Source of the DNA: Arenibacter sp. 6A1
Lineage (GTDB): Bacteria > Bacteroidota > Bacteroidia > Flavobacteriales > Flavobacteriaceae
DNA length: 64,000 bases
Assembly: GCF_012272855.1 (NCBI RefSeq)
Contig: NZ_JAAXCQ010000005.1
Span: 124,001-188,000 of the forward strand
Reading direction: 5' to 3'
In this document: positions 1-64,000 of the stretch, one piece after another
Position numbering within the stretch: the stretch's first letter is position 1
Layout of the letters: every line of letters starts with the position of its first letter
Notes under the pieces: model-generated
The model's database searches: none
Seen by the model: the letters and a program-made list of their open reading frames with translations, nothing else
What the model was told of the DNA's origin: nothing
Translations under genes and position numbers: made by a program

Positions 1-104
1 CTTTGGCGGTTTGCGACAAAACAGCTTCGGCCCTACAAGAATCGAATAGCCAGATCCATATTAGCGATAGCACTTGGCACTATAATGGTGGCGGATGCTG
101 CTAA
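1..104 (+). CDS. 3' end of a gene, possibly arsenite methyltransferase ArsM (partial)
   Basis: This is an open frame running in from the left edge to a TAA at 102-104, about 34 codons. The translation contains VCDKTA near its start and ends in GGGCC. Cysteine-rich tails ending in CC are known from some arsenite S-adenosylmethyltransferases, and the next two genes look like companions in arsenosugar loci, so an ArsM end is my best reading. The first frame is also open, to 129, and gives a different hydrophobic tail, so the frame choice itself is uncertain. No domain is visible in so short a piece, and the call rests mainly on context. Confidence 0.35.
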   Translation, partial: LAVCDKTASALQESNSQIHISDSTWHYNGGGCC

Positions 105-172
105 TGTAGTTTTGCGATGTAAGGAATAAAACACCTTATATACTACTATAGAGTAAGATAATATGAGATCCC

Positions 173-925
173 ATGCAACGAATAGCAGCAGTATTAGTTT
201 TTATTTTTTTCGTTAGTGCCACCCCACATCCTATTAGTTATGGGAAGCTGCCTAATGAAAGGCTTGAACAACAAGTACCGCTAGACCATTCTGCATGGGA
301 TCTTTTGCTTAAAAAATATGTCGATGCGGCGGGCAATGTAGCCTATGAGAAGTTTGCTGCCGACTCCCCTGCCCTAGCGCAATATTTGTCTTATCTGACC
401 AAGAACGCCCCCCTGGAAAGCTGGACAAGACAGGAAAAACTCGCCTATTACATCAATCTATACAATGCGGCAACGGTAAAGCTTATTTTAGACCATTACC
501 CTCTTAAAAGTATCAAGGAGCTCAAAAGCCCATGGGGCAGCAAAGTGGTACCTCTTGGGAAGGACAAAATATCCTTGGGCCATTTGGAACACCGAATCTT
601 GCGGAAGATGGACGATCCAAGGATACATTTTGCCATTAATTGTGCCTCCTACTCCTGCCCCAAATTACTGAACGAAGCTTTTATTTCCGCCACTATAGAT
701 ACCCAACTGAACAAGGCCGCCCGGGATTTCATCAACGATCCCTCAAGGAATCAACTTTCGGGCCCTGAGGTATCCCTGTCACAAATTTTTAATTGGTACA
801 AAAAAGATTTTACCAAAGATGGTAGTCTAATAGCATATATTAACCGCTATAGCAGCAAAGTACTACCCTCGGACACAAAATTTAGCTATCTAAAATACAA
901 TTGGGCCTTAAATGAAAAACAATAA
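173..925 (+). CDS. DUF547 domain protein, exported
   Basis: A 250-residue protein with an N-terminal hydrophobic signal (about residues 3-16), so probably exported to the periplasm. Most of the rest matches the DUF547 family, including the family's cysteine motif NCASYSCP at 156-163. The biochemical role of DUF547 is unknown. In many marine bacteria such genes sit beside the ArsM/ArsS methyltransferase and radical-SAM genes of arsenosugar synthesis, and the downstream gene here fits that. The reading frame overlaps the next gene by 14 bases, so the two are probably translated together. Family assignment is confident; a link to arsenic is inferred from neighbours only. Confidence 0.8.
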   Translation: MQRIAAVLVFIFFVSATPHPISYGKLPNERLEQQVPLDHSAWDLLLKKYVDAAGNVAYEKFAADSPALAQYLSYLTKNAPLESWTRQEKLAYYINLYNAATVKLILDHYPLKSIKELKSPWGSKVVPLGKDKISLGHLEHRILRKMDDPRIHFAINCASYSCPKLLNEAFISATIDTQLNKAARDFINDPSRNQLSGPEVSLSQIFNWYKKDFTKDGSLIAYINRYSSKVLPSDTKFSYLKYNWALNEKQ

Positions 926-1619
926 CCAAAAAACCATCAGTATTATTATTCCTGTTTTAAACGAGGAAAAGCACCTGGGCAGATTAATCGGTTATCTAAA
1001 GGCCAATAGCCATAAAGAAAACATCGAAGAAATTATGATCATCGATGGCGGAAGTGATGACCAAAGTGCATCTATTGCCATGGAAATGGGCGTTCGTTTA
1101 TTACAGTCCGAAAAAGGCAGAGCCAAACAAATGAACCATGGGGCAAAACACGCTTTGGGAGATATCCTTTATTTTTTACATGTCGATACTTTTCCACCAA
1201 ACAACTTTGATCAGCACATCCTAAAGGAAGTCGACCAAGGCTATGAAACTGGTTGTTTTAGGATGGTTTTTGATAGCCGACATTGGTTTCTGCGTTTTTT
1301 TGCCTTCCTTTCTCGGTTAAACCTAAAAATTTGTCGCGGGGGAGATCAATCCCTTTTTATCAGCAAAGCGTTATTTAAAAGCGCCAAAGGATTTAATGAG
1401 CAGTATATAATTTATGAAGACAGTGAATTTATTGGTCGATTATACCAAATGACGACCTTTAAAGTGATTCCGCAAAACGTCACCACCTCGGCCCGTAAGT
1501 ACCGTCAAATCGGATTATTAAGATTGCAGTATCATTTTGGAGTAATCCATTTAAAAAATATGTTTGGGGCGGGTCCGGATAAATTATACGATTACTACAG
1601 ACGAAAAATTGTTTCTTAG
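912..1619 (+). CDS. Family 2 glycosyltransferase, arsenosugar type (TIGR04283-like)
   Basis: A 235-residue GT-A fold glycosyltransferase without membrane segments, probably cytoplasmic or peripheral. It shows the GT2 start SIIIPVLNEE, DGGSDD at about 45-50, GRAKQMN at 69-75, the metal-binding HVDT at 90-93 and a GGDQSLF segment near 142. The GRAxQMN and GGDQ segments are what I associate with TIGR04283, a glycosyltransferase family found with arsenosugar biosynthesis genes. It probably moves a sugar onto an arsenic-containing or related small acceptor, but the substrate cannot be read from the sequence. It overlaps the DUF547 gene by 14 bases. The downstream gene is convergent. Confidence 0.78.
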   Translation: MKNNNQKTISIIIPVLNEEKHLGRLIGYLKANSHKENIEEIMIIDGGSDDQSASIAMEMGVRLLQSEKGRAKQMNHGAKHALGDILYFLHVDTFPPNNFDQHILKEVDQGYETGCFRMVFDSRHWFLRFFAFLSRLNLKICRGGDQSLFISKALFKSAKGFNEQYIIYEDSEFIGRLYQMTTFKVIPQNVTTSARKYRQIGLLRLQYHFGVIHLKNMFGAGPDKLYDYYRRKIVS

Positions 1620-1757
1620 GCGATAGCTTTAAAACCCTACAGCAGTCCTAGCAATATCCATATGCTCATAGGCCGTATATTTCAGGGGCCAAAATCTGCT
1701 GCTTATCTATTTAGTAACCGTCACTCATTTCTATTTTCTCCTTTTGATCTTACCTTA

Positions 1758-2759
1758 TCAATATGCTTTATAATATTCCTGTATCAGTTTTTCTGCCGGT
1801 TTGTTCTGAGGAGTAAAACGGTTGTCCGTAGGCCCGCCTACCCTATCGTGGGCGATAAACCACTTCCACAAGAAGCCACCTGCAAACCAATCTTCTTGCC
1901 AGAACTCCTGAAAAATAGCCGTGATGGCATTTACTTGCCCCTCTAGGTTTACCGCTGCTTCCTTATGTTCGGTATGCCATGGTTTTTCTGCAGCATAATC
2001 GGTACTCCTATACCCATATTCCGTAAAAAGCACTTGCCTGTCGGTAATTTTGGCCAGGGTTTCGATTTGTTTTTTATGGGGCTGCCATTGTTTTCGCAAG
2101 CTACTTACATCGGGTGTCTTGGCCTCCGACAAAGGAAAATAAGCATCTACCCCTATAAAGTCTAGGGATTCCCAGAAGGGTGTTTCGGAATATTCGTTCC
2201 AATTGGCCGCATAGGTCAATTTTCCTTTATACCTTTTTCTAATTCCCTTTATCAGGCTTTCCCAATACTGTGGCCTATGCTGCACAAATAGTTGCAATTC
2301 GGTACCGATACAAAATATTTCCGTACCGGTCCTTTCTGCCAGTTCCGCATTGCTCAGGATAAATTTGGAATAGGAAGCTTCCAAGGCCTTCCAATCGGCC
2401 TCGGTTTTCATTGCTAAAGTACCTGTGAACTGCCCTCTAGCAATCCACAGTTGTGGTTTTAACATCACCCGAACCCCATTTTTATGGAGGGTGTTTATAT
2501 ACTGTTCAGCGCCCTTTATAGTTTCTCCATACCACTGCCTTTCTGTATCGAAAATAATTTCGGGCGACTCTTTATCCCTTATAAAACCAAAGGGCATTAC
2601 GGCTGCAAAATTGGCGTGAACCCTAAGCACTGGTTTAATATGTTCTAAACGCACCTCTTCCCTGGCCGCTACAAAACTAAGGCCGTTTATTTTTTCCATG
2701 GCCTTATTGGAGCAACCTAGCAGGCATACGCAAATTAAAAGTATTCCAATGCTGCGCAT
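1758..2759 (-). CDS. Glycoside hydrolase family 113-like lipoprotein
   Basis: A 333-residue protein with a lipoprotein signal (hydrophobic stretch ending LLGC, Cys at 16), so membrane-anchored facing the periplasm or outside. The body looks like a TIM-barrel hydrolase of the GH113 group, whose described members are beta-mannanases. E154 in the GTEL segment is placed like the acid/base residue, and E247 in FTEYGY like the nucleophile. It has no polysaccharide-utilisation neighbours and appears to be a single gene, convergent with the arsenosugar-type glycosyltransferase. Substrate assignment to mannan is uncertain, because many flavobacterial homologues are uncharacterised. Confidence 0.75.
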   Translation of the reverse strand: MRSIGILLICVCLLGCSNKAMEKINGLSFVAAREEVRLEHIKPVLRVHANFAAVMPFGFIRDKESPEIIFDTERQWYGETIKGAEQYINTLHKNGVRVMLKPQLWIARGQFTGTLAMKTEADWKALEASYSKFILSNAELAERTGTEIFCIGTELQLFVQHRPQYWESLIKGIRKRYKGKLTYAANWNEYSETPFWESLDFIGVDAYFPLSEAKTPDVSSLRKQWQPHKKQIETLAKITDRQVLFTEYGYRSTDYAAEKPWHTEHKEAAVNLEGQVNAITAIFQEFWQEDWFAGGFLWKWFIAHDRVGGPTDNRFTPQNKPAEKLIQEYYKAY

Positions 2760-2957
2760 TTTATATCATATTTAGTTCTTAGAACAGTTCTTTAACTTTA
2801 TTTTCCCAAAAAGTAAAATGGCAGCAGGTATATTTGACCTAGAAATCTAGACCTATTTAATAGCCGACACCCTAAAATTGTTTTATTGTCTCTAAATTAC
2901 GGTTTAAAATTAAGTTTCTAACTTTATTAGCGACCCATACACTAGAAGTATACACCT

Positions 2958-4304
2958 ATGGAACATATTGTTATTATTGGTAATGGTATTGCAGGCATTA
3001 CTGCGGCGCGACATATCCGAAAACAGTCCGATAAAAAAATCACGGTGATCTCCTCAGAATCCGACCATTTTTTTTCTCGTACGGCATTAATGTACGTGTA
3101 CATGGGACATATGAAGTTCGATCATCTTAAGCCTTATGAAGATTGGTTTTGGAAAAAAAACAGGATCGCCCTGATCAATGGCCTCGTAGTTCGTGTAGAC
3201 ATTAGCAACAATACCATACACCTTCAGGATTCCCAGGAGGTCCCTTATGACAAATTAATCATCGCCACTGGTTCTAAGACCAGTAAATATGGGTGGCCAG
3301 GACAGGATTTACTAGGTGTTCAAGGCCTATATTCCAAGCAAGACCTAGAAACTATGGAAGCCTTGGCCCCCAACAAGGAAATTTGCACCAGGGCCGTAAT
3401 TGTTGGAGGGGGCCTAATAGGGATCGAAATGGCCGAAATGCTTCGTTCTAGAGATATTCCTGTTACTTTTTTAGTGCGGGAAGACAGCTATTGGAGCAAT
3501 GTACTGCCTCTGGGCGAATCGCAAATGATTAACGAGCATATTTTGGAACATCATATAGATTTACGGCTAAGCACCAATCTTGTATCCATAATCCCTGATG
3601 AATTTGGCAGGGTAAAAGCTGTTACCACAGATAATGGGGAAACCATTGCCTGCAATTTTGTAGGCCTTGCTCCCGGGGTTACCCCTAATATAGATTTCCT
3701 AAAAGATTCTGGAATAACCCTGGGCAAAGGAGTAAAGGTCAACCAGTTTCTAGAGACCAATATTCCCAATATTTATGCCATTGGGGATTGTGCAGAGCAG
3801 CACCAGGCTATTGGCAACCGAAGGGCTATAGAGGCCGTTTGGTATACCGGTAGAATGATGGGCGAGGTAGTTGCCCAGACAGTTTGCGGCAATAAAATGC
3901 CGTACAATCCGGGGCATTGGTTTAATTCTGCCAAATTTCTCGATATAGAATACCAAACCTATGGTTGGGTTCATGGCAATAAAGGGAAGCCAGCAGAGGA
4001 GACCCATTTTCATTGGAGACATGAGAAGGAAAAGATATGTATTACCATGGCCTTTCATAAAGACAGTAAACAATTTTTAGGGATCAATACCTTTGGCATT
4101 CGAATGAGGCACGATGTCATAGATCGTTGGCTGACCGAGAAACGAGCTATAGACCACGTCCTTATTCACTTAAAAGACGCCAACTTTGACCCAGAGTTTT
4201 ATAAGTCCTACGAAGCTGCCATCATTTCTAGCTATAATAAGGAATATAACACTTCGCTTAGGCCAAAAAAGAAAAGCTGGAAACGCATTTTTAGCAACGC
4301 ATAA
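2958..4304 (+). CDS. FAD/NAD(P)-dependent oxidoreductase (rubredoxin/nitrite reductase-like)
   Basis: A 448-residue class-I pyridine nucleotide-disulfide-type flavoprotein. It has the FAD-binding GNGIAG at 8-13, the ATG segment near 103-105, a second NAD(P)-binding GGGLIG at 150-155 and the C-terminal FAD signature YAIGDCAE near 275. The fold resembles rubredoxin-NAD reductases and the reductase half of assimilatory nitrite reductase. The redox Cys pair of glutathione-type reductases is absent. The stop codon lies 9 bases before a membrane polyferredoxin gene, so I infer that this cytoplasmic enzyme hands electrons from NAD(P)H to that membrane protein, or takes them from it. The terminal acceptor is unknown. 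Confidence 0.85.
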   Translation: MEHIVIIGNGIAGITAARHIRKQSDKKITVISSESDHFFSRTALMYVYMGHMKFDHLKPYEDWFWKKNRIALINGLVVRVDISNNTIHLQDSQEVPYDKLIIATGSKTSKYGWPGQDLLGVQGLYSKQDLETMEALAPNKEICTRAVIVGGGLIGIEMAEMLRSRDIPVTFLVREDSYWSNVLPLGESQMINEHILEHHIDLRLSTNLVSIIPDEFGRVKAVTTDNGETIACNFVGLAPGVTPNIDFLKDSGITLGKGVKVNQFLETNIPNIYAIGDCAEQHQAIGNRRAIEAVWYTGRMMGEVVAQTVCGNKMPYNPGHWFNSAKFLDIEYQTYGWVHGNKGKPAEETHFHWRHEKEKICITMAFHKDSKQFLGINTFGIRMRHDVIDRWLTEKRAIDHVLIHLKDANFDPEFYKSYEAAIISSYNKEYNTSLRPKKKSWKRIFSNA

Positions 4305-4313
4305 AACACCATC

Positions 4314-5894
4314 ATGAAAACGATACAAAACATAGGTCTATTCATATTTTTACTTGGCCTAACCATATTCTCCCTCCTGCCTTTTGTTGGTTCCTTTGAA
4401 CTTTCCAAAACCACTTTGGACACCATAGCCCAGGAAAAAAATATAAACAGTGAGATATTTCTAGACAAGCTTCACTCTACGGTGGTTGGAAAGGAATTTT
4501 CTGGTTTGCTCTCCTTATCGCCCAAAATTGCTACCAACTTAGAGCAGGCGAATGCTTATCACCGCAAAAACAAGGAGTACAATAAAGTTATTTATACTAG
4601 TGCCCACGATTTGACGGCGCTTATCGCAAAAAAGTCTGCCAATGGTTTTATTGTTGACAACAAAGGCCTTATGTGGTGGCTCACCTTTGGTTTAGGAATC
4701 ATCGGGGCCTTACTATTTATACTGCCAAATGTGATTCTATTGGGAAAAAAAGGCATTAAAAACAATGGCATCTATCTGCAAAACGCTACCAATAGGGGCT
4801 GGATTGCCTGGATGGTATTTGTTTTTTTGGTCACCTTTTATCTGGTATTATACTTCCGTCCACAATTTGCAGTTAACTGGACATTCTTGGTAGACCCTAT
4901 CAGCTTTTCCTTAAGCGGCAATGAAGCTGGCCACTGGTTTGTGTACGGTTTTATGTATTGCACGGTGATGACGGTCATGGCGGTCCGAATGTATATTAAG
5001 TACAGACATAATGCGTACCAGATGTTACGGACGACCTCCGTTTTATTTTTTCAAATTGTATTTGCCTTCCTTATCCCGGAAATAATGGTACGTCTACAGA
5101 TGCCTTATTATGATTTTAAAAACATCTTCCCCTTAGATTACGATTTCTTTTTTCAATGGAATTTAAAATCTCTGATCGCCAGCGGTGGTATAGGCTTGTT
5201 TATTTTGGGTTGGGGTATTGCCCTAAGCCTGATCGCTGTCCCCATGATGGTCTATTTTTTTGGCAAGCGCTGGTATTGTTCTTGGGTCTGTGGTTGTGGC
5301 GGATTGGCCGAAACATTGGGAGATCCGTACCGTCAGCATTCCAGTAAATCCTTATTTTCATGGCGAGTAGAGCGCTGGTTGGTACATTTGGTATTGGTTT
5401 TTGTGGTAGGTATGACCTTAATGACCCTATACAGTTTCTTTACTGGCAGCGGCACTGTTTTGGGTATAAGGACTCAAAGTGTGCAGAATGTGTACGGGCT
5501 GGCCATAGGCGCTATTTTCGCGGGGGTCATCGGCACGGGATTTTATCCCATTTTTGGAAACCGCGTATGGTGCCGATTTGGATGTCCTTTGGCAGCCTAT
5601 TTAGGATTAGTACAACGCTTTAAATCGCGATTCAGAATTACCACCAATGGAGGCCAGTGTATTTCCTGTGGCAATTGCTCTACTTATTGCGAGCAGGGTA
5701 TAGACGTACGTGCCTATGCACAAAAAGGAGAAAACATCATAAGATCGAGCTGTGTGGGCTGCGGTATTTGTGCTGCTGTTTGTCCCCGTGGTGTTTTAAA
5801 ATTGGAAAACGGCCCTGAAAAAGGAAGAATAAATCCGACCGAAATACTCTTGGGCAACGACGTAGATTTAATGGATCTCTTAAACAAAAAATAG
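4314..5894 (+). CDS. Membrane polyferredoxin (NapH/NosR-like 4Fe-4S protein)
   Basis: A 526-residue integral membrane protein. One hydrophobic segment lies near residues 8-26, followed by a soluble loop to about 115 and several more segments (about 119-144, 163-180, 208-224, 240-258, 293-315, 355-373 and 394-410). Two paired-cysteine motifs typical of NapH/NosR-type proteins are present: C322-C326-C328 and C420-C424. Two ferredoxin 4Fe-4S sites follow: C449/452/455/459 and C480/483/486/490. The extra N-terminal domain of about 100 residues between the first two membrane segments is not one I recognise. It sits directly behind the flavoprotein gene, so the pair probably forms a membrane electron-transfer module. 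Confidence 0.85.
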   Translation: MKTIQNIGLFIFLLGLTIFSLLPFVGSFELSKTTLDTIAQEKNINSEIFLDKLHSTVVGKEFSGLLSLSPKIATNLEQANAYHRKNKEYNKVIYTSAHDLTALIAKKSANGFIVDNKGLMWWLTFGLGIIGALLFILPNVILLGKKGIKNNGIYLQNATNRGWIAWMVFVFLVTFYLVLYFRPQFAVNWTFLVDPISFSLSGNEAGHWFVYGFMYCTVMTVMAVRMYIKYRHNAYQMLRTTSVLFFQIVFAFLIPEIMVRLQMPYYDFKNIFPLDYDFFFQWNLKSLIASGGIGLFILGWGIALSLIAVPMMVYFFGKRWYCSWVCGCGGLAETLGDPYRQHSSKSLFSWRVERWLVHLVLVFVVGMTLMTLYSFFTGSGTVLGIRTQSVQNVYGLAIGAIFAGVIGTGFYPIFGNRVWCRFGCPLAAYLGLVQRFKSRFRITTNGGQCISCGNCSTYCEQGIDVRAYAQKGENIIRSSCVGCGICAAVCPRGVLKLENGPEKGRINPTEILLGNDVDLMDLLNKK

Positions 5895-6008
5895 GCGGTT
5901 AAGGCAATATAAATTTACCTATCCCATCCAAGGAATTAGCCTTGTTAAAAAACATAGGATTTTCTGTAGAACTTTTATCAAAAAAGTATCTATCGAACAA
6001 ACTATTTA

Positions 6009-6016
6009 TACCTTTG
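6009..6016 (+). promoter_or_regulatory. -7 box of a Bacteroidota-type promoter
   Basis: TACCTTTG matches the flavobacterial -7 consensus TAnnTTTG. No good TTG lies 17-23 bases upstream, so support is partial. The predicted start of transcription, about 5-8 bases downstream, would fall at an eight-codon open frame (6021-6047) whose stop abuts the ATG of the glycosyltransferase at 6048. Confidence 0.45.
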
Positions 6017-6047
6017 CCGCATGAAAAATAACAATCCCCAATCTTAA

Positions 6048-6737
6048 ATGACGGATATTAGAGTCATAATTCCGGCATATAATGAATCAGATTCCATTGC
6101 CAAGGTAATTAAGGATATTCCCGATTTTGTTAGCGAAGTAATTGTAGTCAACAATAATTCTACCGATAACACCGCAATAAATGCCAAAGGAGCAGGCGCG
6201 ACGGTACTTACAGAAAATAAAAGAGGATATGGCTATGCCTGCTTATGCGGTATGAACTATATTTCGGAACAGTCTAGTTCTCCCGATATTATTGTATTTA
6301 TGGATGGAGATTATTCTGACTACCCAGAAGAACTTTCCAAACTTATAGCCCCAATTCTAAAGGACGACATTGATTTTGTCATTGGAGCAAGAACCAAAGA
6401 ATTACGGGAAGCAGGCTCAATGACCCCACAGCAGGTGTTTGGCAACGCTTTAGCTACTACCCTAATGAAATGGATGTTCAACGCCACCTACACCGACCTA
6501 GGGCCTTTTAGAGCCATTAAATACCAAAAGCTCTTGGCTTTAAACATGGAAGACAAGACCTATGGGTGGACTGTAGAAATGCAGTTAAAAGCTTTAAGAA
6601 ATAAATTTACATACACCGAAGTACCAGTACGTTACAAAAAAAGAATTGGGGTCTCAAAAGTATCAGGAACCATAAAAGGAACTATATTTGCAGGCGCAAA
6701 AATCCTAAGTTGGATATTTAAATACAGTATAAAATAA
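6048..6737 (+). CDS. Family 2 glycosyltransferase (DPM1/DPG-synthase-like)
   Basis: A 229-residue GT-A glycosyltransferase. It has the VIIPAYNE start, the nucleotide-sugar-binding NNSTDNT segment and the metal-binding FMDGDYSD. There is no convincing membrane helix, so it resembles the soluble dolichol- or undecaprenyl-phosphate sugar synthases. It probably transfers a hexose from a nucleotide sugar to a lipid phosphate or similar carrier. The gene lies 2 bases before a membrane glycosyltransferase and upstream of a GT-C-type polytopic enzyme. That GT-C enzyme would be expected to use a lipid-phosphate sugar, which fits this product being the donor maker. Acceptor and sugar are not determinable here. 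Confidence 0.82.
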   Translation: MTDIRVIIPAYNESDSIAKVIKDIPDFVSEVIVVNNNSTDNTAINAKGAGATVLTENKRGYGYACLCGMNYISEQSSSPDIIVFMDGDYSDYPEELSKLIAPILKDDIDFVIGARTKELREAGSMTPQQVFGNALATTLMKWMFNATYTDLGPFRAIKYQKLLALNMEDKTYGWTVEMQLKALRNKFTYTEVPVRYKKRIGVSKVSGTIKGTIFAGAKILSWIFKYSIK

Positions 6738-6739
6738 AA

Positions 6740-8224
6740 ATGGAACTAACAATTACTTATATCATTATTACTATCTATAGCATTTCTTTAATGCTGATCT
6801 TCTTTTACAGCCTAGCTCAGTTAAACCTTTTGGTTAACTACTTGGGCAACAAAAGAAAAAATCTGGAGGCTCCGAAATACAATCTTCTTGATCCTAAAGA
6901 GATTCCTTTTGTCACCATTCAGCTTCCTATATTCAACGAAGAGTATGTTGTGGAACGCTTATTGGACAATATTGCAAAAATAGAATACCCTTCCAATAAA
7001 CTGGAAATCCAGGTTTTGGACGATTCTACGGACGATTCGGTTTTAGATACCGCCAAACGTATTGAAGCCTTACAAGCTACCGGATTGGATATTACCCATA
7101 TCAGAAGAACCAATAGACAAGGATACAAGGCGGGCGCCTTAAAGGAAGGCTTAAAAATTGCAAAGGGCGATTTCATAGCTATTTTTGATGCCGATTTTTT
7201 ACCCGATGGAGATTGGTTAAAGAAAACCGTCATCTATTTTAAAGATCAAGAGATCGGAGTGGTACAGACCCGTTGGGGCCATATTAACAGAGATTACTCT
7301 ACCCTGACCCGTATCCAAGCTTTTGCCTTGGACGCACATTTTACCTTGGAACAGGTAGGAAGAAATGCAAAAGGTCATTTTATTAACTTTAATGGTACCG
7401 CAGGTATCTGGAGAAAGGAATGTATTCTGGATGCTGGAAACTGGGAGGGCGACACCTTAACGGAGGATTTGGACCTTAGCTACAGAGCACAATTAAAGAA
7501 TTGGAAATTTAAATATTTAGAAGACGTAGAAACTCCAGCTGAACTTCCAGTTGTAATCAGTGCTGCGCGTTCTCAACAGTTCCGATGGAATAAAGGTGGG
7601 GCCGAAAACTTTAGAAAAACAGTGTGGAAGGTTATTACCTCTAAGAACATTTCCTTTAAGACCAAGTTCCACGGAGTAATGCACTTGCTTAACAGCTCTA
7701 TGTTCCTTTGTGTTTTTATAGTAGCGGTCTTAAGTATTCCGATGCTATATATAAAAAATATTTTTGGTCACTTGGCATGGATCTTTGAAGCCACTAGTTT
7801 CTTTATCGTTAGTACCGTGATCTTATTCGTATGTTATTGGTTTACTTATAAGAGCATACAAGGAAGTAGCTTTGAGAAATTCATAGATTACATAAAGCTG
7901 TTCTTTACATTTTTCTCGGTAGCCCTCGGATTTTCATTGCACAACTCCATGGCCGTTATCGAAGGCCATATGGGTAAACGCAGTGAATTTGTAAGAACCC
8001 CTAAATTCAACATCAATAATTTAACCGATACTTGGAAGGGCAACAAATACTTGGCTAAAAAGCTTTCGCCAAACATGATCTTAGAGGCCGCATTAATGAT
8101 TTATTTCCTATTTGGAATGTATAGCGCCATCCCTTTGAACGACTTTGGACTTTTTCCGTTCCACTTTATGTTGTTCCTAGGTTTTGGTTTTGTATTTTTC
8201 AAATCGCTTACTTCAAAAGCCTAA
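6740..8224 (+). CDS. Membrane family 2 glycosyltransferase (cellulose/mannan synthase-like)
   Basis: A 494-residue processive-type GT2. It has an N-terminal helix (about 4-26), a cytoplasmic catalytic domain and a C-terminal cluster of about four helices from residue 310 onward. The expected motifs are all present: DDS at 94-96, DAD at 150-152, TEDLD at 241-245 and QQFRW (a QxxRW motif) at 279-283. It resembles the CslA/glucomannan-synthase-like group more than bacterial BcsA, and no PilZ domain is visible. The likely role is polymerising or adding beta-linked sugars at the inner membrane. It is two bases behind the soluble GT2 gene, in an evident operon. A hairpin follows at 8306-8365. Confidence 0.85.
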   Translation: MELTITYIIITIYSISLMLIFFYSLAQLNLLVNYLGNKRKNLEAPKYNLLDPKEIPFVTIQLPIFNEEYVVERLLDNIAKIEYPSNKLEIQVLDDSTDDSVLDTAKRIEALQATGLDITHIRRTNRQGYKAGALKEGLKIAKGDFIAIFDADFLPDGDWLKKTVIYFKDQEIGVVQTRWGHINRDYSTLTRIQAFALDAHFTLEQVGRNAKGHFINFNGTAGIWRKECILDAGNWEGDTLTEDLDLSYRAQLKNWKFKYLEDVETPAELPVVISAARSQQFRWNKGGAENFRKTVWKVITSKNISFKTKFHGVMHLLNSSMFLCVFIVAVLSIPMLYIKNIFGHLAWIFEATSFFIVSTVILFVCYWFTYKSIQGSSFEKFIDYIKLFFTFFSVALGFSLHNSMAVIEGHMGKRSEFVRTPKFNINNLTDTWKGNKYLAKKLSPNMILEAALMIYFLFGMYSAIPLNDFGLFPFHFMLFLGFGFVFFKSLTSKA

Positions 8225-8305
8225 ACATGGCTTTGTAAGAAGAAGAAAAATATCAGCTCACCCTTTCCTCTATAAGCGAGGGCGAAAGAAGTGGGATTCC
8301 TAATA

Positions 8306-8365
8306 AAAAAAGATTTAAATTTGACCGAGTAGCACACAAGACTCGGTTGATTTTAAATCTTTTTT
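8306..8365 (+). terminator. Long hairpin ending directly at the next start codon
   Basis: A 14-bp A/T-rich arm (8306-8319) is exactly complementary to 8352-8365. Inside it, CCGAGT (8325-8330) pairs with ACTCGG (8341-8346). The G/C core followed by a T-rich stretch looks like an intrinsic terminator for the glycosyltransferase gene. It is unusual that the ATG of the next gene begins at 8366, the base after the 3' arm. The same structure could therefore mask the start region of that gene. A second, weaker inverted repeat lies upstream, around 8262-8290. Confidence 0.65.
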
Positions 8366-9727
8366 ATGTTTCATAAAATCATCACTTATTGGAACCTTCA
8401 TAAATTTCCAATCCTATTTGCGATTGTTAGTATCCTTCTCTACACTAGCTTCGCCTACGATTTGGACCGGAAGGATTTCACTAAGCTGATTACCCTTTTC
8501 GCAGGACTATTTTTTTTCTGCTACAAACTCATACAGTTCGAAAAGTGGAACTTTAGGTTCCTTGTGATTACCGGGATTATTTTTAGGCTTATTTTTCTTG
8601 GGGCCACTCCCAATCTGTCACAGGACTTTTTTAGGTTTATCTGGGACGGCAACCTTATTGTCCAAGGACTAAACCCATATTTACATCTGCCAATAGATCT
8701 TATTGCGCAGGAAGACTTTAGCTTAAACAAGGCCCAACAATTAGTAGTAGGAATGGGCGAACTCAGTGCTTCCAATTATAGCAACTACCCTCCATTAAAC
8801 CAGTTTATTTTTGCGATCTCCTCCTTATTATCAGGAAAAAGCATTGCCGGCTCCCTACTCATTATGCGCGTTTTTATAATTCTTGCCGATATAGGCATTC
8901 TTTATTTTGGCCGTTTATTACTCCTTAAACTGAACAAACCCGTACATCTTATTTTTTGGTATTTCTTAAATCCCTTGATTATCCTAGAATTAACGGGGAA
9001 CCTTCATTTCGAAGGAGTAATGTTATTCTTTTTTATATGGTCTATGTATCTTTTACACAACAAAAAATGGAAGATTGCTGCCCCGATATACGCCATGTCC
9101 ATCGCCGTAAAATTGGTACCTATAATATTCCTTCCCCTTTTTATAAAGCATTTGGGGCTAAAGAAAAGCCTGGTTTTTTACAGTCTTGTGGCTGGAGTTT
9201 CCGTTTTGTTCTTCTTTCCTTTTTTCAGCGTACAATTTCTAGAGAACTACGCCCAGACTATTGGACTTTGGTTTTCCAATTTTGAGTTTAATGCCGGATT
9301 GTACAATCTTGTGAAACACATAGCCGTTTCTTTTGACGCCAAGCCCTGGGAACTTATCAAGGTATATGGAAAAATAACGCCTCCTATCGTTATCACCGTA
9401 GTAGGCCTATTCACCTTTTTGGCCGATAATAAAAAGACCCCCACCCTCTTCACCTCCATGGTATGGATTTTAAGCATATATTACCTATTGGCCACCACAG
9501 TGCACCCATGGTATATTGTGTTTTTAGTGCTAACTTGCTTATTTACAGACCTTAAACATCCCCTTATATGGTCATTTTTTGTGTTTTTAAGCTATTGGAC
9601 CTACTCGAATCCCGATTATAAGGAGCATAAAATTATCTTAATCGTTGAGTATATAGCAATTTATGGTTTTATGCTTTATGAAATTATTAAAGCATATAAC
9701 AAAAAGACAATATTTCGTAAAATTTAA
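8366..9727 (+). CDS. Polytopic GT-C type mannosyltransferase-like protein
   Basis: A 453-residue protein that is mostly membrane helices, about 10-12. The first extramembrane loop carries the segment NLSQDFFRFIWDGNLIVQG, with acidic residues, as in GT-C glycosyltransferases that use lipid-phosphate sugars. Related flavobacterial proteins are usually called mannosyltransferases. The role is probably sugar transfer on the periplasmic side, with the soluble GT2 at 6048 as a plausible donor maker. The start at 8366 is the only ATG near the N-terminus; its leader lies inside a strong hairpin. The substrate is unknown, and the name mannosyltransferase is tentative. Confidence 0.7.
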   Translation: MFHKIITYWNLHKFPILFAIVSILLYTSFAYDLDRKDFTKLITLFAGLFFFCYKLIQFEKWNFRFLVITGIIFRLIFLGATPNLSQDFFRFIWDGNLIVQGLNPYLHLPIDLIAQEDFSLNKAQQLVVGMGELSASNYSNYPPLNQFIFAISSLLSGKSIAGSLLIMRVFIILADIGILYFGRLLLLKLNKPVHLIFWYFLNPLIILELTGNLHFEGVMLFFFIWSMYLLHNKKWKIAAPIYAMSIAVKLVPIIFLPLFIKHLGLKKSLVFYSLVAGVSVLFFFPFFSVQFLENYAQTIGLWFSNFEFNAGLYNLVKHIAVSFDAKPWELIKVYGKITPPIVITVVGLFTFLADNKKTPTLFTSMVWILSIYYLLATTVHPWYIVFLVLTCLFTDLKHPLIWSFFVFLSYWTYSNPDYKEHKIILIVEYIAIYGFMLYEIIKAYNKKTIFRKI

Positions 9728-9737
9728 TTCATTCTTC

Positions 9738-9766
9738 TTGTTGGTACAATATTATTTGTACTTTTG
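9738..9766 (+). promoter_or_regulatory. Promoter of the arginine operon
   Basis: TTG at 9738-9740, an 18-base spacer, and TACTTTTG at 9759-9766 match the Flavobacterium promoter pattern (TTG, 17-23 bases, TAnnTTTG). Transcription would begin near 9771-9774. That puts the ATG of the leader peptide at 9775 almost at the 5' end of the message. Confidence 0.7.
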
Positions 9767-9774
9767 AATTAACA

Positions 9775-9858
9775 ATGAATAACAACAAGCACATATTTAA
9801 TTTTAAGGGGGTTACTAACCTTACTTATTCATTTACGCCTACACGTCGCCGCCCGTAA
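9775..9858 (+). CDS. Arginine leader peptide (27 residues, ends RRRP)
   Basis: This short open frame lies between a good promoter and the first gene of the arginine operon. Its last codons before TAA (9856-9858) read Thr-Pro-Thr-Arg-Arg-Arg-Pro, with three adjacent Arg codons CGT CGC CGC at 9844-9852. Such runs are the hallmark of ribosome-mediated attenuation: when charged tRNA-Arg is scarce, the ribosome stalls on the run and changes the fold of the RNA downstream. A candidate stem, GGAAAT at 9873-9878 pairing with ATTTCC near 9890-9895, follows the stop. It has no clear T-tract, so the mechanism (termination or control of translation) stays open. The peptide itself probably has no other function. 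Confidence 0.75.
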   Translation: MNNNKHIFNFKGVTNLTYSFTPTRRRP

Positions 9859-9948
9859 GGGTGCAATACTTTCATGGAAATAGGTGTGTCCATTTCCCCT
9901 CTCGAAAAACCAACAAATAATTTTAATTTTAATTTAAAGCAACATTCA

Positions 9949-10578
9949 ATGAAGATTGTAATTGCTAACGAGTCGCATTTTAAATATGCCGAAGTCATTT
10001 GTGATACCATTGCAGAATCTGCAAGAGTAAGGGGTACTGGTATTGCTAAAAGGACTCCCGAATATGTACAAAAAAGGTTGCAAAACGGCAATGCTGTTAT
10101 TGCCCTTGATGGCGATAAATTTGCCGGTTTCTGCTATATAGAAGTTTGGGGACACGAAAAATTTGTTGCTAATTCCGGACTTATTGTTCATCCAGACTAC
10201 AGAAATCAAGGTCTGGCGAAAATGATTAAAAAGGAAATTTTTGAACTCTCGAGAAAAAAATTCCCCAATGCCAAGATTTTTGGAATTACCACTGGTCTAG
10301 CGGTAATGAAAATGAATTATGAGTTGGGTTATAAACCGGTAACATTTTCAGAGCTTACCAATGACCCCGAGTTCTGGAAAGGCTGTCAAACTTGTAAAAA
10401 CTTCGATATCCTTACTAGAACAGAACAAAAAATGTGCCTGTGTACCGGCATGCTTTACGATCCGAGTTTGAAAGAAAAGGAAAAAGAAAAGGAGAAGGAA
10501 AAGGTAAATTCCAAAGCCTTTACAAGATTGAAAAGTATTAAGGAATCTCTTTTTTTGAAGAAAAAAACAACCTCTTGA
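9949..10578 (+). CDS. GNAT acyltransferase heading the arginine operon; candidate N-acylglutamate synthase
   Basis: A 209-residue GNAT-fold acyltransferase with the acyl-CoA pyrophosphate loop RNQGLA at about 85-90. It has a C-terminal cysteine set, C146/C149 and C163/C165, that could bind metal. A Lys/Glu repeat follows at about 175-185, then a basic tail. I chose the ATG at 9949; an upstream in-frame ATG at 9874 would place coding sequence over the attenuator region and adds residues unlike a GNAT domain. As the first gene of the arg operon in an organism with no visible argA or argJ, it is the natural candidate for acylating glutamate. The acyl group may be succinyl rather than acetyl (see the argF' entry). 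The role is inferred. Confidence 0.75.
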   Translation: MKIVIANESHFKYAEVICDTIAESARVRGTGIAKRTPEYVQKRLQNGNAVIALDGDKFAGFCYIEVWGHEKFVANSGLIVHPDYRNQGLAKMIKKEIFELSRKKFPNAKIFGITTGLAVMKMNYELGYKPVTFSELTNDPEFWKGCQTCKNFDILTRTEQKMCLCTGMLYDPSLKEKEKEKEKEKVNSKAFTRLKSIKESLFLKKKTTS

Positions 10579-10585
10579 TAAAATC

Positions 10586-10600
10586 CTCCTAACCAAGGAG
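10586..10600 (+). promoter_or_regulatory. Small intercistronic hairpin before argG
   Basis: CTCCT (10586-10590) and AGGAG (10596-10600) can pair around a five-base loop in the 75-base gap between the GNAT gene and argG. The 3' arm resembles a ribosome-binding sequence but lies too far from the argG start to act as one. Function unknown. Confidence 0.3.
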
Positions 10601-10653
10601 CGACCTATCTTATTGAACCAAATTATAAAAGAATAAAAAAAGCTACAAGAAAA

Positions 10654-11844
10654 ATGAAGAAATTAGTTTTAGCCTATAGCGGTGGATTAGATACATCTTA
10701 CTGTGCCAAATATTTATCTAAAGACAAAGGATTTGAAGTACATGCCGTAAGTGTAAATACCGGTGGTTTTTCCAAAGAAGAAATAGACACTATCCATCAA
10801 AAGGCTTTAGAATTAGGGGCCACTTCATATACTTCTATCGATGCCGTACAGACCTTTTATGACAAGGTAGTAAAGTACCTTATTTTTGGGAATGTTTTAA
10901 AAAATAACACCTATCCTCTATCGGTAAGTGCAGAGCGAATTGTACAGGCTATTGAGATTGTCAATTACGCAAAGAAAGTTGGCGCAAAATATATTGCCCA
11001 CGGAAGTACTGGTGCAGGAAACGACCAGGTGAGGTTCGATATGATTTTTCAGATCATTGCCCCAGAAATAGAAATTATCACTCCTATCCGTGACAATCAA
11101 TTGTCAAGAGAAGTAGAAATCGCCTATCTAAAAGAAAATGGTGTAGATTATCCTTGGGAAAAAGCTAAATACTCTATTAACAGAGGGCTTTGGGGAACAT
11201 CCGTTGGAGGTGATGAAACCCTTACATCGCACAAATCGTTACCTGATAATGCTTACCCAAGCCAATTACAGGAAACTGAGGCCCAGCAATTAAAACTTTC
11301 TTTTAACAAAGGAGAATTAATTGCCATAGATGGGGAGAACGATACTCCTGTGAACAACATCGTTAAATTAGAGGCTATAGCTTCTAAATATGCCATCGGG
11401 AGAGATATCCATGTAGGCGACACTATTATTGGTATCAAGGGAAGAGTCGGATTTGAAGCTCCTGCATCCTTGATTATCATCAAAGCACATCACCTATTAG
11501 AAAAACACACCTTGACCAAATGGCAACAATTCCAAAAGGAACAACAAGGGAATTTCTACGGTATGCTATTGCACGAAGGAAATTACTTGGACGAGGTAAT
11601 GAGAAATATTGAGGCTTTCTTGACCGATACTCAGAAAAATGTTTCTGGTGATGTATATGTTACCCTACACCCATATAGATTTGAATTAAACGGTATAGAT
11701 TCCTCTCACGATTTGATGAATGCCACTTTTGGCAGTTATGGTGAAATGAACAAAGGTTGGACGTCAGATGATGCCAAAGGCTTTATTAAAATACTTTCTA
11801 ACTCTGGGAAAATTTATAACCACGTAAACCAAAATCATGATTAA
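10654..11844 (+). CDS. argG: Argininosuccinate synthase
   Basis: A 396-residue cytoplasmic enzyme that joins citrulline and aspartate with ATP to make argininosuccinate, the penultimate step of arginine synthesis. The N-terminal ATP-pyrophosphatase P-loop AYSGGLDTS is at 8-16. Family length and content are normal for the Bacteroidota form. It lies second in the operon after the GNAT gene and overlaps argC by 8 bases, indicating coupled translation. Expression is probably controlled by the arginine leader at 9775-9858. Confidence 0.95.
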   Translation: MKKLVLAYSGGLDTSYCAKYLSKDKGFEVHAVSVNTGGFSKEEIDTIHQKALELGATSYTSIDAVQTFYDKVVKYLIFGNVLKNNTYPLSVSAERIVQAIEIVNYAKKVGAKYIAHGSTGAGNDQVRFDMIFQIIAPEIEIITPIRDNQLSREVEIAYLKENGVDYPWEKAKYSINRGLWGTSVGGDETLTSHKSLPDNAYPSQLQETEAQQLKLSFNKGELIAIDGENDTPVNNIVKLEAIASKYAIGRDIHVGDTIIGIKGRVGFEAPASLIIIKAHHLLEKHTLTKWQQFQKEQQGNFYGMLLHEGNYLDEVMRNIEAFLTDTQKNVSGDVYVTLHPYRFELNGIDSSHDLMNATFGSYGEMNKGWTSDDAKGFIKILSNSGKIYNHVNQNHD

Positions 11845-12811
11845 AGCAGGTATCATTGGCGGATCGGGCTATACTGGTGGAGAGCTTATTAGGATCCTTT
11901 TAAACCACCCAGAAGTTACGATAGACTTTGTATATAGTACTACTAGAGCAGGAAAACAAGTATCTGGGGCACACCCCGACCTATTGGGAGTTACCGATCT
12001 TGTGTTCACCGGCGAAGTTAACAAGAATGTAGATGTCGTTTTCCTATGCCTTGGGCATGGGAATTCTACCAAATTTATCACTGAAAACGAATTTTCCGAA
12101 ACCACTAGAATTATTGATTTAAGCAATGATTTTAGATTGGCCGCAGATGCTGTCCTAAACGACAAGACTTTTGTATACGGTTTGCCGGAACTCCGCAAAG
12201 AAGATATTAAAAAAGCCAAGCATATTGCTAACCCTGGCTGTTTTGCCACGGCTATCCAATTGGCATTATTGCCTTTGGCCAAGGCTAATTTACTAAACCA
12301 AGCGGTACATGTAAATGCCGTTACCGGAAGTACTGGTGCCGGAGTAAGCCTATCGCCTACCTCGCACTTTAGCTGGAGAAACAACAACGTTTCTTGGTAC
12401 AAACCCTTTACGCACCAGCATTTGGGAGAAATAAACGAGAGCTTACACAGCTTACAGCCCCATACGGGCGAATTGTTTTTTCTACCGAACAGGGGAGATT
12501 TTACAAGAGGGATCTTAGCAACTGCCTACACCCATTTTGAAGGCAGCTTGGAAGAAGCTTATGAATTGTACAACGATTTTTACAAGGATGCTGCTTTTAC
12601 CCAAGTGACCGATAACGAGATCAATCTAAAACAAGTGGTCAATACCAACCAATGCCATGTGCATTTGCACAAGTATAACGATACCTTGTTGATTACCTCG
12701 GCCATCGATAATTTATTAAAAGGAGCATCGGGGCAGGCAGTACATAATATGAACCTGATCTTCGGATTTAAAGAAACGGAAGGCTTACAGTTGAAGGCCG
12801 GTGTTTTTTAA
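11837..12811 (+). CDS. argC: N-acyl-gamma-glutamyl-phosphate reductase
   Basis: A 324-residue NADPH-dependent reductase of the arginine pathway, converting acylglutamyl phosphate to the semialdehyde. The nucleotide-binding motif GGSGYTGGEL is near residues 8-17, and the catalytic cysteine lies in NPGCFAT (about 132-138). It belongs to the short ArgC type. Its start lies inside the end of argG (8-base overlap). Whether the acyl group is acetyl or succinyl is not decided by this protein; the carbamoyltransferase downstream suggests succinyl. Confidence 0.95.
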   Translation: MIKAGIIGGSGYTGGELIRILLNHPEVTIDFVYSTTRAGKQVSGAHPDLLGVTDLVFTGEVNKNVDVVFLCLGHGNSTKFITENEFSETTRIIDLSNDFRLAADAVLNDKTFVYGLPELRKEDIKKAKHIANPGCFATAIQLALLPLAKANLLNQAVHVNAVTGSTGAGVSLSPTSHFSWRNNNVSWYKPFTHQHLGEINESLHSLQPHTGELFFLPNRGDFTRGILATAYTHFEGSLEEAYELYNDFYKDAAFTQVTDNEINLKQVVNTNQCHVHLHKYNDTLLITSAIDNLLKGASGQAVHNMNLIFGFKETEGLQLKAGVF

Positions 12812-12866
12812 AACACCCACAAACCGACCATTGAAAACCAATCATCACAACAACTAAGAGCATCAA

Positions 12867-13670
12867 ATGAAAATAGCCATAATTGGGGCGGGAAATTTAG
12901 GATTGTCCATCGCCAAAGGAATTTTAAATTCTAATGGGGCCACAACCATGTTTTTAACCAAAAGAAATGTAGAAAGCCTACAGCCTTACGAAAAGTATGG
13001 TATAGTCACTACCTCCACAAACAATAGGGAGGCCGTAGAAAAATCGGATATCCTAATTTTTGCGGTACAACCTGGGCATTTTGTAAAGATTTTGGAAGAG
13101 GTAAAGGACCTTATCACGGATAAACACGTTATTATTTCTACCATCACCGGATTTAGTATTGAAAAGATAGAATCCATTATAGGAGCGGACAATTACATTA
13201 TCCGAGCCATGCCCAATACGGCTATTTCCGTAGGAAAATCGATGACTTGTATTTGTTGCAATCAAAAAGGCACTAAAAGAGTAGATCTGGCCCTGGCAAT
13301 TTTTAACAGAATGGGGCATTCTATGCAGATTCCAGAAGACCAAATGCAGGCCGCTACGGTCATATGTGCTAGCGGGATTGCTTTCTGGATGCGATTGATC
13401 CGTGCTACCACTCAAGGTGCCATCCAATTAGGTTTCGATGCCAAGGAAGCCCAGGAGTTGGCCATGTATACCTGTAATGGGGCCGCAAGCTTGCTCATAG
13501 AATCTGAAAGCCATCCGGAAAAGGAGATCGATAGGGTTACTACCCCTAAAGGCTGTACCATATCTGGACTAAACGAAATGGAACACCAAGGTTTAAGCTC
13601 TTCTTTAATCAGAGGGATCGTGACTTCCTTTGAAAAAATCAGTGACATAAAAAAAAACCAACCCAATTAA
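12867..13670 (+). CDS. proC: Pyrroline-5-carboxylate reductase
   Basis: A 267-residue NAD(P)H-dependent enzyme making proline from pyrroline-5-carboxylate. The N-terminal Rossmann motif GAGNLG is at 7-12. The C-terminal dimer and active-site region carries the segment TPKGCTISGLNEME. Its presence inside the arginine operon links proline and arginine synthesis, as in other flavobacteria. It is separated from argC by 55 bases and from argD by 52 bases, consistent with one transcript. Confidence 0.93.
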   Translation: MKIAIIGAGNLGLSIAKGILNSNGATTMFLTKRNVESLQPYEKYGIVTTSTNNREAVEKSDILIFAVQPGHFVKILEEVKDLITDKHVIISTITGFSIEKIESIIGADNYIIRAMPNTAISVGKSMTCICCNQKGTKRVDLALAIFNRMGHSMQIPEDQMQAATVICASGIAFWMRLIRATTQGAIQLGFDAKEAQELAMYTCNGAASLLIESESHPEKEIDRVTTPKGCTISGLNEMEHQGLSSSLIRGIVTSFEKISDIKKNQPN

Positions 13671-13722
13671 TTTGGCAAACATTAGCCTCTAATCAATCAT
13701 AATATAAATAGCAATATTACTC

Positions 13723-14850
13723 ATGGAATTATTTGACGTTTACCCCCTATATAACGTAACTCCGGTTTCTGCCAAAGGAATTATAGTTACTGATGACAAA
13801 GGCCAGGAATATTTGGATTTTTATGGTGGTCATGCCGTTATTTCCATAGGGCATTCGCACCCTCACTATGTGAACCGCTTAAAAGACCAATTAGACAAAA
13901 TTGGCTTCTATAGCAATGCGGTACAAAACCCTATCCAAGTAGAATTGGCCCATAAATTAGGGGCTCTTTCTAGCTGTGAAGACTATAATTTATTCCTTTG
14001 CAATTCTGGGGCCGAAGCCAACGAAAATGCCTTGAAATTAGCTTCTTTTAAAACAGGAAAATCTAGGGTAATTGCTTTTAAAAATGGTTTTCACGGACGT
14101 ACTTCTGCAGCAGTAGCCGCTACGGACAACGAAAAAATAAACGCACCTTTAAACAAACAGCAAAAAGTAACGATTCTTCCCTTCGAAGACTTGGAGGCCT
14201 TTAAAACCGAAATCGGCAAGGGCGATGTCTGTGGAGTTATTTTAGAATCGATTCAGGGCGTCGGAGGTTTAGACCAACCATCACAGGAGTTCTATCAAAA
14301 TATAGCTTCCTTATGCAAGGAACACGAGGTTATCCTTATAGCCGACGAAGTTCAATGTGGCTACGGACGAAGCGGTAAGTTTTTTGCCTTTCAACATTTT
14401 GGCATCCAGCCCGATATTATCACCATTGCCAAAGGAATGGGGAACGGTTTCCCTATTGGCGGAGTTCTTATTCATAAAAGCATCGAGGCTTCTTATGGGC
14501 TTTTAGGAACTACTTTTGGCGGTAATCATTTGGCATGTGCCGCAGGATTGGCAGTTTTGGAAGTCTTGGAAAAAGAAAATTTAATAGAAAATTCTGCCCA
14601 ACTTTTCGAATATTTTAAAGAAAAGGCTGCCACGATACCTCAAGTAAAGCGGGTCAAAGGAATGGGACTAATGTTGGGATTAGAATTTGATTTTGAAGTT
14701 GCGGAACTGCGCAAAAAATTAATTCACAACCAATTTATATTTACCGGTGGCGCTAGTGACAAGCACGTGCTTAGAATACTACCTGCCCTAAATATTACCA
14801 GAGAAAATTTAGACCTGTTTTTTGAAGCCCTTAAAACAGAATTGGTATAG
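13723..14850 (+). CDS. argD: Acylornithine aminotransferase
   Basis: A 375-residue class-III pyridoxal-phosphate aminotransferase that makes N-acylornithine from the semialdehyde using glutamate. The PLP lysine is K237 in the segment IAKGMGNGFPIGG. The upstream ADEVQCGYGR segment carries the PLP-nitrogen aspartate, and GAEANENALK binds the phosphate. It is followed by 191 non-coding bases before proB, the largest gap inside this operon. Class-III aminotransferases are hard to separate by sequence alone, but the position fixes the role. Confidence 0.92.
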   Translation: MELFDVYPLYNVTPVSAKGIIVTDDKGQEYLDFYGGHAVISIGHSHPHYVNRLKDQLDKIGFYSNAVQNPIQVELAHKLGALSSCEDYNLFLCNSGAEANENALKLASFKTGKSRVIAFKNGFHGRTSAAVAATDNEKINAPLNKQQKVTILPFEDLEAFKTEIGKGDVCGVILESIQGVGGLDQPSQEFYQNIASLCKEHEVILIADEVQCGYGRSGKFFAFQHFGIQPDIITIAKGMGNGFPIGGVLIHKSIEASYGLLGTTFGGNHLACAAGLAVLEVLEKENLIENSAQLFEYFKEKAATIPQVKRVKGMGLMLGLEFDFEVAELRKKLIHNQFIFTGGASDKHVLRILPALNITRENLDLFFEALKTELV

Positions 14851-14892
14851 GTGTATGGTTACAACAGGCGTACTGAACGCAATACCCTTACC

Positions 14893-14932
14893 TTGGCCAA
14901 TGGCTAGCCTTATCAGCCCAGCTATCGGCCAA
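14893..14932 (+). promoter_or_regulatory. Intercistronic hairpin between argD and proB
   Basis: TTGGCC (14893-14898) pairs with GGCCAA (14927-14932), and TAGC with GCTA inside it. It lies in the 191-base gap between argD and proB and has no T-tract after it. It could shield the upstream message from decay or tune proB expression. I see no other signal in the gap. Confidence 0.4.
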
Positions 14933-15041
14933 CCATTAGAGTATAATCAATGAAAGGTTTCGGTCTTGTTGCCCTATCCTCTCCATCTTTCAGAATGCAC
15001 GGATAAAAAGATCAGAAGCCACCTAAGAAGATACAGGAGCC

Positions 15042-15812
15042 ATGGAAAAAATGAAGAAAAAACGCATTTTATTAAAAATAGGGTCCAACACCCTCACCAA
15101 GGAAACCAATCATATTTCTCGTGGGAAAATCGAGGATATTGGTAGACAAATAGCCCAATTAAAGGACGAGTACGAGTTTATCATTGTAAGTTCTGGAGCC
15201 ATCGCTGCGGCCAAACAGTTTGTAAAACTAGAACACAACGGACAGGAAATAACCGTAAAACAAGCCTTGGCAGCTATTGGTCAACCCCATTTAATGCGTA
15301 TTTTTCAAGAAAATTTTAGGGAATTGGGATTATTTACCTCACAATGTCTTTTGTCGTATTCAGATTTTGAGAAGGAAGTATCCAAGGAAAACATTTGCAA
15401 TACCATCAGTGTTTTGGTAGCCAATAATTTTATCCCTATTATTAATGAAAACGACACGGTGGCTACCGATGAGATACAGTTTGGGGACAATGATAAATTG
15501 GCCGCCCTTACCGCATCGCTTTTAAAGGTCGATTTACTGATCATAGCAACCAATACGGACGGTGTGTACACCAAAGATTCCATAACCAACAAAGATCCGA
15601 AAACCATTGAGCTGGTGAGCAGTCTGAGTGAATTACAGAAAGAGGTCAGCTCGGAAAAATCTTCTCTTGGTACCGGAGGTATGCAATCTAAAATAGAAGC
15701 GGCGACCATTGCTAGGAACGCCGAAATAGAAACATGGATCGTAAACGGTCTTAAAGATAATTTTATCATCAACGCTATGGGAAACCAAAGCGCTTTTACT
15801 AAAATAATATAA
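15042..15812 (+). CDS. proB: Glutamate 5-kinase, short form without PUA domain
   Basis: A 256-residue amino-acid kinase catalysing the first step of proline synthesis (glutamate to glutamyl-5-phosphate). It contains the ATP-binding KIGSNTL segment near the N-terminus, INENDTVATDEIQFGDND in the middle and GTGGMQSKIEAA near the end. It lacks the C-terminal PUA domain of the E. coli enzyme (367 residues). I use the ATG at 15042 because a purine-rich CAGGAG lies just upstream; an alternative ATG is at 15051. Its partner proA is not beside it in this window. The next gene starts 6 bases after its stop. Confidence 0.92.
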   Translation: MEKMKKKRILLKIGSNTLTKETNHISRGKIEDIGRQIAQLKDEYEFIIVSSGAIAAAKQFVKLEHNGQEITVKQALAAIGQPHLMRIFQENFRELGLFTSQCLLSYSDFEKEVSKENICNTISVLVANNFIPIINENDTVATDEIQFGDNDKLAALTASLLKVDLLIIATNTDGVYTKDSITNKDPKTIELVSSLSELQKEVSSEKSSLGTGGMQSKIEAATIARNAEIETWIVNGLKDNFIINAMGNQSAFTKII

Positions 15813-15818
15813 GTTACA

Positions 15819-16793
15819 ATGGAACATTATTTATCCTTAAAAGATATAGATTCACTGCCCAATTGGGTAGCAGAGGCAAAATCATTAAAGGCAAATCCAC
15901 TTCAATATAAATCCCTTGGCGCCGCCAAAACCATCTGCCTTCTTTTTTTCAACAATAGTTTAAGAACCCGTCTTAGTACCCAAAAGGCCGCTATGAATTT
16001 AGGCATGGAGGTTATTGTCATGAATTTTGGCAGCGAAGGTTGGGCGTTGGAATACGGCGATGGTACCGTCATGGACCAAGGTACCTCTGAACATATTAAG
16101 GAAGCGGCACAGGTAGTAGCCCAGTATTGCGATATTGTAGCTATTAGAGCTTTTGCTTCCCTAACGGACAGAGAAAAAGACGAGGCAGAAGTTGTATTGA
16201 ACGGCTTTAAAAAATATGCCGGTATCCCCGTCGTTAATATGGAAAGCTCTGTGGGCCATCCGCTACAGTCCCTAGCAGATGCTATTACCCTATCCGAGCA
16301 AAATACCAAGGCAAAACCCAAGGTTGTCCTTTCATGGGCACCACACCCTAAGGCGCTGCCCCATGCCGTGGCCAATTCTTTTGTAGAAATGATGCATTTA
16401 CAAGATGCCGATTTTGTTATTACCCATCCTGAAGGTTATGAACTTAGCCCGGAAGTGACCAAAGGTGCCAAAATAGAATACGACCAAGAAAAAGCCTTGG
16501 AAGGAGCCGATTTTGTTTACGTGAAGAACTGGAGCAATTATAAGGATTATGGTAAGGTGTTAAATCAAGATCCGAAATGGACCATGAACGCCAAAAAACT
16601 GGGCAATGCCAAATTTATGCACTGTTTACCTGTTAGGAGAAATATCGTCGTAGCCGATGAGGTACTGGACAGTTCCCAATCGCTTGTTATAGAACAAGCC
16701 AATAACAGGACCTATGCAGCACAAATAGTGTTGAAAAAATTATTGGAAGGACTGCAGAGCACAGCTACCAATGATTTGAATACAGAGAAATAA
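15819..16793 (+). CDS. argF': N-acylornithine carbamoyltransferase (argF' type, probably succinylornithine)
   Basis: A 324-residue member of the Bacteroidota/Xanthomonas branch of transcarbamylases, acting on N-acylated ornithine rather than ornithine. The carbamoyl-phosphate loop is NNSLRTR (about 45-51); the HPLQSLAD and HCLPVRR segments are also present. Residue 90 is Ser in the segment TSEHI. From memory, this position is Glu in the Xanthomonas acetylornithine enzyme and Pro in the Bacteroides succinylornithine enzyme, and small residues there favour succinylornithine. I therefore lean to succinyl, which is an inference. The gene lies 6 bases after proB. Confidence 0.9.
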   Translation: MEHYLSLKDIDSLPNWVAEAKSLKANPLQYKSLGAAKTICLLFFNNSLRTRLSTQKAAMNLGMEVIVMNFGSEGWALEYGDGTVMDQGTSEHIKEAAQVVAQYCDIVAIRAFASLTDREKDEAEVVLNGFKKYAGIPVVNMESSVGHPLQSLADAITLSEQNTKAKPKVVLSWAPHPKALPHAVANSFVEMMHLQDADFVITHPEGYELSPEVTKGAKIEYDQEKALEGADFVYVKNWSNYKDYGKVLNQDPKWTMNAKKLGNAKFMHCLPVRRNIVVADEVLDSSQSLVIEQANNRTYAAQIVLKKLLEGLQSTATNDLNTEK

Positions 16794-16839
16794 GAACATA
16801 TTAGTAATTACTCCTCCGGGAGCATATTAAGGCAAGGCG

Positions 16840-17619
16840 ATGAAACCAAAACTATCCATTGTAAAAATTGGCGGCAACGTAATCGAAAACGAAGCTGAAC
16901 TCCATAAATTTCTAGATTTCTTTTCGGAACTAAAAGGCGCTAAAATATTGGTGCACGGTGGCGGAAAATTAGCCACGCAAATTGCAGAACAACTAGGAAT
17001 AACCTCCCAAATGGTCGGAGGAAGAAGAATCACCGATAAGGAAAGCCTAAAGGTCATCACCATGGTGTACGGTGGCTTGGCCAACAAAAATATTGTAGCA
17101 CAACTACAAGCTAAAGGCACCAATGCCATAGGCCTCAGTGGTGCCGATGGCAATACCATACAAGCTGTAAAAAGACCCGTAAAAGAAATCGATTATGGTT
17201 TTGCCGGGGATGTAGAAAAGGTGAATACCGCTGCGATTGAAAAATTGCTGAAGGCAGATTTTACCCCCGTCTTTTGTGCCATTACCCACAACAAACAAGG
17301 ACAGCTTTTAAATACCAATGCCGATACCATAGCTTCGGAAATCGCTATAGGTATGAGCAGCGTATTTGAGACTACCCTTTACTACTGCTTTGAAAAGAAA
17401 GGCGTTCTATTGGATATTTCCGATGAAAATTCTGTGGTAACCCATATAGAGCCAAAAAAATATCAGGAGTTATTACAAAACAACATCATTGCAGACGGCA
17501 TGCTACCAAAACTAGAAAACTGTTTTCATGCCCTTAACCAACAGGTGAACAAAGTATGTATTGGAGATATTTCCATGCTACAGCCTTCATCTACTTTATA
17601 TACCACGATTACCCTATAA
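16840..17619 (+). CDS. argB: N-acylglutamate kinase
   Basis: A 259-residue amino-acid kinase phosphorylating N-acylglutamate. The phosphate-binding segments KIGGN (near residue 8) and HGGGK (near 44) and the substrate segment MVGGRR (near 62) are clear. Feedback-sensitive ArgB enzymes usually have an extra N-terminal helix, which is absent here, so it may be the arginine-insensitive form; that is inference. It starts 47 bases after argF' and ends 2 bases before argE. Confidence 0.94.
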   Translation: MKPKLSIVKIGGNVIENEAELHKFLDFFSELKGAKILVHGGGKLATQIAEQLGITSQMVGGRRITDKESLKVITMVYGGLANKNIVAQLQAKGTNAIGLSGADGNTIQAVKRPVKEIDYGFAGDVEKVNTAAIEKLLKADFTPVFCAITHNKQGQLLNTNADTIASEIAIGMSSVFETTLYYCFEKKGVLLDISDENSVVTHIEPKKYQELLQNNIIADGMLPKLENCFHALNQQVNKVCIGDISMLQPSSTLYTTITL

Positions 17620-17621
17620 AT

Positions 17622-18686
17622 ATGGATCAAACAATACTTACGGAAAAAGCCCTGGAATTATTAAAAGAACTCATTTCTATTCCTTCTTTTTCCTCTGAAG
17701 AAGATAAAACGGCCGATGCTATAGAACAATGGTTCAAGAGTTTCGACATCCCCTTTAAAAGAGAAAAGAACAATGTCTATGCTTTTAATAAGTATTTTGA
17801 CGAAAGCAAACCGACCCTTCTTTTAAATTCGCACCACGATACCGTAAAACCAAATTCGGCCTATACCAAAGACCCTTTTCATCCACATATTGAGGACGGA
17901 AAACTATTTGGACTGGGAAGTAATGATGCTGGCGGATGTTTAGTGTCCCTTATAGCTACCTTTACGCATTTTTACAGTGCCAAAAACTTAAACCACAACA
18001 TTATTCTTGTTGCTTCTGCAGAAGAGGAGAGCTCTGGTCCTAACGGATTAAATAGTATGCTGCCCATTCTTCCTAAAATTGATGTTGCTATTGTTGGGGA
18101 ACCTACCCTGATGAATTTGGCCATTGCAGAAAAAGGCTTGGTTGTTTTTGAAGGCAAGGTAAGCGGAACCCCTTCGCATGCAGCACACCCCAATAACAAC
18201 AACGCTATTTACAATACCATAGAGGTCTTGCAATGGTTTAAGGACTATCGCTTCCCAAAGGTCTCCGAGGTATTGGGCGAGGTAAAACTTACCGTTACCC
18301 AGATTAATGGAGGAAGCCAACACAATGTTGTTCCTGCACATATAGACTTGGTAATAGACGTTAGGGTCAATGACTGTTATACCAACAAGGAAATCGCCGA
18401 TATATTGACCAAAGAGGCGCCTTGCGAAGTAAAACCCCGCTCTTTGCGCCTAAATTCGTCTTCTATAGACAAAGCCCATCCCTTGGTACTGTCTGGTATA
18501 GCTTTAGGCCGTACTACCTACGGCTCACCTACCCTATCGGACCAAGCTACCTTAACCTGCCAATCCCTAAAATTGGGGCCTGGTGATAGTACGCGTTCTC
18601 ACTCGGCAAATGAGTTTATTTATGTCGAAGAAATAAAAGAAGGAGTAGCGTTGTATATAAAGATCCTTGAAGGATTTTTACAATAA
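17622..18686 (+). CDS. argE: Acylornithine deacylase (M20 family)
   Basis: A 354-residue M20-family metallopeptidase that removes the acyl group from acylornithine or acylcitrulline. Metal-binding segments are visible: SHHDTVKP, GSNDAGG and AEEESSG. I prefer the ATG at 17622, two bases after the argB stop; an in-frame ATG at 17556 lies inside argB and would add 22 residues with no family match. Because argF' makes acylcitrulline, this enzyme probably acts on the citrulline form before argG. Confidence 0.92.
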   Translation: MDQTILTEKALELLKELISIPSFSSEEDKTADAIEQWFKSFDIPFKREKNNVYAFNKYFDESKPTLLLNSHHDTVKPNSAYTKDPFHPHIEDGKLFGLGSNDAGGCLVSLIATFTHFYSAKNLNHNIILVASAEEESSGPNGLNSMLPILPKIDVAIVGEPTLMNLAIAEKGLVVFEGKVSGTPSHAAHPNNNNAIYNTIEVLQWFKDYRFPKVSEVLGEVKLTVTQINGGSQHNVVPAHIDLVIDVRVNDCYTNKEIADILTKEAPCEVKPRSLRLNSSSIDKAHPLVLSGIALGRTTYGSPTLSDQATLTCQSLKLGPGDSTRSHSANEFIYVEEIKEGVALYIKILEGFLQ

Positions 18687-18748
18687 CAAGTAGGCAATAA
18701 TCACTTTTTAAGCAATAGTGAGCCATAAGAAATTAGAGTAATCTGTCG

Positions 18749-18768
18749 GTTTCGGTAGCATCCGAAAC
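18749..18768 (+). promoter_or_regulatory. Perfect 7-bp hairpin just before argH
   Basis: GTTTCGG (18749-18755) and CCGAAAC (18762-18768) form a perfect stem with a six-base loop, ending 22 bases before the argH ATG in a 104-base gap. There is no T-tract, so a terminator is unlikely. It could be a protein-binding palindrome or an RNA element setting argH expression. Confidence 0.4.
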
Positions 18769-18790
18769 GATAATAAAAAGTATAGAAAAC

Positions 18791-20077
18791 ATGAAACTTT
18801 GGGATAAAGGATTTAGCACCGATAAAAAAATAGACCATTTTACCGTAGGGAACGATAGGGAGTTGGACCTACTTTTAGCAAAATACGATGTGATTGCCTC
18901 TAAGGCACATGCCAAAATGCTTGGAAAGATAGGCTTGTTGACTGCAACGGAATCTGAATCTTTGGTACAGGAATTGGACAATATAGCTGTGACTATAGCC
19001 AATGGCGATTTTACCATTGAGGATTCTTTTGAAGATATGCATTCTAAAATTGAATATCTCCTCATTGAAAAATTGGGCGATACCGGTAAAAAAATTCATA
19101 TGGCACGTTCTCGTAACGACCAGGTTTTGGTAGCCATGCATTTATACCTGAAAAATGAACTCTCAGAAATAAAGGAAGAAACAAAAATCCTTTTCGATTT
19201 ATTGCTTCAACTTGCCGAAACCCATAAGGAAACGCTATTACCTGGCTATACCCATTTGCAAATAGCCATGCCTTCTTCCTTCGGACTTTGGTTTTCTGCC
19301 TATGCCGAAAGTTTAATAGACGATCTTTATTTTGTAGATGCCGCCTATAAGGTTGCCGATCAGAATCCTTTGGGAAGTGCTGCAGGATACGGTAGTTCTT
19401 TCCCTATAGACCGTAATTTCACTACCGAGGAATTGGGTTTCCAAGCTATGAAATACAATGTTGTAGCCGCTCAAATGGGGCGTGGAAAAGTAGAAAAGGC
19501 TGCCGCCTTCGGAATGAGCAGTATCGCTGCTACCCTTTCTAAAATGTCCATGGATATCTGCCTCTATATGAGCCAGAATTTTGATTTTATCTCCTTCCCC
19601 GATGAGCTTACCACGGGGTCGAGTATAATGCCACACAAGAAAAATCCGGATGTCTTTGAATTGATCCGTTCCAAATGTAATAAGATACAGTCCGTGCCCA
19701 ACCAATTGATCCTAATCACCAACAACCTGCCCAGTGGTTACCACAGAGACCTACAATTGGTAAAAGAAGTGATCGTACCCGCTATTCAGGATTTAAAGGC
19801 ATGTTTAGAGATCCTTACCTTTAGCTTAAAGGAAATTAAGGTAAACAAAAGTATATTGGAAGACCCAAAATACGATTACCTATTCAGTGTCGATACCCTT
19901 AATGAATTGGTATTGACCGGAATGCCGTTTAGAGATGCTTATAAGCAAATGGGGCAGGAAATAAATGCCGGCACCTTCAGTCCTAAGCGCGATATTAAAC
20001 ATACTCACGAGGGCAGCTTAGGCAATTTATGTCTGGCTGAGATCAGCAAAAAAATGGACAAAATAACCGGGAAATAA
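18791..20077 (+). CDS. argH: Argininosuccinate lyase
   Basis: A 428-residue fumarase/aspartase-superfamily enzyme splitting argininosuccinate into arginine and fumarate. The catalytic loop segment GSSIMPHKKNPD is present at about 277-288, along with ARSRNDQ (about 106-112) and GYTHLQ (about 154-159). It is the last gene of the arginine operon, followed 36 bases later by a strong terminator. It is a little shorter than the roughly 460 residues of many family members, but no core motif is missing. Confidence 0.95.
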   Translation: MKLWDKGFSTDKKIDHFTVGNDRELDLLLAKYDVIASKAHAKMLGKIGLLTATESESLVQELDNIAVTIANGDFTIEDSFEDMHSKIEYLLIEKLGDTGKKIHMARSRNDQVLVAMHLYLKNELSEIKEETKILFDLLLQLAETHKETLLPGYTHLQIAMPSSFGLWFSAYAESLIDDLYFVDAAYKVADQNPLGSAAGYGSSFPIDRNFTTEELGFQAMKYNVVAAQMGRGKVEKAAAFGMSSIAATLSKMSMDICLYMSQNFDFISFPDELTTGSSIMPHKKNPDVFELIRSKCNKIQSVPNQLILITNNLPSGYHRDLQLVKEVIVPAIQDLKACLEILTFSLKEIKVNKSILEDPKYDYLFSVDTLNELVLTGMPFRDAYKQMGQEINAGTFSPKRDIKHTHEGSLGNLCLAEISKKMDKITGK

Positions 20078-20113
20078 TCCCCATACCATTTAGACTAGGT
20101 TTGTCCACAAAAT

Positions 20114-20148
20114 AAAAAGCCCCCTCTTTTAAAAAGAAGGGGCTTTTT
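20114..20148 (+). terminator. Terminator of the arginine operon
   Basis: AAAAAGCCCC and GGGGCTTTTT pair around a short A/T-rich middle (with further CTCTTTT/AAAAAGA pairing), followed by T residues. It stands 36 bases after the argH stop. Its A/T flanks make it usable in both directions. Confidence 0.85.
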
Positions 20149-20277
20149 ACTTTTAACAAGCCTGGCTGGCGTCCTTATTTTAGTATACCAGCTTAATTAA
20201 CTACCGAACGGCCAGTTGTCTCTTATAAGGAGCATTTATGGCTTGGCATTATATTTAGATCAAACCTCTGCCCCCTA

Positions 20278-20844
20278 TTAGTCCTCACTGCCCCAAGGTG
20301 CACTGGGGGTGTCTACTTCCTTGGAAAGGTCAAACTTCACGGAAAAGAATCTATCCGAACCTATTCTTCTTAGATTATAAGTGAAAGAGGTATCGTCCAA
20401 AGTAATCCACCACACATTATTAGAGGCATGGGCTAGCAGGTTTGAAGTAAACTGGTCTGCCGGAAAAAATTGTATTCCCGCCAATCCAGTGTTCGTACTT
20501 AGTCCGCCGTACTGGGTTACCTCGTCATCGGAACCATCCTTCCTTCTATGGTCGTGTTTTAATAAGATTAAATTATCGTCGCCCTTGGTAAGCACCCAAG
20601 TTCTGGACTTGTCCTCGCCCACAAAAAACGGTATCCTTATCTCGTTTTCGCCACAGGCACGAACGTGCATGATCAATTTTTCGCCTGTAAAACCATCGCC
20701 TTCCTTGCCTCCTGCCACAATCACCCCTTCATATGCCTTGCCACAATGGGTCGTTAACGAATTCCAAAATTGAACAGATCCCGGCACCTCCTGCCCCATC
20801 ATTTGGAGCGGTACTGCCAATAAAATAAAAAGAAGTTTTTTCAT
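20278..20844 (-). CDS. Exported protein of unknown function
   Basis: A 188-residue protein with a clear signal peptide (hydrophobic 3-15, likely cleavage after MGQ near 18). The mature part is rich in beta-type sequence and acidic residues. It has two conserved-looking cysteines (near 34 and 64), an HDHRRKDGSDDE segment and an aromatic NVWWITLDDTSF segment. I do not recognise a family. It is probably periplasmic or secreted. It is a stand-alone gene, convergent with the arginine operon and separated from the next upstream gene by a terminator hairpin. Confidence 0.7.
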   Translation of the reverse strand: MKKLLFILLAVPLQMMGQEVPGSVQFWNSLTTHCGKAYEGVIVAGGKEGDGFTGEKLIMHVRACGENEIRIPFFVGEDKSRTWVLTKGDDNLILLKHDHRRKDGSDDEVTQYGGLSTNTGLAGIQFFPADQFTSNLLAHASNNVWWITLDDTSFTYNLRRIGSDRFFSVKFDLSKEVDTPSAPWGSED

Positions 20845-20916
20845 GCCTCCAAGATATGTAATTATTTAATGATGGCAAGTCCATCTAGAGTACTCAAAAC
20901 AGCAAGGAGGGAAAAT

Positions 20917-20954
20917 AAAAATGCCCTTTAGAGAAATTCTCCAAAGGGCATTTT
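20917..20954 (-). terminator. Terminator after the pseudouridine synthase gene
   Basis: AAAATGCCCTTT pairs with AAAGGGCATTTT, with GAGAA/TTCTC pairing inside, making a long near-perfect hairpin with T-rich flanks on both strands. It lies 17 bases beyond the stop of the minus-strand gene at 20972, so it ends that operon. Confidence 0.85.
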
Positions 20955-20971
20955 ATATGTTGAAAAGAATA

Positions 20972-21847
20972 TTATCTGATCATACCAAGATTGATTATTT
21001 CCTGCTCGGTAAGGTATCTCCAATGCCCGCGTGGCAAATCTTTTTTAGTAAGACCTGCATACACTACTCGGTCCATCTTTACTACCTCATACTCCAGTTG
21101 CTCAAAAATACGACGTACGATGTTATTCCTAGTGCTCTTAAGCTCAATACCCACTTCTTTCTTAGAGGCATTTTCTATAAAACTAATGTCATCAACTCTA
21201 ACAATACTTTCATCGACCATGATCCCTTCCTTAATTTTAAGAAGGTCTTCTCCTCTTAAATTCTTGTTTAGTTCTACATGAAATATTTTACGCAAGCCAT
21301 TTTTTGGCGTGGTAAGCCTTTTGGTAAGTTCGCCATCATTGGTGAACAAAACTAAACCTGTGGTCAAATTATCCATTTTTCCAACGATGGAAAGTTTAGA
21401 TTTTGAAGCACTCGATATTAACGAAGCCGCAGTTCTTCTTCCTCTTTCATCCTTGGACGAGGTTACAAAATCCTTTGGCTTGTTTAATAATACATATTCT
21501 CTTTTCTCTGGATTCAATAAACGACCATCAAACTTTACTTCATCGGTAAGTTTTACTTTAAAACCCATTTCAGTAATAGGTTTTCCGTTCACCGTTACAC
21601 TCCCTGCAGAGATATAAATATCGGCATCCCTTCTAGAACAAACCCCAGAATTCGCCACATATCTATTTAATCTCATTGTATTCGGATCTGAAGGCCTTTT
21701 TGGCGCTTCCTTCTTTTCTATTGGGGCATTCCCCCTCGCATTTCTCTTTCCTAAAGGGGCGTTTCCCCTGGCATGGCTCTTTTTCTTGAAATTTCCTCCC
21801 TGTCTACCTGAAGCCTTTTTGTCATTATTAGATTCTGACCTACTCAT
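20972..21847 (-). CDS. RsuA/RluB-family rRNA pseudouridine synthase
   Basis: A 291-residue enzyme. It begins with a basic, repeat-containing tail of about 55 residues (the segment ARGNAP occurs twice). An S4 RNA-binding domain follows (about 58-105), then the RsuA/RluB catalytic domain. The catalytic aspartate is D159, in GKMDNLTTG; most family members read GRLD here, so the Arg just before the Leu-Asp pair is Lys in this protein. It modifies a uridine in ribosomal RNA; which one cannot be told. It is the last gene of a four-gene run with mevalonate genes. Confidence 0.88.
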   Translation of the reverse strand: MSRSESNNDKKASGRQGGNFKKKSHARGNAPLGKRNARGNAPIEKKEAPKRPSDPNTMRLNRYVANSGVCSRRDADIYISAGSVTVNGKPITEMGFKVKLTDEVKFDGRLLNPEKREYVLLNKPKDFVTSSKDERGRRTAASLISSASKSKLSIVGKMDNLTTGLVLFTNDGELTKRLTTPKNGLRKIFHVELNKNLRGEDLLKIKEGIMVDESIVRVDDISFIENASKKEVGIELKSTRNNIVRRIFEQLEYEVVKMDRVVYAGLTKKDLPRGHWRYLTEQEIINLGMIR

Positions 21848-21921
21848 ATGTACTTTTATTTATTGCAAAGGTAGCAAAGGAAACAATATGATATTGCTAT
21901 TGTGGCGTTTATTCCTTATTC

Positions 21922-22827
21922 TTAGAAAATTCTATTGAGAACCAAATCCACATCGATCAATAAAATACTAAAAACTCCTACAACAATGATCATTTTCAGA
22001 ATATTATGTAACCACACATAGTGTTTTTTGGAGTTCGATTTCTTTAATAAGATTAAAAATCCCAACTGTAAAAACATGCAGACCATAAAATACAAATACA
22101 TATACCCCACATCAAAATAGGCTATTAAAAGCAAGGAAGGAAGCCACGATAACGCTATTAAAAGTCCAATCCCTATCTTGGAATATTTGACCCCGTACAA
22201 TATGGGAATGGTTTTATAATTCTGCGCCAAGTCTCCTACAATATTTTCTAAGTCCTTGATCATTTCCCGGGCCAATATCAATAAAAACAAAAAGGTAGCA
22301 TGTACAAAAATAACGGTGTCGAAATTCTTGTAATACACAAAAACGGCAAAAAAGGGAGCAATGGCCAAGGTGGCCGAAACAAAATTCCCTAAAAATGGCA
22401 ACCTTTTTAATTTGTGGGAATACAACCATATTCCAAAAATATACGCCGCACAGAACACTACTGCCCTAAAGGAAACATAACTGGCCATAAAGGCCGATAG
22501 GAAATTAAGGAGAAAATAAGTGCTTAACTTGGTATGTTGGCTCACCAACCGATCTAATTGGCTCTTTCTAGGCTTATTGATCAGGTCTTTCTCGGCGTCG
22601 TAGAAATTGTTGATTATATAGCCCCCAGCAATAGCTAAGGAAGTAGCAATCACTATAAACAATAAATTTAGGTCAAAAACGACCCTTCTGACCGGGAGAT
22701 AATGGGCTAGAATAAATATGGAGGCCAAGTATTGGGCCAATACAATGATAACAATATTATACCCCCGAACTACAGAAAACAAGCTCAGGAATTTTAATAT
22801 CAAGAGCTTGTTTTTTCTATTAAGCAT
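21922..22827 (-). CDS. UbiA-family prenyltransferase
   Basis: A 301-residue integral membrane protein with about eight helices. The first Asp-rich motif, NNFYDAEKD, is at 73-81, and the second, DLENIVGD, is near 190. It transfers a polyprenyl chain to a small acceptor in the inner membrane. In Bacteroidota such genes are often labelled geranylgeranylglycerol-phosphate geranylgeranyltransferase-like, but the acceptor is unknown. The gene begins 10 bases after the mevalonate-kinase-like gene, which places it in isoprenoid metabolism. Confidence 0.8.
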   Translation of the reverse strand: MLNRKNKLLILKFLSLFSVVRGYNIVIIVLAQYLASIFILAHYLPVRRVVFDLNLLFIVIATSLAIAGGYIINNFYDAEKDLINKPRKSQLDRLVSQHTKLSTYFLLNFLSAFMASYVSFRAVVFCAAYIFGIWLYSHKLKRLPFLGNFVSATLAIAPFFAVFVYYKNFDTVIFVHATFLFLLILAREMIKDLENIVGDLAQNYKTIPILYGVKYSKIGIGLLIALSWLPSLLLIAYFDVGYMYLYFMVCMFLQLGFLILLKKSNSKKHYVWLHNILKMIIVVGVFSILLIDVDLVLNRIF

Positions 22828-22837
22828 AAAGAATTCT

Positions 22838-23776
22838 TTAGAAGTTATATACTACCTCTAATTTATAGCCCTTAAGGGCCTTTTGTGCTTTTTTAAAATC
22901 TTCGGTAAAGCCTAATATATAACCGCCCCCACCAGAGCCGCAGAGTTTTAAATAGTACTCGTTAGAATCTATGCCCTGTTTCCATAGCTTGTGGAATTCT
23001 ACCGGGATCATAGGCTTAAAATTATCCAAAACAACATTGGACAATTGTTTTAAATTGCCGAATAAAGACTTCACATTACCATTGATAAAGTCTTCTACAC
23101 AGGCATCGGTATGTTTAATAAACTGGTTTTTAAGCATGGCTCTAAAACCTTCGTGTTTCATTTGTTCCATAAACAATTGCACCATAGGAGCAGTTTCTCC
23201 TGTACTACCACTGTCTAATAAAAATACGGCGCCCCTACCCTCTAAATTCTGGGAAGGGATACTCGTAGATTCTATATTGTCTTTGGAGTTTATAAGAATT
23301 GGCAAGCTTAAATAACTATTTAAAGGATCTAAGCCCGAAGAGGTTCCGTGAAAGAACGACTCCATTTTACCAAAAACAGTTTTTAATGTAAGCAGTTTTT
23401 CGCGGGTAAGATTTTCTAAGACAGTAATCTTTTCTTTGGCATACTTGTCATAAATAGCGGCTACTAATGCGCCACTACTACCAACACCATACCCCTGAGG
23501 AATAGAACTGTCAAAATACATGCCGTTGGCTATATCCTGGTTTAAAGCCTCTATATCAAAAGAGACCAAATCAGCATTTTCTTCCTGCATCACGGCCAAA
23601 TATTCGGCATAGGCCTTTAGACTGCTATTCGAGGTTTTTGCTACTTCGCTAAGCTGGGTGTCAGATTTTAAGGCTCCCTTAAAGAAATTATAAGGAATAG
23701 ATAGTCCCTTAGAATCTTTAATAATCCCATATTCTCCGAACAATAATATTTTTGAGTAAAATAATGGTCCCTTCAT
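22838..23776 (-). CDS. GHMP kinase, probable mevalonate kinase
   Basis: A 312-residue GHMP-superfamily kinase. It has the N-terminal LFGEYGI segment, the ATP-binding PQGYGVGSSGAL loop and the C-terminal GSGGGGYILG. Standing directly downstream of diphosphomevalonate decarboxylase, it is most likely mevalonate kinase. Phosphomevalonate kinase is the main alternative, because both belong to the same superfamily. It acts in the cytoplasm to activate mevalonate for isoprenoid synthesis. Confidence 0.8.
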   Translation of the reverse strand: MKGPLFYSKILLFGEYGIIKDSKGLSIPYNFFKGALKSDTQLSEVAKTSNSSLKAYAEYLAVMQEENADLVSFDIEALNQDIANGMYFDSSIPQGYGVGSSGALVAAIYDKYAKEKITVLENLTREKLLTLKTVFGKMESFFHGTSSGLDPLNSYLSLPILINSKDNIESTSIPSQNLEGRGAVFLLDSGSTGETAPMVQLFMEQMKHEGFRAMLKNQFIKHTDACVEDFINGNVKSLFGNLKQLSNVVLDNFKPMIPVEFHKLWKQGIDSNEYYLKLCGSGGGGYILGFTEDFKKAQKALKGYKLEVVYNF

Positions 23777-23849
23777 AATTAAGTAGGCATATTAATACCT
23801 GGGATAATGTTTATTAATAACGTTTAAAAGTCCTAGATATGATATTAAG

Positions 23850-24932
23850 TTACAGTTTTCTTGCACCATATCCAATTTTGTCGCAAATATACTGCCCGTT
23901 TTCGCAATATGCAACCAACTCATCTTTAATAAATTGAATTACTAAATCTTTTTCGTTGGCCGGATACAGCACATGCACATTTGCACCTGCATCTAAGGTA
24001 AAACAAATATGGGTATTGGAAGCTTCCCTAAACGCCCAAATTTTATTGATAATCTCAAGAGTATTGGGTTTCATCAAAATAAAATAAGGCATAGAAGTCA
24101 TCATCATCGCATGTAAGGTCAAGGCCTCACTTTCTACGATCTTTATAAATTCGGATAAATTCCCTTCTTCAAAGACCGACTGTAATTTAAACAGGTTTTC
24201 GTGCGCCTGAGCGAACCTTTGGCTTGCAAAAGGATGCTCGTGCATTAAATTATGGCCTACACTACTGCTCACCTGTTTTTGCCCTTTATCTACTAAAAGA
24301 ATGGTATCCTGAAAATCTTTAAAAACCTCATGAACCTTGTACGGATATTTAATCCCATACAGATCAGAACTCCCCTGGGTTTCTTCATGACTGCCCCACT
24401 GTATAATATCGCCTTCGATACTTCTACAGGCACTACCAGAGCCCAGCCGTGCCAAAAAGGAGGCCTTTTTATTAAAATATTCCGCCGTCATACCCGGATT
24501 CAGTTCCCTTTCCAGCTCCATCAAACATAGGGCCAAGGCCGACATGCCACTTGCCGAAGACGCGATACCGCTACTATGGGGAAAAGAATTGGAGGTGCGT
24601 ATAATAAAATGATAAGACTTTAAAAAGGGCAAATACCCTTCTATCCTATTAAGGAATGTCTTAATTTTTGGTTTAAAATCTTCTTTGGACTTGCCTTCGA
24701 AAAAAAGATCGAACGAAAAATCACTGGCCGCCTGTTCCAATTTGGTATAGGCCACTTCTGTGGTCGTAGCACAATGGTCCAACGTAAAACTGATCGATGG
24801 GTTGGCCGGAATCTGATGGTCTTTTTTTCCCCAATATTTTACCAAGGCGATATTACTGGGCGATTTATACGAAACTACTCCCGTGGCCTTGTCATTTGTA
24901 TACGCTACAGGAATAAAATCTTTTTCAGTCAT
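23850..24932 (-). CDS. mvaD: Diphosphomevalonate decarboxylase
   Basis: A 360-residue GHMP-family enzyme converting mevalonate diphosphate to isopentenyl diphosphate with ATP. It shows SNIALVKYWGKKD near the N-terminus, the phosphate loop PHSSGIASSASG, ARLGSGSACRS, and a catalytic-type Asp in TLDAGANVH near residue 300. It heads a minus-strand run (mvaD, kinase, UbiA, pseudouridine synthase). A -7 box lies just upstream. This shows that the organism uses the mevalonate route for isoprenoids. Confidence 0.92.
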   Translation of the reverse strand: MTEKDFIPVAYTNDKATGVVSYKSPSNIALVKYWGKKDHQIPANPSISFTLDHCATTTEVAYTKLEQAASDFSFDLFFEGKSKEDFKPKIKTFLNRIEGYLPFLKSYHFIIRTSNSFPHSSGIASSASGMSALALCLMELERELNPGMTAEYFNKKASFLARLGSGSACRSIEGDIIQWGSHEETQGSSDLYGIKYPYKVHEVFKDFQDTILLVDKGQKQVSSSVGHNLMHEHPFASQRFAQAHENLFKLQSVFEEGNLSEFIKIVESEALTLHAMMMTSMPYFILMKPNTLEIINKIWAFREASNTHICFTLDAGANVHVLYPANEKDLVIQFIKDELVAYCENGQYICDKIGYGARKL

Positions 24933-24949
24933 AATACAAAGAATTTTTA

Positions 24950-24957
24950 CAAAGATA
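24950..24957 (-). promoter_or_regulatory. -7 box before mvaD
   Basis: Read on the minus strand the sequence is TATCTTTG, matching TAnnTTTG, with its 3' edge 17 bases before the mvaD ATG. No TTG is found at the expected upstream distance, so this is a half-supported promoter giving a very short leader. Confidence 0.5.
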
Positions 24958-25026
24958 GTTTTTAACCCATCTTACCATAGTCGCTGTTAAAATAAATTGT
25001 TAAATTAGACGTCTCACAACTAAACT

Positions 25027-25500
25027 TTGAAAAAAAAAATAACCTATATCACAATAGCAGTGGCGGTATGCCTACTGGTTGGATTTCTATCGAGTTTTGC
25101 CACACAATCCTCTATAAACAGCTGGTATGTAACGCTTAACAAGCCAAGTTTTAATCCCCCAAACTGGATTTTCGCTCCGGTATGGACCATCCTATATATT
25201 ATGATGGGCATTGCCGCCGGAATCGTATGGGCCAAAGGATTTTATCATATTTGGGTAAAAACAGCCCTCTACCATTTCTGCTTCCAACTGTTGCTAAACG
25301 CCCTTTGGAGCATCACCTTTTTTGGCTTTCAAAACACTTTAGGCGCCCTATTCATTATCATTGCCCTAATCGTTTTGTTAGGCTTCACCATAAAATGGTT
25401 TAGAATAGTGAACAAAACCGCGGCCCACCTATTAATCCCCTATTTTTTATGGCTTTGTTTTGCGGCCGTTCTAAATTTTAAAATCTGGGAATTAAACTAA
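25027..25500 (+). CDS. tspO: TspO/MBR family protein with a TTG start
   Basis: A 157-residue five-helix membrane protein of the TspO/peripheral benzodiazepine receptor family, which binds porphyrins and is linked to stress and tetrapyrrole handling. Typical segments are WYVTLNKPSFNPPNWIFAPVWTILY (shown in part: NWIFAPVW) and the Trp-rich LLNALWSITFFG. No ATG exists before residue 59. The frame begins at TTG (25027), which gives a sensible lysine-rich start followed by a first helix. It stands alone, divergent from mvaD. Confidence 0.88.
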   Translation: MKKKITYITIAVAVCLLVGFLSSFATQSSINSWYVTLNKPSFNPPNWIFAPVWTILYIMMGIAAGIVWAKGFYHIWVKTALYHFCFQLLLNALWSITFFGFQNTLGALFIIIALIVLLGFTIKWFRIVNKTAAHLLIPYFLWLCFAAVLNFKIWELN

Positions 25501-25814
25501 TTTTTTTAGATTTTTCCGCTATTCAATGTATTCCTAATCCCGGTATCCATTCGCACCATATTTTGGGCGTTCCCTCCTTCGTCGGTCGGGCCTTTAGCTA
25601 TATCCCTTGCGCTGCTGCGGGGATGCCGCCGCAGTCCCTAACGCGGGGTAGCAATGAACATTAAACAATATGGGAAGGGATTCGTTTATGTAAAATGGCA
25701 ACGTATATTTAATGGATCAATAAGTCATAACGCCCCGTAGTCCCGTATTTCTAAGATTAGGTATTGATATCTGATGCTGCTACCTACCTATTGGAAATTT
25801 ACTATCGCTAAGCC
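25501..25814. other. Convergent intergenic region holding repeat copy 1
   Basis: This 314-base gap lies between the ends of tspO and the DUF1697 gene. It holds copy 1 of the 82-bp repeat and, just after tspO, a run of T residues. I see no other gene or strong hairpin in it. Confidence 0.6.
25563..25644 (-). repeat. 82-bp dispersed element, copy 1
   Basis: Reverse complement of this segment matches copies at 42199-42280 and 62817-62898 with 5 and 7 mismatches. It begins (minus strand) GCGTTAGGGA and ends GGGAACGCCCAA. It lies between two converging genes, and its G/C content is clearly higher than the surroundings. Confidence 0.92.
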
Positions 25815-26354
25815 TTATTCTGCCAGTGCCAAGACCCGCTCCATGGTCGTAAAATTTCTTGTGGTTGCGATTACCTTTAGTTGCCTTTCAAAAAAATTAT
25901 TGTTGCATTTGGCCCTGCCATATCCGTTATGGCATTTTAAATAAATATACTGATCGGTCATTAAAAATTGCTCGTTCGGAAAACTTTTCCCTGTTAGTTC
26001 TTGCGCTAATCCAAGGTTTGGAATGGTATGTAGCAGTACAAAATAGTTTTTTGTAAGACCCTGCTCCTCTTCTTCCTCAAAAGGCCAATTCTTGACAATC
26101 TCTGTTAGTTGTGATAGGGTTTTTACCAAAACCTCAACTTCCAAACGAAAGGAACCTACTATAGCATCCTTAATTTTCCCTTCTATGATTTCTGTAGCTA
26201 CTCCTTCAAATTCAAAAACGACATTTCCGCTCTGCAAATAGCTTTTTACATTCAAAAATCCCGAATCTTCCAACAGCTGCCTTAATTCGGCCATTTTAAT
26301 TTTCTTTTGTCCACTTACATTAATCCCTCTCAAAAAGGCTACAAAAATAGGCAT
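25815..26354 (-). CDS. DUF1697 domain protein
   Basis: A 179-residue soluble protein covering the DUF1697 family from end to end. It starts with the family's typical FVAFLRGINVSGQKKIKM-type opening and contains an LQSGNVVFE segment. Function is unknown for the family. It is a single gene; its 3' end faces repeat copy 1, and its 5' end is divergent from glpK. Confidence 0.88.
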   Translation of the reverse strand: MPIFVAFLRGINVSGQKKIKMAELRQLLEDSGFLNVKSYLQSGNVVFEFEGVATEIIEGKIKDAIVGSFRLEVEVLVKTLSQLTEIVKNWPFEEEEEQGLTKNYFVLLHTIPNLGLAQELTGKSFPNEQFLMTDQYIYLKCHNGYGRAKCNNNFFERQLKVIATTRNFTTMERVLALAE

Positions 26355-26457
26355 CGCTATAATATTTAATTAGTTCCCCTCCAAAGTTGCAAGAAAAATC
26401 CAAAATAGCAAGACATATTTTATTATCTTGAAGATCATTTAATTATGGCTCTCTTCT

Positions 26458-27957
26458 ATGGAAAAATACATTTTAGCCCTAGACCAAGGCACTACAAGTT
26501 CCCGTGCTGTTATTTTTGATAAAAAAGGAACTATTATTTCAATAGCCCAGAAAGAATTTACCCAATACTTCCCAAAACCGGGCTGGGTAGAACACGATCC
26601 CGTAGAAATCTGGTCTTCTCAAGCAGGAATGGCGGCAGAGGCCACTTCCAAAAATGGCATTTACGGCAGCGATATTGCCGCGATAGGTATTACCAACCAG
26701 CGGGAAACCGTCGTTGTGTGGCACAAAAAAACCGGAAAACCGGTCTATAACGCCATTGTTTGGCAAGATAAACGTACCGCGGCCTATTGTGAGGAACTGA
26801 AAAAACAGGGGAAAGCCAAATTGATCCGAGAAAAAACAGGCCTAGTGCTCGACTCTTATTTTTCGGCCACCAAAGTAAAATGGATTTTGGACAATGTAGA
26901 GGGTGCTAGGGAAAAAGCAGAGGCCGGAGAGTTGCTAATGGGGACCATAGACGCTTGGCTGGTATGGAACATGACCAAAGGCGAACTCCATATTACCGAT
27001 GTCACCAATGCTTCTAGAACCTTGTTGTTCAATATTAATACCTTGGCTTGGGACGAGGAGCTATTAAGCCTTTTTACCATCCCCAAGACCATGCTTCCTA
27101 CCGTAAAACAATCTAGCGAAATATACGGCTATACCACACCCAACTTTTTTGCCACAAAAATTCCGATCGCCGGAATCGCAGGAGACCAACAAGCGGCACT
27201 ATTTGGGCAAATGTGCACCAAACCGGGCATGGTAAAAAACACCTATGGCACCGGCTGCTTTATGCTAATGAACATAGGAGATAAGCCCATTGTTTCCAAA
27301 CACAACCTACTAACTACGGTAGCTTGGCAAATTAACGGCAAAACCCAATACGCCTTTGAAGGCAGTATTTTTATCGCTGGAGCAGTGGTGCAATGGCTTC
27401 GGGACAGTTTAAAAATAATAAAAAGATCTTCGGACGTCGAAGCCTTGGCAGCGTCAGTCTCCGATACCGATGGGGTATATTTTATCCCCGCCTTTGCCGG
27501 ATTGGGTGCCCCCTATTGGGACCAACATGCCCAAGGCAGTATTTTTGGCCTTACCCGCGGTAGTACCGACGCCCATATTGCCCGTGCGGCCATAGAGGCC
27601 ATTGCCTTCCAAACCATGGATGTCCTAAAAGCCATGGAGGCCGATGCCAACCTGACGATAAAGGAGGTAAGAGTCGATGGCGGGGCCACAGTAAACGAAC
27701 TATTGATGCAATTTCAGGCAGATGTACTCAATACCGTTACCGTACGCCCAAAGGTCACCGAAACAACCGTGATAGGTGCTGCTTACCTCGCCGGACTAGC
27801 GGTAGGTTTTTGGGACAGTTTAGAAGACATCCAGGAAATATGGCAGACCGATGTTCGTTATACTCCTACCGAGAATAGGGCCGTTATTGAAAAAAACATC
27901 AAAGGTTGGTACAAGGCGATAGATGCCGTACAATATTGGTCCAAAAATAATTCGTAA
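26458..27957 (+). CDS. glpK: Glycerol kinase
   Basis: A 499-residue FGGY-family kinase making glycerol 3-phosphate. The ATP-binding [11 protein letters not shown] is at 6-16; NQRETVVVW and [13 protein letters not shown] match glycerol kinase specifically. Normal length for the family. The aquaporin gene follows 15 bases later, so uptake and phosphorylation of glycerol are encoded together. No glpD was seen in the window. Confidence 0.95.
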
Positions 27958-27972
27958 ACTAAAACATCCCCT

Positions 27973-28707
27973 ATGAGTCCATTTATTGCAGAAATCATTG
28001 GCACCTTTTTATTGCTTCTTCTAGGCGGGGGCGTGGTAGCCAACGTAGTGCTAAAAAAAACCAAATCGAACGATAGCGGCTGGATGGTGATTACCACGGC
28101 ATGGGGTCTGGCGGTATACATAGGCGTAGCCGTTGCCGCCCCCTATAGCGGAGCACACCTGAATCCGGCCGTAAGCTTTGGTCTGGCTATTGCCAATAAA
28201 TTTTCATGGGCACTGCTACCTACTTATATAGTAGCGCAATTTATAGGTGCCATGTTAGGGGCTTTAGTGGTATGGCTTATGTACAAGGACCACTTTGAAG
28301 CCACCCCGGATAAAGAAACAAAAAGAGCCGTTTTTTGTACGGCCCCCGCAATCAGAAACCCCCTCTCCAATCTTTTCAGTGAGATCGTAGGGACCTTTGT
28401 GTTGGTTTTTGTAGTGCTTTATTTTACCGATGCCTCCATTACAGATACAGAAACCGCCATTGGTCTTGGATCCTTGGGGGCACTACCCGTAGCTTTTTTG
28501 GTATGGGGAATAGGACTTTCCCTGGGAGGCACTACTGGTTATGCCATAAATCCGGCCCGAGACTTAGGCCCTAGAATCGTTCATGCTATGCTCCCCATGC
28601 GAGAAAAAGCCGGGAACGATTGGCCTTATGCCTGGATCCCGGTAGTAGGCCCTTTAATCGGTGGCGGCTTGGCCGCTGTATTAATGCTGGTACTTTCTGG
28701 CCAATAA
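27973..28707 (+). CDS. glpF: Aquaglyceroporin / glycerol uptake facilitator
   Basis: A 244-residue MIP-family channel with six helices and both half-helix motifs: NPA in HLNPAVSFG (near 59) and NPA in INPARDLGPR (near 195). The Asp after the second NPA-Arg (NPARD) is typical of glycerol-conducting rather than water-only channels. Placed 15 bases after glpK. Its stop codon directly abuts the stop of the converging flavoprotein gene, leaving no intergenic base. Confidence 0.92.
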   Translation: MSPFIAEIIGTFLLLLLGGGVVANVVLKKTKSNDSGWMVITTAWGLAVYIGVAVAAPYSGAHLNPAVSFGLAIANKFSWALLPTYIVAQFIGAMLGALVVWLMYKDHFEATPDKETKRAVFCTAPAIRNPLSNLFSEIVGTFVLVFVVLYFTDASITDTETAIGLGSLGALPVAFLVWGIGLSLGGTTGYAINPARDLGPRIVHAMLPMREKAGNDWPYAWIPVVGPLIGGGLAAVLMLVLSGQ

Positions 28708-29997
28708 CTACCCTTTGGCAGCGATGGCCTGTGCCACCATAAATCCACCAGTCCAAGCGTTCTGAAAATTGAATCCGCCTGTAATAGCATCTATATTGAT
28801 GACCTCCCCAGCAAAATAAAGGTCGTTATGAATTTTACTTTCGTAGGTTTTAAAATTGATCTCCTTTAAATCGACCCCACCGGCCGTAACAAACTCCTCT
28901 TTAAAGGTGCTCTTGCCATCTACAAGGAATTCGCTACTACTTAATTGTTGCGCCAAGTTTTGCAATTGTATTTTGGTCATATCGGCCCATTTTACGGTAT
29001 CGGCGATACCCACTGCCTTTACCAAACTAATCCACAACCGTTTAGGAAGATCAAAGGATTTGGTTCTTAGGACCGATTTTTTGGCTTCAATTTCCTTTAT
29101 TTCTTGCAGCTGGCTCAGTACTGCTTCTTCGTAATACTCCGGCAACCAATTGACCCGGATACGGAATTTATAGTTCAAATCATTTAACAACTGTGCTCCC
29201 CAGGCCGAGAGGCGTAATATTCCAGGACCGCTCATCCCCCAATGGGTAATTAATAGCGGGCCTTCCGATTCTAGATCAGATTGGTGAATTCCATATTTTT
29301 TAAGGGCTTCCTTAAATTTCCCTGTATTGACCTTTGAAGGTATCACCTGAATCCTGGCATTGGTACTAACCCCCGGGATTCCGCTTATTCTTTCATCCTT
29401 GATATTAAAGGTAAAAAGGGAGGGTACGGGAGGTACGATCGTATGCCCCAAATTTTGAAGCATGTCCCATATTTTAGGGTTGCTACCGGTAGCGACCACT
29501 AATTTTTTGGCCAAATAAGTAGCGTGTATGGAGGTAACGCTCCATGAATAATTAGAAGGCTCCTCATTGTTCTCTCTCGGTTCAATTTTAACGACCGAAC
29601 TGTTTTTTAATACTTTAATCCCCAAACGCTCCGTTTCCGAAACAAAGCAGTCGATAATGGTTTGTGAAGAATTGGTCGCCGGAAACATCCGTCCGTCTTC
29701 CTCTATGTTCAGGGCAATACCTCTGCTTTCGAAAAAGGCTACCGTATCGCCGCTACAATAAGAGTGAAAAGGCCCCAGAAGCTCTTTTTCTCCCCTGGGA
29801 TAATTTTTAGAGAGCTCACTAGGCACAAATTCTGCATGGGTAACATTGCAACGCCCGCCCCCAGAAACTTTTACTTTGGTAAGCACTTCCTTTCCGCGTT
29901 CCAAAATGGCTACTTTTAAATTGGGATTGGCTTCTACCATATGAATGGCAGCATAAAAACCGGCGGCCCCACCGCCTACTATCAGTACGTCGTACAT
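28708..29997 (-). CDS. HI0933/BaiN-like flavoprotein
   Basis: A 429-residue FAD-binding protein of the HI0933/YhiN/BaiN family. It has the N-terminal GGGAAGFYAA dinucleotide motif, the family segment VSGGGRCNVTHA (about 45-56) and the C-terminal GEVINIDAITGGFNFQNAWTGG (shown in part: DAITGGFN). Its reaction is not established in this lineage; described relatives reduce steroid-like or NAD(P)-linked substrates. It shares one base with the upstream GDPD gene, so it is translationally coupled, and it is the last gene of the alpha-glucoside operon. Confidence 0.87.
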   Translation of the reverse strand: MYDVLIVGGGAAGFYAAIHMVEANPNLKVAILERGKEVLTKVKVSGGGRCNVTHAEFVPSELSKNYPRGEKELLGPFHSYCSGDTVAFFESRGIALNIEEDGRMFPATNSSQTIIDCFVSETERLGIKVLKNSSVVKIEPRENNEEPSNYSWSVTSIHATYLAKKLVVATGSNPKIWDMLQNLGHTIVPPVPSLFTFNIKDERISGIPGVSTNARIQVIPSKVNTGKFKEALKKYGIHQSDLESEGPLLITHWGMSGPGILRLSAWGAQLLNDLNYKFRIRVNWLPEYYEEAVLSQLQEIKEIEAKKSVLRTKSFDLPKRLWISLVKAVGIADTVKWADMTKIQLQNLAQQLSSSEFLVDGKSTFKEEFVTAGGVDLKEINFKTYESKIHNDLYFAGEVINIDAITGGFNFQNAWTGGFMVAQAIAAKG

Positions 29998-30749
29998 TAA
30001 TTTATTCTTTCCGGAAAATTGGTGATAATTCCATCTACCCCCATCCCCTGCATTGATTTTATATCTTTTCTGCTATTTACTGTCCAAGGATAGATTTTAA
30101 ATCCGCCTTTTCTAATCTCCTTGACATTCTCTAGACTTAATTCTTTATAGTGCGGGTTAATGGCTTCTGCCCCCAGTTCCTTTGCTATAGGCAAGGCCTT
30201 CAACGGATCGCCTTCGACCAAAATGGCAATGCCTATTTGTTTGTTTAGCGCTCGCATTTGTTTTAATTCGTCCCATCTAAAGCTCGAAATTAAAAAATTG
30301 TCCAAAGACCAACCTTTCTCCTTAAGATAGTAATTGATTATAAAGTCGACACTATCTGCGGTATGGGCACCTTTAAGCTCTATGTTCAACCGTACTTTAT
30401 GGTCTATTAAATTAAGGACCTGCTGTAAGGTAGGAATGTTATGGTTCCCTCTTAATTTTAAATTTTGCAGTTCCGTCAGTTCATAAGATTCTATCTTTCC
30501 CTTTCCATTGGTAAGGCGGTCTACCTTATCATCATGGAACACTACTATTTCGCCGCTTTTAATCTTAAAGACATCGATCTCTATCATGTCTACCCCCATC
30601 TCCATAGCCTTCTGAATAGAAGCCAAGGAATTTTCGGTCTCATGTCCCATCGCCCCTCTATGCCCAATAACCAACGATTTATTCATATTCGTACAACTTA
30701 AAGCGAGTAGTAAAACAAACAAGATTCCATATCTAAGTTTTGGTTGCAT
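29997..30749 (-). CDS. Glycerophosphodiester phosphodiesterase lipoprotein
   Basis: A 250-residue protein with a lipoprotein signal (LALSC, Cys at 19) and a complete GDPD domain. It has the catalytic segments GHRGAMG (about 29-35), ENS, EIDV and FHDD. It hydrolyses glycerophosphodiesters to glycerol 3-phosphate outside the inner membrane. The neighbouring glpK-glpF genes also act on glycerol, though they are on the other strand. It lies 17 bases downstream of the GH13 gene. Confidence 0.9.
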   Translation of the reverse strand: MQPKLRYGILFVLLLALSCTNMNKSLVIGHRGAMGHETENSLASIQKAMEMGVDMIEIDVFKIKSGEIVVFHDDKVDRLTNGKGKIESYELTELQNLKLRGNHNIPTLQQVLNLIDHKVRLNIELKGAHTADSVDFIINYYLKEKGWSLDNFLISSFRWDELKQMRALNKQIGIAILVEGDPLKALPIAKELGAEAINPHYKELSLENVKEIRKGGFKIYPWTVNSRKDIKSMQGMGVDGIITNFPERIN

Positions 30750-30766
30750 AAGCCGGTATTTAAAAA

Positions 30767-32551
30767 TTATCCTAGACTATAAATCAGGGATTCCAAGGGA
30801 GCTACAGCTACCCGTGTTGTTCCTGTTCCCTGAGTTACGCTAAGCGTATTTTGTTTTTCTTTATACAGTACTTCCCGCAGTGGCCAATCTCCATCTTCTA
30901 GACCCCATTCCCTTACGATATTTTCTGGAAGCTTTAAATCGAAGGCAAAACTATCATTGGCATCAAAATTAGCAATAATAATTAGTTTCTCATTCTCTGA
31001 CCATCGAACAAAAGATAATACCCTGTGGTTGTAAAATTCGGTATGATCCCTGTTGTAATAATGTATGTCCTGATACGCTCCCATTAAGGCACTGCTATTC
31101 AGGCAAAAGTTAAGAAGATTTTTATAAAATAACCGCAGCTGCTTTTCTTTTTCGGTAAGCTGTCCCCCATCAAATTTTTTATTGTTCATCCACCTTTGGT
31201 GGTTAGGCACCCCTATATAATCAAAAATAGAAGTACGGCTTGGCGAACCGAAACCTGCATGTTCACTGGCTGGCTCTCCTACTTCCTGACCAAAATACAG
31301 CAAAATGGGCGACGTGCTCATGGTAGCCGAAACGACCATCCCCGGTTTTGCTATAGCCGCATCGCCAAGAAATTCGGGACTGGCAATACGCTGTTCGTCA
31401 TGATTTTCCAGAAAATGAAGCATATGATGTTCAATGTCCATTAAATCTCTTTGCACTACCGGCATATGATCTGTCCATCCGTAGCCTTTCATAATATGTT
31501 TAAGGGAATCATAAAACGTAACTTTATCGTATAAATAATCCATTTTTCCCTTAAAAATAAATTCCCTGTACAAATCCGGATTATACACTTCGGCCAATAA
31601 AAATGCATCGGGCTTACGTTCTTTTATGGACGAATTCATAAAACTCCAAAATTCTACGGGCACCATTTCGGCCATGTCATAGCGAAATCCATCCACCCCA
31701 AAATCAATCCAATACAAGGCAATATCCCTAAATTTCTTCCATGAATCCGGTTTTTCCTTTTCCTTCCAAAAAGCAAGGTGTTGGGAACAGTTTTTCTGTG
31801 CGTACTCGTCTGGGAGTTCCTGAAAATCTTTGGTTCCATCGGGTCTGACCCCGTAATTAATTTTTACCGTTTCGTACCAATCATTGAAGTCGGGCTGGGA
31901 TAATCGGGATCCATTCCCGGTCCATTTGGCCGGGGTTTCATTAAAACCCTCTTCAGGCTGTCCTTCTAAGGCTCCCCCTAAAGGCAAATACCCATCGCGC
32001 CACTCGGGCAGCGAAAAGGAATCTTGTGGATTGTAGTAAAAATTATTGTGTTTCCGATACGTAACGGTGGTATCGTCATTCGCCCCAAAATCGGATACCC
32101 CCTTAGGGTTATTGGTCCCCTCATATTTTCGGGCCACATGATTGGGGACTATATCTATAATTACTTTGAGTCCGGCAGCATGGCTCCGGTTAATTAAAGC
32201 CTTAAATTCTGCCAGCCTATTGCCCGGATCATCGGCCAGATCGGGATTTACGTTGTAGTAATCTTTTACCGCATAGGGCGATCCGGCCCTTCCTTTTACG
32301 ACCCCAGGGTGATCGTTCGATATTCCATAATCCGTATAATCGCCAATTAAGGCATGATGCGGCACCCCAGTATACCATATATGGGTGACTCCCAATTCTT
32401 TGATTTCTTTTAATGCCCTATCACTAAAGTCACTAAATTTTCCAACGCCATTTTCTTCCTTGGTCCCCCATGGCTTATTTGTGGTATTGGTATTGCCAAA
32501 GAGTCTGGTAAAGACTTGGTAAACTATTTGCTTTTGGGATTTGTTCATCAA
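30767..32551 (-). CDS. GH13 alpha-amylase-family enzyme, cytoplasmic
   Basis: A 594-residue GH13 enzyme without signal peptide. The (beta/alpha)8 catalytic set is complete: D292 in GFRYDMAE as nucleophile, E321 in LLAEVY as acid/base and D385 in ENHDEQ. Region I is DIVPNHVAR near 133-141. It probably trims short alpha-glucans or maltodextrins after import. The exact GH13 subfamily and cleaved bond are not resolved. It is 17 bases downstream of the GH65 phosphorylase and upstream of the GDPD gene. Confidence 0.88.
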   Translation of the reverse strand: MMNKSQKQIVYQVFTRLFGNTNTTNKPWGTKEENGVGKFSDFSDRALKEIKELGVTHIWYTGVPHHALIGDYTDYGISNDHPGVVKGRAGSPYAVKDYYNVNPDLADDPGNRLAEFKALINRSHAAGLKVIIDIVPNHVARKYEGTNNPKGVSDFGANDDTTVTYRKHNNFYYNPQDSFSLPEWRDGYLPLGGALEGQPEEGFNETPAKWTGNGSRLSQPDFNDWYETVKINYGVRPDGTKDFQELPDEYAQKNCSQHLAFWKEKEKPDSWKKFRDIALYWIDFGVDGFRYDMAEMVPVEFWSFMNSSIKERKPDAFLLAEVYNPDLYREFIFKGKMDYLYDKVTFYDSLKHIMKGYGWTDHMPVVQRDLMDIEHHMLHFLENHDEQRIASPEFLGDAAIAKPGMVVSATMSTSPILLYFGQEVGEPASEHAGFGSPSRTSIFDYIGVPNHQRWMNNKKFDGGQLTEKEKQLRLFYKNLLNFCLNSSALMGAYQDIHYYNRDHTEFYNHRVLSFVRWSENEKLIIIANFDANDSFAFDLKLPENIVREWGLEDGDWPLREVLYKEKQNTLSVTQGTGTTRVAVAPLESLIYSLG

Positions 32552-32568
32552 AATTAGTGTTAGCGTTT

Positions 32569-34887
32569 TTAGAAATCCAATAAAACCTCAACGTTTTGGG
32601 CCGGTTGCAGTACTATTCTTTTTCCGTTGACCCGAAGGGACATTTCTTCGGTCCCCTTCAAGTAAAAAATTACCTTTTTCTGGCTTACCGTAAGCTCTAT
32701 AATCCTATTTCTAAAGTTAACTTTAAAGGAGTAGGATTGCCATTGCGCTGGAATTTTTGGATGGAAGGACAATTTATCGTCCAAGATGCGCATACCTCCA
32801 AACCCTTCTACAATACTCATCCAGGTCCCGGCCATGGATGTAATATGTAAGCCTTCCTTTACTTCCTTGTTGTAATCGTCCAAATCTAACCTAGAAGTTC
32901 GCAAATAAAAGGAGTACGCTTGTTCCATACGGCCCAATTTAGCAGCTTGTATACTGTGAACACAGGGAGACAGGGAAGATTCGTGTACGGTAAAAGGCTC
33001 GTAAAAATCGAAATGCTTTTGTAATGCTTCTTGGGAAAAATGGTCTTCAAAAAAGTAAAACCCTTGTAAGGTATCGGCTTGTTTAATATAGGGGGAACGC
33101 AGAATCCGATCCCAACTCCACTTCTGATTAATGGGCCTATCCTTTTTCGGTAATTTATGAACCGGAATCAGTTCCTTGTCCAAGAAGCCGTCTTGCTGTA
33201 GGTAAACCCCTAAAACCTCGTCATACGGAAAATACATCTCCTTTGCCACCTTGGCCCAGGCTGCTATCTCGCGATCGGTAAGGGCAGTTTTGCCAACAAT
33301 ACGATGATAATCCTCGGGATATCCGTCTTTTACCTTTTGTATTTGTTTGATGGTATATCTAATACACCATTGGGCAATATAATTGGTATACCAGTTATTG
33401 TTTACATTATTTTCATATTCATTGGGTCCGGTTACGCCCAATATCACGTATTTATTCTTTTGGGTAGAAAAAGAAGCCCTTTGCTGCCAAAACCGGGCTA
33501 TCCCAATAAGCACTTCCAATCCCATTTCGGGGATATAGCTATAATCGCCAGTATACCTGTAATAGTTAAATATTGCAAAGGCAATGGCGCCGTTACGATG
33601 TATTTCTTCGAAGGTAATTTCCCATTCATTGTGGCATTCCTCCCCGTTCATGGTAACCATAGGAAATAAGGCGGCTCCGTTTGAAAACCCTAATTTTTCG
33701 GCATTTTCTATAGCCTTTTCCAAGTGGTTGTACCGGTATTTTAGAAGGTTTCTGGCCACCTTCTGGTCTTTGGTAGCCATATAGAAGGGAATACAATAGG
33801 CTTCGGTATCCCAATAGGTACTCCCTCCGTATTTTTCACCTGTAAAACCCTTAGGCCCTATGTTGAGTCTAGAATCTTTGCCCAAATAGGTTTGGTTCAA
33901 TTGAAAAATATTGAACCGTATTCCTTGTTGTGCCTTCAGGTCGCCTTGGATAGTAATATCGCTCATGGCCCAAATATTGGCCCAAGCCTTTTTTTGTCCT
34001 TCGAGCAGGGTGTCAAAACCAAGATGGGTAGCCTTTTGTAAAACAGCTTTGGCTACCTCTCGCAAATCTGTCAGTTTCTGAGGAGCCCCAACGGTATAGC
34101 CTCCAAATTTATGAAGGGAAAAGAGATCGCCTTGCTTTACCTCTTTCTTATAAGAATGAAGGGCACGGGTCTCGGACAAAGTTTCATATGGCAAGGCTTT
34201 CTGAGGGGTACCATTATAAAAGACCATAGTTTCCATAAAAGTACAGACCTTAAAGTTGGTCTTCATGGTATGGGCTTCTATAAAAGCTTGTCGATCTTGG
34301 GAGGAAACCTTAGTGGTATTCCAAAATTTATCGTCCCAATTAGAATCTTTATTGGTTATCCCACTGTCCAAATAAGGAATAAATTCAACCGAAGCTGCTG
34401 TGTTTATGGGGCAAACCTCGTACTTTATGGCCCCTAACTGATCGTGTTCTAAACTTAGAAATCGGACCGATTTTACTTGAAGCTGAACCTCATTGGGCAT
34501 GGTCGCAATAAAACTCCTACTGTACCACCCTTCTTTCATATTGAGTTCCCTGCGAAAATCGGATACGGCAAGACAGGTATTAAGATCTAAAGGAACTCCA
34601 TTTACCACCACGCTAATTCCTATCCAATTGGGGGCATTGATTACTTTGGCAAAGTACTCGGGATAGCCGTTTTTCCACCAGCCTACCTTGGTCTTATCTG
34701 GATAATATACCCCAGCGATATAACTCCCTTGAAAACTATCTCCGGAATAATCTTCTTCAAAATTAGCACGTTGGCCCATGGCACCGTTCCCAATACTAAA
34801 TAAGCTTTCCGACGATTTTACCCTGTCCTTTTCAAAACCTTCTTCTATGATAGACCATTCCTTGGGCTGTATGTAATCCTGATTCAT
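32569..34887 (-). CDS. GH65 disaccharide phosphorylase, probably maltose phosphorylase
   Basis: A 772-residue cytoplasmic GH65 enzyme. The general acid is E490 in GVTGPNEYENN, and the glucose-binding segment YGGSTYWDTEAY is at about 353-364. GH65 phosphorylases split an alpha-linked glucose disaccharide with phosphate, giving glucose and beta-glucose 1-phosphate. The beta-phosphoglucomutase gene next door takes that product. Maltose is the usual substrate in such loci; trehalose, kojibiose or nigerose cannot be excluded. Gap of 55 bases to pgmB. Confidence 0.9.
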   Translation of the reverse strand: MNQDYIQPKEWSIIEEGFEKDRVKSSESLFSIGNGAMGQRANFEEDYSGDSFQGSYIAGVYYPDKTKVGWWKNGYPEYFAKVINAPNWIGISVVVNGVPLDLNTCLAVSDFRRELNMKEGWYSRSFIATMPNEVQLQVKSVRFLSLEHDQLGAIKYEVCPINTAASVEFIPYLDSGITNKDSNWDDKFWNTTKVSSQDRQAFIEAHTMKTNFKVCTFMETMVFYNGTPQKALPYETLSETRALHSYKKEVKQGDLFSLHKFGGYTVGAPQKLTDLREVAKAVLQKATHLGFDTLLEGQKKAWANIWAMSDITIQGDLKAQQGIRFNIFQLNQTYLGKDSRLNIGPKGFTGEKYGGSTYWDTEAYCIPFYMATKDQKVARNLLKYRYNHLEKAIENAEKLGFSNGAALFPMVTMNGEECHNEWEITFEEIHRNGAIAFAIFNYYRYTGDYSYIPEMGLEVLIGIARFWQQRASFSTQKNKYVILGVTGPNEYENNVNNNWYTNYIAQWCIRYTIKQIQKVKDGYPEDYHRIVGKTALTDREIAAWAKVAKEMYFPYDEVLGVYLQQDGFLDKELIPVHKLPKKDRPINQKWSWDRILRSPYIKQADTLQGFYFFEDHFSQEALQKHFDFYEPFTVHESSLSPCVHSIQAAKLGRMEQAYSFYLRTSRLDLDDYNKEVKEGLHITSMAGTWMSIVEGFGGMRILDDKLSFHPKIPAQWQSYSFKVNFRNRIIELTVSQKKVIFYLKGTEEMSLRVNGKRIVLQPAQNVEVLLDF

Positions 34888-34942
34888 TGTAATTGTATTG
34901 GTTGTTTGGTGGTATTTGTGTCCTTTATTAAAAAATAGGGCT

Positions 34943-35605
34943 TCAATGGGTCGATTTCATCAGCTGATCCAAGAACGGCACGGTTATTTCCGTAAAATCT
35001 TTAAAAACATAGTGTGCTTCCTTCAGCACTTCCTTTTCCCCAATCCCTATACTGACCATTCCCGCAGCATTTGCGGCTTGTATTCCGGCGACGGCATCTT
35101 CAAAAACCACGCAGTGCTGTGGTGCCAGCCCCAGTTGTTTTGCGGCCATCAAGAATACCTCCGGATCTGGCTTTGCCTTGGTCACCTGGTTGCCATCTAT
35201 AATACTATCAAAATATTCCTTTAAGTGTACCTTTTCTAAAATTGGGACCGCATTTTTGCTGGCCGAGCCCAAAGCCAAGGGGATGTTCATTTTTTTCAGA
35301 TACTTTAAAACCTTGGGGACTTCTGGTAAAATCTCAGTAGCATCCATATGGGCTATATACGCTAGGTAATCCCTGTTTTTCTCTACCATCCAGGTATTGA
35401 ACTGTGCTTCAGAGGCCGTAATGCCCCCTATCTGCAATAAGATTTCCAAACAGCGTTTACGGCTTACACCCTTGAACATTTCGTTTTGTTGCTGGGTAAA
35501 TTCGAACCCTAGTTCGTTGGCAAGTTTTTTCCAAGCCAAATAGTGATACTTGGCGGTGTCGACAATAACTCCGTCCAAATCGAATATAAAACCGCGTTGT
35601 GCCAT
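34943..35605 (-). CDS. pgmB: Beta-phosphoglucomutase
   Basis: A 220-residue HAD-superfamily enzyme converting beta-glucose 1-phosphate to glucose 6-phosphate. The nucleophile segment FDLDGVIVDTA (about 8-18) is followed by the cap domain, the GSASKNA motif (about 117-123) and FEDAVAGIQAA. Fits the inverting phosphorylase encoded beside it. It starts 5 bases after the LacI regulator stop. Confidence 0.93.
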   Translation of the reverse strand: MAQRGFIFDLDGVIVDTAKYHYLAWKKLANELGFEFTQQQNEMFKGVSRKRCLEILLQIGGITASEAQFNTWMVEKNRDYLAYIAHMDATEILPEVPKVLKYLKKMNIPLALGSASKNAVPILEKVHLKEYFDSIIDGNQVTKAKPDPEVFLMAAKQLGLAPQHCVVFEDAVAGIQAANAAGMVSIGIGEKEVLKEAHYVFKDFTEITVPFLDQLMKSTH

Positions 35606-35610
35606 CCCAC

Positions 35611-36630
35611 TTAATTATTGGTTGATCCTCTGGCCACAATGGTCGTATCTAAAACGGTGGTCTTATACGATTCTTCCTCTTTTTCGCTCTCTATTTTTTC
35701 GATGAGCATTTCGGCCGCAATTTCTCCCATTCTTTCACCATGTTGGGAAACTGCGGTTAAACCAGGAGTAGAATATTTAGACAAAATACCATCGGTAAAA
35801 CCAATAAATGATATGTCTTTGGGAATACTTAAGCCTTTACTTTGCACGTGACGCATACTGTGAATGGCATACATTTCGTTGACACATAATACGGCATCGA
35901 TCTTTTCCCTATCTAGAAATTCATTGATCGCCAATTCATCGACATCCATAAAGGGTAATTTCAGCACAAGGTTTTCCCTATAGGGCAAGTTGTGGTCTAA
36001 AAGGGCTTGTTTATACCCCTTGGCTCTTTCCCTACTGACACTATAATAATCTTCTGTGGTAATTAAGGCTATTTGTTTTCTTCCATCCTCAATAAACTTG
36101 GTTACTGCTTTGTAAGCCCCCTCCATATCATTGATCACAACCTTGTCACATTCGATCTCATCGGTGATCCTATCAAACAAGACCAAGGGAATGCCCTGCT
36201 CGGTTACTTCCTTTAAATGGTTGTAATCGTTCTTTATTTGTGTTTCGGCAGACAAGGCCATAATAAATCCATCGATACTTCCATTGGCCAGCAGTTCCAT
36301 GTTGATAACCTCCTTATCGAAAGATTCATCAGACATACATACAATAACATTATAGCCTTTGGCATTGGCATAATTTTCTATCCCCCTAAAAACGGTGGTA
36401 AAAAAATGATGCACAATATCTGGAATGATGACCCCTATATTTTTGGTGCGTCTGTTCTTTAAACTGATCGCGATATTGTTAGGCTTATAGTTGTATAATT
36501 TTGCAAAGGCCTGAATTTTATCCTTGGTATCCTTACTAATTTCCTCACTATTTTTTAATGCCTTGGAAACGGTAGAGATAGATACACTAAGTTCCCTTGC
36601 TATATGCTTAAGAGTTATTTTTTGTTTCAA
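35611..36630 (-). CDS. LacI-family transcriptional regulator
   Basis: A 339-residue regulator with an N-terminal helix-turn-helix (ITLKHIARELSVSISTVSKA region, about 5-24), the hinge helix near 50-60 and a periplasmic-binding-protein-like effector domain. It heads the minus-strand sugar operon and faces susC across a 378-base gap with a good LacI-type operator at 36902-36915. It is therefore likely to control both the catabolic operon and the uptake genes in response to maltose or a related sugar. Confidence 0.93.
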   Translation of the reverse strand: MKQKITLKHIARELSVSISTVSKALKNSEEISKDTKDKIQAFAKLYNYKPNNIAISLKNRRTKNIGVIIPDIVHHFFTTVFRGIENYANAKGYNVIVCMSDESFDKEVINMELLANGSIDGFIMALSAETQIKNDYNHLKEVTEQGIPLVLFDRITDEIECDKVVINDMEGAYKAVTKFIEDGRKQIALITTEDYYSVSRERAKGYKQALLDHNLPYRENLVLKLPFMDVDELAINEFLDREKIDAVLCVNEMYAIHSMRHVQSKGLSIPKDISFIGFTDGILSKYSTPGLTAVSQHGERMGEIAAEMLIEKIESEKEEESYKTTVLDTTIVARGSTNN

Positions 36631-37008
36631 AGTCGATTTCCCTGTTTAATATAAGATGATTTAAAAATAATGCTAAAAATACGAAACAAATAGCAGACCC
36701 TTCGTTTCCACCAAAAAAAGCACTAAAAATAAACTAAAAACAAAATAGTACACTGTTTCGTCAAAATAATACACATTAAAAAATATCGTATCTTTAAATA
36801 ATATTTAATACTTTTAACATACAGACGTTAAATTTTATCAATATTACATGTATAATATACACTTATTGCTATATCTGTAATTTTTAAAAAAGTTATCAAC
36901 ACGAAACCGTTTTCGAAGGGTAAAAACCCAAATAAAACAGTTAAGTCGTTTTATTATCGCTAATTTTAAACATAATTTAACAAAAACTCAACCTTAAAAT
37001 AACCATTT
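36631..37008. other. A/T-rich divergent control region between lacI-type gene and susC
   Basis: A 378-base, very A/T-rich gap between divergent genes. It holds the operator at 36902-36915 and several lone half-sites (CGAAAC at about 36682, CGTTTC at about 36703, GTTTCG at about 36753). Weak -7-like sequences (TATCTTTA near 36789) lack a clear partner, so I do not name a promoter. Confidence 0.5.
36902..36915. promoter_or_regulatory. LacI-family operator
   Basis: CGAAACCGTTTTCG has inverted arms CGAAA and TTTCG around a central CG, the usual plan of LacI-family operators. It lies 93 bases before the susC ATG and between the two divergent transcription units. Confidence 0.65.
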
Positions 37009-40000
37009 ATGAAGAACTCACTACTCAAAAGCTTATGGCTTCTTGGAGCATTTTTATGTTTCAGTGGCGCCTATGCTCAGACGGTTTCCGGAACGGTAAC
37101 TGATGCCAGTGGTCCTATTCCTGGAGTCAACATCCTTGTAAAAGGAACAACAAACGGGACACAAACAGATTTTGACGGAAACTACACTATAAGCGACGTA
37201 GCCAATGGGGCTGTTTTAGCCTTTAGTTTTATTGGTTATAAAACCCAAGAAATCACTTATACCGGACAAGCAACCATTAATGTACTCTTTGAAGAAGATG
37301 CCCAAGCCTTGGAGGAAGTCGTTATCATAGGGTATGGTACTACTACGGTAAAAGATGCTACGGGTTCGGTAGCCTCGGTAAGTTCGGAGGATTTCAACTC
37401 TGGGGTAATTTCATCTCCCGAACAACTTATACAAGGAAAAACAGCAGGGGTTCAAATAGCCCAGGGAAGTGGAGAACCCGGATCTGGTGTTGCGATTAGA
37501 ATTCGAGGTACTTCCTCGGTAAGATCCAACAACAATCCGCTTTTTGTAGTCGACGGGGTTCCGCTACCTAGCGGGGATTCATCCTCTGAAGGAACAAATA
37601 TCGGAGTAGGAACTAGTGCGGCCCGTAACCCACTTAGTTTTCTAAATCCCAATGATATCGAAAGCATGAGTATTTTAAAAGATGCCTCTGCCACCGCTAT
37701 TTATGGTTCTAGGGGTGCCAATGGAGTGGTTATAATAACGACTAAAAGCGGTAGAACGGGAGGTCAAAAAGGGATTTGGGAATTTTCCACAGATGTAAGC
37801 TTTTCCAAACCTTCCAATAGTTTCGATCTTTTGAATAGAAGTGAGTACCTAAATGCGGTACAGGCTTTTGGTGGTTCTGCGACCGATTTCGGAAATAATA
37901 CGGATTGGCAATCACTAGTGACCAGAAATTCATCCTCGACGAACAATAACTTGGCCTACTCCCAAAATTATGGCAGTGGAAATGTCCGAGCCACCTTAAA
38001 TTATGGAAACCAGTTTGGTATCGTCCCAAAATCTTCTCAAGAACGTATTACAGGACGTATTAATCTTTCACAACGGGTATTTGACGACAAATTAAAACTA
38101 AATCTACAAAGCACCCTTTCTAGAATTAACGATGAGGCGCCCCCATTAAGTGGAAGTGCAGGATCTACCGGAGATTTGTTAGGAGCCGCTTATTCTGCTA
38201 ATCCCACTTGGCCCGCCAATACTACCTTTAACCCAGGAGATAGGATTAATCCTTTAAATCTTTTGGAAAACTGGCAAAGTTTAACCCACACCGACCGATT
38301 CTTAGTGAATTTCTCGGCAGATTATGATATCGTTAAAGATCTGAATGCCAAGGTAACCTTAGGATACGACCTTTCGGAATCTACCCGTGAAGCATCCTTA
38401 TCTTCCCAATCCTTTAATGTTGGCCGTGGTGCCGGCGGTAATGGACGAGGAGCTCTTAACGATCTTACCAATGAGAATCGTTTGGTAGAATTCACTTTAA
38501 ACTACAAAAAAGAGTTTAGCAATGCTGTATTAGATGCCCTTGTAGGCTTTTCTTATCAGGACTTTAATACTAGAGGAAGAAACATAGAAGGTTGGGGATA
38601 TAGCACTATTAACCTTAATCACATGTCCAGGGATTTATCGACTGCTTCCGATATCTTAGAATCGAAGATTTCAGGACCATACCAACAATACGGTTTTGAC
38701 ACAGGCGAAGACCTATTTGTCAATAGACTTTTCCCGACCACCACTACCGATTTCCTTGGCAATGCCAATATTCCTGTAAAATCTGTTTTTGCGGACACTT
38801 TTAACAATACAGATGAGCTACAATCATTTTTTACAAGGATAAATTATACGATTGCTAACAAGTATTTATTTACCGCCACTGTTAGAGCCGATGGTTCTTC
38901 GCGATTTGGAACAAATAATCAATACGGATATTTCCCATCGGCAGCTTTTGCCTGGAAAATTAACGAGGAAGATTTTATTGGCGATGCGGTTTCTACTTTA
39001 AAAGTTCGATTGAGTTACGGTTTAACCGGAAATCAGGACGGTCTAGGATATGGACGTTTTATACGAAGAGAGCGTTATTCTGGCGGAAGCATCTCCGATG
39101 GAGGATCTATTAACGTCCCGGGGATTACTACGGTAGAATTCGCCAATCCAGATTTAAAATGGGAGGAAACCACCCAGTACACGGCAGGGATCGATTTTGG
39201 TTTTAGCAACGACCGTTTAAACGGTAGTGTAGATGTGTACCGAAAGGAGACTAGGGATCTTCTGCTAAATATAGAAGCAGCACAACCTTCTCCCCAACCT
39301 ACATTTTTTCAAAATTTAGATGCCTTGGTTCTAAACGAAGGGGTAGAATTCGCTCTTAATTATGATATTTTTCAAGGGAACGATTTTAGCTGGACTGCTG
39401 GTTTTAATGTTGCCTATAACAAAAATGAGATTCAGGATTTTGCCGGACAAATTGCCGCAGGAACCATTCGTGGTGCAGGTTTAACCAATGCCTTTGCCCA
39501 GCGCTTGGCCTCTGGTCAACCATTATTCTCCTTTTACTTAAGGGAATTTATAGGTTTTGATGACAATGGGAACCCTGTTCACGAAGGAGGAACCGACAAC
39601 CAGAAATTTCTTGGAAAAAGTGCCCTTCCAGATGTCACCGGTGGATTTTCTACCAGTGCCAATTATAAAAACTGGTCTGCGTCCCTATATTTCAACGGTC
39701 AATTTGGAAACTACATCTACAACAATACGGCCAACGCCTATTTCACGGCAGGTGCCATTGGAAGTGGTAATAATGTAACAAAGGATGTGGTTAGCCTTGC
39801 CGGGCAAGAAAGCAGGTTTGCCGAGGCTTCTGTATCGACAAGGTTCCTAGAAAAAGGAGATTTCGTCCGTTTACAAACAGCTTCTATAGGCTATAACGTC
39901 CCTTTATCCGGTGAGGGATTATTTAAAACAATGAGACTAAACCTTACTGGCCAAAATCTTTTTGTGATCACCGATTATAGCGGCCTAGATCCTGAGGTTA

Positions 40001-40113
40001 GTGTTGTTCCTGCAGGTAATGACCTATTAAACGGTTTGCCAATTGCCGGAATAGACTATAGTGCTTTTCCAAGACCACGAACTTTTACCGTAGGATTTAA
40101 CGTAACTTTTTAA
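37009..40113 (+). CDS. susC: SusC/RagA-type TonB-dependent outer-membrane transporter
   Basis: A 1034-residue outer-membrane protein. It has a signal peptide (ending AYAQ near 24), a carboxypeptidase-D-like regulatory domain (about 25-100), a TonB-box-like EEVVIIGYGT (about 104-113), the plug and a beta-barrel ending in Phe (TVGFNVTF). Together with the SusD partner 12 bases downstream it imports oligosaccharides across the outer membrane, probably maltodextrins judging by the divergent GH65/GH13 operon. Energy would come from TonB, such as the protein at 63000. Confidence 0.95.
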   Translation: MKNSLLKSLWLLGAFLCFSGAYAQTVSGTVTDASGPIPGVNILVKGTTNGTQTDFDGNYTISDVANGAVLAFSFIGYKTQEITYTGQATINVLFEEDAQALEEVVIIGYGTTTVKDATGSVASVSSEDFNSGVISSPEQLIQGKTAGVQIAQGSGEPGSGVAIRIRGTSSVRSNNNPLFVVDGVPLPSGDSSSEGTNIGVGTSAARNPLSFLNPNDIESMSILKDASATAIYGSRGANGVVIITTKSGRTGGQKGIWEFSTDVSFSKPSNSFDLLNRSEYLNAVQAFGGSATDFGNNTDWQSLVTRNSSSTNNNLAYSQNYGSGNVRATLNYGNQFGIVPKSSQERITGRINLSQRVFDDKLKLNLQSTLSRINDEAPPLSGSAGSTGDLLGAAYSANPTWPANTTFNPGDRINPLNLLENWQSLTHTDRFLVNFSADYDIVKDLNAKVTLGYDLSESTREASLSSQSFNVGRGAGGNGRGALNDLTNENRLVEFTLNYKKEFSNAVLDALVGFSYQDFNTRGRNIEGWGYSTINLNHMSRDLSTASDILESKISGPYQQYGFDTGEDLFVNRLFPTTTTDFLGNANIPVKSVFADTFNNTDELQSFFTRINYTIANKYLFTATVRADGSSRFGTNNQYGYFPSAAFAWKINEEDFIGDAVSTLKVRLSYGLTGNQDGLGYGRFIRRERYSGGSISDGGSINVPGITTVEFANPDLKWEETTQYTAGIDFGFSNDRLNGSVDVYRKETRDLLLNIEAAQPSPQPTFFQNLDALVLNEGVEFALNYDIFQGNDFSWTAGFNVAYNKNEIQDFAGQIAAGTIRGAGLTNAFAQRLASGQPLFSFYLREFIGFDDNGNPVHEGGTDNQKFLGKSALPDVTGGFSTSANYKNWSASLYFNGQFGNYIYNNTANAYFTAGAIGSGNNVTKDVVSLAGQESRFAEASVSTRFLEKGDFVRLQTASIGYNVPLSGEGLFKTMRLNLTGQNLFVITDYSGLDPEVSVVPAGNDLLNGLPIAGIDYSAFPRPRTFTVGFNVTF

Positions 40114-40125
40114 AAAGCTCTAACT

Positions 40126-41700
40126 ATGAAATTTAATTTATATATCAAATACGGTCTTTTATCCATAGGGATACTGACAGCTTCTATTTCCTGTACCAAT
40201 CTAGAAATTGAAGCTTCCGATTCTATCGTCAGTAAAGAAAGTAGCGATGGCGGATTCACCGGATTGGCAGATCCTGCCTCTTCTTTAAGCGATCTTTACA
40301 ATAAGGTTGGAGGCGATTTCCAAACGCAAGAAAACATGTATGCCCTGGAACAGGTTACTACTGACGAACTTTTAATTCCAACCCGAGGAACGGATTGGGG
40401 CGACAATGGCGTTTGGCGACAATTACATACCCATACATGGACCTCCTCGCATTTATTCATAAAAAACGCATGGAACACCCTAAACCAAAATGTATTTAGG
40501 GCCACCGAAATTATCGAAAGTAATCCGAGTGCCCAAGTATTGGCGGAAGCCAAATTTCTAAGAGCTTTTAATATGTTCTTTGTAATGGACCTTTTTGGCT
40601 CTGTCCCTTTTAGGGAGGTAGACGAAGGACCTAGTGTTAATCCTAAAGTACTTAGCAGAACTGAAGCCTATAGCTTTATAGAAACGGATTTGACGGATGC
40701 AATGGCCGATTTGGCCAATGGGAGTCCAGGCACCGCCACTACCAGCAAGGCTACCAAAGCAGCAGCAAATTTCTTGATGGCCAAGCTTTATTTAAATGCC
40801 CATATCTATAACGGAACCGGAACTCCTAACAATGCCGATATGCAAAAAGTGATCGATGCCGTAGATGCTATTAAGGCATTAGGTTTTGATATTCAAAGTG
40901 GCTATTTTCAAATCTTTGAACCTACGGATGATTCCGAAACCATTTTACACTTAAACAGTGAGGTGGCTGCGAGAATATGGAACACGCTTCACTACAACCA
41001 AAATTCTCCCGATAATACCGGTGGAGGATGGAACGGTTTTTCTACTCTAGCCGATTTTTATGACACCTTTGTTGGTGACCCCAACAGTAACTATGTAGGT
41101 GATGGCCAAGAAGAGCGAAGAGGGTTTGTACCAGACGCTACTACAGCAAACGAACAAAACTTAGGTATTGGCTACGGATTCTTAATTAATCAACAATACG
41201 ATTCGGATGGAAGTGAATTAAAAAATAGACAGGGCGGTCCCCTTTCATTTTCCAAGGAAATTCCATCTTTGGTAGGTAACTCTGAAGAGACGGGAATGCG
41301 GGTTATAAAATACCATCCTTTTGACCCCACCGATACCGATAACCAAAACAATTCATTTAGAAAACACCAGATCATCTATCGATATGCCGATGCACATTTG
41401 ATGAAGGCCGAAGCCATCATGCGAATGGGAGGAGATCCTACTGCCCTTGTCAACGAACTACGAGCTAAAAGAACGGACACTCCGGCCCTACCCTCGGTAA
41501 CTGAAGATGTCTTGCTAGAGGAAAGAGGAAGGGAACTTTATATTGAATTCTGGAGAAGAAATGATTTGGTAAGATTTGGTAAGTTTACCGCCCCTTGGTC
41601 CTTAAAAGAGGTCAGCGGCGACACAAAGGTGAACCTATTTCCGATCCCAGAAACAGCCTTATTGTCTAACCCTAACTTAATACAGAACGATGGGTATTAA
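40126..41700 (+). CDS. susD: SusD/RagB-type glycan-binding lipoprotein
   Basis: A 524-residue lipoprotein (signal ending SISC, Cys at 23) of the SusD/RagB family, with TPR-like helices and the usual C-terminal segment ERGRELYIEFWRRNDLVRFG (in part: EFWRRNDLVR). It caps the SusC channel on the cell surface and binds the incoming glycan. No SusE/SusF gene or surface amylase follows. A terminator lies about 195 bases downstream. Confidence 0.95.
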   Translation: MKFNLYIKYGLLSIGILTASISCTNLEIEASDSIVSKESSDGGFTGLADPASSLSDLYNKVGGDFQTQENMYALEQVTTDELLIPTRGTDWGDNGVWRQLHTHTWTSSHLFIKNAWNTLNQNVFRATEIIESNPSAQVLAEAKFLRAFNMFFVMDLFGSVPFREVDEGPSVNPKVLSRTEAYSFIETDLTDAMADLANGSPGTATTSKATKAAANFLMAKLYLNAHIYNGTGTPNNADMQKVIDAVDAIKALGFDIQSGYFQIFEPTDDSETILHLNSEVAARIWNTLHYNQNSPDNTGGGWNGFSTLADFYDTFVGDPNSNYVGDGQEERRGFVPDATTANEQNLGIGYGFLINQQYDSDGSELKNRQGGPLSFSKEIPSLVGNSEETGMRVIKYHPFDPTDTDNQNNSFRKHQIIYRYADAHLMKAEAIMRMGGDPTALVNELRAKRTDTPALPSVTEDVLLEERGRELYIEFWRRNDLVRFGKFTAPWSLKEVSGDTKVNLFPIPETALLSNPNLIQNDGY

Positions 41701-41895
41701 AAAATAGTGTTGGACCGAAAGGAGGGAAAATGGATGCTATCGTACAATAGATTGATAATTTTTTTTGGGACAAAAAATGAAAGAACACGGCTTTAATTAA
41801 AACCGATTTTCCATACATTTTCTACTGGGCAAATTAACCGTTCAAGGCCTATTTGCTCTTCTCTCCTTCGGTCAAGCATTTAATAAAACTTCATT

Positions 41896-41937
41896 AACAA
41901 ACGGGCTACCAAAAAAAGGTAGCCCGTTTGTTTTTTT
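41896..41937 (+). terminator. Terminator of the susCD unit
   Basis: AACAAACGGGCTACC pairs perfectly with GGTAGCCCGTTTGTT around seven A residues, followed by seven T. It is a textbook intrinsic terminator. Confidence 0.93.
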
Positions 41938-42198
41938 AATTGCTCATCAAACATCGCCAAGGGAAATACCACAATGCTAGCTATGGCCCCACCGCCATCC
42001 CATGGAATTTCCATAATTGAAAACCAGGTTCCTGTTTAAAAAGACTGGAAGGGACATAATTTTTAAGCTGTATCTCCCACTTTTGTACCTCGGAAACTAA
42101 CATAGCCTATTTTAAGAAAGACCCGCCTTTTGTGAAATACCACACATAATATGCTGACAGATTAGCAAAATACATCATTGTTTCAATACCATTTTTTT

Positions 42199-42280
42199 GC
42201 GTTAGGGACCGCGGCGGCATCCCCGCAGCAGCGCAAGGGATACAGCCAAGGGCCCGCCCGACGAAGGAGGGAACGCCCAA
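42199..42280 (+). repeat. 82-bp dispersed element, copy 2
   Basis: Matches copy 1 (inverted) with 5 mismatches and copy 3 with 6. Preceded by a run of seven T, as is copy 3. Located between the two terminators of converging genes, so probably not needed for ending either transcript. Confidence 0.92.
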
Positions 42281-42307
42281 ATAATTTTACTACTACCTAT
42301 ATAAAAC

Positions 42308-42341
42308 AACAAAGGGCGCCTTTTGCAAGACACCCTTTGTT
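42308..42341 (-). terminator. Terminator of the symporter gene
   Basis: AACAAAGGG and CCCTTTGTT pair over nine bases around a 16-base loop; on the minus strand this is followed by GTTTTAT. It stands 18 bases past the symporter stop codon. Confidence 0.75.
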
Positions 42342-42358
42342 ATAGCTTTACCGTTTTT

Positions 42359-43939
42359 TTATTGGGCAAAATAAATATAAATCCCAATTACCAACAAGCA
42401 GATAGCAATTCCTACCTGTTTTACATACTTGTAAGGCTCTATAGAAACCTGCTTGGTATACTCCAGTTCAAAGTCTTTATCCCTAGGCATAATTTTACCG
42501 ATGACCAACATTATGATAATATTCAGGATAAACAGTATGGCCATGACGTGTAAAAAATGCGGATACTCATCAAACCTTGGTTGTAAAATAAACTGACTTA
42601 TTATATAAAGTAAAGAACCGGAAATAATTCCAATTTTAGCAGCGATAGCAGGCACTCTTTTGGTTAGGTACCCCACCACGATAATGGTCAAAATTGGAAT
42701 ACTATAAATTCCGTTTACTTCTTGCAAATAAGCAAACAAACTTCCAGCCTTGGCAATTAATGGCGCAATCATCATGGCTGCTATAGCTAAGATGATCCCA
42801 AACATTTTCCCGTATTTCACTACGGTTTTCTCTGTAGCTTCCGGATTAATGTGTTGTTTGTAAATATCGATCCCAAATAAAGTTACCGAAGAGTTTAGCA
42901 CACTATTAAACGAACTTAAAATAGCTCCAAATAAAACGGCAGCAAAAAATCCGACCAAATATTCTGGCAAAACAGCATTGACCAAGGCCGGGTATGCCTG
43001 ATCTGGAACTTCTAACTCTCCCTTAAACAAATGGTAAGCGATAATCCCTGGAAGCACGACAATTAACGGACCTAAAATCTTTAAAAACGAGGCCAATAAT
43101 AATCCTTTCTGCCCTTCTTTAAGGTTTTTTGCTCCTAAAGCACGCTGAATAATTTGTTGGTTGGTTCCCCAGTAAAACAATTGTACCAGCATCATTCCCG
43201 TAAATATGGTAGAAAAAGGCACTGAATTTTCTGGACCTCCTATGGATACAAATTTATTAGGGTTTTCATCGACCAATATATTTAGTCCATCAAAAATACT
43301 TCCATCACCGATAGCCAATAATCCAAATACGGGAATTAAAAGTCCACCTAAAAGCAATCCAATAGCATTTATACTATCTGATACCGCTACTGCTTTCAGT
43401 CCTCCGAATACCGCATATATAGAACCTATTATCCCTATTCCCCAAACACATATCGTTAAGGCGGTAGTATCCGACACCCCGAGCAATTGGGAAACGTCGA
43501 ACATAGTACTAATGGCAACAGCTCCTGAATACAGAATCACAGGTAAAAGCACGACCACATAGCCTGTTAAAAACAAGGCCGAGGTAATGGTTTTTGTAGC
43601 TGTATCGTATCGTTTTTCTAAAAATTGAGGAACCGTTGTAATCCCCCCTTTTAAGTATCTGGGCAACAAAAATATTGCAGTCACTACCATGGCAATAGCG
43701 GCCAAAGTTTCCCATGCCATTACCGACAGCCCTTCGGTATAGGCCTGTCCGTTAAGTCCAACTATTTGCTCTGTAGACAAATTCGTCAACAATAAAGATC
43801 CTGCGATTACTCCTGCTGTCAAACTTCTGCCACCTAAAAAATAGCCATCGGAGGAATTTTCGTCTGTTTTTCTGGTAGCTAAATAAGCTATAATGGCCAC
43901 AAGAATTGTGAAGCCGGCAAAAGAAAGAATTCCCAACAT
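42359..43939 (-). CDS. Sodium:solute symporter, SGLT-like
   Basis: A 526-residue inner-membrane transporter of the sodium:solute symporter family with about 14 helices. The N-terminal region shows the family's GYFLGGRSLTA and LLTNLSTEQIVGLNGQAYTEG segments, which are characteristic of the sugar-transporting SGLT branch. The gene lies downstream of susD and convergent with it. No other inner-membrane sugar permease is visible near the GH65/GH13 operon, so it could import the disaccharide; that link is inference. Its 5' end is divergent from the VCBS/haloperoxidase operon. Confidence 0.88.
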   Translation of the reverse strand: MLGILSFAGFTILVAIIAYLATRKTDENSSDGYFLGGRSLTAGVIAGSLLLTNLSTEQIVGLNGQAYTEGLSVMAWETLAAIAMVVTAIFLLPRYLKGGITTVPQFLEKRYDTATKTITSALFLTGYVVVLLPVILYSGAVAISTMFDVSQLLGVSDTTALTICVWGIGIIGSIYAVFGGLKAVAVSDSINAIGLLLGGLLIPVFGLLAIGDGSIFDGLNILVDENPNKFVSIGGPENSVPFSTIFTGMMLVQLFYWGTNQQIIQRALGAKNLKEGQKGLLLASFLKILGPLIVVLPGIIAYHLFKGELEVPDQAYPALVNAVLPEYLVGFFAAVLFGAILSSFNSVLNSSVTLFGIDIYKQHINPEATEKTVVKYGKMFGIILAIAAMMIAPLIAKAGSLFAYLQEVNGIYSIPILTIIVVGYLTKRVPAIAAKIGIISGSLLYIISQFILQPRFDEYPHFLHVMAILFILNIIIMLVIGKIMPRDKDFELEYTKQVSIEPYKYVKQVGIAICLLVIGIYIYFAQ

Positions 43940-44466
43940 TGTTTATTATATTTTTTGGTTGTAGCCGATAAATATATTGGATTATTTATTAATAGAAGTC
44001 ACCCTATTTAATTTTCTAACAATTTCGATTAAAATTTAACGGTATTAGTCTTAAAACACAACATTATCAACAGGATAATTAACATCCCATGGCTTCCATA
44101 TTCACTTTACTTTAACTATATTACACAAGTCTTTGGACCACCGTAATTGTGGAAAATCCTAAGAATTATTATATAGCTAACACCAACCAAAACATGCCAA
44201 AAAAACATACTTTAAAACTTACATCCAATGTGCCCAAATGGGGGTTTTCACTTCTTGTAAAAACAAAACTCAGCACGGAAACATAGCACTTCTATAACCA
44301 ATAAAACCTTAACAGGACCAATACCATTTTATATTCAAGACTGCAGTCTTCAAAACCATCGAGATCCGATGATCCTTGCGTTAGCAACCTATTGCAACTA
44401 TATAAGCCAATAGTATCATCGGCGATTTAACCATTGCGGTTATTATAAAAAGAAGGATCAAAAAAT
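43940..44466. other. Divergent intergenic region with palindromes
   Basis: A 527-base A/T-rich gap between the symporter gene and the large VCBS operon, with no open frame of note. It contains a perfect 14-base palindrome at 44337-44350 and an inverted repeat CCGATGAT/ATCATCGG (44366-44373 and 44415-44422). No clear -33/-7 promoter was found. Confidence 0.5.
44337..44350. promoter_or_regulatory. Perfect 14-bp palindrome upstream of the VCBS operon
   Basis: AAGACTGCAGTCTT reads the same on both strands. It is 116 bases before the ATG at 44467 and could be a dimer-binding operator for that operon or for the divergent symporter gene. Confidence 0.4.
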
Positions 44467-47400
44467 ATGACAATATTTAAAGTAAAAAGTTTAGCAATCC
44501 TATGTACCATTGCATTCATAAGTTCTTGTTCCCCTAAAAAAGAAGTAGAAAAGGCTCCGGAAAAAACATTGTTCTCCCTACTGCCCTCCGAAAAAACGGG
44601 AATAGACTTTATAAATGAGGTGGTTAACCAAAAAGATTTCAACATTTTTAAATACCGGAATTTTTATAACGGTGGTGGTGTAGCCATTGGCGACATTAAC
44701 AACGATGGTCTTCCGGACATTTATCTCACTGCCAATATGGGCCCTAACAAATTATATTTAAACAAGGGCAATTTAGAATTTGAAGATATCTCCGAAACGG
44801 CAGGAGTTACCGGTAACAAACCTTGGTCTACCGGGGTGGTAATGGTCGATATTAACGGGGACGGCCTTTTAGACCTATATGTGAGCAATGCCGGGAACAT
44901 GGAGGGCAATAACCACGATAATGACCTGTATATTAACAATGGAGACCTTACTTTTACGGAAAGCGCCGCAGACTACAACTTGGCCAAAACCGGATTTTCT
45001 ACCCATGCCTCCTTTTTTGATTATGACAAAGACGGTGACTTGGATGTATACATCTTAAACAACAGCAATATTCCCGTAAGCAGTTTGGGCTATGCCGAAC
45101 AACGAGACATTAGGGCTCAGGACTGGGAAGGAGTGCCCAAAATTTTTAGGGGTGTTGGAGACATGCTATTAAGAAACGACAATGGCAAGTTTGTAGATGT
45201 CAGTGAAGAAGCCGGAATTTATGGCAGTCTTATTGGTTTCGGCCTTGGTGTAATGGTGAGTGATATTAACGGGGATCTTTACCCGGACATTTATGTATCC
45301 AATGATTTTTATGAACGAGACTACCTATATATCAACCAGCAAGACGGCACCTTTAAAGAAGAGATAAAGGATTGGACCTCTCACCTGTGTCTATCGGCTA
45401 TGGGGGTAGATATGGCCGATATTAATAACGACGGAAAAAACGATATATTTATTACGGACATGTTGCCCGAGGGAGACCAGCGTGTAAAATCTGTCATGGA
45501 GTTTGAAGGCTATAATATTTTTAAATTAAAACAGAGCAAGGATTTTTTCCAGCAGTACATTCAAAACACCTTACAGTTAAACAATGGCAACAACAGCTTT
45601 TCCGAAGTGGCCTATTTTAGTGGTGTTGCCAAGACCGACTGGAGTTGGGCCGGACTTTTATTTGATATGGACAATGATGGTTTACGCGATATTTATGTGA
45701 CCAACGGTATTAACCATGACCTTACAGATCTAGATTTTGTAGACTTTTTTGCCAACGAAATCATCCAAAAAATGGCGCTGACCGGGAGAAAGCAATCCAT
45801 TGATTCTATTATCGATAAAATGCCTTCTGAGCCACAACCCAATTACGCTTTTAAAAATAACGGGGACATTACTTTTAGCAATGAAACTAAAAATTGGGGC
45901 CTCGAGATTCCAAGTTTCTCCAATGGCGCCGCCTATGCAGATTTGGATAATGACGGAGACCTAGATCTTGTGGTAAACAATGTGAATATGCAGGCCTTTA
46001 TTTTTGAAAATAACAGTGAAAAATTTAGCAAAAATAATTTTATCAAGGTACAATTAAAAGGCACTGCCCCTAACACTTTTGCCATAGGAGCAACGGTAAA
46101 ACTTTATCTTAACCAAGAGGTTATCGTTCAGGAACTAATTCCCTCTCGAGGGTTTCAATCGTCTATGGATTATGTTATGACCATCGGTTTGGGCCAGCGC
46201 CAAATGATAGATTCCCTACGGGTAATTTGGCCCGATGACCAAACCCAAAAATTAGATTCCGTACAAGTGAACCAATTACTGGTTTTAAATCAATCGGAAG
46301 CCCAAGGCCTATATAAACCCATTAAAAATACTCCTAAAGAAACCTTACTAACCGAGTTAAATAACACTAGCCTTCTAGCACATAAGGAAAACACCTATAA
46401 CGATTTTGACTACGAGGGGCTCATTTCTAAAATGCTTTCCCAAGAAGGTCCGGCCTTGGCGGTCGCCGATATCAATGGCGATGGCCATGAAGATGTTTTT
46501 ATTGGAGGCGGTGCTACTGCCAGTGCGGTTATTTACAGGCATAACGGCAACGGAAAGTTAACGCCCACCAAACAAATTGCCTTGGAAAAAGATGCCGTAT
46601 TTGAAGATACCGCGGCTGCCTTTTTAGATGTTGACGGGGATGGGGACATGGATTTATTGGTAGGCAGTAGTGGCAACCAGACCGGAGCCGAAAAATCGTA
46701 CGGAACCCGACTGTACCTCAATAACGGGCAGGGAATATTTACGCCTTCTCCCAACACATTGCCAAGTGTTTATACTAACATATCGGTCATTGCCCCTTAT
46801 GATTTTGACGGAGATGGCGATATGGATGTATTTATAGGCTCTAGAAGTGTGGTAGGCAACTATGGTATAGATCCCGAACATTTATTTTTAGAAAACAAAG
46901 GTGATGGAACTTTTGTAGACGCTACGGAACGATTGGCCTTTGATACCAAAAAAGCAGGCATGGTTACCGATGCTATTTGGACAGATATAGATGGTGACCA
47001 AAAGAAAGACCTAGTGACTGTTTCTGAATGGGGAACGGCAACGGTGTACAAAAATACAGGAAGACGTCTGGTCCTAATGCCCACTAGTTTGGATAGTATG
47101 CCAGGATGGTGGAATGCCATTGAAGCTGCTGACTTGGATAATGACGGGGATATGGATCTTATTTTAGGTAATCAGGGAAGCAATGTTCCCTATGCCGCTA
47201 CAGAAGAAAATCCCATAAAATTGTGGATCAACGATTTTGACGATAACGGTACTATTGAACAAATTATGTCCCAAAATTTCGATGGCAAGGATTATCCCAT
47301 CCATCAGAAGAAAGAACTGACCAACCAGATAGTGTCCTTAAAAAAGCAAAACTTAAAAGCTTCGGAATACGCCAAGAGAACTGTAGAAGAATTGTTTTCT

Positions 47401-47814
47401 CCGGAGAAAATACAGCAGACCATTGTAAAGAAGGCAAGCATCCAAGAATCGGTCATTGCCATCAATGAGGGGCAAGGGAAATTTGTTTTTAAAAAACTTC
47501 CCAACCGGGTTCAGTTTTCATGTGTATGTGGAATTTACTGTACAGATATTAATAACGATGGACATTTGGATATCATCATGGGAGGCAACAATTTTGCTTT
47601 TAAACCTCAGTATTCCCGTTTAGACGCTAACCATGGCAACGTCCTTTTGGGCGATGGCAAACTAAATTTTGAATGGCAAAATTATGATGAAAGCGGCTTT
47701 TTTATCAAGGACGAGATTAAACACCTGCAATTGTTTAAGGACGAAAAGGGCAAGCGGTTTATCATTACGGCTATCAACAATAATCAACCTAAGATTTTTT
47801 CATTAAATGATTAA
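44467..47814 (+). CDS. Large VCBS/FG-GAP repeat lipoprotein with ASPIC/UnbV domain (first of pair)
   Basis: A 1115-residue lipoprotein (signal ending SSC, Cys at 21). It is made of FG-GAP/VCBS-type beta-propeller repeats, seen as many calcium-loop sequences such as DINNDGLPD, DINGDGLLD and DYDKDGDLD. An ASPIC/UnbV domain lies near residues 525-605, followed by a second set of repeats to about 925 and a C-terminal region with two nearby cysteines (CVCGIYC). It is probably anchored to the outer membrane and calcium-dependent. Such proteins often accompany SusC/SusD systems, but the ligand is unknown. It overlaps its paralogue by 8 bases. Confidence 0.85.
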   Translation: MTIFKVKSLAILCTIAFISSCSPKKEVEKAPEKTLFSLLPSEKTGIDFINEVVNQKDFNIFKYRNFYNGGGVAIGDINNDGLPDIYLTANMGPNKLYLNKGNLEFEDISETAGVTGNKPWSTGVVMVDINGDGLLDLYVSNAGNMEGNNHDNDLYINNGDLTFTESAADYNLAKTGFSTHASFFDYDKDGDLDVYILNNSNIPVSSLGYAEQRDIRAQDWEGVPKIFRGVGDMLLRNDNGKFVDVSEEAGIYGSLIGFGLGVMVSDINGDLYPDIYVSNDFYERDYLYINQQDGTFKEEIKDWTSHLCLSAMGVDMADINNDGKNDIFITDMLPEGDQRVKSVMEFEGYNIFKLKQSKDFFQQYIQNTLQLNNGNNSFSEVAYFSGVAKTDWSWAGLLFDMDNDGLRDIYVTNGINHDLTDLDFVDFFANEIIQKMALTGRKQSIDSIIDKMPSEPQPNYAFKNNGDITFSNETKNWGLEIPSFSNGAAYADLDNDGDLDLVVNNVNMQAFIFENNSEKFSKNNFIKVQLKGTAPNTFAIGATVKLYLNQEVIVQELIPSRGFQSSMDYVMTIGLGQRQMIDSLRVIWPDDQTQKLDSVQVNQLLVLNQSEAQGLYKPIKNTPKETLLTELNNTSLLAHKENTYNDFDYEGLISKMLSQEGPALAVADINGDGHEDVFIGGGATASAVIYRHNGNGKLTPTKQIALEKDAVFEDTAAAFLDVDGDGDMDLLVGSSGNQTGAEKSYGTRLYLNNGQGIFTPSPNTLPSVYTNISVIAPYDFDGDGDMDVFIGSRSVVGNYGIDPEHLFLENKGDGTFVDATERLAFDTKKAGMVTDAIWTDIDGDQKKDLVTVSEWGTATVYKNTGRRLVLMPTSLDSMPGWWNAIEAADLDNDGDMDLILGNQGSNVPYAATEENPIKLWINDFDDNGTIEQIMSQNFDGKDYPIHQKKELTNQIVSLKKQNLKASEYAKRTVEELFSPEKIQQTIVKKASIQESVIAINEGQGKFVFKKLPNRVQFSCVCGIYCTDINNDGHLDIIMGGNNFAFKPQYSRLDANHGNVLLGDGKLNFEWQNYDESGFFIKDEIKHLQLFKDEKGKRFIITAINNNQPKIFSLND

Positions 47815-50800
47815 ACACTTATTCTTTATACTATCTATTATGCTCCTTGGGAGCTGTGGTCAAAAGGAAGGGCGTCTTTTTAGCAATCCCAGTGCTGAAG
47901 AAACGGGTATTGCTTTTCAAAATACCCTTACCCCTACGGAAGACCTTAATATTTTAGATTACCTATATTTTTATAATGGTGGCGGGGTAGCCATAGGCGA
48001 TATTAATGGCGATGGGTTACCGGACATATTCTTTTCTGGCAATCAGGTAAAAAACAAATTATACCTTAATGAAGGAAATTTAAAATTCAAGGATATTTCT
48101 GCCAGTTCTGGCATTGAAGGCAATAGCTCTTGGAACACTGGTGCCGTGATGGGCGATGTAAACGGGGATGGCCTTTTAGATATTTATGTATGCGCCGTAG
48201 TTGGAATCAACGGCTTTTACGGGCACAATGAACTTTTTATAAATAATGGCGATAATACCTTTACCGAAAGTTCGAAAAAATACGGTCTAGATTTTGAAAA
48301 CTTCAGTAGCACCGCCGCTTTTATAGATTATGATATGGATGGGGATCTGGATCTCTATTTGCTGAACCATGCAGTACATACCCAAGCCTCTTTTGGCAAG
48401 GCCGATATTCGAAAAAACAGAAACCCACAAACCGGTGATAAGCTCTTGCGTAATGATAACGGCATTTTTACCGATGTAAGCGAAGAGGCCGGAATTTACG
48501 GTGGGGTAAATGGGTATGGCTTGGGAATTTCGGTAGCCGATTTTAATCAGGACGGTTATCCCGACATTTATATAGGCAACGATTTCCATGAAGATGACTA
48601 TTATTACCTGAACAATGGCGATGGTACCTTTACCGAGCAATTACGCACCTATTTTGGGCATACGAGCAGATTTTCTATGGGCAATGATGCCGCAGACATC
48701 AATCATGATGGTTGGCCAGACCTCCTAACCCTGGATATGCTGCCAGAAGATGAAACCGTTCTTAAATCATCGGATGGGGACGACCTTACCCAAACCCAAA
48801 ATTTAAAGGTAGATCGGTACGGATACCATTATCAGTTTTCTAGAAATATGCTCTTTATAAACCAACAGAACAAAGCTTTTACAGAAACGGCCCTTTTCAG
48901 CGGAGTGGCTGCCACGGATTGGAGCTGGAGCGCCCTTTTTGGGGACTATGATATGGATGGAAAACAAGATATTTTTATCTCTAACGGTATTCCTAAAAGA
49001 CCTAATGATCTCGATTTTATAAAGTTTGCCTCGAGCGAGCAGATCAGAAATAAAATGAACAATACCAAGCTGGTAGACCAGCAAGCGTTTGATTTAATGC
49101 CATCGGGGAAAGTGCATAATTATATTTTTAAAGGCGAAGAAGGTCTAAAGTTTAAAAACGAATCTGGGCACTGGACCATGAAAGACTCCCTTATTTCTGG
49201 AGCAACTGCCTATGCCGATTTGGACAATGATGGCGATCTGGACCTTGTGATCAATAACATTAATAGTGCGGCTAGCTTGTATATCAACAAAACCAATGAC
49301 AAGGCTAATTACCTAAAGCTACATTTTAAGTATACCGATAAAAATAAATACGGTATTGGCACTAAGGTATTCTCTTACCACAAGGGAAAGCTTCAGTACA
49401 AGGAACTATATACAGTGAGAGGGTTTCAGGCGTCGTCAGAACCGATGATTCACTTTGGTTATGGGCAAGAAAAATTCGTAGATTCCATAAAGATCGTATG
49501 GCCCAATAAGACCTATCAGGTATTAAAAAATGTAGCTACCAACCAAAATCTTACGCTTTCACCCAAGGATACCAAAGCTTTTAACTATGGTTCCTTGAAA
49601 AAAAACACTGGGCAAATTTTTAAAAGAACCTCGGATAATCTGGGCATTAATTTTACCCATGAAGAGGACCATTATTTAGATGTGAACCGTCAAAAATTAA
49701 TTCCGTACCAGATTTCCGATCGGGGTCCGGCTGTGGCTATTGGGGATCTCAACAACGATGGTAAAAAAGATATTTTCTTTGGAGGTTCTAAATACATTCC
49801 CTCCAGAATATTTTTGCAAAAAGACGACGCCTATGTAGAAACCACCATTTCATCCATTGCAAAAGACTCAATTAAAGAAGATATTAGTGCCATTATTGCA
49901 GATTTTGACAAGGACGGCTTAAACGATCTTTTTATCGGTACGGGTGGAGGCGATTTTTATGACCAAATGAAACCCTTAACGGATTCTTATTACCGCCAAG
50001 GGAAGGATACATTTACAAAGATGTCGCTGCCCTCCTATTTTGAAAATGCCGGTATTGTTCGGGAATACGATTTTGACAACGATGGCGACCTGGATATTTT
50101 TGTGGGCAACCACGCCGTCACCAATGATTTTGGGAAGATTCCAAAATCTTATTTATTGCGAAATGATGGGGGTACTTTTTCTATGGTACAAAATACTGAA
50201 TTGCAAGATGTCGGGATGCTTACGGATGCTATTTGGAGCGATTTTGATGGAGACGGCATCAAAGACCTTATTCTGATAGGGGAATGGATGTCTCCTAAAT
50301 TTTTTAAGAACAATAATGGGGAATTATCAGAACATTTCCCCTTGGACCAAGCTTATTCCGGACTTTGGCAACGTATACTACCTTTTGATATAGACCGGGA
50401 CGGCTCTATGGATTACCTGTTGGGCAATTGGGGAACCAATACCAAATTAAGTGCCTCTAGGAAATATCCCTTAAAAATGTACTATTCAGATTTTGATAAC
50501 AACGGCAGTACCGAAACTATTTTGGCCATAGCAAAAAATGGCAGCTATTATACCTTGGACGGTTTGGACGAGCTTTCCTCTCAATTGGTAAGTCTCCGAA
50601 AAAAATTCACCAACTATAAGGAATTTGCAGGAAAACCAATTTCCGAAATCTTAGGAGAAGCAGCTATTCAAAAAGCCACTTTAATGGAAGTAAATACCCT
50701 CGCATCTGGCTATTTAAAAAATAAAGGTGGTAAATTTACCTTTGTTCCCTTTTCTAGCCCCTTACAATTAGCGCCTATACAGGCATTTTTGGAGTTTGAT

Positions 50801-51064
50801 TTTGATGGGGACGGAAATACAGAAGTGTTGGCCGCTGGTAATTATTTTGGGGTAAAACCTTACCATGGTCGCTTCGACTCCTTTCCAGGAGCCTTGATTA
50901 CATCAGAAAAGGACGTAATTTTAGGCACTAAGATAGGATTAGACCTAGAACACAAAAGCGCAAGGCATCTCCATATTATTTATATGGGTAAAAAACCCTT
51001 TCTGCTTGTAACATTTAATAATGATAGTTCCCAAGTATACGCCTTGGAAAATAATAACAACTAA
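47807..51064 (+). CDS. Large VCBS/FG-GAP repeat lipoprotein with ASPIC/UnbV domain (second of pair)
   Basis: A 1085-residue paralogue of the preceding protein with the same order of parts. It has a lipoprotein signal (LLGSC, Cys at 17), calcium-loop repeats (DINGDGLPD, DVNGDGLLD, DYDMDGDLD), an ASPIC/UnbV domain near 500-585, more repeats and a C-terminal globular region. The pair arose by tandem duplication long enough ago to diverge widely. The frame overlaps the first gene by 8 bases and its stop is 1 base before the haloperoxidase-like gene, so all three are one unit. The two may form a complex; that is inference. Confidence 0.85.
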   Translation: MIKHLFFILSIMLLGSCGQKEGRLFSNPSAEETGIAFQNTLTPTEDLNILDYLYFYNGGGVAIGDINGDGLPDIFFSGNQVKNKLYLNEGNLKFKDISASSGIEGNSSWNTGAVMGDVNGDGLLDIYVCAVVGINGFYGHNELFINNGDNTFTESSKKYGLDFENFSSTAAFIDYDMDGDLDLYLLNHAVHTQASFGKADIRKNRNPQTGDKLLRNDNGIFTDVSEEAGIYGGVNGYGLGISVADFNQDGYPDIYIGNDFHEDDYYYLNNGDGTFTEQLRTYFGHTSRFSMGNDAADINHDGWPDLLTLDMLPEDETVLKSSDGDDLTQTQNLKVDRYGYHYQFSRNMLFINQQNKAFTETALFSGVAATDWSWSALFGDYDMDGKQDIFISNGIPKRPNDLDFIKFASSEQIRNKMNNTKLVDQQAFDLMPSGKVHNYIFKGEEGLKFKNESGHWTMKDSLISGATAYADLDNDGDLDLVINNINSAASLYINKTNDKANYLKLHFKYTDKNKYGIGTKVFSYHKGKLQYKELYTVRGFQASSEPMIHFGYGQEKFVDSIKIVWPNKTYQVLKNVATNQNLTLSPKDTKAFNYGSLKKNTGQIFKRTSDNLGINFTHEEDHYLDVNRQKLIPYQISDRGPAVAIGDLNNDGKKDIFFGGSKYIPSRIFLQKDDAYVETTISSIAKDSIKEDISAIIADFDKDGLNDLFIGTGGGDFYDQMKPLTDSYYRQGKDTFTKMSLPSYFENAGIVREYDFDNDGDLDIFVGNHAVTNDFGKIPKSYLLRNDGGTFSMVQNTELQDVGMLTDAIWSDFDGDGIKDLILIGEWMSPKFFKNNNGELSEHFPLDQAYSGLWQRILPFDIDRDGSMDYLLGNWGTNTKLSASRKYPLKMYYSDFDNNGSTETILAIAKNGSYYTLDGLDELSSQLVSLRKKFTNYKEFAGKPISEILGEAAIQKATLMEVNTLASGYLKNKGGKFTFVPFSSPLQLAPIQAFLEFDFDGDGNTEVLAAGNYFGVKPYHGRFDSFPGALITSEKDVILGTKIGLDLEHKSARHLHIIYMGKKPFLLVTFNNDSSQVYALENNNN

Positions 51065-51065
51065 A

Positions 51066-52409
51066 ATGAAAAAACTTATTCCCCTATTTCTAGTCATTGC
51101 CCTTATAGTTTCTTGTAATAAAAATGAAGACCCGATAGTGATTTCTGCTGACGAACTGCACAAGGCCATCGATAAGGTAACCGAAGTAATGATTCACGAT
51201 ATATTTTCGCCTCCTGTGGCCAGTAGAATATATGCATACCCCAATATAGCGGCTTATGAGATTATAGCCCTTCACCAAACAGGCTACAAGTCCTTAGTGG
51301 GGCAGGTAACAGATTTAACGCCTATCCCAAAACCGGACAAACCCGTCAATTACCAATTGGCAGCCTTGATTGCCCACCTCGACCTAAGCAAACACCTGAT
51401 TTTCTCGGAAGACAAAATTGAAGTGTATAGAGACAGTTTATATGGTCATTGGGAGCAAAAAAATAAAAGTGACTTTCTCAATTCTAAAGAATACGGCTTA
51501 CGAGTTTCCAACCATATTGCAGCCTGGTTAGACAAGGACAATTACAAACAAACCCGTACCATGCCCAAGTTTACGATAAACACGGACGATGCTTCTCGTT
51601 GGCAACCTACCCCTCCCTCATATATGGATGGTATAGAACCACATTGGAGCAAAATTCGTCCCTTTGTGATCGATTCTGCCAATCAATTTGTGCCTGCCCC
51701 ACCTCCGGCATTTTCTATGGAAGAAGGATCTGATTTCTATAATGAGGTGATGGAAGTATATCATATTAACAAAGAAATTACCGCCAAAGGAGATACCTCT
51801 GAAGAAGTTGCTATTGCGCAATTTTGGGACTGTAACCCTTATGTTTCCGTAACCCGTGGACATTTGATGTTTGCTACCAAAAAGATTACCCCAGGCGCCC
51901 ATTGGTTGGGAATTACAAAAATAGCCTGTCAAAAAACAGCTTCCGATTTTGATAAAACTGTTATGGCTTATACTAAAACGTCCATGGCTATTGCCGATGG
52001 CTTCATCAGTTGTTGGGACGAAAAATATAGAAGTAATCTAATTCGCCCAGAAACGGTGATCAACCAATATATCGATGATAGCTGGCAACCTCTATTACAA
52101 ACGCCCCCTTTTCCGGAATACACCAGTGGTCATTCCGTTGTTTCGGGTGCCGCAGCAACCGCTTTGACCAGTATTTTTGGAGACGAATTTGATTTTGATG
52201 ATGACACTGAAGTACCCTTTGGACTCCCTATTCGCAGTTTCACCTCCTTTTATCAAGCCGCTAATGAGGCGGCCATGAGTAGAATGTACGGGGGTATCCA
52301 CTATAGAGCTGCCGTAGAAGTTGGGATAAAACAAGGTAAAGACCTTGGAAACTTTATTGTAAACACCTTGGAAATGAAAAAAAACGAATCTTTGGCGACC
52401 GCCGAATAA
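51066..52409 (+). CDS. Vanadium-haloperoxidase/PAP2-type lipoprotein
   Basis: A 447-residue lipoprotein (VSC, Cys at 17) of the vanadium-dependent haloperoxidase/PAP2 superfamily. The vanadate- or phosphate-binding set is present: K320-(6)-R327-P328, S354-G355-H356 in EYTSGHS, and S405-R406-(5)-H412. The acidic residue expected four after the histidine is Ala416. Start at 51066 chosen because it gives a clean lipoprotein signal one base after the upstream stop; an in-frame ATG at 51021 lies inside that gene. It may halogenate or dephosphorylate a substrate bound by the two VCBS proteins. Activity cannot be told from sequence. Confidence 0.82.
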   Translation: MKKLIPLFLVIALIVSCNKNEDPIVISADELHKAIDKVTEVMIHDIFSPPVASRIYAYPNIAAYEIIALHQTGYKSLVGQVTDLTPIPKPDKPVNYQLAALIAHLDLSKHLIFSEDKIEVYRDSLYGHWEQKNKSDFLNSKEYGLRVSNHIAAWLDKDNYKQTRTMPKFTINTDDASRWQPTPPSYMDGIEPHWSKIRPFVIDSANQFVPAPPPAFSMEEGSDFYNEVMEVYHINKEITAKGDTSEEVAIAQFWDCNPYVSVTRGHLMFATKKITPGAHWLGITKIACQKTASDFDKTVMAYTKTSMAIADGFISCWDEKYRSNLIRPETVINQYIDDSWQPLLQTPPFPEYTSGHSVVSGAAATALTSIFGDEFDFDDDTEVPFGLPIRSFTSFYQAANEAAMSRMYGGIHYRAAVEVGIKQGKDLGNFIVNTLEMKKNESLATAE

Positions 52410-52495
52410 GTCCCTAGACTTTGTAAAAACAAACCTTTGAACGCTTTAATACCTTTATTTATAATAGGTACGATACTATCATAAAAATTACTCTA

Positions 52496-53392
52496 GTGAA
52501 AAATAAATTAAAATTATTTATTGGCCTCTCCCTCATTGGTTATTTCGTTTGGTACTTATTTCTTAAGCCATATGACTACAAAGTAGTTTTTAAAGCCCAA
52601 ACCTATCCTGGTACCATCAACCAAAGTATTAAGCTTTGGAGCAACACCAATAACCATTCACAGTTCGTAGAACAAGAAAACTTTTTGGAACTAAACCAAC
52701 AACTCCAATTTAACGATTCCCTTCACGAGTACCGGTGGAAAATCATTCCTTTAACGGATTCTAGCAGTCAGGTTACTGTATTGATCAAAGATTTAAACAA
52801 CAGTCTATCTAATAGATTGAGTATTCCTTTTAGCAACACTAACTTTGAAAAAAGAACCAAAAGCACTTTGGTAGACTTTAATAAAAAGCTACACGATCAT
52901 ATTGAAAATTTCAAGGTAAGTATTGTAGGCATCACAGAAGACACTCCATCGACCTATACGGCCTATGTTCCCTTAGAAGGACCACAGTTTGGGAAGGCCT
53001 CGGCCATGATGAAAAACTATCCTTTTTTAAGTTCGGTACTTGTAAATCATCAAGTGAAGTTAAACGGTCAGCCGTTTATAGAGGTTTCCCATTGGGACAG
53101 AACTAAAGACAGCATTACCTATAACTTTTGTTTTCCCATTATAAAAAATGACAGCCTGCCCCAGAACGAATCTTTACATTACAAACAATTTGAGGGAGGC
53201 AAGGCTATAAAGGCCATATATAACGGTAATTATATCACTTCGGACAGAGCGTGGTATGCCTTACTTGACTATGCTAAAAAAAATAATATTGCGGTTGATG
53301 AAAACCCCATTGAGGTTTTTTACAGCAACCCCAATTATGGAGGGAACGAATTGAATTGGATGGCAGAAATTTATATGCCCTTAAAAAAATAA
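52496..53392 (+). CDS. Membrane-anchored protein with SRPBCC-like and GyrI-like parts
   Basis: A 298-residue protein starting with GTG (52496). It has one N-terminal membrane helix (about 5-23), a middle part reminiscent of SRPBCC small-molecule-binding folds (about 30-130) and a C-terminal part like GyrI/AraC effector-binding domains (TYTAYVPLEGP from about 157 to the end). That suggests binding of a hydrophobic small molecule in the periplasm. The similarity calls are from sequence feel only. It follows the haloperoxidase gene by 86 bases, and co-transcription is possible. Confidence 0.6.
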   Translation: MKNKLKLFIGLSLIGYFVWYLFLKPYDYKVVFKAQTYPGTINQSIKLWSNTNNHSQFVEQENFLELNQQLQFNDSLHEYRWKIIPLTDSSSQVTVLIKDLNNSLSNRLSIPFSNTNFEKRTKSTLVDFNKKLHDHIENFKVSIVGITEDTPSTYTAYVPLEGPQFGKASAMMKNYPFLSSVLVNHQVKLNGQPFIEVSHWDRTKDSITYNFCFPIIKNDSLPQNESLHYKQFEGGKAIKAIYNGNYITSDRAWYALLDYAKKNNIAVDENPIEVFYSNPNYGGNELNWMAEIYMPLKK

Positions 53393-53454
53393 GATACTGA
53401 AGGGTTTCGCCTATCCTTGCCTCTTATACCATTACCGAATCTTAACAGTACAAA

Positions 53455-54309
53455 ATGATGAAATTTATCAGTTTATTTTCAATGATCTTTTTAGTGAGCT
53501 GCTCCAATTATGGACAACTGAATTATATTGTAAAACTGCCAAAAAGTATCAAAGAAAATTCTGGGATGACCACTATTATCGATTCTACCATGTGGTTTGT
53601 AGAAGATAGCGGCAATGACAACATCCTTTACAAGGTAAATCATAAAGGGCAATTATTAAGAGAGTTGACCATAAAGAATGTAGCGAACCACGATTGGGAA
53701 GATTTGGCCAAAGACGACAAACAAAATGTATATATTGGCGATTTTGGCAACAATGACAATCTAAGAAAAAATTTAAGCATTTATAAAATCCCCAATCCCG
53801 AAACGGTATCGGGGAACGAGATAACGGCCGAAATAATATCTTTTTATTATCCTGAGCAGAAAGATTTTCCACCAAAAAAGGACGAACTATTTTTTGATGC
53901 CGAGTCGCTATTTTATTTTAAAGACCATCTTTATATCATTACCAAAAATCGCTCTCATCCTTTTAATGGAGAAGCTTTCCTTTACAGGGTTCCGGCCAAG
54001 AAAGGCCACTATGCGGCCGAATATTTAGATGTTTTTACCGCCAAGGCGGGAAAAAAGAAGGCCAATATAACCTCAGCAGATATCTCGCCCGATGGAAAAA
54101 CATTGGTCTTGCTCAGCAACGGCTTTTTATGGGTCTTCACAGACTTTAAGGACGACCATTTTTTTGAAGGTCGGGTCAAGGTCATCGACCTAGGTATTCG
54201 CACTCAGTTAGAATCCGTTACTTTTACCGACAACCACAACTTGTTGTTGTCTGACGAGCGGTCTAAAAAAACTGGCGGGAATTTATATTCCTTTTCCTTA
54301 CGGCAGTAA
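53455..54309 (+). CDS. Beta-propeller-like lipoprotein of unknown function
   Basis: A 284-residue lipoprotein (signal ending LVSC, Cys near 16). The mature part has repeating blade-like stretches such as NVYIGDFGNND, FDAESLFYFKDHLYIITKN and GKTLVLLSNGFLWVF, suggesting a beta-propeller akin to SdiA-regulated or NHL-type proteins. No catalytic motif is recognised. Two Met codons open the frame (53455 and 53458); either may be the start. The next gene is convergent, 65 bases away. Confidence 0.6.
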   Translation: MMKFISLFSMIFLVSCSNYGQLNYIVKLPKSIKENSGMTTIIDSTMWFVEDSGNDNILYKVNHKGQLLRELTIKNVANHDWEDLAKDDKQNVYIGDFGNNDNLRKNLSIYKIPNPETVSGNEITAEIISFYYPEQKDFPPKKDELFFDAESLFYFKDHLYIITKNRSHPFNGEAFLYRVPAKKGHYAAEYLDVFTAKAGKKKANITSADISPDGKTLVLLSNGFLWVFTDFKDDHFFEGRVKVIDLGIRTQLESVTFTDNHNLLLSDERSKKTGGNLYSFSLRQ

Positions 54310-54374
54310 TGTTTTTAACAAAACTAAGGCCCTTAATCCCAAATGCCAGTTTTTAGACTAGTGCTTTTTCTTAC

Positions 54375-57300
54375 TTAAAAACCAAATCCGATACCGAAAG
54401 AAAACCGTGGTCCTTCTACACTATTAAACAGGGCTACCCTTGCTGTTAGCATATCGGCACCATTTAAAAAGAACCCGCCACCGTAGGCCGTATGCCATTG
54501 GTCCGAAGTATCGTTGGCCAACCATACCCTACCGTAATCGAACCCTCCATAAACCCCTAGGTTAACTGGTAAGAGTCCGGTTTTTATTTTTCTCAGCTGA
54601 TAGCGGATATCTGTATTTTGATAGTAACTGGTTTTTCCCGAAAATCGTTGGTTCCTAAACCCTCTTAGGCCATCGGTGCCACCAATACTGGCGGCCTGAT
54701 AAAATTCGTAATCATCTCCAATATTAAAATGAGCCTTCCATTTGGTCGCCAATACCATCCTTCCGTCTGCCACTAACTTATAATCGAAGGATAGGCTTGG
54801 AACTATATAAGCAAAATTTTGGGTATTGTTGTCTATACTGGTCTTGTACCCTACCAATAGTTCAGTAGCCATGCCCATGGTCGGGAAAGCGGCATTGTCG
54901 TAATTCTGAAAGGAATAGACAGCGTCGACCCCTAAAAAGCTATTATTACTTTCTTCACCGTTTGCCTGATAAAAAGTATTTACAAACCTATCCTCTGTTT
55001 CTTCTACCCTTAGTCTTTCCAAGGAGATTCCTGTACGGAATTTTCCGCCCAATGAACCTCTCCAAACCAAAGAGGGAGAGAAGCTCAGGTTTTGAATTCT
55101 AACCCTATTGTAATCCATTCCCAAGGCATCGTCCAAGTTTTGGGTCTCGTTGCCAATCCCAAAAAAGTTTCTGCTAAAATTAGGACTGGTAAAACGCGTC
55201 GCTAAGGCCAAGTTCCAATTTCCTATTACATTGGCAAATTCACCTGTATAGTCCAATTCAATACCACTGGTCGCAAAATAGAACGATCCGTTTACCGTGT
55301 GCTGTTGTGTAAAGGGATTTTTGCGAAAACCATTGAAGGTGTAGGTGTTTCCAAACCCTATTTTAACCCCATCATCTGGGTTATATCCTATGGTAGGTAT
55401 TAACTGGTTTGTGGAATTAAGGAAATTTTTAGGCTGAAAGGTGTTTACATCATAAGTGTCGGTAAGTTTAATGCTTGCACCTTGGGTACTTTTAAAGGTG
55501 TTCTTTTTTGATTTATAATCATAGACAAGGATACCCTTATTGCTTTCAATTTTGTAGACATCATTGTTCTGACCGCCGATCAACCGAACTTTAATTCCAC
55601 TGGTATTTTTCCCTTCGACCTCAAACACATCATCGTCATCCAAACCGTAGACCCAAATTTCCTTGGTGATATCGCGATCATAGCTTTTTTGAAAAATAAG
55701 ATCTGCTTTTTTACCCCCCTTTATCCTGTAGGCCTTTACTTCTACTGTCTTGTTCTTCAAAAACGCCACTTCAAAAAAATCGTCCTTATCGGTACCGGTT
55801 ACCACTGCAAATTTATTTAGCAAGCGATAATATTCTTCTGCAGTTTCGGGTAATTTTGCTAAGCGCGCTTGTAGTATTCTTTTTAATGCTGTTATGTTCT
55901 CATCTCTTATTTCTGTTGGAAACGCTTCAAAAGCCTTGTCCATAACCGCTTCGCTCAGCACTTTTTGCAGATAAGCAGCTTCTTTTTTCCATTCCTCAAG
56001 ACTTGTTTCTTGAGGCAACACCATGTCTAACATAAAAGCTTTCGGCGAAGAATTAAAGCCTTTAACACTCCTGATTTCACTATTAAAGCCTTCCATTAGT
56101 CGCAAACCTGGAATAATCCGTGTTGCTACGTTCATAAAAGGTCCATCGCCCATAATAGAAAAGACCTGATCCCTATCTCTTGGAATGGGCTTAAAGGTTA
56201 CTGTACCACTTTCCTCGTCCTTAATTTCTGCCCACCGCCATTGGTCAGAATGCCTGTCCCAATCTCCCACAGCCATGTCCAACAGCCGTGCTCGCACATA
56301 GGTAGTAGCATCTACTTTATATTTTTCGTCTTTCCTTAATTTCTCGAACAATTCGTCCGTACTCCTAACCTTATTGGCATATCCAAAACTTTTCAGTTCC
56401 CCATGGCCATCCCCTACATGCTCTTCGATCATATAAAGTTCATCGCCAAAATCGTCATTATAGCCTTTAAGAGCCGATTGTTTGGGCACATAGTACAATA
56501 CAGGGTTGGTATGGTACAATCCAGCGGCATCTGACAACACATCTACTGTAAAGGGCGCGTATGGATGCGACCCCGTGTAAAAGTCCATCAAAAGGTCTTC
56601 TGTATACGTATTTTCAAACGCTCCTACGATATATTGTTCTTTAAAGGCCATGGATTGCAAATACAATTCTGCACTTTTTCGCAAGGCCCTCATTACGTAT
56701 TCCTTACCATCTTTATCGGCTAAACGCAAGGATTTGGATTGATGCCCGCCTCCCTTTCGAACAGGAACTAGTCCTCCAAAAAGGGTATCTAAACGCACCG
56801 TAGGGGCCGAAACCTCGGTACCGTAATAAGAGCGATAGCGCTCTCCCCAAATGCTCTTGTGAAATTTACTTTTATCAATTTCTGACGCGGTATAAATTGA
56901 GGCCTTGACATGTGAAGGAAAAGTGTCGGCATACTGCTGCGCCCCCTCACTTGTAGTAGGGGGTAAAACTTGGGAGGTATACAGAAATTTCTTTTGTCCC
57001 TTATCATCGAGCCCATAATAATTTACTCTTGAAGATCCATCGGCATACACATCCAAAATGGCGTAGCCCATTTCTCCGGACGAAAATTTACTTCCGTTCA
57101 GCAATCTCGTTGTTCCCGAATTTGCTCCGGATCCACTAACAATTTGTGGCGTGTTTTCTTCAACAATATACTGTAGGGAATGTTCATGACCTGAGGCAAA
57201 TATCACCTTATCAGAGTACTGAGCTAAAGTAACTATTCTATTTTTCAGGGAATTGTAGCGTTTATTCTGCAAATCTGTGGTAGATGCCCCTGTTGTTTTT

Positions 57301-58088
57301 CGCAATAAGTTTACCAGGGAACCTAAAACCGGAAAAGGGAATTTTCGCCCCATCGGATTTAAATTTTCCTTAAACGAGAATTGTCCACCGTGAGACCCAT
57401 AGGTAAACATGGGGTGATGCATGGCCAGGATAGTGGTTTTTCCGCTGTTTTTTTTAATAAGACTTTCTATTTCCTCAAAAAATGCTTCCCTATCCCGAAT
57501 TTCACAATCATCGTTAATGGTCGGGTGCTTATCCCAATTAACCAAATACCATTCTGTATCTATGGCAATAACAACAATATCATCGTTGATATTGATTTTC
57601 TTAATAGGACATCCATTTTCGGGAAAAAATACTTCTTCGCTTTCTAGCTTTTCCTGGATATACAATTGTTGCCGTTCCAATCCTTTTAATCCATTGCTGT
57701 ACCAATCGTGATTTCCTGGAATAAAAATAGGCTGCCCCTTGTAATGGGCAAGGGCTCCCAATTGAGCATCTAGGTTATTGGCTGCCTCTGAATAGGCTTG
57801 GGGAGCCTCTTTCGGATCTGGCATTCCGGCCGGATAAATATTGTCTCCCAAAAAAATGGTCGTACTGTTTTCTGGAGCGGACTCTAATTCTACTTTCAAC
57901 AATTTTAGGACCGCATTAGGTTCCCCCATAGCAGATCTTCCGGCATCCCCGATAAGAAAAAAACGATGCAACAATTCCTTGTCCTCCTGCATCTCCGATA
58001 GTTGTTCATTAGGCCCATATTTAGAGGTATAGGTTGCACAACCGGCTAACAGAAAAAAAAGAATTAGAAGGATGGAATGATTTTTCAT
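54375..58088 (-). CDS. Phosphoesterase / kinase-like / outer-membrane barrel fusion protein
   Basis: A 1237-residue protein using the Met that starts a clean lipoprotein signal (LLAGC, Cys at 17). A farther-upstream in-frame Met at 58130 would add 14 residues. Residues about 40-380 are a calcineurin-like metallophosphoesterase with GDAG, GDN, GNHD (125-128), HH and GHEH (300-303). The middle, about 430-760, has a kinase-like pattern: a VMRALRK segment (465-471), MIEEH (553-557), GDWDRHSDQW (608-617) and PRDRDQVF (636-643), recalling CotH/Fam20/PI-kinase active sites. Residues from about 895 form a BamA/TamA-like beta-barrel ending GIGFGF. It is probably in the outer membrane. Substrates are unknown. 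Confidence 0.75.
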   Translation of the reverse strand: MKNHSILLILFFLLAGCATYTSKYGPNEQLSEMQEDKELLHRFFLIGDAGRSAMGEPNAVLKLLKVELESAPENSTTIFLGDNIYPAGMPDPKEAPQAYSEAANNLDAQLGALAHYKGQPIFIPGNHDWYSNGLKGLERQQLYIQEKLESEEVFFPENGCPIKKININDDIVVIAIDTEWYLVNWDKHPTINDDCEIRDREAFFEEIESLIKKNSGKTTILAMHHPMFTYGSHGGQFSFKENLNPMGRKFPFPVLGSLVNLLRKTTGASTTDLQNKRYNSLKNRIVTLAQYSDKVIFASGHEHSLQYIVEENTPQIVSGSGANSGTTRLLNGSKFSSGEMGYAILDVYADGSSRVNYYGLDDKGQKKFLYTSQVLPPTTSEGAQQYADTFPSHVKASIYTASEIDKSKFHKSIWGERYRSYYGTEVSAPTVRLDTLFGGLVPVRKGGGHQSKSLRLADKDGKEYVMRALRKSAELYLQSMAFKEQYIVGAFENTYTEDLLMDFYTGSHPYAPFTVDVLSDAAGLYHTNPVLYYVPKQSALKGYNDDFGDELYMIEEHVGDGHGELKSFGYANKVRSTDELFEKLRKDEKYKVDATTYVRARLLDMAVGDWDRHSDQWRWAEIKDEESGTVTFKPIPRDRDQVFSIMGDGPFMNVATRIIPGLRLMEGFNSEIRSVKGFNSSPKAFMLDMVLPQETSLEEWKKEAAYLQKVLSEAVMDKAFEAFPTEIRDENITALKRILQARLAKLPETAEEYYRLLNKFAVVTGTDKDDFFEVAFLKNKTVEVKAYRIKGGKKADLIFQKSYDRDITKEIWVYGLDDDDVFEVEGKNTSGIKVRLIGGQNNDVYKIESNKGILVYDYKSKKNTFKSTQGASIKLTDTYDVNTFQPKNFLNSTNQLIPTIGYNPDDGVKIGFGNTYTFNGFRKNPFTQQHTVNGSFYFATSGIELDYTGEFANVIGNWNLALATRFTSPNFSRNFFGIGNETQNLDDALGMDYNRVRIQNLSFSPSLVWRGSLGGKFRTGISLERLRVEETEDRFVNTFYQANGEESNNSFLGVDAVYSFQNYDNAAFPTMGMATELLVGYKTSIDNNTQNFAYIVPSLSFDYKLVADGRMVLATKWKAHFNIGDDYEFYQAASIGGTDGLRGFRNQRFSGKTSYYQNTDIRYQLRKIKTGLLPVNLGVYGGFDYGRVWLANDTSDQWHTAYGGGFFLNGADMLTARVALFNSVEGPRFSFGIGFGF

Positions 58089-58144
58089 ACTTACCATTTT
58101 AGAAAAAAAAATTTGTACATTGTACGACATATAATTTTTTAAAC

Positions 58145-59332
58145 ATGTCGGATATTCTTCATAAAACCGAAAACTTTGTCATCGATTTATTGATTAAAAA
58201 GCTGAATCCCAAATATGTATACCATAATTTATGGCATACAGAACAAGTGGTTAAAAGTACTAAAGAATTATTAAGTTTTTATGATTTAGGGGAAGAAGAA
58301 AACGAGTCGATAACATTGGCTGCATGGCTTCACGACACGGGTTATACAGAAGGAAGCGAAAATCACGAGGAGAGAAGTTGTAAAATTGCCAGGGACTTTC
58401 TGGAGGAGCAAGCCTATCCAACAGCCTCGATCGATAAAGTATGTAGTTACATCCTTGCTACAAAAAGACATTACCAACCACAAAATCTTCCTGAAAAAAT
58501 TATGCGCGATGCCGATTGCGCTCATTTTTCAAAGCCTAATTTCCAGGAAATATCGGAGTTATTGCGCAAAGAACTGATCGCTATTGAAGATAGGGAAATA
58601 ACCCCTAAAAAATGGCGGGAACAAAATATAAAAATGTTGGCATTGGAACATGAGTACAATACGGACTATGCCATTGAAAATTGGAAAGGTGAAAAGGATA
58701 AAAATTTACAAAAATTAAAGAAGGATAAAAAGACCGAAAAAAATATAGCCAAAAAAGAACGGTTAAAGGCCAAATACAAAAGCGATGGTCCGGACAGGGG
58801 CATACAAACCTTGTATAGGGTAACCCTAAGAAACCACATTACCTTAAGTAATATCGCCGATACCAAGGCCAACATCTTGTTATCTGTCAATGCTATTATT
58901 ATCTCCTTGGTCCTTGCTAATCTAATTCCCAAACTAGACAATCCCCACAATTATTATTTGGTGTACCCTACGGCCATATTTGTGACCTTTAGCGTTATTT
59001 CTATGGTATTGGCCATTGTTGCTACACGCCCCAACGTTACCCAAGGAAAGTTTACCAAAGAAGATGTAGAGCAGCGAAAGGTAAATTTATTGTTTTTTGG
59101 CAATTTTCATAAAATGAGCCTGCCCGATTTTGAATGGGCCATCAACGAATTGGTCAAGGATAAGGAATATATTTACTCGTCCCTTACGAAAGACTTATAT
59201 TTCTTGGGATTAGTGCTCGACAGGAAATATAAAATTCTACGCCTGACCTATTTGATCTTTATGATAGGCATGATTTTATCTGTGATTGCCTTTGGCATTT
59301 CCTTTAAATATTTTGGCTCTTTGCGAGTTTGA
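58145..59332 (+). CDS. HD-domain protein fused to a Pycsar effector-like (PycTM) membrane module
   Basis: A 395-residue protein. The N-terminal HD phosphohydrolase domain (about 10-175) has H31, H63-D64 in WLHDTGY and D124 in RDADCAH as metal ligands. A lysine-rich linker (about 180-215) leads to a PycTM-type module with the segment NHITLSNIADTKANILLSVNA (in part: IADTKANILL). The module has two helices (about 243-262 and 271-293) and a third near 365-385. PycTM proteins are effectors of the Pycsar anti-phage system activated by cyclic pyrimidine nucleotides. No cyclase gene is present nearby, so this may be a housekeeping relative. Confidence 0.82.
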   Translation: MSDILHKTENFVIDLLIKKLNPKYVYHNLWHTEQVVKSTKELLSFYDLGEEENESITLAAWLHDTGYTEGSENHEERSCKIARDFLEEQAYPTASIDKVCSYILATKRHYQPQNLPEKIMRDADCAHFSKPNFQEISELLRKELIAIEDREITPKKWREQNIKMLALEHEYNTDYAIENWKGEKDKNLQKLKKDKKTEKNIAKKERLKAKYKSDGPDRGIQTLYRVTLRNHITLSNIADTKANILLSVNAIIISLVLANLIPKLDNPHNYYLVYPTAIFVTFSVISMVLAIVATRPNVTQGKFTKEDVEQRKVNLLFFGNFHKMSLPDFEWAINELVKDKEYIYSSLTKDLYFLGLVLDRKYKILRLTYLIFMIGMILSVIAFGISFKYFGSLRV

Positions 59333-59370
59333 TAAAAACGTATCGATAGGGCAAAAAATGCAAACAAATT

Positions 59371-61722
59371 TTAGACTTCCATAAGGTCGGCATAATCATA
59401 GGTTTTTGAGATATTGCCTTTTTTTCTATATAAAATTTCTACTCTGATTGCTTTTAATCCAGAAACACCTTGGAGGCCTTCTAATTCTAGGAGTTCTATT
59501 TGATCGCCAAAGTATCCCTTAGATTTTAAAAATTTTATATATCGAAGGTATTCTACTTCCTCTTGCTTTTGTGAGTACACAATAGCTAGTTTGCCCGGAA
59601 CCGTCAATCGTTCATTGGTGCCTTTCACAAAAGACTTGTCTATACGTTTTTTTATCACTTCATAACGGGCATTATAGGTACCATCAACATCAAAGCGTTT
59701 TTCGTCCATTCTAAACCGTATCGACAAGGAAGTATTATAAACCAATAAAAGAGATGCAACATCTAATTGTACCGGAAGTTTTGGTTTTAATTGATAAAAG
59801 GTATTTTCCATTTCGCACATCACCTGTAATTGCCATAACCTTAGATTATTTAAATGCATGGTATGGTATTCCCTATCGGTCACCATAGAATCTCCAATAA
59901 ACAAGTTATGTTCTATACCATCGGTCTTGTATCTTTCAAAATAATGCGGAAACATACGCTGTGCCTGCTCTTGATGCTTGTCTATGACTTGGGCCAACCT
60001 TTTATTGATCTGTGAAACACTTTCGTCATAGTTTCGTCTATGGTCATAATAGGTAGCAGTACTTGGATCTATATTGGTCCTATACCGCACTATCAACTGT
60101 TCTAGAGCGGGGGATGCATCCTCCAAATGCTCTAAAACCGGGTGTATTTCCGTACTGATAAAATCATAAATTGTTTGTTCGCTACTGGTATATAGCGACT
60201 CCTTTATCTCTTCTAAATAATTGCTTATCTGAAATATAAGCTCTTCATAAACCGGCAGTTTATTTAAAACCCAAGCAGCGGACAATACCTTGTGTATTTC
60301 TGATAACTGAATCGTTAAATCGCGTTGAATGGCAAGGTTCCTAGATTCGGAAGAGTCCTTAATATCTATTTGTCCGTATAAGGGGTGTACCTCTTTAAAG
60401 ACTATTTCCTTAAAGGATGGATTATTCCCCAAGGATTCTTCTTTTATGAAACGTTTTGCCTCGTCGTGAAACTTCCATCGAACCGCGGGATGAACCGACG
60501 TACATTCGTTCTGTATCACGGCATCAATGAGGTTTTCTTCCTCCTCCACATCTCGTAAGACCGCAGAAACGATATATTGCATTACGTCTTGCAGTTTCTC
60601 TGCATTAACGCTGTTAAGCGCATTTTTTTGTCCAGAAACAAGCTCCAACACCCCTAGGAGCGCGCCGTCTTTTGTAATAGGTGCAAAGATGGCCGACTTA
60701 ATGTTTTGTTCGTACAAACTACTATAGGGCGCCTGTCCCCCGGTAATATCATTGTACTTGTCTACGTCTGAAATTATAAAATTGGAGTTTTTATAGAGCA
60801 GTTTCTTGTAAGAAGACATGCAGAGCGCCTCATTGCAGGTCTCTATATCTTTTCCGTTCAACAGAAAACTTTTCACTCCCTTGATATAGCTTTTTTCAAA
60901 TTGATTTTCCGATGGATTGTACACCACAAACCCAATCTGAATATCTGGTAGACCGAAAAGAGATTTAAAGGTATCCTCTATTTCTTCGATAAAATTAGCT
61001 TCCCCTGTTTTAGTGTTGACAATTAGTTTGGATTTAATTTCGGATATAGAATGTTCCGCGGTAACATCGAACATATTAGAGATTATAAACCCTTTACATT
61101 TAAAACTATTAGGTGGTATCTTTTGTTTCCAAAGCGATACATCGTCTATGTTCTCCAAGAGCTCATCCACATCCTCTTCGGATATTTTCAAGGGTTTCCC
61201 ATTGGGGGTGATTTCTATAAAATCGGCATTGTACAAAATACGGTAATGCCTCATGATGCCATTGGCATCGGGAATATCATAAAAAAACGGTCTTCTAAAG
61301 TCTAACTTAAACCCGTAATAAACATTTAGGATGACCACACAAGACATAATATAGCTCACCTCTTCCCCTTGGTTCCTAATAACGGGAACAAAGTTAGGTC
61401 CTGCATTCTCGAGTATTTTTTTAAAACGCTGACTGCGATTAAAGATAATATTGCTATACGGTAGGGAGGCCGTTTTTATTTCGTTCTCCCCCAATAGATC
61501 GCTAAAAATATCTTGTAGTATAAGGCTTATGAGGTCCTTGTGCTTATCTAGCAAGGATACATCGGAAAACCCCTCCCGTAGTTCCGGAAATGGTTCTTGG
61601 GCTTTCAGAATGTGCTTGGCCTTGGTGGCTATAAATTCTACGTCACTTTTGGCCATTTCATCATAGCGCTCTAACAATTTATTAAAGCTTATATGATACT
61701 CTAGTGGTAAAATTTTATCCAT
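59371..61722 (-). CDS. Large GAF-domain protein
   Basis: A 783-residue soluble protein. A GAF domain spans roughly residues 235-400 (IFAPITKDGALLGVLELVSG near its end), flanked by long helical regions. I see no histidine kinase, cyclase, GGDEF or DNA-binding part. The rest resembles no family I can name beyond conserved Bacteroidota GAF proteins. GAF domains bind small ligands or mediate dimer contacts, so it may be a sensor or scaffold. It is convergent with the HD-PycTM gene (38-base gap) and divergent from the phosphoesterase gene at 61849. Confidence 0.75.
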   Translation of the reverse strand: MDKILPLEYHISFNKLLERYDEMAKSDVEFIATKAKHILKAQEPFPELREGFSDVSLLDKHKDLISLILQDIFSDLLGENEIKTASLPYSNIIFNRSQRFKKILENAGPNFVPVIRNQGEEVSYIMSCVVILNVYYGFKLDFRRPFFYDIPDANGIMRHYRILYNADFIEITPNGKPLKISEEDVDELLENIDDVSLWKQKIPPNSFKCKGFIISNMFDVTAEHSISEIKSKLIVNTKTGEANFIEEIEDTFKSLFGLPDIQIGFVVYNPSENQFEKSYIKGVKSFLLNGKDIETCNEALCMSSYKKLLYKNSNFIISDVDKYNDITGGQAPYSSLYEQNIKSAIFAPITKDGALLGVLELVSGQKNALNSVNAEKLQDVMQYIVSAVLRDVEEEENLIDAVIQNECTSVHPAVRWKFHDEAKRFIKEESLGNNPSFKEIVFKEVHPLYGQIDIKDSSESRNLAIQRDLTIQLSEIHKVLSAAWVLNKLPVYEELIFQISNYLEEIKESLYTSSEQTIYDFISTEIHPVLEHLEDASPALEQLIVRYRTNIDPSTATYYDHRRNYDESVSQINKRLAQVIDKHQEQAQRMFPHYFERYKTDGIEHNLFIGDSMVTDREYHTMHLNNLRLWQLQVMCEMENTFYQLKPKLPVQLDVASLLLVYNTSLSIRFRMDEKRFDVDGTYNARYEVIKKRIDKSFVKGTNERLTVPGKLAIVYSQKQEEVEYLRYIKFLKSKGYFGDQIELLELEGLQGVSGLKAIRVEILYRKKGNISKTYDYADLMEV

Positions 61723-61848
61723 ATTTATATTCTTGGAAGTATTAGTCCCTTATGCAGGTGTAAAATTACAAAAAGAAACCTAAAACTTAGAGGTAAGAAG
61801 CGCTCTATAATCAACTGATTTTTAGGATATTTATACCAAACATCTACT

Positions 61849-62757
61849 ATGACATCGTACACCCGACTTTCTAGAGCTTACCTAAACGCTAAGGTTGTGC
61901 CCTTTGATGACACCTCTAAGATCGTACTTTTCAGTGATTGTCATAGAGGAGACAATAGCTTTTCGGACGAATTTGCCAATAATAGGAATATATATTTCCA
62001 TGCCTTAAAACATTATTTTAATGAAGGCTTCACCTACTGTGAATTGGGAGACGGCGACGAGCTTTGGGAAAATATCAATTTTGAGACCATTTTTAAGGCC
62101 CATAAAAATGTGTACATGCTTTTAAGGAAGTACTATATACATCAGCGGCTTCAGCTTATTTGGGGCAACCACGATATGGTGTACAAAGACCCTTCCTATG
62201 TTAAACAACATCTTTCTTCTTATTTTGAGCCAATTGAAAATTGCCAGAAGGACCTTTTCCCTGGAATAAAGTACCACGAGGCTATTGTTTTAAAACATAG
62301 CACCACCGAACAAGAATTGTTTTTGACCCATGGTCACCAGGCAGATTGGTGGAATTATACCCTATGGCGCTGGGGCCGTTTTTTTGTTCGGGTGCTTTGG
62401 AAGCCCTTACAACTTTGGGGTATTGCCGATCCTACGAGTCCGGCCAAAAACTATAAGGAACTCATAAAGATTGAAAGACGAATAAAAGAGTGGATCGTAG
62501 CCGAAAATGACCGCATCACCATTGCAGGGCATACCCATAGACCACGTTTTCCAGCACCTGGGGCCATACCTTTTTTTAATACCGGGAGTTGCGTACACCC
62601 TCGCAGCATAACGGGTCTAGAAATACAAGAAGGCACCATTTCCCTTATTAAATGGGAAATAGCCACCAAGGAAGATGGCACCCTACAAATTGTACGAGTG
62701 CTCTTAGAAGGTCCAAAAAGTTTAAGCGAATACGCCAAAAATAAGTTTAAATCTTAA
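61849..62757 (+). CDS. Calcineurin-like metallophosphoesterase, LpxH-related
   Basis: A 302-residue cytoplasmic metallophosphoesterase. The metal-binding series is complete: SDCHRGD (about 26-32), GDGDELW (about 63-69), WGNHD (about 104-108), HGHQAD (about 162-167) and GHTHRP (about 223-228). The order resembles UDP-2,3-diacylglucosamine hydrolases, but it is larger than LpxH and has a long insertion between GNHD and HGH, so the substrate may differ. Divergent from the GAF gene, 126 bases apart. Downstream lies repeat copy 3. Confidence 0.82.
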   Translation: MTSYTRLSRAYLNAKVVPFDDTSKIVLFSDCHRGDNSFSDEFANNRNIYFHALKHYFNEGFTYCELGDGDELWENINFETIFKAHKNVYMLLRKYYIHQRLQLIWGNHDMVYKDPSYVKQHLSSYFEPIENCQKDLFPGIKYHEAIVLKHSTTEQELFLTHGHQADWWNYTLWRWGRFFVRVLWKPLQLWGIADPTSPAKNYKELIKIERRIKEWIVAENDRITIAGHTHRPRFPAPGAIPFFNTGSCVHPRSITGLEIQEGTISLIKWEIATKEDGTLQIVRVLLEGPKSLSEYAKNKFKS

Positions 62758-62816
62758 GGAAATTCTTTTAGACAACCATTGCAGGGCCGGAACCATCAGT
62801 GTACTCGAGTTTTTTT

Positions 62817-62898
62817 GCGTTAGGGAGCGCGGCGGCATCCCCGCAGCAAGGCAAGGGATATAGCCAAGAGCCCGACCGACGAAGGAGGGAACGCCCAA
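62817..62898 (+). repeat. 82-bp dispersed element, copy 3
   Basis: Matches copy 2 with 6 mismatches and copy 1 (inverted) with 7. A run of T residues precedes it. It lies in the 242-base gap between the converging phosphoesterase and tonB genes, where I see no other terminator. Confidence 0.92.
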
Positions 62899-62999
62899 AG
62901 CATTCACCAATTTATTGTTTGTAGCCAATAAAAAATCCTTAGAGAACAATTCTACGTCCTAAACATTTTGACCAAACCTCATAGCCTACGAAGCTTGTC

Positions 63000-63725
63000 T
63001 TATTGCAGCCTAAAGGTTATGGGAATGGTATACGGCACCTTTACCGGCCTTCCCCTTTGGCGTCCGGGACTCATCTGTGGCAAGAGTGAAATAATCCTAT
63101 CGGCCTCTTTCTCCAATAATTTATTAGGGCCTCTAGTCCTTAAGTTTCCAATATTTCCCTTATCATCTATGATAAATTGCACGTACACCTTCCCCTGAAT
63201 CCCCATTTCTACGGCCACTTCTGGATAGGAGAAATTCTTTTGAACGTGTTCTTGGATTTTTTTCTGGAAACATTCTTTTTGCTCCTCATTGCTTTTGCCC
63301 TTACAGCCCGGAAAAACGGGTACATCTTCAATAACGGCAAAGGGTACTTCTGGCACTTCCTCCTCCTCTTCTACCAAGATAATTTCCTCGGCTTTTAAGG
63401 GGGGCTTTTCCACGACGGTTTCCTGACTTACTTCGGTACTTTTAATAATGGTTTCTTCTATTTCGGCTATATCCTCTACCACTTCAATAATGGCCGGAGC
63501 AGCGGGAGGTGGTGGTGGAGGGGGCGTATTCAGTGCCTCGGTCACCGGAGCTTCTTCCGCCAAATAATCTGCCACCGCTATGGTTTGTATATAGGTCTTT
63601 TCTTTGGGATAACTTTTATATTCCAAGGCTCTCCAGACCAAAAGCAATACAACGGCAAGTCCGATCACAAAAAAAAGACCACTTTTTTTGTTTAAATCTA
63701 CTTTTGGATTTTTTTTAATTTCCAT
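63000..63725 (-). CDS. tonB: TonB-like energy transducer
   Basis: A 241-residue protein with one N-terminal membrane anchor (about 16-32), a proline run (about 68-74) and acidic linker across the periplasm, and a C-terminal TonB domain (about 150-241). The segment VPVFPGCKG and the closing PYTIPITFRL are typical of Bacteroidota TonB proteins. It passes proton-motive-force energy from ExbB/ExbD to outer-membrane transporters such as SusC. No exbB/exbD genes are in the window. Single gene. Confidence 0.9.
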   Translation of the reverse strand: MEIKKNPKVDLNKKSGLFFVIGLAVVLLLVWRALEYKSYPKEKTYIQTIAVADYLAEEAPVTEALNTPPPPPPPAAPAIIEVVEDIAEIEETIIKSTEVSQETVVEKPPLKAEEIILVEEEEEVPEVPFAVIEDVPVFPGCKGKSNEEQKECFQKKIQEHVQKNFSYPEVAVEMGIQGKVYVQFIIDDKGNIGNLRTRGPNKLLEKEADRIISLLPQMSPGRQRGRPVKVPYTIPITFRLQ

Positions 63726-63936
63726 GACATTGCATTTTACCTATGAATTTATTAGGTATCAACATCATTTCATATGATTTAAATCAGTACAAAAAGTAGT
63801 TTTCTTTAACAAACAAGACAACCACCAACCCAATATGAATCGACACCTAGGAAGCGCCAACCCTAAAAATAAGCTGGTAGGTTACTGCCGTATTATTGGT
63901 TGCTTATGACCCCGTCTCCCTTTATTTTCAGGGTTC

Positions 63937-64000
63937 TTATTTTTTCTTTTTAGTATTCTTTTTGGGCTCCGAAGTTTTGTCTTTTTTGTTTTTAGGCACC
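63937..64000 (-). CDS. 3' end of a gene encoding a Lys-rich tail (partial)
   Basis: On the minus strand the frame entering from the right edge ends at 63937-63939 (TAA). The visible 20 residues are lysine-rich, with KKDKTSEPKKN and a closing KKKK. Such tails occur on many flavobacterial RNA- or nucleic-acid-binding proteins, but nothing here identifies the family. An imperfect inverted repeat (about 63858-63872 with 63922-63936) follows it. Confidence 0.45.
   Translation of the reverse strand, partial: VPKNKKDKTSEPKKNTKKKK

Follow-up and report, generated by a model that had tools for sequence, protein, structure and literature searches.

The repeat that occurs three times in the window (the whole 64,000-nucleotide stretch of Arenibacter sp. 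6A1 DNA analysed here) is a GC-rich variant, which we call A-type, of the Flavo-1 family (RF01705), homologous to it in both sequence and structure. Flavo-1 is a known orphan family; what is new is its lineage-specific rise to more than 200 copies, and the strong purifying selection acting, in the copies shared, on a fold to which gene direction matters very little. The stems of the fold covary, the copies compared keep the same positions in two sister species, and slow evolution across the set is confined to the element itself. As to the mode of action, we see close to an even chance that this is a once-mobile folded element which multiplied in a single burst and has since been retained because it has a function at the level of DNA or nascent RNA.

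The initial annotation had described three copies of 82 bp each (25563–25644, 42199–42280 and 62817–62898), with pairwise differences of 5, 6 and 7, that are much richer in G/C than their surroundings. It was accurate on all of these points, the GC contents being 0.65, 0.71 and 0.66 against 0.36–0.43 in the 1 kb around them. The core unit is 80 nt long, GCGTTAGGGA...GGGAACGCCC; the final two A's of the 82-base copies resemble flank. The core of copy 1 (25565..25644, minus strand) lies between ORF 3' ends at 25500(+) and 25815(-), that of copy 2 (42199..42278, plus strand) between 41700(+) and 42359(-), and that of copy 3 (62817..62896, plus strand) between 62757(+) and 63000(-); each copy has an orthologue in A. 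nanhaiticus. Besides the element, the gap around copy 2 contains a separate hairpin at 42308–42341, read by eye, with a 9-bp stem (AACAAAGGG...CCCTTTGTT).

An Rfam search of the window returned no matches at the gathering threshold (42 bits), and one A-type copy of the genome (locus L054) reaches 23.1 bits against RF01705, in the same register. The same genome holds a second form, the B-type, which is 88–92 nt long and scores 47.6–50 bits as Flavo-1 at three loci. We built a covariance model, R1, from a MAFFT alignment of 20 elements from other genera and 6 B-types, with zero A-types; its members differ from the Rfam seed, and the B-type of L001 was both scored by Rfam and included in R1. In the window R1 finds the three copies only (57.2, 51.0 and 51.0 bits; E 1.5e-10, 3.6e-9 and 3.8e-9 for copies 1 to 3), with nothing else up to E 10, and on the 275-kb contig C57 of this genome it finds exactly 15 elements, the weakest at 48.8 bits and the next match at 13.5. 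Because a model built without A-types detects all three copies, the window element is a Flavo-1 variant. The annotation's impression of a non-coding, intergenic family akin to elements common among flavobacteria was therefore right, and membership of a known RNA family, which it had raised, holds in substance although the Rfam threshold is missed.

The A-type shares with Flavo-1 (PMC2864571) the closing stem, the conserved GCGGCAUC/GAUAYAGC core, the register and the strand, and both occur in Bacteroidota. It differs in having a short GC-rich hairpin in place of the T6/A6 apical stem and an altered P3, in its score below gathering, in its more than 200 copies, and in a bias towards convergent gaps that is not seen in other genera. 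In the table of Weinberg et al. (2010; PMC2864571) Flavo-1 is marked 'y' for RNA and 'n' for cis-regulatory, and the relevant part of a 2022 review (PMC9029176) counts it among abundant sRNA families without function. No function is given in the passages of these two papers and of PMC9723704 that name Flavo-1, listed since 2010, and a tally of REPs in two Flavobacterium genomes (PMC12306157) carries no mention of it under the terms searched. A search of the literature on repetitive elements between convergent genes gave no match for such an element, one with the head fragment of the element gave only an unrelated match, and an A-type copy and one copy from genus g2 (probably Flavobacterium) had no match at E 0.01 in phage and plasmid records.

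The predicted fold, formed by one strand, is a three-way junction with a closing stem P1, a long interrupted P2 that contains conserved G.A pairs, and a short P3. In copy 2 (all positions on the plus strand) the 5' arm of P1 (GCGUU, 42199..42203) pairs with the covariation-supported 3' arm (AACGC, 42272..42276, followed by CC), and its fifth pair is compensatory, UA/GC/AU. The 5' arm of P2a/P2b (42205..42210) pairs with 42250–42251 and 42253–42255, with both-side changes at four of the five pairs. The 5' arms of P2c and P2d with the conserved internal loop (GCGGCAUC, 42214..42221) lie opposite 42239–42246; of 74 elements from other genera 73 carry G18.A, and position 19 is G19.U/C. The apical hairpin (42222..42238) is highly variable, above all at the hypervariable bases 42230–42232 (among 44 orthologous pairs, element positions 32–34 have changed in 8, 13 and 8). 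The P3 hairpin (42257..42271) is placed by parse and by covariation in the alignment.

The stems of the element covary, giving a covarying consensus structure. In the R1 alignment 97.8% of cells are paired (12 are unpaired), and both partners have changed in 35 cells, against 9.2 in shuffles, none of 500 of which reaches 35; one-sided changes number 3. The number of pair types in this alignment is not above that of shuffles (13 versus 11.8). In a parse of 268 elements (291 less 23 that scored <5.5) P1.5 is UA, GC or AU, and P2a and P2b vary in concert; because complementarity served in this parse to pick the 3' arm of P1, the counts for P1 are tilted in favour of the model, whereas the MAFFT alignment made no such choice. 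Among elements of other genera, a set of close relatives with an effective sequence number of 2.4, model pairs make up five of the top nine of 1081 column pairs by corrected mutual information (ranks 1, 2, 4, 7 and 9), and three more of these nine (15-33, 20-28 and 10-38) face one another in internal loops. Among A-types, with an effective sequence number of only 1.1, P2b pairs rank 1 and 2 of 1081. What speaks against a simple structural account is that, of 18 P2b pairs changed between orthologues, only 4 still pair because both bases have changed; in the other 14 pairing is gained, lost or lacking. Folded as single sequences, both strands of the element fold no better than shuffles (z -0.14 to -1.12).

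It is highly improbable that the element is simply a site bound as double-stranded DNA, by gyrase or a nucleoid protein for instance, and that its fold is incidental. Such a site would suit the near-free orientation of the element, its independence from neighbours and its sharp edges, all described below, but the far greater number of both-side than one-sided changes is unexpected for a plain duplex site. Since G.A pairs, which are not Watson-Crick pairs, are conserved at positions 13 and 18, and position 19 shows 188 G.T versus 2 A.C, there is a hint as to which strand folds; the strand signal is weak in the core stems, with 17 GT and 9 AC.

Genome-wide search, which the initial annotation had proposed, finds 221 places in the 4.67-Mb genome (113 forward, 108 reverse) where the 24-base head matches when 3 mismatches are allowed, far more than chance would give, a reversed-pattern control yielding 0. 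Across 18 Arenibacter genomes the head pattern is found 227 times here, 210 times in the sister species Arenibacter nanhaiticus CGMCC 1.8863, and 4–14 times in the other 16, a few of these low counts being chance matches. The two sister species thus show a jump from 4–14 to more than 200 copies. Of 397 sampled genomes of the family, 256 have a head match, Arenibacter sp. 6A1 leading with 229 and followed by genomes with 57, 52 and 38 (controls reach up to 4); among 395 sampled genomes of the phylum 89 have a match, none but Arenibacter sp. 6A1 exceeds 18, and counts outside the family are mostly at control level. From a high number in two of 18 genomes we infer gain in this lineage rather than loss elsewhere.

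The copies compared have stayed in place since the two species parted. When C57 was compared in full with its A. nanhaiticus counterpart, C80, all 15 elements were at the same place and on the same strand, C80's two extra copies lying past the end of C57, and no degenerate fragments were found on these contigs. By position, the two species also share the three window copies and all 6 copies on another A. nanhaiticus contig (C40). On C57/C80, element sites differ at 49 of 1200 (4.1%) with no gaps, while 100-bp flanks differ at 642 of 2885 (22.3%) with a further 230 gap columns; fourfold sites in 180 genes of the same two species differ at 5986 of 25036 (23.9%). The compared copies therefore change about five times more slowly than adjoining DNA.

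A larger set gives the same picture. From 63 candidate pairs whose flanks matched strongly, 46 were kept, 44 of them A-type, and in these 44 orthologous pairs 52 of 80 positions are unchanged, 30 of those outside the ascertained head. The A. nanhaiticus loci were picked by an exact 28-base head match, so that this set favours conserved heads; beyond the head (positions 29–80), the differences amount to 104 in 2288 comparisons (4.5%), with 30 of 52 positions unchanged, in agreement with C57/C80, where copies were found by profile. Positions 11, 12, 32–34, 53, 59, 65 and 66 have changed in 85 of 396 comparisons, near the neutral rate. Conservation ends at the edges of the element: divergence is 16–18% in the first five flanking bases and 17–28% further out. 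Orthologues differ on average at 2.9 of 80 positions (range 0 to 8), and non-orthologous copies at 6.41 within and 6.45 between genomes. Gene conversion or homogenisation is thus unsupported, copies at different loci being equally distant within and between genomes, and the distances argue for copies inherited vertically under purifying selection. Such selection, acting on the whole set of copies, is the best reading of their slow change, and they probably do something useful. In syntenic stretches of 11 other congeners (546 kb), R1 finds one element at E <=0.1, a B-type in genome G397, downstream of a TspO-like gene and at the same place and strand as window copy 1; judged by coordinates, G396 may have it as well.

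A selfish repeat of the REP/BIME or MITE kind, without host function and with copies alike through a recent burst or gene conversion, would explain the copy jump, an intergenic position with both strands alike, and BIME-like pairing of types. We nevertheless consider it very unlikely, and for the contigs compared it is largely refuted. All 15 positions are shared while adjoining DNA has diverged by 22%, so the shared positions predate the species split; distances within a genome equal those between genomes; hypervariable positions in the very same copies run at a neutral-like rate; and neither degenerate copies on C57/C80 nor a link to RAYT were found.

The pairing itself is regular. Among neighbours less than 3 kb apart there are 14 heads-in inverted pairs, each of one A-type and one B-type (two loci are counted in both species), versus 1 tails-in pair. 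They lie at L001, L009, L015, L030, L031, L053, L054, L226, L256 and L260 in this genome and at L137, L155 and L180 in A. nanhaiticus, with spacers of 87–1092 bp built from shared subrepeats, one of which is an imperfect palindrome around TGCAAATGCAACGACTTGCATTTGCA. The L031 spacer carries a short gene that is missing from the 97-bp spacer of its counterpart L180. As most loci were fetched around A-types, the paired share of B-types was judged on long stretches or stretches not chosen for an A-type, where 5 of 6 B-types have an A-type within 2 kb; most A-types have no B partner (59 A versus 4 B in 724 kb).

REP, BIME and REPIN sequences with their RAYT transposases are high-copy, folded intergenic repeats made of short palindromes. 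The present element resembles them in being high-copy, folded and intergenic, with few copies in divergent gaps and two types in inverted pairs with variable spacers; it differs in being an 80-nt three-way junction, in lacking a RAYT association and in the slow change of its shared copies. A RAYT/IS200 transposase was considered as driver and rejected: PF01797, the sole transposase family searched, is found in 15 of 18 Arenibacter genomes, of which the two high-copy ones hold 4 and 1, so that its counts do not track copy number. The best TnpA loci of these two genomes have no common DNA match longer than 27 bp and no consistent flanking elements. Separately, two near-identical Y1-transposase-like genes stand in tandem at L062 and L063 (G000:C58:246.8–248.6 kb), the second with a different C-terminal end.

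MITEs and other non-autonomous derivatives of insertion sequences are short and non-coding, with burst-like copy number, and in these respects the element is like them. It seems to depart from them in that its inverted ends span 5 bp only, that no empty site seen is clean, and that the PF01797 search gave no related transposase; gaps without the element differ by more than the element. One A-type copy that six congeners (G395, G399, G403, G406, G409 and G410) have in common shows this: where it is absent (G402, G400, G407 and G411) the adjoining DNA is absent too, so that comparison of orthologous gaps, also proposed in the initial annotation, reveals presence and absence but no clean empty site, with ~150–270 bp more missing. 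On the sister-species contigs compared no copy has moved, arisen or vanished, and the case for mobility is accordingly the copy jump. Of the annotation's suggestion of a non-autonomous mobile element, a mobile origin is what this jump suggests; no present-day movement is seen.

The annotation also placed the element always between converging genes, which holds for the window's three copies (an outcome with a chance of 14% at this genome's convergent share) but is a preference rather than a rule: of 116 placed copies of this genome, 60 are in convergent, 45 in tandem and 11 in divergent gaps. In 724 kb of this genome, in stretches chosen around known copies, 30 copies occupy 28 of 78 convergent gaps, 23 occupy 21 of 272 tandem gaps and 5 occupy 5 of 79 divergent gaps; the other 5 of the 63, close to the end of a stretch or contig, were left unplaced. 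The convergent bias is real in this genome. On C57, which was not chosen around copies, there are 6 copies per 31 convergent gaps, 6 per 105 tandem and 2 per 34 divergent (P = 0.04; 1 of 15 copies unplaced). ORFs below 130–150 aa that overlap an element (on C57, any overlapping ORF) were dropped before placing, and that no copy lies in a gene is to be read on this footing. In other flavobacterial genera 7 elements are in convergent, 41 in tandem (15 same, 26 opposite) and 21 in divergent gaps, with 5 of 74 unplaced, a convergent share not different from the C57 background (P = 0.17). As these genera show no such bias, the preference belongs to the amplified lineage; it fits the idea that surplus copies fare best in places where they upset no promoter. 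The annotation had envisaged a protein-binding mark at gene ends; for the family the element is not such a mark, as the convergent preference is not seen in other genera.

A bidirectional terminator or stabiliser of mRNA 3' ends between convergent genes is suggested by this occupancy of convergent gaps and by the position of the element within gaps: in convergent gaps of the two species (loci shared) the tail side is closer to a gene end in 63 of 92 copies, and in tandem gaps 30 of 45 copies are closer to the upstream stop. That both strands fold, though no better than shuffles, would also suit it. Nonetheless, we regard this role as quite unlikely, as the 5' side is T-rich and the 3' side A-rich, the reverse of an intrinsic terminator, and other genera show no convergent bias. 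Nor is substitution for terminators supported, since convergent gaps that contain the element are no less likely to have a terminator-like hairpin (21 of 31 versus 10 of 26 without it, in gaps of at least 100 bp net); over all convergent gaps hairpin density is 2.7 per kb with the element and 3.2 without. The terminator-like 3'-end RNA structure offered in the annotation thus finds no support.

A further possibility is that the element acts as RNA, each copy being a small RNA (Rfam's label is 'sRNA') or a UTR element, made from its own promoter or by read-through. The conserved G.A pairs and the G.U at position 19 point to one folding strand, and some loci in other genomes also fit. Six g2 copies (L080, L289, L290, L078, L280 and L311, in genomes G316, G324 and G174) lie ~160–380 bases 3' of a 5S rRNA on the same strand, the adjacency being called by Rfam for five and by element parse for L280, and a copy linked to bioB lies upstream of it in sense orientation at all 3 loci fetched. 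We still consider an RNA role unlikely. No own promoter is visible, there being no conserved block upstream in the 44 orthologous pairs, whose flanks diverge by 16–28% from the first five bases on both sides, and orientation in tandem gaps is nearly even (25 same, 20 opposite). In F. psychrophilum, according to the part of PMC9723704 that treats Flavo-1, matches are sense or antisense alike to transcribed regions, with many outside them, and there is no real functional clue. Placement at rRNA operon ends is likewise no rule: it is seen in g2, but 26 Arenibacter 5S loci, several of which end at contig ends, have no Flavo-1 by profile (Rfam was run on 20 of the 26).

Copies persist while their neighbours change. 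The copy shared by six congeners has outlasted the loss of one neighbouring gene (G403), truncation of the other (G409) and the addition of ~200 bp (G410). Apart from a few, gene names at these loci are read from sequence. A copy 3' of an acetate--CoA-ligase-like gene has this gene beside it in 8 of 8 fetched loci, the other neighbour being of five kinds. In g2, eight gaps with both neighbours orthologous retain the element across species, as in six loci where it lies 2–16 bp 3' of trpB, and two of these gaps hold it in opposite orientations in different species (L077 and L299 versus L088; L076 and L082 versus L276). Orientation is not wholly free, given the tail bias in convergent gaps.

The reading we prefer, a once-mobile element retained for function, could have come about as follows. 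A process akin to transposition, for which the folded strand was the substrate, would have spread the element in the common ancestor of the two species, promoter-free spaces, convergent gaps above all, tolerating it best, and the mobilising activity would later have ceased. The copies would now work as autonomous structured sites whose orientation matters little, and a putative host protein would bind them as extruded DNA hairpin or nascent RNA. Against this reading stand the absence of a mobilising enzyme and of a clean empty site from our findings, the convergent-gap orientation and a partner protein that is only putative. Also on this side of the balance are the few changed P2b pairs that still pair, a number of pair types no higher than in shuffles, the weak strand signal in core stems, and selection that is shown for the set while single orthologous pairs range from 0 to 8 differences. 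A bolder proposal, which we put forward tentatively as possible though doubtful, is that Flavo-1 is not an sRNA family but a structure-specific chromosomal site, a folded nucleic acid read by a conserved flavobacterial protein irrespective of the direction of transcription, which in one lineage reached more than 200 copies and in which purifying selection at individual loci fixes most bases. More than 200 near-identical, slowly changing copies in one genome make the function of Flavo-1 testable, and raise the question of which step (transcription, replication or chromosome topology) needs the copies and which protein reads the fold. The case also separates burst amplification from later selection to keep copies, which are usually confounded for repeats.

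Two minor observations concern congeners. In Arenibacter genomes of low copy number, several of the weaker matches to Flavo-1 are close to the end of a contig (e.g. G402:C8:297, G402:C12:296, G396:C35:46, G396:C67:46, G400:C24:33 and G408:C2:499), where they perhaps adjoin repeats that broke assembly. At L368 and L369, in two congeners, GC-rich repeats of the CCTGCC/GGCAGG type directly adjoin A-type copies.
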